From positions 1 through 20,182 of the IMG/VR virus record IMGVR_UViG_3300025310_000175: a stretch of 20,182 bases of DNA; one strand, 5' to 3'. Of the stretch, positions 1 to 20,182 are shown piece by piece. The notes beneath the pieces were generated by a model. It made no database searches and was not told the origin of the DNA. It saw only the letters and a program-made list of their open reading frames with translations. The DNA is from a virus. A program made the translations under genes and the position numbers. Positions within the stretch are counted from its first letter, which is position 1. The number at the start of each line of letters is the position of its first letter.

Positions 1-531
1 CCAGCGCGTTCCCATGAAGTAGACGTAGGCCTTGTCGGTGAGGGCGGGCGTGGGCTTACCGATGAGAAGTTCGTCGAGCGTCGCGGCGTCGCGATCGTGG
101 AGCGAGAATCCGAAGCTGCCGGGAGTGTAGTCTCCTGACATTACTGCCGCGTGCTGCATCAGCGGGACTTCGTAGATGTCGCCTGCTCCAGTGCTGACGG
201 TCAGCTTGTCCCAGCCGACAGAGGCGTAACGCATGCAGTCCGGACGCACGTTGCCCTCCTCGCCGTTGACCGGCAGGATCTCCATGTCGTACTGGAGGGT
301 CAGCCCGGAGAGGTCGGTTACCGGGAGCGGCTTCAGGCGCAGGTGATTGAAGTAGTCGTACGCCGAGAAGAGCTGGACGTTGGCGAAGTCCTCGGCCGCC
401 TGGAAGATGCCCGAGATCTGGAAGCTAGTCTCGGTGGCGTCGTGGAGCGTGGTGGTCGCCGCGCGGCCGGAGAAGCCCTGAAGCTGTAAGGTGTGGCGGG
501 GATCGAAGATCTGAAGTGACAAGGTGGCCAT
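1..531 (-). CDS. Tail-associated protein, 5' part only (runs off left edge)
   Basis: An open frame starts at ATG 529-531 and stays open for 177 codons to base 1 (visible product MATLSLQIFDPRHTLQLQGF onward, ending at GTRW), so the 3' end lies outside the window. The protein is rich in beta-prone and polar residues, with no signal peptide or membrane segment. I do not recognise a family. Its place downstream of the tail-tip gene and on the same strand suggests a fibre, receptor-binding or other distal tail component, and this is inference. No strong Shine-Dalgarno is seen before the start (the preceding bases read CCCTTCTTGG). It is separated from the rest of the late operon by the NYN gene and by a terminator-like hairpin at 1128-1178, so it may need its own promoter or read-through. 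Confidence 0.7.
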   Translation of the reverse strand, partial: MATLSLQIFDPRHTLQLQGFSGRAATTTLHDATETSFQISGIFQAAEDFANVQLFSAYDYFNHLRLKPLPVTDLSGLTLQYDMEILPVNGEEGNVRPDCMRYASVGWDKLTVSTGAGDIYEVPLMQHAAVMSGDYTPGSFGFSLHDRDAATLDELLIGKPTPALTDKAYVYFMGTRW

Positions 532-603
532 CCAAGAAGGGTTCCGCGTAGCGTCTTTGTGACGCGATGGGGGCTCGATTCGTGCGTAGTATCCTTACTA
601 TCG
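532..603. promoter_or_regulatory. Divergent intergenic region with a small inverted repeat before the NYN gene
   Basis: These 72 bases separate the start of the left-edge tail gene (minus) from the NYN gene (plus). Bases 587-591 TAGTA and 596-600 TACTA form a perfect 5-bp inverted repeat with a 4-base spacer, ending three bases before the NYN ATG. TAGTAT at 587-592 matches 4 of 6 bases of a sigma70-type -10 box, and a start 7-8 bases downstream would give an almost leaderless transcript. No purine-rich Shine-Dalgarno precedes the ATG, which fits leaderless translation. No convincing -35 box is seen at normal spacing (TTGTGA at 557-562 is 24 bases away). The repeat is short enough to be chance, so an operator role is only a suggestion. 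Confidence 0.3.
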
Positions 604-1137
604 ATGCCCAATTTCCTGTACGTCGACAATTCGAATGTCTGGATCGAGGGAATGCACGTTAGTGCGGTCGCCCGCGGCCTGGCACCCAGCATTTGGGACG
701 CCCTACAGCACAAGATCTGTGATTACGATTGGAAAATCGATTTTGGGCGTCTTTACGAGTTCGCCGGAGGCGATCCTTCCGGCTGCGCGATGCTTTACGG
801 ATCTCGACCACCCGCGAATGATTCCCTTTGGGCGGTAGCGAAAGCGAAGGGCTTCGAAGTTGTCGTACATGATCGAAACGCCGCAAATCGAGAGAAAAAG
901 ATCGACACAACCATTGCCCGAGATATCATGCGAGACTCCTTCCAGAGGATGAAACCAGGGGACACCGTCACATTGGTAGCGGGCGACAGTGACTATGTTC
1001 CAGTTGCCGAAGATCTCACCGCTCGTGGACTAGGGTTCGAGGTGGTGTTCTGGAACCACGCTGCACGGGAACTGAAGGATGTTGCTACCAAGTTTGTCTC
1101 CCTTGATCCTTATCTGGAGCACCTCAGGAAAAAGTAG
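604..1137 (+). CDS. NYN-domain (LabA/DUF88-like) predicted ribonuclease, phage cargo gene
   Basis: The 177-residue product is essentially one NYN (PIN-like) domain. Seen in the sequence: an N-terminal strand ending in D8 (FLYVDNSNVW), a central KIDTTIARD segment with D101 and D107, and the hallmark VTLVAGDSDYVPV with D128 and D130, followed by a strand and helix. In the NYN/PIN fold these acidic residues bind metal for RNA cleavage. The family acts on RNA, but the substrate here is unknown. ATG 604 is chosen because the domain begins there; a GTG at 559 would add 15 residues of unrelated sequence. The gene runs against all neighbours, and G+C is lower (29 of 60 bases at 601-660 and 28 of 60 at 841-900, versus 36 of 60 at 1201-1260). 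That points to independent acquisition as a moron. It could serve superinfection exclusion, prophage maintenance or RNA turnover; none is shown. Confidence 0.88.
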   Translation: MPNFLYVDNSNVWIEGMHVSAVARGLAPSIWDALQHKICDYDWKIDFGRLYEFAGGDPSGCAMLYGSRPPANDSLWAVAKAKGFEVVVHDRNAANREKKIDTTIARDIMRDSFQRMKPGDTVTLVAGDSDYVPVAEDLTARGLGFEVVFWNHAARELKDVATKFVSLDPYLEHLRKK

Positions 1138-1178
1138 GGTCAGATCACGTCTGAATCACAACCGTGATGTCTGACCCT
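1128..1178 (-). terminator. Hairpin terminator shared by convergent genes, REP-like
   Basis: AGGGTCAGA (1136-1144) pairs perfectly with TCTGACCCT (1170-1178). The inner TCAC (1145-1148) pairs with GTGA (1164-1167) across a 2-base bulge. Read on the minus strand, the stem is followed after ACT by TTTTT (complement of 1129-1133 AAAAA, allowing one base either way), as in a Rho-independent terminator for the tail-tip transcript. The hairpin contains or abuts both stop codons: TAG 1135-1137 of the NYN gene and TGA (complement of 1145-1147) of the tail-tip gene. On the plus strand the stem is preceded by GTAG (1134-1137), a tetranucleotide typical at the foot of REP palindromes handled by RAYT transposases. 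No RAYT gene is present, so the REP reading is tentative. Confidence 0.6.
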
Positions 1179-4100
1179 GGATCAGGCGAGGCGACGGCCA
1201 GAATGTCGAATGCCAAATCGTCGCCCTCGTTGAGCACCGGAGTCGGCCAGATGGTTGGCCGGATGCGCTCGCCGGCGGCGTGGTCCTTGGTCACGATGGC
1301 GTCAAACGTTTGATTCTCCGGATCGACACTGATCACGCGCACGTACTCCTCGTTCGCGCCGCCGGGATCGAGGAAGACGAAGCCGCCGGCCACGAGGCCG
1401 AGCCGGTTCGCGCCATAGGAGGCCGTCTGCAAGGTCTGCGGATCGGGCCCGGCAGTCACCGCCGAGATCAGCACCAGGCCGTAGTCGGCGTATGGAAGCC
1501 GGCGCGTGGCGGGAAGCCCCAAGCCCTCGTTGTTCACCAGAAAGTCGTAGGTGGTCTTGTAGGCGTCCGGCAACGCCTGCGCGATGCCCATGTACTCGAG
1601 CGGTTCCCATGTTGCGCCGTCGTCGCGGCTGATCTTGACGAGGAACGCCGACTGCCCGTCCGTCGTGCCCTGCTGAAGGTAGCCGTAGACGCAGCGGATC
1701 GATGCGGCATCCTGAACCTTCATCGGGATGACGACGTTCTCCTGGACGGTGAGCGGGCCCGGCACCTGAAAGGTATAGGCGCCGCCGTTGCAGGTGCGAA
1801 GGCCCGGCATGTAGGGCTCGTTGTGCCGCGAGAGGGGGAAGACGGTGAATGGCCCGTAGCCGAAATGATTGGCCACACCAGCCAGCGCCGCCACGATGCA
1901 GGCGCTCGGCAGCTTCGCCTCAATCCTCGCGGGCAGGTCCGGCGTGCGGAAGAATCCCTTGCGGACGCTGAAGGTGAACGTCTTCTGATCGAGCTTGTAG
2001 AAGCGGATGCCCGCGAGATGCGCGCAGCGCAGGGTGCCGAAGGTCGCCTGGCCCTCGGGTACGCCCGGGTAGGTGCGTCGCAGGTGAAACTCGCCGCTCG
2101 GCACGACGTCGCCGGGCGCGCCGGGGCCGGTGATCTGAGTGCATTCATAGGATCGCCGGCCAGGGTTCGCAGGGTCGGCCGACTCATCGTTGAAGACGAC
2201 GAAGTCGCCCACCCGGAAGACTCGTTGCGTATCGGGATTGACCGTGCAAACAACGGTGACTGGGTCGGTTGTGGCATCGATGGCGGTGTCGAGGGACGCC
2301 CAGAGATCGGTGGTCAGTTCGTCCACGTAGTAGAGCGCCAGCGTGATCTCGTGCGCGCCGACGATGTTGGCGTTGCCCGAGGCATCGGGTGCAACCGTCA
2401 TGTCGTCGATGGCAAACGTGCCGTAATCACCCAGGCGAGGAACACCGTTCAGCACGCCGGGGACACCCGTGTCGATGAGCACTTCCTCGGTGGGCGGCTC
2501 CGGCACGACGTCGGCGGGCTTCGGGCCGGCGACCAGGTCGTACATCGAGTCCGTAGTCGTGCGGCCCTGGATGTCAATCGAGTAATCGCGGTTGAGCCGC
2601 CACCCGGTCACACGGAACTCGCCCTGCCCGCCGGGCATGTCGGGATGGGTCATCGAGCACACCATGCCGGGTTCCGTGTTGAGCGCAAGCACGGTCGTGC
2701 GGAAACTCATCTGGCGCGCCCTTTTCCATTCATCCAACGTGATGCCGCCCAATTCCTCGCGCAGCCGCACGGTGATGATGCGCGCCGCTTGCGACTTCGA
2801 CGCCGTGCCGGAGAGATTCACCGTCGATTTCAGGAACAGCGGACCCGCGCCGCCCGCAATCAGCGTGGCGTAGTCGATGTCGTAGAGCGAGATCGAGTTG
2901 GCGACAAAGTCGAAATCCTCGTCCGCGAAATTGGCGGTTAGGTGGTTGAACGAGGGCTTGAGCGGCGCCAGTTGCAGACTGCGAAACAGGATGTTGCCTT
3001 CGGTAAAGGCCTCGACGGCCGAGGAGTTCACGCGGACGCCGAGCTTGAGCTTGCCGTTCGAGAACGTGTAGTAGCCCAGGCAATTGATGAGGACTTCCTG
3101 GAGCCAGTCGCGCAACGGCTTCTCTTCCTGGAGCACGCCGCGGAACTTGAACTGCGTCTCTGTGCCGGTGCCAACCAACTTTGAAACCTGCTCGTCGCAG
3201 ATCGCCGCCGCTGCGATGGCCGCATCGACATCAAACAGCGTCTCTGCGAATTCGAGTTGCTCTGTGGTGGCGCCCGCGCCCAGACGCAGGCCTCGCGCGC
3301 GCAGCAGCATGTTGACCGCGATCCAAATGGGGTTGGTCAGCGGAGGCCCGTGGACACGCACGCCGGGCGAAGTCCACACCCAGCCGCCGAGACCTTGGGC
3401 GACGACCGCCTCCATGGCGTGCTCGCTCAGGCGCGAAAGCTGCAAGCCTTTGGCGTCGGAGCGCCGGATCATGAGGAACGCCGTGCCGGCCGCGCGCTCC
3501 GGTCCAGCGTCGGTGTCCATGCCGAAGGTGATTGGGTTCGGATCAGCGCCCAGACTGGTCATCAGTCCGAGCGAGCCCGGATAGCCGTGATGGTACTGCC
3601 CGTCGAGCTTATGGCCCGCACCAAATGCGCCCAGGGGACCTTCGCCGACGATACCCACCGCGGCGTAGAAGTCGCTCTCGTCGCGGCCCGAAGCGATCTT
3701 GCAGTTCACGGGCATCGCCGAATCGGTGTAGATCTCGGGCAGGACCTGATCGTAGATCGAGTCGGCGACCAGTGAGACGGAGGTGAGCGTCGAGCGGCCG
3801 AAGCCCCAGACGCCGGTCGAGTTGTCCTTGATGCGCACGCCCTGCGGCTTGGCCATGATGCCCCCGTAGTATTCGTTCATGCCGTGGGCGCGGCAGCCGT
3901 TGGGCGTGTCGAAGCCCTTGTCGCAGCGCGTGGGATCGGCATCGGGAAAGTTGATCAGATCGAGCGCGCCTTGCGAAGCGAACGGGCAGGCCGTGGAATT
4001 GAACGGCTTCCAGCAGGTGCGGGAGATCTTGCGCCTGGGATAGGGCAGGTTCAGTTCGTAGAGGCCGTCGGCGGCGGTGACGCGGAACTCGGGGCCCGCA

Positions 4101-4897
4101 TCGCAGGTCCAGTTGACGATGTTTCCCTTCCAGAGGTCGAGCTTGATGCCGGTCCCGACGTGGAAGAGGCTGAAGGCGATCTCGGCCCGGAAGAGGTCGA
4201 CGTCGTTCGAGAGGTCACGCATCACGCGGTCGGCGTTGCCGAAGGTGAACTGAGCCTCGTCTGACTCATTGCCAATGGACTGCGAGATGCCCTCGAATTC
4301 GACGAGGCGCGCCTGGTAAAGCTGGCCGCCGATCGTGCAGCGCCGGTCGGAGACATAGATCGCCGGGTAGCCTTGCTGGAGAGGCTGGATGCGAATGAGC
4401 GGGATGATCTCTTGGACCTGCGAGAGCAGTGCGGTCTGTAGGGCGGCAGGCGGGAAGCGGTTGACGGTCTGGTTCAGCGGATACGACGGGCTGGTCTGGG
4501 GAATCTCGATGAGCGTGACGCCGAGCGAGCACGCCCAGTCGGCGACCATCTCCCAGGAGAGCGGCTCGTTGGCGAAACGGCAGATGACCGGCGCAGTCCC
4601 GAGACCGTCGTCGTTGGGAGCGTTGTAAGTGAAAGCACCGTACGGCCCGTACTTCGACTCCCAGAAATTGCGCAGGGCGATGCGATCTGCGTCGCGCAGC
4701 CAATGCTTGCGGATGGTGAAGCGCCGTGCGCCGGCACCGAGGAGGAAGCGTTGCTCCATTTTTGAATTGCCGCTGCCGAACTGATGCACCACGACTTCAT
4801 GGTCGCGGCGCACCTCGAGCGGGTAGTCCGGCGTGAGCGGAAACACGCCCGACGGCGCGATCTCGGGCACTGGAATGTTGCCGAGGTAATCAGGCAC
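1145..4897 (-). CDS. Large tail-tip/hub protein with gpM-, gpL- and gpJ-like parts
   Basis: The 1250-residue protein starts at GTG 4897 with GAGGA upstream at long spacing. Residues about 20-135 resemble the gpM-type minor tail domain (FTIRK...LRNFWESKYGPYGAFTYN...VICRFANEP). Residues about 160-345 resemble lambda gpL, including four cysteines C295, C304, C325 and C335 with spacing 9-21-10, close to the [4Fe-4S]-binding cysteines of gpL. Residues about 350-800 look like the gpJ-type hub (the stretch around LRDWLQEVLINCLGYYTF and the later NRDYSIDIQGRTT). The remaining 450 residues are beta-rich without a recognised fold. Such a protein would cap the tail tube, hold the baseplate together and carry host-contact domains. 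Separate L, K and I genes are absent from the window, which agrees with a fusion. The stop lies inside the 1128-1178 hairpin. Domain borders are estimated by eye. Confidence 0.85.
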   Translation of the reverse strand: MPDYLGNIPVPEIAPSGVFPLTPDYPLEVRRDHEVVVHQFGSGNSKMEQRFLLGAGARRFTIRKHWLRDADRIALRNFWESKYGPYGAFTYNAPNDDGLGTAPVICRFANEPLSWEMVADWACSLGVTLIEIPQTSPSYPLNQTVNRFPPAALQTALLSQVQEIIPLIRIQPLQQGYPAIYVSDRRCTIGGQLYQARLVEFEGISQSIGNESDEAQFTFGNADRVMRDLSNDVDLFRAEIAFSLFHVGTGIKLDLWKGNIVNWTCDAGPEFRVTAADGLYELNLPYPRRKISRTCWKPFNSTACPFASQGALDLINFPDADPTRCDKGFDTPNGCRAHGMNEYYGGIMAKPQGVRIKDNSTGVWGFGRSTLTSVSLVADSIYDQVLPEIYTDSAMPVNCKIASGRDESDFYAAVGIVGEGPLGAFGAGHKLDGQYHHGYPGSLGLMTSLGADPNPITFGMDTDAGPERAAGTAFLMIRRSDAKGLQLSRLSEHAMEAVVAQGLGGWVWTSPGVRVHGPPLTNPIWIAVNMLLRARGLRLGAGATTEQLEFAETLFDVDAAIAAAAICDEQVSKLVGTGTETQFKFRGVLQEEKPLRDWLQEVLINCLGYYTFSNGKLKLGVRVNSSAVEAFTEGNILFRSLQLAPLKPSFNHLTANFADEDFDFVANSISLYDIDYATLIAGGAGPLFLKSTVNLSGTASKSQAARIITVRLREELGGITLDEWKRARQMSFRTTVLALNTEPGMVCSMTHPDMPGGQGEFRVTGWRLNRDYSIDIQGRTTTDSMYDLVAGPKPADVVPEPPTEEVLIDTGVPGVLNGVPRLGDYGTFAIDDMTVAPDASGNANIVGAHEITLALYYVDELTTDLWASLDTAIDATTDPVTVVCTVNPDTQRVFRVGDFVVFNDESADPANPGRRSYECTQITGPGAPGDVVPSGEFHLRRTYPGVPEGQATFGTLRCAHLAGIRFYKLDQKTFTFSVRKGFFRTPDLPARIEAKLPSACIVAALAGVANHFGYGPFTVFPLSRHNEPYMPGLRTCNGGAYTFQVPGPLTVQENVVIPMKVQDAASIRCVYGYLQQGTTDGQSAFLVKISRDDGATWEPLEYMGIAQALPDAYKTTYDFLVNNEGLGLPATRRLPYADYGLVLISAVTAGPDPQTLQTASYGANRLGLVAGGFVFLDPGGANEEYVRVISVDPENQTFDAIVTKDHAAGERIRPTIWPTPVLNEGDDLAFDILAVASPDPGSDITVVIQT

Positions 4898-4913
4898 TTG
4901 TGTTCTTACGTCC

Positions 4914-7088
4914 TCAGTAGTAGACGGTCGTGGGCCACACGACCGTCATGCCGGGGATAACGATACTTCCGCTGTACGTGTCCTCGGCGTCGCTTCCGAG
5001 CCTCCTCACCCGCCAGATCATGTGTTGCTGACAGGCGGGTGGCAGGGAAGAGATCCACACCGCGCCGTACTGCCACTTCCCAGCGGTGCCGGGGTTCAGA
5101 AGCCCGGTTCCCGTCCCAAGGACCGTGAACGTGGGCGTGGCCACCACGTTTCCGCTCTGGGAGCAGTAGTAGGCCACCTCGAACTTGACGTACCGCGACG
5201 ACGAGGGGGCCGTCGCCGACCAGAACGGAAGGTTCACCGTGAAACCCGTGCTGTGCACCGCGCCCATCGGAGGAGGCAGGTTAAAGTACAGCGTCGTCGT
5301 GGTCGCGTCCGGGAACTCATACCCGCCGATCGCGAACGGCGCCGTCCCGGCGCACACCATCGCCGGCGTCTCGGTCGAGCTCACCGTGGCGAGAGTGTGC
5401 GGGGTCCCTGATGAATCGCACGCGACGAAACTGCCGCCGGTCTGTAGCTGGCTGTTCAGTTGGTTGATTTGCTGGACGCCGTAGTTCGAGTGGATGAAAG
5501 AGCCGGACAACGTGACGCCGGATGTCAAGATGGCCTGGCCCATCCACATGATCGTCGGCTTGAAACCGTTGCCCACAGCGTAGAGGTACGGGTTCGTCAC
5601 GGTCCCGCGAAGCTCGATCGCCGAATAGGCGATGGAATCGTTCCACACGGTGCCCCAGAAGACGTTGTTCGTCACGATGAGAGACGTGGAGTTGTTCCCG
5701 AGCACATGCCGAAGATCGGCGTACCACTCACCCGGGTCGCTTTGGTAGTTGCCGGCGAACCTGTTCCCGCGCACCACGCAGGTCTCGCACGCGTTCAGGC
5801 GAACGAGAGCGTTCCGCCCGTAAGCGTCCGGGTCGAAGTCGGCCGTCGGCACGACGAGCAGCGGGTCTCTGTAGTCGTAGTCGTTATCTTCGATGAACAC
5901 CAGGGAGGCCGTCTCGACCCGGGTCGAGTTGATCCGCGCCGGAGTGTCGAACCTGTTCCTCGTGACCACGTTCCAGCTCGACTGCGCCGCGGTCGCACCC
6001 CCGACGAGCACCGAGCCCGACACAGACCCCGAGAAGTCGCATTCCTCAACCAGGCCGTGCAAGGTGTTGTAGAGATAAACCGAATAATCGCCGGAGGCCG
6101 TGGCGGTCCGATTCGCTTTGTTCCCGTCGACGCTCACGCCCACGATCCCGCATCCTGTGCACTCCATGAACTTGACGACGTGCCCCGAGTACGAGTTTGC
6201 CGCCCTGATCCTCGAACCCTTCTTGTCGGCCATGATGTACACGCTCTTGGCGTTCACGAGAACCTGGTTCGAGACGACATACTCGGCAGCGGCGAGCTTC
6301 ACCACGCCGCCCCCGGAAGGCAGGGCGGCGACGGCGTTGTTGATGCAGGTTTCGTCGAACGTTCCCGCCGCGGCGCAATAGTCGTCCGCGTACATGTAAG
6401 GTCCGAACCTGAGCTTAGCTTCGAAGATCTCGGCCGTTGAGTTATACACAAGGGTCGAGGCGTTCTGGGCGCCTACGCTCGTAATCTGGCCAATGTCATG
6501 CGAATGCGACGACGGCGCTTTCCCCGCCAACGCGTCCATCAACCCGGCCACGTCCGCAATTGCGTAGTCTCCGGCCTGTGCCGTGACTGCGCCGGTTCGT
6601 CCGAAGACGCTGGCCACCTGGCCCGCCGCGCCGGGCTGCCAGCGATTGACGGCCGCGTTCCACAAGAGCGTCTGGCCATCGGCCGCGCCACCGCCGAGGA
6701 TCTGGGATGGCTGGATCGAGAGCGAAGGCGTGGGAGTAGTCAGGACGCGCACCTGGCTCACCTTGAGCGGCGTGGCGCTCGTCGGCACCACCCAACGCTC
6801 GGACCACGCAAGGCCGGAGGTGGACCGGTACGCGACGTGGTAGCTCGTTCCGGCGGGCGTCGCCGTATCGTTGGGTTCCAGATCGAAGGCGATCACGCCG
6901 TTGGTGATCGTGAAGGACTGCACCGTCCGCTGGACGGTCCTTCCGTCGGCGGTTGTCATGTCGGGACCGGTGATCGTGATGCGTCCGCTGAACAGACCCC
7001 CGTTGATGCTCGTATAGCTGGTATCGCGGATCTCGGTCGCTCCGAAAACGTTGAGCGCAAGCAGGAAGAGTGCGAAGAGCGGCCTCAT
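4914..7088 (-). CDS. Tail fibre/tailspike with right-handed beta-helix and predicted signal peptide
   Basis: Start ATG 7086-7088 is chosen because GGAGGT lies seven bases or fewer upstream and it overlaps the previous stop as ATGA; the longer GTG start at 7148 would overlap the upstream gene by 64 bases without a ribosome site. The product is 724 residues. Residues 1-17 (MRPLFALFLLALNVFGA) look like a Sec signal peptide with cleavage after VFG. Residues about 162-175 carry FGRTGAV...GDY, followed by the metal-binding style HSHD of phage fibre repeats (195-198). Residues about 235-560 show pectate-lyase-like beta-helix rungs, with repeated short strands and N-rich turns such as NRFAGN and NNVFWG. 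The C-terminal 160 residues are beta-rich and may fold as a trimer cap or receptor module. Tailspikes of this class bind or cleave surface glycans; no catalytic residue can be assigned. A secreted virion protein is unusual. Confidence 0.82.
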   Translation of the reverse strand: MRPLFALFLLALNVFGATEIRDTSYTSINGGLFSGRITITGPDMTTADGRTVQRTVQSFTITNGVIAFDLEPNDTATPAGTSYHVAYRSTSGLAWSERWVVPTSATPLKVSQVRVLTTPTPSLSIQPSQILGGGAADGQTLLWNAAVNRWQPGAAGQVASVFGRTGAVTAQAGDYAIADVAGLMDALAGKAPSSHSHDIGQITSVGAQNASTLVYNSTAEIFEAKLRFGPYMYADDYCAAAGTFDETCINNAVAALPSGGGVVKLAAAEYVVSNQVLVNAKSVYIMADKKGSRIRAANSYSGHVVKFMECTGCGIVGVSVDGNKANRTATASGDYSVYLYNTLHGLVEECDFSGSVSGSVLVGGATAAQSSWNVVTRNRFDTPARINSTRVETASLVFIEDNDYDYRDPLLVVPTADFDPDAYGRNALVRLNACETCVVRGNRFAGNYQSDPGEWYADLRHVLGNNSTSLIVTNNVFWGTVWNDSIAYSAIELRGTVTNPYLYAVGNGFKPTIMWMGQAILTSGVTLSGSFIHSNYGVQQINQLNSQLQTGGSFVACDSSGTPHTLATVSSTETPAMVCAGTAPFAIGGYEFPDATTTTLYFNLPPPMGAVHSTGFTVNLPFWSATAPSSSRYVKFEVAYYCSQSGNVVATPTFTVLGTGTGLLNPGTAGKWQYGAVWISSLPPACQQHMIWRVRRLGSDAEDTYSGSIVIPGMTVVWPTTVYY

Positions 7089-7489
7089 GCTACCTCCAGG
7101 AGTTCGATTCCGACGTCCGCGCGGCTGAGGTCGACCGACTGGCTCCACTCGCCGGCGAACCGGACGGTGTACCGGCCCACGACAGCTTGGCCAGTGGGAT
7201 CATGCGAGAACTTCGGGCTGGTTTCATACGGGTCGTAGAAGTGGAACGGCTCGGTCGGGCCCTTGCGGGCGTCGTAGAAATCGCGGAGGGCCGCGAGTTG
7301 CGCCGGAGTCAGCCGCTTCGCCAGTCGCCAGCGCTTGCGGCTGTTGGTCGCCTGGACGGACCGCTGCGACTCGCCGTTGCGGTACTCGTTGTCGAGCGCG
7401 GGGTACTCACGCTCGTGGACGAAGGCGCGCGACAGGCTCGCCGGCAGCACTGTGAGCGGCGCCGCGTTCTGAACCGAGCCGGGCATCAC
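7085..7489 (-). CDS. gpM-like minor tail protein (DUF2460-type region)
   Basis: This protein has 133 or 134 residues, starting at GTG 7489 or ATG 7486; both overlap the stop of the upstream gene (GTGATG). The core reads RWRLAKRLTPAQLAALRDFYDARKGP, then PFHFYDP and a VRFAGEWSQS segment. That is the pattern of small minor tail proteins of the lambda gpM and DUF2460 group, which sit between tape measure and tip complex. The position just after the tape measure region, as in lambda, supports this. The same pattern recurs in residues 50-135 of the tail-tip protein at 1145-4897, so the two domains appear paralogous. No membrane segment or signal is seen. Its stop overlaps the fibre start by four bases. 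An exact family assignment would need a profile search. Confidence 0.7.
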   Translation of the reverse strand: MMPGSVQNAAPLTVLPASLSRAFVHEREYPALDNEYRNGESQRSVQATNSRKRWRLAKRLTPAQLAALRDFYDARKGPTEPFHFYDPYETSPKFSHDPTGQAVVGRYTVRFAGEWSQSVDLSRADVGIELLEVA

Positions 7490-7932
7490 GCCGTCACCAG
7501 GTCGAGGAGTCTCTGGTCGGGGCTCGCGCCGATCTTGCGCGCGACGAAACGCGCGTAGTTCGCCGGATGATTGTCGTCCGCCGAAGGCGCGTACACCCGT
7601 AACATCTCCTCCGCGGTAGGCGGCTTGCCCTGCGTGTACTTCCCGTCGAGGTACTGCCCGACCAGCACGCGCAAGATGCGCCAGCCTTCCTCGATCGCAC
7701 GACGGCTCATCTCCTCACGCGATGCGCCGGGAAACCGTTCGGAGGCCCACGCGACGAAGTCCACATAACCGCGATGGGTGGGATACGGCCGGCCGCGCGC
7801 GTCGCGCCACTGCCGGATGTTGCCCGGATTCGCGTTCCGCTGGGCAAGAGTTGCCTGCGCGGCGGTGGCGTAGAAACCCTCCATCTCCGCGATCGCCCGC
7901 GCGATCTTTTCAATGAGTTCTGCTCGCGTCAT
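7486..7932 (-). CDS. Virion-associated peptidoglycan hydrolase (lytic transglycosylase/muramidase-like)
   Basis: The 148-residue protein begins IARAIAEMEGFY, with E18 in the position of a catalytic glutamate. It continues with NPGNIRQW, a DFVAWASERF helix, GWRILRVLV, YLDGKYTQGK and a C-terminal YAPSADDNHPANYARFVARKIG. The EG...NPGN...YAP...N..Y arrangement is typical of small lysozyme-fold phage structural proteins that cut peptidoglycan during DNA entry. In lambda the comparable tail slot is held by the gpK hydrolase, and no NlpC/P60-like gpK is visible here, so this enzyme plausibly fills that role. The start overlaps the tape-measure stop as ATGA and no good ribosome site is seen, which suggests translational coupling. 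It lacks a signal peptide or holin neighbour, so a lysis endolysin is less likely but not excluded. Confidence 0.68.
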   Translation of the reverse strand: MTRAELIEKIARAIAEMEGFYATAAQATLAQRNANPGNIRQWRDARGRPYPTHRGYVDFVAWASERFPGASREEMSRRAIEEGWRILRVLVGQYLDGKYTQGKPPTAEEMLRVYAPSADDNHPANYARFVARKIGASPDQRLLDLVTA

Positions 7933-10900
7933 GACAGGATCAATCCTGGACTCAATTGCAGTCCGGTCATCTCCCGGCGACCGGCGCTGGCCTTGGTTGC
8001 CGTCATCGCCGCCGATTGCACCGCGCGCGGATTCTCAACCACCACGCGGACCGTTTCCTTCTCGAAGAACTCCTTGGCTCCAGGCACAGTGATGTTGATC
8101 ACCGTGGGCCCAGCGGCGGACGAAGGCGCGCCGTTCCCGATTCGGTCCAGCGTCAGGCCGCCGGAACTCGACTGGAACAGGCTGCCGCCTTGTTGTAGGA
8201 GTGATACCGGACGCACGGTGGCCGCGAGCCCAGAAGTACTCTGGCCCGTCGACAGCATGTATAGTTCGACCAGATCGCGGATCTGTTGGCTGCGGATGGC
8301 CATGTCGAGGTTGCCGCCAAAGCCTTGCTTGGCGATGTCGACGACCTGCCTCAGCACGCTCTTGTCGCGAATGTCGACGCCGTAGGTGGCCTTGATCTTC
8401 TCGCGAGCCTTCTCCTCGGCTCCTTTCACAAACAGCCGCACCAACCCGGCGACCGCTCCGATTCCAGCGCCGATCGCCGCGCCGAGTGGACCGCCATACT
8501 TGAAGCCAATCATCGCCCCGCCGGCGGTGGTCATCGCGAGGCCGGAGATGCCGCCGCGTTGGACGCCCAGCAGCGCAAGCGTCGCGCCACCGAGCAGCGC
8601 GGCATTCGACCGGCCAAGAGCCGACAGCTTCTGACCCATGGTGGCGGCTTCCCAGGTCACGGCCTTGCCAGGCGCGTACTGGACGCCGCCGCCAAAGCCG
8701 AGAAAGTCTTTCCACCCGCCAACGAGCCCACTCCATCCGCCGCCTCTATTCGAAGGGATGAATGGAGGAGTGCCCCACCCTCCGGCCGCGCCGCCCGGAA
8801 TGGGACCACCGCCAGTGGCTCCTCCGAAGACCGGCGCTGCGCCGATGCCGAGCAGTCCGCCGAGCCTGCCGAGCGTGCCCCCACCGGAGGCACCTCCGCC
8901 AGCCAGTGAGACTCGCTGTCCAGTAAAGAGCTGCATCAGCATCGCGGCGACGCGCGAGGTGACCACGTCCTTGATGGCGGTCAGCAGAGCCGTTTTCAGC
9001 GAGTTTCCGATGGCCGACCAGATGGACTGCGACTTGGTGAGCAGCGCGTCGAAGACACCCTCGGAATGGCGCTTGAACGACTCGAAGATCTGCTGGTTGT
9101 GGTCGCGGATCAACTGGGCCTGGCGGATTGCCGCCGTCTCGCGCGCGCCCTGGATCGCGGCGTCCGTGGCCTCCTGCTGGAACCGCCGGATGTCATCCCG
9201 CTGCGCGGTGAGCTCGGCGATCCGCGCCTGGATCTCGTCGGCCCGGTAGCCGAGCCGCTTGAGCTGCGCCTCTTCCTCGATCACCATCCGCGAGGTTTCT
9301 AGATCAAACAGCCTCATGCGAATCTCGTGGACCCGCGCGAGGTGCTCGATCTCAATCGCCGCCTTGCGCTGCTCGACCGCCACCTTCTGCTCAACCGTCT
9401 GTGCATTCGTAGCGTCGAGCGCCCGCAATTGGGCCTCGCGCGCAATCCCGGCCCGCGCCTCCTCAATGCCAAGCATCTGCTCCAGGTGATCCAGGTTCCG
9501 CTTGGAGATCTCCTCGTTATAGGCCAGCCGCTGACTGAACAGATGCGACTCGATCTCGAGCCGCCTCCGTGCGGCTTCTTCCTCCGCCGCCAGATACTCG
9601 GCGAGATTCTTGCGGTTCGTCTCCTGGACCTCCTCTTGCCAGTTCGCGAGTCGCACGCGCAGTTCGCCGATGACGTTCTCCCACGCATTGCGGGTGAGAG
9701 CGATCCGCTGCTCGTTGCCCCGCTCGTCCACGAAGGTAGTCCACTTACGGATCTGTTCCTGGGCCTCGGCCATGTCCCGCGCGAATCCCACGAGGCCGCG
9801 CCGGCGCGCTTCCTCGAGCGCGCGTGCGCTCTCGCGCTCCACCTCCAATTGGCGCTTCCGGATCTCGGCAGCCCGTTTCAATGCTTCGAGGTCCGGCTCC
9901 GGTGACGTCTTGATGCGGAGTTTGGGGCCCTCGTAGGTGGGCGGCTCCCACTCGCCGGGCAGCCAGCGCTTTTCGCCCAGCAAGACTCGGATCTGGTCGT
10001 CGGTCATACCCTGCTTACGAAGGGCATCGACATTTGTCCGCCCGGACAGCAGATCCTCGCGTAGCGCCTTGCGCTGCATCTCGTCGAAACGGGCCTGAAG
10101 CTGATCCTGGGTATCCTTCCACTGCGAGTAGATGGCAAAGCCCGCCCCGACAACGCCCACCGCGAGCAGCGCGTATGGGTTGATGCTCGCGAGTTGGAGC
10201 GCGGCGATCGATTTCGCCAGCGCCATGATCTTCTCGGCCAAGGCATAGGTCGCGAGGATGCCCGACACCCACAGCGCCACTTTGCCGAAATCTTCAAGCA
10301 GGTCGGTGTTCTCGCGGAGCCAGCCGACCAGGCCGCGCAAATTACCGATCAGCGCCTTGAAGTCATCCTGGAACTTGGCGCCGATGTCTTCGCGGAGGTT
10401 GTTGAACTCGCGCCGCAGCGCGCCCAGTTGCCCCTCGACCGTCTGCGCGGCGGCCGCGTGTGCGCCCTGGATCTTCGCGCCTTCGCGGATCACCGCGTTG
10501 TAGCGGAGCTGCTTCTCCTCGACCTCGGTCAGGGCGCGCCCTAGTTGAAGCTGGGCGATTTGCGCTTCCTTCTGGAAGTCGACGAACAGCCCCAGGGTGC
10601 GCAGCCCGCGCGAGGCGCCCGACTCGATGGCCATCACGATGGACTCGAGGGCCTCACCGGCGGTGATGTTCTGGACCGCCGCAGCGTCCTTGGCGAGCTT
10701 GGCCAACCCCTGCGCCTTCGACAGTTCCAGATCGGCCACGATCAGCCGCTGCACGGCGTGGGCGGCTTCGGTGTACTCGAAGCCGATCTCTTCGATGGCG
10801 GCGACTTGCCTGGCCGCAGCTGCCGCTCCCACGCCGTGCGCGTTGGCCAGCGCCTTGAGCGAGGCCTCGGCTTTGGCATTCTCGGCGGCCATCATGACCG

Positions 10901-11141
10901 AGCCGAGGGTGAACTCCTTGGCCCAGGTGAGCGCGCTCTTGATGGCGTCGGACAGCAGGTTCCCTGCGGTGGCGCCCTTCACCATGGCGGCGGTCATGCC
11001 GTCGATTCCCTGCGCCGCGCCTCGGGCTGTCTTCACGGCAGAGGCCTCCATGCTGGACAAGCTCGCGTTGACGCTCTTGATGGACGCATTGGCCCTGTTG
11101 GTGTCGACTTCAACGACGAGTTCGAGCCTGTTATCGGCCAT
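7929..11141 (-). CDS. Tail tape measure protein (lambda gpH-like)
   Basis: The 1070-residue protein has tape-measure hallmarks: an alanine-rich helical N-terminus, a hydrophobic stretch at about 287-340, long charged coiled-coil helices at about 410-700, a glycine-rich part at about 715-830 and another small hydrophobic glycine and alanine segment near 850-900. It sets tail length inside the tube and is ejected with DNA. By the usual 0.15 nm per residue, the tail would be near 160 nm (inference). Start ATG 11141 lies inside the 3' end of the frameshifted chaperone ORF, an 11-base overlap, with only a weak Shine-Dalgarno, so coupling to that ORF is likely. No lysozyme or peptidase motif was seen inside it; the next gene encodes the hydrolase instead. 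Confidence 0.93.
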   Translation of the reverse strand: MADNRLELVVEVDTNRANASIKSVNASLSSMEASAVKTARGAAQGIDGMTAAMVKGATAGNLLSDAIKSALTWAKEFTLGSVMMAAENAKAEASLKALANAHGVGAAAAARQVAAIEEIGFEYTEAAHAVQRLIVADLELSKAQGLAKLAKDAAAVQNITAGEALESIVMAIESGASRGLRTLGLFVDFQKEAQIAQLQLGRALTEVEEKQLRYNAVIREGAKIQGAHAAAAQTVEGQLGALRREFNNLREDIGAKFQDDFKALIGNLRGLVGWLRENTDLLEDFGKVALWVSGILATYALAEKIMALAKSIAALQLASINPYALLAVGVVGAGFAIYSQWKDTQDQLQARFDEMQRKALREDLLSGRTNVDALRKQGMTDDQIRVLLGEKRWLPGEWEPPTYEGPKLRIKTSPEPDLEALKRAAEIRKRQLEVERESARALEEARRRGLVGFARDMAEAQEQIRKWTTFVDERGNEQRIALTRNAWENVIGELRVRLANWQEEVQETNRKNLAEYLAAEEEAARRRLEIESHLFSQRLAYNEEISKRNLDHLEQMLGIEEARAGIAREAQLRALDATNAQTVEQKVAVEQRKAAIEIEHLARVHEIRMRLFDLETSRMVIEEEAQLKRLGYRADEIQARIAELTAQRDDIRRFQQEATDAAIQGARETAAIRQAQLIRDHNQQIFESFKRHSEGVFDALLTKSQSIWSAIGNSLKTALLTAIKDVVTSRVAAMLMQLFTGQRVSLAGGGASGGGTLGRLGGLLGIGAAPVFGGATGGGPIPGGAAGGWGTPPFIPSNRGGGWSGLVGGWKDFLGFGGGVQYAPGKAVTWEAATMGQKLSALGRSNAALLGGATLALLGVQRGGISGLAMTTAGGAMIGFKYGGPLGAAIGAGIGAVAGLVRLFVKGAEEKAREKIKATYGVDIRDKSVLRQVVDIAKQGFGGNLDMAIRSQQIRDLVELYMLSTGQSTSGLAATVRPVSLLQQGGSLFQSSSGGLTLDRIGNGAPSSAAGPTVINITVPGAKEFFEKETVRVVVENPRAVQSAAMTATKASAGRREMTGLQLSPGLILS

Positions 11142-11463
11142 GAGTGTTCATCTGCTCGCGGTCGAGCGCGTCGCGTTCCTCCTCCAGCACCACCAGCGCT
11201 AGGAACTCGTCTGCCCGGATCTCGTCGAGGCCAATTCGGACGCCGAGCTTCAGCGCCGCCCGGAGATCAAGCGCGCGCCGCAGCAACAGGCCCGCCTCGG
11301 AGGATTGCGCCGCATCGAGCTTGTCGAGCGGGCAGTGGTCGCAGCGGCCGGCATCGTCGGGAGCGTCCGGGCAAAGGCCGGGGTCGCAGAGTTCGTCGCG
11401 GCGAAGGGCCCAATGGATGAGGAACCGCAGGGAGGGCCGGGCAGGCCACTCCCCGGGCGTCAG
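11131..11463 (-). CDS. T-like C-terminal extension made by -1 frameshift (GT fusion)
   Basis: This 110-codon ORF starts within the slippery site and has no ATG or GTG near its beginning (the first GTG is near residue 91 and the only ATG is residue 105), so it is almost certainly translated only by -1 frameshifting from the preceding chaperone gene. The product joins after the chaperone's final Asn as LTPGEWPARPSLRF and so on, giving a fusion of about 310 residues. Extension residues C26, C31, C41 and C44 (CDPGLC, CDHC) look like a zinc-binding knuckle, followed by helices rich in Leu, Ala and Glu. In lambda the GT fusion binds the tape measure and recruits tail tube subunits. The ORF ends at TAA (complement of 11131-11133), inside the tape-measure start. 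Confidence 0.85.
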   Translation of the reverse strand: MTPGEWPARPSLRFLIHWALRRDELCDPGLCPDAPDDAGRCDHCPLDKLDAAQSSEAGLLLRRALDLRAALKLGVRIGLDEIRADEFLALVVLEEERDALDREQMNTHGR

Positions 11464-11482
11464 TTTGGGTCGCCCGACTCCT
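11437..11482 (-). promoter_or_regulatory. Programmed -1 ribosomal frameshift signal
   Basis: Read on the minus strand, the heptamer CCCAAAC (complement of 11463-11469) is an exact X XXY YYZ slippery site in the chaperone frame, with codons CCA and AAC directly before the stop TGA (11460-11462). AGGAG (complement of 11478-11482) lies eight bases upstream, like the internal Shine-Dalgarno that stimulates dnaX frameshifting. Six bases downstream, CCGGG (11452-11456) can pair with CCCGG (11437-11441) around a 10-base loop; only 5 bp, but all G-C. The -1 frame is then open for 110 codons. Tail chaperone genes between tube and tape measure commonly carry such a site, as lambda G/T does. Confidence 0.85.
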
Positions 11483-12062
11483 GGAAGGCGCCATCGAGAG
11501 CGTCGATCGCGGCTTTCACCGCGACGGCTTGGTGGATGATGGGCACATCGCCCGCGTACCCTTCAGAGGATTCGAGCAGCTTCTTGAAGAGCGCTCCCGC
11601 CGGGGCTAGGTTGATGATCAACTCCTGGCGGTTGTAGGGCAAATCGAGCACCCGAGCGAAGCCACGGCGGTATTCGAAGACGTCTTTAGCCGAGGGCATC
11701 TTCAAGATATGCGCCACCGTGCCGCCAAGGACACGCAGCGTCATCCGGAAGGAATCACCAACCTGCTCGACGTCATCTACCTCAGCCTGGCTCAACTGCT
11801 CGATGATCCGGCTGGCTTCGAAGGCATCGACCTCGGCCGCGTTCTCGTCAGGAACTCGGATCTTGGCAAACAACGCGGCATCGGCTTCTGCCGAGTCGGG
11901 GATCGTCGTTTCGGACACGCCGCGGCCCAGTTGCTTCACGATGACCTTGCGCTTCTTCTGGCGGTCGATCCACTCCTCATCAGTCGGGAACCGCACCCGG
12001 ACCGGCTTGACGCCATCGGGCGTACGCAGGTGAATGGTGATGGGTTGCTTTGCGTCAAACAT
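11460..12062 (-). CDS. Tail assembly chaperone (lambda gpG-like, unshifted product)
   Basis: Start ATG 12060-12062 is preferred, giving 200 residues, because GAGAGGG sits just upstream and the gene then follows the tail-tube stop by 11 bases; the longer start at 12101 would overlap the tube gene. The product (MFDAKQPITIHLRTPDG...) is acidic and helical, with no recognised catalytic motif. It is identified by position between tube and tape measure and by the frameshift cassette at its 3' end. In lambda, gpG and gpGT coat the tape measure and guide tube polymerisation but are absent from the virion. The normal stop is TGA right after the slippery site, so most ribosomes should give the short form. 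Confidence 0.8.
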   Translation of the reverse strand: MFDAKQPITIHLRTPDGVKPVRVRFPTDEEWIDRQKKRKVIVKQLGRGVSETTIPDSAEADAALFAKIRVPDENAAEVDAFEASRIIEQLSQAEVDDVEQVGDSFRMTLRVLGGTVAHILKMPSAKDVFEYRRGFARVLDLPYNRQELIINLAPAGALFKKLLESSEGYAGDVPIIHQAVAVKAAIDALDGAFQESGDPN

Positions 12063-12073
12063 GAGAGCCCTCT

Positions 12074-13114
12074 CTACTGACAGATCCCGTCCACGTTGCA
12101 TTTGGCCACCGCCGAGACGATGCCGTTGGTCTCATCCCACATCGGCAGGCAATCGACCGACACGGTGACGATGCCGTCGGTCTCACCGACCTCGGCCGAG
12201 GCGAAGGAGACCTTGTGCCAGGTGATTTCGAGCGAGTTGTTCGCGTCGTAGGTGAGCGCCAGCACCGCCGTGCCCGTGGCTTGGCTCTTGAGCTTCGTGA
12301 GTTCCGTCGAGCCATTTTCGAAGCGGGCGACGAAGCGCAGCGTCCCCTGGCGGTTGCCGAACTCGAGCCGGCCGCGGATCGCTCCGCTTGCGCCGTCGCC
12401 GGGCGTCTGGAAGCCCGAACCTGGATAAAAGCCGCCATCCAGCCGGACGTTGTTCTTCCACGACGTTTCAAGTGAGACGATGTTCTTGTTCGAGACGTAG
12501 TTGACACCGTTGATCGAGAGCGCGAGCGACGCCGACGGCAGCAGCTTCTCAAGGGTCGCCGCCGGCATGGTGACGCCCGAGGGCTCGGTGGTCTTGCCCG
12601 AGCCGACGAACTCGACCGTGATCTTCGAGTTGGCGCGGCCAGGCCCCGAGCCGATCGAGATGCTCCAGCCTTCGACCACACATCCCACCGCCATCCGGTC
12701 GACGACGATGCCCGCGCCGGGGCGGATCTGCTCGACAAAGGAGAAGTAGGGCAGTTCGGCCGCATCACCGTTTGCGGGGAACAGCGGCGTGCAGGTGTAG
12801 GTGAAGTTCGGCGTCGTACCCGACTTGACGACTTTGCCAAGGCCGAACGCCATCGCCCAAGCGCCGATCTCCGCGCCGAGATATTTCTCCAGAGTCCCGT
12901 TGACGTCCCAGGACGTCTGGAACGACTGCGTCGGGAACTCGTGGCCCTTGCCGAACTCCTCGGCGTCGTTTTCGGTGTTCAGCTTCGGGTTGGCGAGCGT
13001 GGCGTTCAGCTTCCGCAACTGCCACATCTGGACGCCGGTGTTGGCGGTCGCAATGTCGGCTTGCTTCTGCTTACCGAAGCAGATCTGGATTTCCTGCATC
13101 CGCGCGACGGACAT
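12074..13114 (-). CDS. Major tail tube protein (lambda gpV position)
   Basis: The 346-residue protein lies directly before the chaperone pair and tape measure, the fixed place of the tube subunit. The sequence is beta-rich with a duplicated look (two halves with strand-turn patterns around residues 90-160 and 190-330) and lacks signal or membrane segments. Start ATG 13114 has a strong GGAGGT about eight bases upstream (complement of 13121-13127), consistent with high expression. An in-frame ATG five codons later (MQEIQICFGK) is also possible. The protein would polymerise in hexameric rings around the tape measure to form the DNA channel. It is longer than lambda gpV, suggesting an added surface domain, though no Ig-like motif could be picked out by eye. 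Confidence 0.82.
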   Translation of the reverse strand: MSVARMQEIQICFGKQKQADIATANTGVQMWQLRKLNATLANPKLNTENDAEEFGKGHEFPTQSFQTSWDVNGTLEKYLGAEIGAWAMAFGLGKVVKSGTTPNFTYTCTPLFPANGDAAELPYFSFVEQIRPGAGIVVDRMAVGCVVEGWSISIGSGPGRANSKITVEFVGSGKTTEPSGVTMPAATLEKLLPSASLALSINGVNYVSNKNIVSLETSWKNNVRLDGGFYPGSGFQTPGDGASGAIRGRLEFGNRQGTLRFVARFENGSTELTKLKSQATGTAVLALTYDANNSLEITWHKVSFASAEVGETDGIVTVSVDCLPMWDETNGIVSAVAKCNVDGICQ

Positions 13115-13241
13115 CAGGCGTTACCTCCTCATCTGTGACTTGCCGCCAGCCGCGCACCATGAGCGGCACGATCTTTGCCGGCGTGGCTTCCACTTCCTGC
13201 ACCTCGCCCTCGGGCGAGCGCATGAGCACGGTTTCAGTCAT
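13071..13241 (-). CDS. Small conserved-looking phage protein, 56 residues
   Basis: ATG 13239-13241 begins a 56-codon frame ending at TAA (complement of 13071-13073). It has GGAG about seven bases upstream, overlaps the previous gene by eight bases and overlaps the start of the tail-tube gene by 44 bases. The first 40 residues (VLMRSPEGEVQEVEATPAKIVPLM...GWRQV) resemble short phage proteins with an N-terminal strand pair and a closing GW motif. Such proteins often lie between tail terminator and tube genes, but their role is unknown. The segment after residue 42 may be only read-through over the tube start. Without this ORF the interval 13115-13233 would be the second largest gap in the operon. 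Confidence 0.55.
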   Translation of the reverse strand: MTETVLMRSPEGEVQEVEATPAKIVPLMVRGWRQVTDEEVTPDVRRADAGNPDLLR

Positions 13242-13707
13242 CTCCCATCTCCGTGAAGCTCAGCGGTATTTCGAAGTAGTCGAGCCCCTCGGCGTCGGTT
13301 TGCCGCTGGATGAGTGGCAGGTCCATCGGGTGGCAGGCACCGTGCACCGTGGCGTTCAGCAAGGGTATGCCCATCGACGACGGCACGCCCTTCGTAATCA
13401 ACCGGAACAGCCTGTAGTAAGCCGTCGGCGGATCGCCCTCGAAGGTCTCGCGCGCCCGCAGATACAACGTGACCTGGTGACGCCAGACGTCGGCGCCGCC
13501 GAAGCTCGAGGGCTGCGTCCCCTGCCAGGCGACTAAGATGGCCGGCGCGGGCATGTCGTGGATTGCCGCCGCGAGGCTCGCCCGCTTCGGATACTGATCG
13601 TGGTAGGCGAAGATCCGCTGCTCATCGCCATCCATCTCGGCGACGAGTTCCGGGATGTCGCGCAGCAGGGCGACCAGGTTGTCGACGAGTTCCGAAGGGT
13701 TGATCAT
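13234..13707 (-). CDS. Tail terminator-like protein (gpU position)
   Basis: The 157-residue protein starts at ATG 13707 with GGAGGA upstream and overlaps the previous stop as ATGA. It opens with an amphipathic helix (LVDNLVALLRDIPELVAEMDGD), followed by mixed alpha/beta sequence with VTLYLRARE and FEIPLSFTEMGDD strands. That layout, an N-terminal helix then a small alpha/beta fold ending in an acidic strand, fits tail terminator proteins, which form the ring that stops tube growth and joins the tail to the head. Position between the Z-like gene and the tube gene matches lambda U. Sequence similarity to U itself is not evident by eye, so this call rests on order and general shape. Confidence 0.6.
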   Translation of the reverse strand: MINPSELVDNLVALLRDIPELVAEMDGDEQRIFAYHDQYPKRASLAAAIHDMPAPAILVAWQGTQPSSFGGADVWRHQVTLYLRARETFEGDPPTAYYRLFRLITKGVPSSMGIPLLNATVHGACHPMDLPLIQRQTDAEGLDYFEIPLSFTEMGDD

Positions 13708-14159
13708 CGCTGCTTTCCTCCCAAGGCGCGTTCCATGAGCAGGCGCGGCTTCATTGCGTCGAGCATCTTCCGGGCAGCCTTAAGCACGGCCGCCTTGTTC
13801 TTCGGCGAGAACACCATCCACGCCTCGCGCTTCTGGTTGGCCCAAGCCTTGATCCGGTCTTTGCGGGTCGAAACGTTCGCCTTGGCGCGTTTCTCGCTCA
13901 CCGTGCGGACCTGGAAGTTGCGCAGCAGGTCGCCCGAGAAGGTCAGGTTGCGGCGATTGCCCTTGCCTTTCCGGGTCTTGAAGATCGCATAGCGCTTGGT
14001 GAGCGGCTTGGCAGCGGAATCCTCCGGACCCTGAGCCGCGGCGACCCGCACTTTTACCGCCGCGACGCCCGCCGCGCCCAACTCATACATCTGGCGCTGC
14101 CGGAAATTCAACAGGTCGAGCCGCAGTTGCTTCTTCTGGTAGACACGAACACTGGGCAT
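13704..14159 (-). CDS. Tail completion/head-tail joining protein (gpZ or HK97 gp10 position)
   Basis: Start ATG 14157-14159 is chosen because GGAGG lies six bases upstream; the frame is open up to 14186, but that extension has no ribosome site. The 151-residue product is strongly basic (many Lys and Arg, e.g. FKTRKGKGNRRNL and VRTVSEKRAKAN). It contains LTFSGDLLRNFQV, a motif-like stretch seen in virion morphogenesis and Z/gp10-type proteins near LxxTGxLxxS. Position between the FII-like and U-like genes equals lambda Z. The typical HQFG segment of the gp10 family is not evident, so the exact family is uncertain. It is preceded by the hairpin-rich gap 14160-14253. Confidence 0.55.
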   Translation of the reverse strand: MPSVRVYQKKQLRLDLLNFRQRQMYELGAAGVAAVKVRVAAAQGPEDSAAKPLTKRYAIFKTRKGKGNRRNLTFSGDLLRNFQVRTVSEKRAKANVSTRKDRIKAWANQKREAWMVFSPKNKAAVLKAARKMLDAMKPRLLMERALGGKQR

Positions 14160-14174
14160 CGATCGCCTCCGAGA

Positions 14175-14255
14175 ACTTGTGCGCAATTGCCCACAAGTCG
14201 TAAACCTCCGCCAGATTTGGCGGAAGTCCGACTTCCGGAAGATTTTCCGGAAGTC
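14175..14255. repeat. Cluster of three consecutive hairpins in the operon's longest gap
   Basis: Three inverted repeats follow each other. First, 14175-14181 ACTTGTG with 14192-14198 CACAAGT, enclosing GCAATTGC (14183-14190), forms a 24-base palindrome with only one mismatched pair. Second, 14207-14213 TCCGCCA pairs with 14218-14224 TGGCGGA across loop GATT. Third, 14230-14240 GACTTCCGGAA pairs with 14245-14255 TTCCGGAAGTC, an 11-bp perfect stem again with loop GATT. In addition, CGGAAGT (14221-14227) can pair with ACTTCCG (14231-14237), so stems two and three have alternative partners. No T-run follows on either strand, so these are not ordinary terminators. The last stem covers the stop codon of the FII-like gene, and the first lies just upstream of the ribosome site of the Z-position gene. 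Confidence 0.85.
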
Positions 14256-14556
14256 AGTTGGCTTTACGCAGCCGGAGGACGGCGGCGCCCTCGGCGTCGG
14301 CCTCGATATCGAAGACCTTGTAGCGGACGCCGTCTATCTCGACCTCGTCGCCGCGCACGGGCGCCGCAGCCAGGTCCGCGATCCGTACGAACAGCACCGC
14401 ATAGACTCCGGGCGAGGTGTCTTCGACTTCTCGCGCCGGCTGAAATACCGCGCGGATGGCGGCCTGCCCGCCGATCTCGGGAAGGTAGGTGACCTCCCGC
14501 CCGAAGACCCGCAGGCAGGCCCCGTCCACCCTAATGACGGAATCAGCGAACGCCAT
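14254..14556 (-). CDS. Head-tail connector protein (lambda gpFII-like)
   Basis: The 100-residue protein has the layout of the FII/head-tail attachment family: an N-terminal MAFADSVIRVDGACLRVFG, a central FQPAREVE...GVYAVLFVRIADLA and a C-terminal RGDEVEIDGVRYKVFDIEADAEGAAVLRL. The GDxVxIxGxxYxV...D..G...L.L ending is typical. It would sit on the portal/gpW assembly and create the docking surface for the tail. Start ATG 14556 overlaps the previous stop by one base (TGATG) with no Shine-Dalgarno, suggesting coupled re-initiation. The stop is embedded in the third hairpin of 14175-14255. Length is close to the roughly 115 residues of lambda FII. Confidence 0.7.
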   Translation of the reverse strand: MAFADSVIRVDGACLRVFGREVTYLPEIGGQAAIRAVFQPAREVEDTSPGVYAVLFVRIADLAAAPVRGDEVEIDGVRYKVFDIEADAEGAAVLRLRKAN

Positions 14557-14897
14557 CAGGAGATGAACGCCCCGTTCAGCCGCACCCGGCCCGTGGCGTC
14601 GCCGTCGGCCGCCGCCCTCACAGCGACGCCGATCAGTTTGTTGCTGGTCGCGGTCTTGGTGATCACCTTCGTCGTGTTGTTCCAGTAGATCAGTGCGCCC
14701 TGCGACCAGCCGGTGCTCGCGCCAGCTTCTCGATCCAGATCGAAGACGCCCGCCACCTGAAACTCGCCCTCTTCGCCGCTCGCAACATCGGTTGCGGCCA
14801 CGCCGAAGATGGAGCCCACCAGCGCGCCGCCGCCCGAACTCACCGCATAGGGCGCGGTGAGTGTCAGCGTTTCACCGTTCTGCACGTAGTTCCTCAT
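14556..14897 (-). CDS. DUF2190-like capsid decoration/cement candidate
   Basis: Start ATG 14895-14897 is preceded by AGGAGG at ideal spacing, giving 113 residues; the open frame extends upstream to 15431 only as a shadow of the capsid gene. The sequence MRNYVQNGETLTLTAPYAVSSGGG...GSIFGVAATDV...G..GEFQVAGVF.L matches the DUF2190 pattern (short beta strands, early G.G.G loop, GVFDLDREAG, then a WN.T and GVAV..A.DGD ending). Such proteins follow capsid genes and in some phages form trimers that stabilise the expanded head. The position equals lambda D, although the fold need not be the same. The strong ribosome site agrees with high copy number. Confidence 0.75.
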   Translation of the reverse strand: MRNYVQNGETLTLTAPYAVSSGGGALVGSIFGVAATDVASGEEGEFQVAGVFDLDREAGASTGWSQGALIYWNNTTKVITKTATSNKLIGVAVRAAADGDATGRVRLNGAFIS

Positions 14898-14908
14898 GTT
14901 CAATCCTC

Positions 14909-16789
14909 CTAAGCACCCACATTCTTTTGGAGCCCGCGCCAGTCGATCGCCTTGGCCCCGAAGTCGAGGCGCGCCTTGATCTCGACCCCATCGACGTCGA
15001 AGCCCTGGCGCGTTTCGATGTACACGCCATCCTGGCCTTCGAGGTAGGCGTACTCGATCGTGTCGATCTGATCCGGCGAGGCAAACAGATACCAGGCCGT
15101 CGTGCTCGCCGCATCCAACCGGGGCTCGGCAATCGGCGTCAAGGCCCGGATATAGTCCGGCACGAGGTCGGCGGATTTCGCAGGCGCCAAGTTCGGCGCG
15201 ATCATCTGGAAGGCCGCGAGTTGCAGCGCCACCGGCACGACGAGATAGCGCGGCTGCACGTTCAGTACGGTGATGCCATCGAGTCCCTTCTGTTTGGCCA
15301 TCGCCGCCATGCCCGCGCCCAGGCCCGTCAAGGCCAGCGCGCTGCCCGTACCCGTGTTGAGGTTCGCGTGGTTCGCGTGGAACAGCGCGACGCCGTCGCC
15401 CATTGCCGGGTTCGAGGTGATGATGCCCCACACCGTATCGCTTTCAAGCGTTGCCGCCGCCACGCCGAACCCGGCAGGGATGCGCGTGAAGGCGCTCAGA
15501 TCGTCGTTGATGATCGTCTGGCGGGTGATCGAGACGATGCGGCCATAGGTGGCGAGCTTGTAGGTTTCCTTCGATTCGGCGATCGAGCCGTGGGTGAACT
15601 CGCCCTTCTCGTTGACCTTCATCAAGCTCGGCGCTTCGCCCAACTGCACGGCGTTGATGTTCTTGAAATCGACCGCCGAGCGCCGCCGCGAGAACGGCAG
15701 GAACGTGCGCGGGTAGGCTTCATAGGCCTGCCGCAGGGTCTTGTTGGCCACATCGGCAAGGATCGATGGGAAGTCGGAGGTCGACAGGGCGAGCTTGGCG
15801 ATCTCGTGGCGCGGCAGCCGCTTGGTGCGGGTGCCGGCGGTTTCGAGGCACTCCTTCGCCAGATCGAGCAGCGTCTGCCCGGCCCAGTCGCGGCCGAGAT
15901 CGTCCTTCAAGGGGAAGACCGCCGGATCGTAGCGGTGCAACAACGCCGCCATGATCCCGGCGCGGCGGATGTCGGTCTGATCGCGCGTGACCACGGCGGC
16001 CGCGCTGCGGATGGGATTGCGCTCATCCTCTTCAGCCCGCTTGTCGAGCGCAAGCTTGCGGAACTCTTCAATCGAAGTGCCCGCTTCGACATGCTGAGCG
16101 ACCAGGCGCGCATCGACGTTCAACGTGCGGCCGACCTTCTCGATTTCCCGGATGCGCGTGCGTTCGGCCAGTGCGGCGGCCTGGCGCTCGGCATCGAGGT
16201 TGATCTTCAGTTCGTCCCGGGCCTCTTCGCCCGTGGCGGTAACGATGGCTTCATCCATCTTCTGCTCCTGTGGGCCAGTTGCCCGTTCAAGCTTGAATCC
16301 CGCGCCCGGATCGGCGCCGATGGGTACGAGCGATACTTCCTCGGGTTCCCAATCGGTCACCAGAACCTGGCGCATCGCCACTCCCTGCGGCGTCACATCC
16401 TCGACCGCGTGAATCGCCACACCCATCGAGGCGTTGCGCAGGATGCCGTCCTGAACGTCCTGCCAGACCGGATCGACGTCGGCGCGCTTCGAGAACCGCA
16501 CGGTAGCCTTACCCTGGCCGTTCTCAACCCACGCGCGGGCGATCACGCCGATGACATCGTCGACGGTGAAGTCGCGATGAGAATTCAATAGCGGCGCCGA
16601 ACCGCTCGCGAGGCGTCCCATGCGCACGGCGCCTGGCTCCATCGAGAAGCGCATCTCGAACGGGCCGCGCGCGTCGTAGCGGCGAACGGATGCGCCCGTG
16701 TACCAGGTCAGTGTCGCCGTGCGTTCGTCGCGGTCGGCTGGAGCCAGCGCCTCAAACTGGGCTTCCAGCCGTTCTCTCGTTGGGGTCAT
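14909..16789 (-). CDS. Prohead protease - scaffold - major capsid protein fusion
   Basis: From ATG 16787-16789 (GAGG nine bases upstream) the protein has 626 residues; it overlaps the portal 3' end by 38 bases. Residues about 25-160 form an HK97-type protease: H71 in PLLNSHRDF, S121 in GILRNASMGV and E150/E151 in the family signature WEPEEVSLVPIGAD. Residues about 178-290 are charged and helical (DELKINLDAERQAAALAERT) and fit a scaffold. Residues about 290-626 resemble the Mu gpT-type major head subunit, with TYGRIVSITRQTIINDDL, ALFHANHANLNTG and the C-terminal LEGQDGVYIETRQGFDVDGV. The protease would clear the scaffold and free the capsid chain during head maturation. Fusion of these parts in one frame is less common than separate genes. 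An internal start at 16258 may give the capsid portion separately. Confidence 0.9.
   Translation of the reverse strand: MTPTRERLEAQFEALAPADRDERTATLTWYTGASVRRYDARGPFEMRFSMEPGAVRMGRLASGSAPLLNSHRDFTVDDVIGVIARAWVENGQGKATVRFSKRADVDPVWQDVQDGILRNASMGVAIHAVEDVTPQGVAMRQVLVTDWEPEEVSLVPIGADPGAGFKLERATGPQEQKMDEAIVTATGEEARDELKINLDAERQAAALAERTRIREIEKVGRTLNVDARLVAQHVEAGTSIEEFRKLALDKRAEEDERNPIRSAAAVVTRDQTDIRRAGIMAALLHRYDPAVFPLKDDLGRDWAGQTLLDLAKECLETAGTRTKRLPRHEIAKLALSTSDFPSILADVANKTLRQAYEAYPRTFLPFSRRRSAVDFKNINAVQLGEAPSLMKVNEKGEFTHGSIAESKETYKLATYGRIVSITRQTIINDDLSAFTRIPAGFGVAAATLESDTVWGIITSNPAMGDGVALFHANHANLNTGTGSALALTGLGAGMAAMAKQKGLDGITVLNVQPRYLVVPVALQLAAFQMIAPNLAPAKSADLVPDYIRALTPIAEPRLDAASTTAWYLFASPDQIDTIEYAYLEGQDGVYIETRQGFDVDGVEIKARLDFGAKAIDWRGLQKNVGA
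16256..16269 (-). promoter_or_regulatory. Internal ribosome binding site and start within the protease-capsid gene
   Basis: AGGAG (complement of 16265-16269) stands six bases before an in-frame ATG (complement of 16256-16258), codon 178 of the fusion, right after the protease domain and at the beginning of the helical scaffold. Initiation here would give a 449-residue scaffold-capsid chain (MDEAIVTATGEE onward). Spacing and match are as good as at the best gene starts of this operon. In lambda the scaffold nu3 is likewise started inside the protease gene C. This would raise the capsid to protease ratio. Confidence 0.6.
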
Positions 16790-18332
16790 GTTGAGGTTCC
16801 TCGTCAGCAAGCAGTTGTGAAATCCCGCGCAACTCACGCTTCAGTTCAGCGACCGGCAGTTTTTGTTGCGCGCCGCTTTGCGTCACGCGGCGCGGATCGC
16901 AATCGAGCACGATGCCGCGCTCATCGAGCATCCGGTTGATCTGGGCGATCTGTTCGAGCTGCGCGTCGGGGTCGTAACCCTGTTCAGCGATCGCTTGCCG
17001 AAGCGTGAGCGTTCCGGTGCGCAGCCGGTTGAGCGTCGCGACCGAGTCCTTGTACGGATCGACGCTGCCGAAGCCGGGCGGTGTCCACTCGGCGCGGAAC
17101 GGCCCGGGCTCGGGGATCGCGCCGGCGGCATAGGCCACCGCGAGAAACCGCTCCCAGACTGGCGTGCAAAGCATTGGAATGAAGGTCAGCCAGCGAAAAC
17201 CCTCGATGCCGTTGCGGAAGCTCAGGAGCCCTGCACGGTAGCTCGAGTAGTTCACGCGCGAGAGGTCGCCGGTCAACTGCTCGTAGGTGAGCTGCAAGCC
17301 CGTGGCAATTTGAGCCTGCTTGGCGGCGACGTAGTCGCGATAGCCAGCGGAGGCCGACGGAGAAGCGAAGGTGATCTCCTCGCCCGGCTTCAGGTACTCG
17401 ATCATGCCCGGCTCGAAGCTTTCGACGCGCTTACCAGTGGCCGGGTCCGGCGCTGCCGGCGCAATAGGCGGACCATCCGGGCCCTGCGGCTGCGTGACAA
17501 ACGCCGCGAAGCAGGCCTCGATCTTCTTGCGGACCAATTCGGCTTCTTCGTACTCATCGAGATCGCGCAGCGTGACCACGACCGGCGCAAGCCACGGCAC
17601 GCCGCGCACCTGGCCGGGACGGTCCTTTCGGTAGATGTGCAGGACCTCGCTGGCAGGGACGCGCACGGACTGTAGCGACGCCCCACCGCGCACGCCCGTC
17701 TGCACCACATCGCCTGGATGCTGACCGTAGAGCCAGTAGAAGACGCGCCGGCCCACCAGATCGAACTCGACACCCTGGATGATGTAGCCCGTCTCGGTCT
17801 TCTGCGTCTTCGTGTGGTCGAGGTAGTCCGGCTCGAGCACCTGAAGCTGTAGCGGAACCGTGAGTCCATCGCTTTCGCGGCGCTGGCGGAAGCGCACAAG
17901 GCACTCTCCGCTCTCAAACACCGTCCGCGCGATCAGCGCCTGGAGACCGAAGAAATCCAGTTGCCCGTCGGCGTCACACTCTTCGATCCAGTCGGCCCAA
18001 GCCACGTTGATGAGCCGGTCCAGATCCGGCTCTCCGCTCCGCGCCTGCGCCGTAATGCCTGTCCCGATGGCGTTGCCCACGATCTCGGCCACGGCGCGCG
18101 CCGCGTAGGCGTTGTTGCGGATCAGGTCGCGCGAGCGCTCGCGCAGCTTCGACAGCGCCACCGAGATCTCGGCGTTGGCCGAATTGCCTGTCGTGACCCA
18201 GCCGCCTGTGCGGCGGTCCGTCCGCGCACCTTCGTAGGCCAGCCGGATGAATTCTCCCGCGCGGCGGGCGCGCATCCGGCGCAGACCCGTCTCGGGCGAC
18301 ACCCAGGCGATCGCTTTATCAAGCCAATTCAT
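16752..18332 (-). CDS. Portal protein, lambda gpB family
   Basis: The 526-residue protein carries the lambda-type portal hallmarks: an N-terminal RSRDLIRNNAYAARAVAEIVGNAIG.G, DWIEECDADGQLDFFGLQ, LQLQVLEPDYLD, the ASEVLHIYRKDRPGQVRGVPWLAP segment, then QLTYEQLTGDLSRVNYSSYRAGLL and a C-terminal YKDSVATLNRLRTGTLTLRQAI. It forms the 12-subunit ring at the head vertex through which DNA is packed and ejected and on which gpW and FII dock. Start ATG 18332 overlaps the gpW stop as ATGA. The length matches lambda gpB (533). The last 13 codons overlap the start of the protease-capsid gene. Full length, with no frameshift visible. Confidence 0.95.
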   Translation of the reverse strand: MNWLDKAIAWVSPETGLRRMRARRAGEFIRLAYEGARTDRRTGGWVTTGNSANAEISVALSKLRERSRDLIRNNAYAARAVAEIVGNAIGTGITAQARSGEPDLDRLINVAWADWIEECDADGQLDFFGLQALIARTVFESGECLVRFRQRRESDGLTVPLQLQVLEPDYLDHTKTQKTETGYIIQGVEFDLVGRRVFYWLYGQHPGDVVQTGVRGGASLQSVRVPASEVLHIYRKDRPGQVRGVPWLAPVVVTLRDLDEYEEAELVRKKIEACFAAFVTQPQGPDGPPIAPAAPDPATGKRVESFEPGMIEYLKPGEEITFASPSASAGYRDYVAAKQAQIATGLQLTYEQLTGDLSRVNYSSYRAGLLSFRNGIEGFRWLTFIPMLCTPVWERFLAVAYAAGAIPEPGPFRAEWTPPGFGSVDPYKDSVATLNRLRTGTLTLRQAIAEQGYDPDAQLEQIAQINRMLDERGIVLDCDPRRVTQSGAQQKLPVAELKRELRGISQLLADEEPQHDPNERTAGSPV

Positions 18333-18532
18333 CCTTTTGAGGTCTGAGCGAAAGAGAAACGGTCCGTCGCCGTGCCGGATTCCGAGGCCAGGGCTTCCTG
18401 GATCACGGCATACGCCTGGAGCAGTTCATCCATCGAGCGGTAGGTCACCGTGCGATCGCCGAAGCGGACGGTCAGTTCGCCGCTGGCGATGGCTGCTTCA
18501 ACGGCGTCGAGCTGTTGCTGCGTCCAGGCCAT
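18329..18532 (-). CDS. gpW-like head completion protein
   Basis: This 67-residue protein (lambda gpW has 68) reads MAWTQQQLDAVEAAIASGELTVRFGDRTVTYRSMDELLQAYAVIQ: helix, beta hairpin around VRFGDRTVTY, helix, as in the gpW fold. It plugs under the portal after packaging and prepares the vertex for FII and the tail. It lies between terminase and portal, as W does. The start codon follows the previous stop without any gap (TAGATG), and its stop overlaps the portal start, so it should be made by coupled translation. Confidence 0.88.
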   Translation of the reverse strand: MAWTQQQLDAVEAAIASGELTVRFGDRTVTYRSMDELLQAYAVIQEALASESGTATDRFSFAQTSKG

Positions 18533-18718
18533 CTACCCGCGCCTCCGCTTGAAGTAAAACGTCGCCCGCGATCCGAACTCGCGCACGACGGCCACCAGTT
18601 CCCACCCTTGCGCGCCGTGTTCGTCGAGAATGTCCGGCGATTCCGCGTCGCCGGTGACCACCAGGTACTCCCAGGCGCCGGGCGTACCCTGTGCGCTCGG
18701 CTGACTTCTCACCTTCAT
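18533..18718 (-). CDS. Small DUF4177-like protein
   Basis: Start ATG 18716-18718 overlaps the terminase stop as ATGA, the operon's usual junction, giving 61 residues; a GTG at 18730 would add four. The body reads AWEYLVVTGD...ILDEHGAQGWELVAVV...TFYFKRR. The W-E-Y...LN/D..G..GWELV pattern with a final FKR strand is that of DUF4177, a small beta-alpha-beta domain of unknown function common in bacteria and Firmicutes phages. Here it sits between terminase and gpW, where lambda has nothing. A packaging accessory or DNA/protein-binding role is possible but unsupported. AGGAAG lies 11 bases upstream, too far to be optimal. Confidence 0.6.
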   Translation of the reverse strand: MKVRSQPSAQGTPGAWEYLVVTGDAESPDILDEHGAQGWELVAVVREFGSRATFYFKRRRG

Positions 18719-20182
18719 CGCGTGAGCCACTTCCTTCCTCGCTCGCCCAGCCAGCGTTCACGATCCCGGTCATCCTCGGGCACGGGACGGGGCCGGTTCG
18801 CGGCCAGGATCCGGTCGGCTTCGTTGTCGAGCGAGAGGCCCATCGACACGAGGGCGCGCAACGCCGCGTAGGCATAGACGCGCGCGTCGAGCGCCTCCTG
18901 CCGGACGCCCGGTTTCGGCCGCCACTCGCGCTTGGGCTGGCCCTTTGCATACGTGGTCACCAGGACCTCGCCCAAGAGCTGCTCGAAGTAGCCTTCTTCG
19001 CGGTCGGCTGGAAAGTGCGAGTAACCCGGCGTGCCCGGAGTCGGGTTCTTGAGCCGCCCGTAGATCGTTTCCTTCGCCGTATCGGTGCCGACGATCCACG
19101 GCTTCTCGCCGCGGATGTTCTTCGCCGTCGGCTTGCGCTGCCAGACAGGCAGCGGGCCACCCTTGCCCTTCACGGCGAAGATGCGCCGGTGATACCGGGT
19201 CCGGCAGAATTCATACACCGCTTGGGACTCGTAGCCCGCGTCGATCGCGCATGCCGCAACTGGCAGCGAGATCCCCGTTTCGTGCGGCCAGCGGCGCTCG
19301 AGGTACGTATCGAGTTCCTGCCAGACCAGTGCGCCCGACGGATCACCCGGCAACACGCGGTACTCGATCGACCACGATTCCTCGCCTCGCCCCCAACCCA
19401 CGAGTTCCAGCTCGAGCCGGTCCTTCTGCACGTCGACGCCCGCAGTCAGCACGACCGCGCCGTACGGCACTGCCGCCCGGTAGTGCTCGCGCCGCGCCAT
19501 GACCGTCGCCTGGTCGACCGCGGTTTCCGCGGCATCGTCCCAAGGCTCGGCGAGCACCGTGTTCACAAACTCGCGCAGTGTCTCGATCGACTTCTTGTCG
19601 GCCAAGAACTTTTTCGCCAGCGCGCCCCACTTTCGCCACGGCGAATAGAGACCGTTGATCCAGAATCCGGCGATGTCGGCCACCTCGGGCCGCGCGGCGC
19701 GCCACTCGCCGGCCTTGAGCATCTGGTGCTTCTGCCAGTCGGCGATCAGCTTCGAGCAGTGCTCGCAGCGGTAGGCCGCCTTCTCCGGCGCATCCTTCGG
19801 CCAGACGAGGTTGCCCCACGCGAGCACCTGGTAGGCCCCGCAGTGCGGGCACGGCACCCAGAAGCTCTGCTGGTTCGAGTTGAGCCAGGCTTGCTCGATG
19901 CGCGAGGCGCCTTTCGTCGTCGGCGTCGAACAGAGCACGATCTTCCGGTTCCAGAAGTTCGCCGTGCGCGTGATGGCCAGGTTCACGGGATCGCCTTCGC
20001 TGCCCGCGCTCGCCGGATAGCGGTCCACCTCATCGAGAAGGCAGTAGCGGATCGAGCGCATCGCGAGGCCCGCCGGCGAGTTCGCCGCCGCGAGCGTAAT
20101 CGAGCCGCCCAAAAACTTCTTGTGCAGGATCGTGTTGTTCGAATCCCGCGAGCGTGCATCGGCCACCTTGCCGCGCAGGCAC
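18715..20182 (-). CDS. Terminase large subunit, gpA family (5' end outside window)
   Basis: The frame is open to the right edge (the last full codon is 20179-20181), leaving 488 visible residues; the N-terminal ATPase start with Walker A is missing. Visible parts: the LGGSITLAAANSPAGLAMRSIRYCLLDEVDRYP stretch, where LLDEVDR is the Walker B motif with its catalytic Glu, VLCSTPTTKG as the coupling motif, a CPHC...CEHC zinc-ribbon pair about 25 residues apart, and the nuclease domain with GVDVQKDRLELELVGWG and ACAIDAGYES, whose Asp residues should bind metal. The enzyme cuts concatemeric DNA and pumps it through the portal. The family is that of lambda gpA, so cos-type packaging is likely, though no cos site is in the window. 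The stop overlaps the next start as ATGA. Confidence 0.95.
   Translation of the reverse strand, partial: CLRGKVADARSRDSNNTILHKKFLGGSITLAAANSPAGLAMRSIRYCLLDEVDRYPASAGSEGDPVNLAITRTANFWNRKIVLCSTPTTKGASRIEQAWLNSNQQSFWVPCPHCGAYQVLAWGNLVWPKDAPEKAAYRCEHCSKLIADWQKHQMLKAGEWRAARPEVADIAGFWINGLYSPWRKWGALAKKFLADKKSIETLREFVNTVLAEPWDDAAETAVDQATVMARREHYRAAVPYGAVVLTAGVDVQKDRLELELVGWGRGEESWSIEYRVLPGDPSGALVWQELDTYLERRWPHETGISLPVAACAIDAGYESQAVYEFCRTRYHRRIFAVKGKGGPLPVWQRKPTAKNIRGEKPWIVGTDTAKETIYGRLKNPTPGTPGYSHFPADREEGYFEQLLGEVLVTTYAKGQPKREWRPKPGVRQEALDARVYAYAALRALVSMGLSLDNEADRILAANRPRPVPEDDRDRERWLGERGRKWLTR

Follow-up and report, generated by a model that had tools for sequence, protein, structure and literature searches.

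Hotspots of defence genes in temperate phages are already known (PMC9122126). In S. aureus, prophages encode Tha, a non-specific HEPN RNase that is activated by minor tail proteins. Its gene is part of a 'noncontiguous operon' with an antisense layout, which strikes a balance between immunity and autoimmunity, and Tha is turned off on induction (PMC11087260). NYN-domain RNases have been studied in another setting. The CRISPR-associated NYN protein of B. fragilis is a Mn-dependent ssRNase in which the first Asp, D13, is required; its authors compared it with 2QIP and MARF1 and proposed that it trims crRNA rather than acting directly in defence (PMC11346440).

Here we describe a single NYN gene in a 20,182-bp virus record (hereafter the window, i.e. 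the whole stretch of DNA analyzed). Its site resembles the known hotspots in being small (0.4-3.8 kb here, about 1-5 kb there) and in that the conserved phage genes on either side enclose a rapidly changing set of defence genes, here predicted ones. It differs in belonging to another phage clade, in lying within the tail operon, in carrying mostly antisense cargo and in having metal-resistance genes mixed in. Like Tha, the NYN protein is encoded by a single probable prophage RNase gene antisense to lytic transcription, which fits an 'on in lysogen, off in lysis' arrangement. Unlike Tha, it has an NYN rather than a HEPN domain and adjoins tail genes rather than the cI region, and no overlapping inhibitor gene was identified at the locus. 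It shares a three-Asp core with the B. fragilis protein (D13, D118 and D143 there; D8, D101 and D128 here), whereas the latter belongs to a type III CRISPR locus and no CRISPR-Cas context was found around the present gene, whose neighbours in the phage tail operon are virion genes. By profile or fold, the nearest solved structures are VPA0982 (2QIP), which is uncharacterized, and the NYN domains of MARF1 (5YAA and 6FDL), a eukaryotic multidomain protein. In the open-licence literature, we found no report of these two tail-operon hotspots, of their antisense bias or of single-gene NYN RNases as phage-borne defence.

An intact NYN gene between two virion genes

The window carries a minus-strand virion module, which includes a lambda-family portal, a capsid gene and a Phage_tube_2 tail tube. 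The module further holds an ORF of 1070 aa, about the length of a tape measure, one of 744 aa that weakly matches tail fibres, a gene of 1250 aa and the beginning of another of 1279 aa. The features around the NYN gene are as follows.

1-531, minus strand: first 177 codons of the 1279-aa gene, the next gene in the operon (complete in L107:4135-7974)
532-1144: cargo slot of 613 bp between two virion-module genes, 53.8% G+C, with the NYN gene as its sole gene
551-600, plus strand: putative promoter or leader of the NYN gene, with inverted repeats GCGTC/GACGC (551-565) and TAGTA/TACTA (587-600) just upstream of the ATG
604-1137, plus strand: NYN-domain gene (177 aa), start ATG 604, predicted PIN-like RNase fold
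1136-1178: inverted repeat with 9-bp perfect arms, AGGGTCAGA/TCTGACCCT, longer with a bulge, covering the convergent 3′ ends of the NYN gene and the tail gene
1145-4897, minus strand: 1250-aa virion gene of the tail-tip region, with more than 80 relatives in IMG/VR; the slot starts at its stop codon

The earlier note had placed the gene on the plus strand between two minus-strand tail genes. Strands and order were confirmed, and the flanks are called tail genes by their position beside the portal, capsid, tube and the 1070-aa and 744-aa ORFs, not by family matches of their own. The 1250-aa gene had no match in Pfam, in INPHARED or in seven NYN-bearing bacterial genomes, and the 1279-aa gene matches a PHROG of unknown function.

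We confirmed that 604-1137 encodes a complete NYN-fold protein. Its product matched the Pfam NYN family (PF01936) at 4e-16 and scored 60.3 bits, well above the cut-off of 24.2; the match spanned positions 7-145 of the 145 in the profile. The PADLOC NYN model was matched at 5e-8. A longer protein of 192 aa would result from an in-frame GTG at 559; the starts of the homologues correspond to 604. In an alignment of 16 homologues, D8, N11, D101, D128 and D130 were invariant. The four Asp residues among them, which had been reported as intact before, are the predicted catalytic residues. An AlphaFold2 model built on this alignment (pLDDT 83, pTM 0.81), a check suggested in the earlier note, contained the NYN core with its PIN-like, Rossmann-type fold. 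The top Foldseek matches in the PDB were MARF1 NYN domains (E 6e-6 to 4e-5), the best of them at E 6e-6 with a TM score of 0.59 by query and 0.69 by target, and a profile search found VPA0982 (PDB 2QIP) at 1.7e-5. The protein is predicted to be a metal-dependent RNase. Among four pairs of homologues, dN was 0.04-0.29 and dS was saturated, which indicates purifying selection on the family.

The base composition of the gene is foreign to the phage. The contrast in G+C described earlier (about 48% against about 60% nearby) is real, although the figures were off: the gene has 53.6% and the remaining window 64.8%. Its GC3 is 59.6%, compared with 75-88% in the phage genes of the window. Only 0.3% of all 534-nt windows of the stretch were equally AT-rich, and to the right of the slot the lowest G+C of any such window was 59.6%. 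A second contig of 42,765 bp matched all 20,182 bases with 99.99% identity and had the NYN gene in the identical place, which speaks against misassembly. Just past its last virion gene, this near-identical contig has a plus-strand gene for a 727-aa heavy-metal P-type ATPase (L107:1-2184), 57% identical to copies on Methylocystis plasmids, with a second plus-strand ORF beside it (L107:2150-4201). They may be either more metal-resistance cargo or host flank.

Signals around the gene were also surveyed. The inverted repeat at 1136-1178 had a fold z of about -2.0, and its minus-strand copy is followed by TACTTTTT; it could be a terminator of tail transcription ahead of the NYN gene. We had also considered this repeat as a general integration scar and dropped the idea, because it was not found at other filled sites. 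Upstream of the ATG, no clear Shine-Dalgarno sequence was seen, and the stretch 551-600 is a putative promoter or leader region. A promoter consensus scan found nothing upstream of the gene; its sole match was inside it, at 902-929, and the scan gave no terminator.

The junction is a hotspot of exchangeable cargo

Following the earlier proposal to compare related phages with conserved flanks, we examined the 47 relatives in which both flanking genes were in view. The NYN gene was present in only one of them (L009, a near-identical phage) and is thus not fixed in the clade. The junction measured 3-5 bp in eight relatives and 11 bp in one, and these nine sites were virtually empty. Three more were short, at 165-190 bp, and the other 35 were filled, at 403-3795 bp. 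At one empty site (L051), the next gene begins with its ATG immediately after the stop codon TAG. In all 35 filled loci, the slot had a lower G+C content than its flanks. The cargo was identified using Pfam and PADLOC.

L036: CBASS, with a SMODS-type cyclase and Cap15
L023: GmrSD enzyme
L072: CAP12/Pycsar-type TIR protein
L069: AIPR/AbiU
L057: Lit-like U49 protease
L059: Schlafen AlbA_2
L048: Mrr
L018: HNH
L027: PD-(D/E)XK with Mutator transposase
L031: viperin-like radical SAM protein
L021 and L016: BrnT/BrnA (BrnT matched in L021, CopG-type partner in L016; layout shared by L025, L028, L033, L037 and L050)
L066: HicA/HicB (same layout in L015)
L010:7923-9096: MerR/MerC/thioredoxin mercury cassette (identical layout in L073)
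L032 and L056: HMA proteins (heavy-metal)
L030: ParA

Most of the recognizable cargo was defence or toxin-antitoxin genes, and the MerR/MerC/thioredoxin cassette, the HMA proteins and ParA were non-defence occupants. Other slots held proteins with no match in Pfam or, where tested, in PADLOC: those of L012, L017 and L044 (275 aa), L022 and L024 (161 aa), L034 (351 aa) and L068 (399 aa). These are candidates for unknown defence genes.

The cargo tended to lie antisense to the operon. An initial tally by hand gave 22 against 4. When each Pfam-supported type was counted once, 13 of 16 were antisense (13 against 3, P = 0.02). Taking the longest ORF of each slot instead gave 17 against 8 (P = 0.11). 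This result is weaker owing to the BrnTA loci, where the ORF selected was on the opposite strand; the Pfam-supported tally is thus preferred. The GmrSD, AIPR and TIR cargo runs in the same direction as the tail operon, so antisense placement is a bias and not a rule.

A tyrosine integrase was found in five of 19 sampled relatives, so the clade is temperate at least in part. None was found in the window phage itself, whose 20,182-bp record may be incomplete.

One fixed junction in the late tail operon thus serves as a hotspot for accessory cargo, with the NYN gene as one of its alleles. The earlier note had called this gene a moron, and this view is strongly supported by its absence in every other relative that shows both flanks, the empty sites of 3-11 bp, the alternative cargo, the foreign composition and the NYN fold. 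That note overlooked two points: the junction is a hotspot whose cargo abounds in defence systems, and the NYN family recurs on the counter-strand in several unrelated phages.

The NYN family in other phages and a second hotspot

A profile-guided scan for relatives of the NYN protein gave 22 viral contigs or loci on about ten unrelated backbones. In all 22, the NYN gene was AT-richer than its own contig. According to flank calls that are ORF-based and approximate, both flanking genes run opposite to it in most backbones (L003, L004/L120/L124, L005, L008, L112-L116 and L121); L122 and L123 are exceptions.

One of these settings is a second hotspot (L125-L204), a slot between a 209-aa and a 159-aa gene in the tail region of a very large phage family, many contigs of which have IMG identifiers resembling those of isolate genomes. 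Its flanks are not similar to those in the window, so the two hotspots are independent. Among the 71 loci listed, the slot was never empty (452-2530 bp), held an NYN gene in three and always had a lower G+C content than its surroundings (55.7% against 68.3%; 71 of 71). Of the 42 non-redundant cases among the loci listed, 35 had cargo that runs antisense to its flanks (P = 1.5e-5). The cargo comprised HEPN, Schlafen, RES and DUF3800 proteins, and also cation-efflux or metal-efflux, chromate-transport, redox and metabolic genes; many occupants had no Pfam match at all. A MerA-like reductase and a CsoR-type repressor with a cation-efflux protein were seen in L151 and L189.

NYN homologues in bacterial chromosomes and plasmids

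Bacterial chromosomes and plasmids that lack the phage of the window also carry homologues of the NYN gene. The nearest plasmid homologue, with 62% identity, is on Manganitrophus plasmids and lies 33 bp behind genes for an N6-methylase and XamI restriction, with helicase and ATPase genes and a SIR2 or integrase gene on its other side. The family thus recurs in a plasmid defence island as well as in unrelated phages. In an Ideonella MAG, the homologue adjoins a gene for a TIR-domain protein, and inspection by eye revealed a tRNA-like 3′ end directly upstream. Other contexts were not defence-like, namely a Roseomonas plasmid and a Limnohabitans MAG in which the neighbours are a P-type ATPase and a GMC oxidoreductase. 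No neighbour gene was constant among the homologues. The clade is rare and patchy, with one other match in 368 gammaproteobacterial genomes. Several bacterial homologues (L090, L099, L100, L102 and L103) look truncated or frameshifted, which suggests frequent decay.

Possible function of the NYN gene

Taken as a whole, the explanation that we consider probable is that the gene is a swappable hotspot allele encoding a stand-alone RNase, which would be made in the lysogen as a single-gene anti-phage effector and silenced by antisense transcription in lysis. The phage would belong to a temperate clade with a lambda-type portal, with the slot in its late (tail) operon, and the cargo would presumably be exchanged by recombination within the conserved flanking genes. 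The product, a predicted metal-dependent enzyme of the NYN/PIN fold, would most likely be expressed in the lysogen, with transcription from a promoter of its own, and would cut RNA upon infection by another phage. Abortive infection or superinfection exclusion, which the earlier note had offered as speculation, is the most probable reading of its role. Late transcription of the resident phage, running antisense through the gene, may silence it during lytic growth, as the precedent of Tha suggests, and the phage itself would be spared. No partner or sensor gene is present within the 613-bp slot.

Hotspot membership alone is no proof of defence, because metal-resistance, ParA and metabolic genes share the two hotspots. 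An RNase that tunes host RNA, for example in a stress or metal response, might benefit the lysogen without blocking any phage. Cellular NYN proteins include housekeeping RNases, and mercury, other metal-resistance and metabolic cargo in both hotspots would suit such a conversion gene. We nevertheless regard it as unlikely, considering that the recognizable cargo of the first hotspot is mostly defence or toxin-antitoxin and that several NYN homologues adjoin restriction, SIR2 or TIR genes.

Phages also encode RNA-degrading or host-takeover factors, and the NYN gene is phage-borne in many backbones. It might then act during infection, as a lytic-phase helper or a counter-defence RNase that degrades host or defence RNA. 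Such a gene would hardly be expected antisense to the late operon, missing from nearly all close relatives and present on bacterial chromosomes and plasmids without the phage, which makes this role improbable.

An orphan toxin or stabilization (addiction) gene of the PIN/VapC type would agree with the PIN-like fold and with the BrnT/BrnA and HicA/HicB pairs that relatives carry at the first hotspot. However, the 613-bp slot leaves no room for a partner ORF of antitoxin size, and the homologues lack a constant neighbour; we think it very doubtful. An assembly artefact or decayed host fragment, which the foreign base composition might suggest, is hardly credible, being contradicted by the same junction in the second, 42.8-kb contig, the intact ORF and active site and the strong purifying selection in the family.

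Three further roles were ruled out. A structural or late-operon role conflicts with the counter-strand position and with the lack of the gene in all the other relatives in which both flanks were in view; a toxin-antitoxin pair (VapBC-like) conflicts with the single-gene slot, which has no cognate antitoxin adjacent; and a housekeeping phage gene conflicts with the lack of any match in 50,697 phage records.

Returning to the RNase effector made in the lysogen, a broader version of this explanation can be put forward tentatively, as a possibility that we hold at somewhat below even chances. The NYN genes would form an undescribed family of single-gene RNase defences that moves between plasmids, chromosomes and temperate phages of unrelated kinds and settles preferentially antisense in late tail operons. 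By analogy with Tha, they would be kept off by the late transcription of the resident phage and triggered by a superinfecting one, possibly through a tail protein, and antisense cargo might be a general design for self-immunity.

Two unrelated phage families thus have cargo hotspots in their tail regions, with dozens of cargoes and a measurable antisense bias against the late operon. These hotspots are a source of candidate defence genes, as many occupants match no known family and some consist of one gene for less than 300 aa. Among them, the NYN family is a simple candidate that needs just one gene and for which the choice of active-site mutants is obvious, and its antisense placement makes it possible to test directly how defence genes of prophages spare their own phage.
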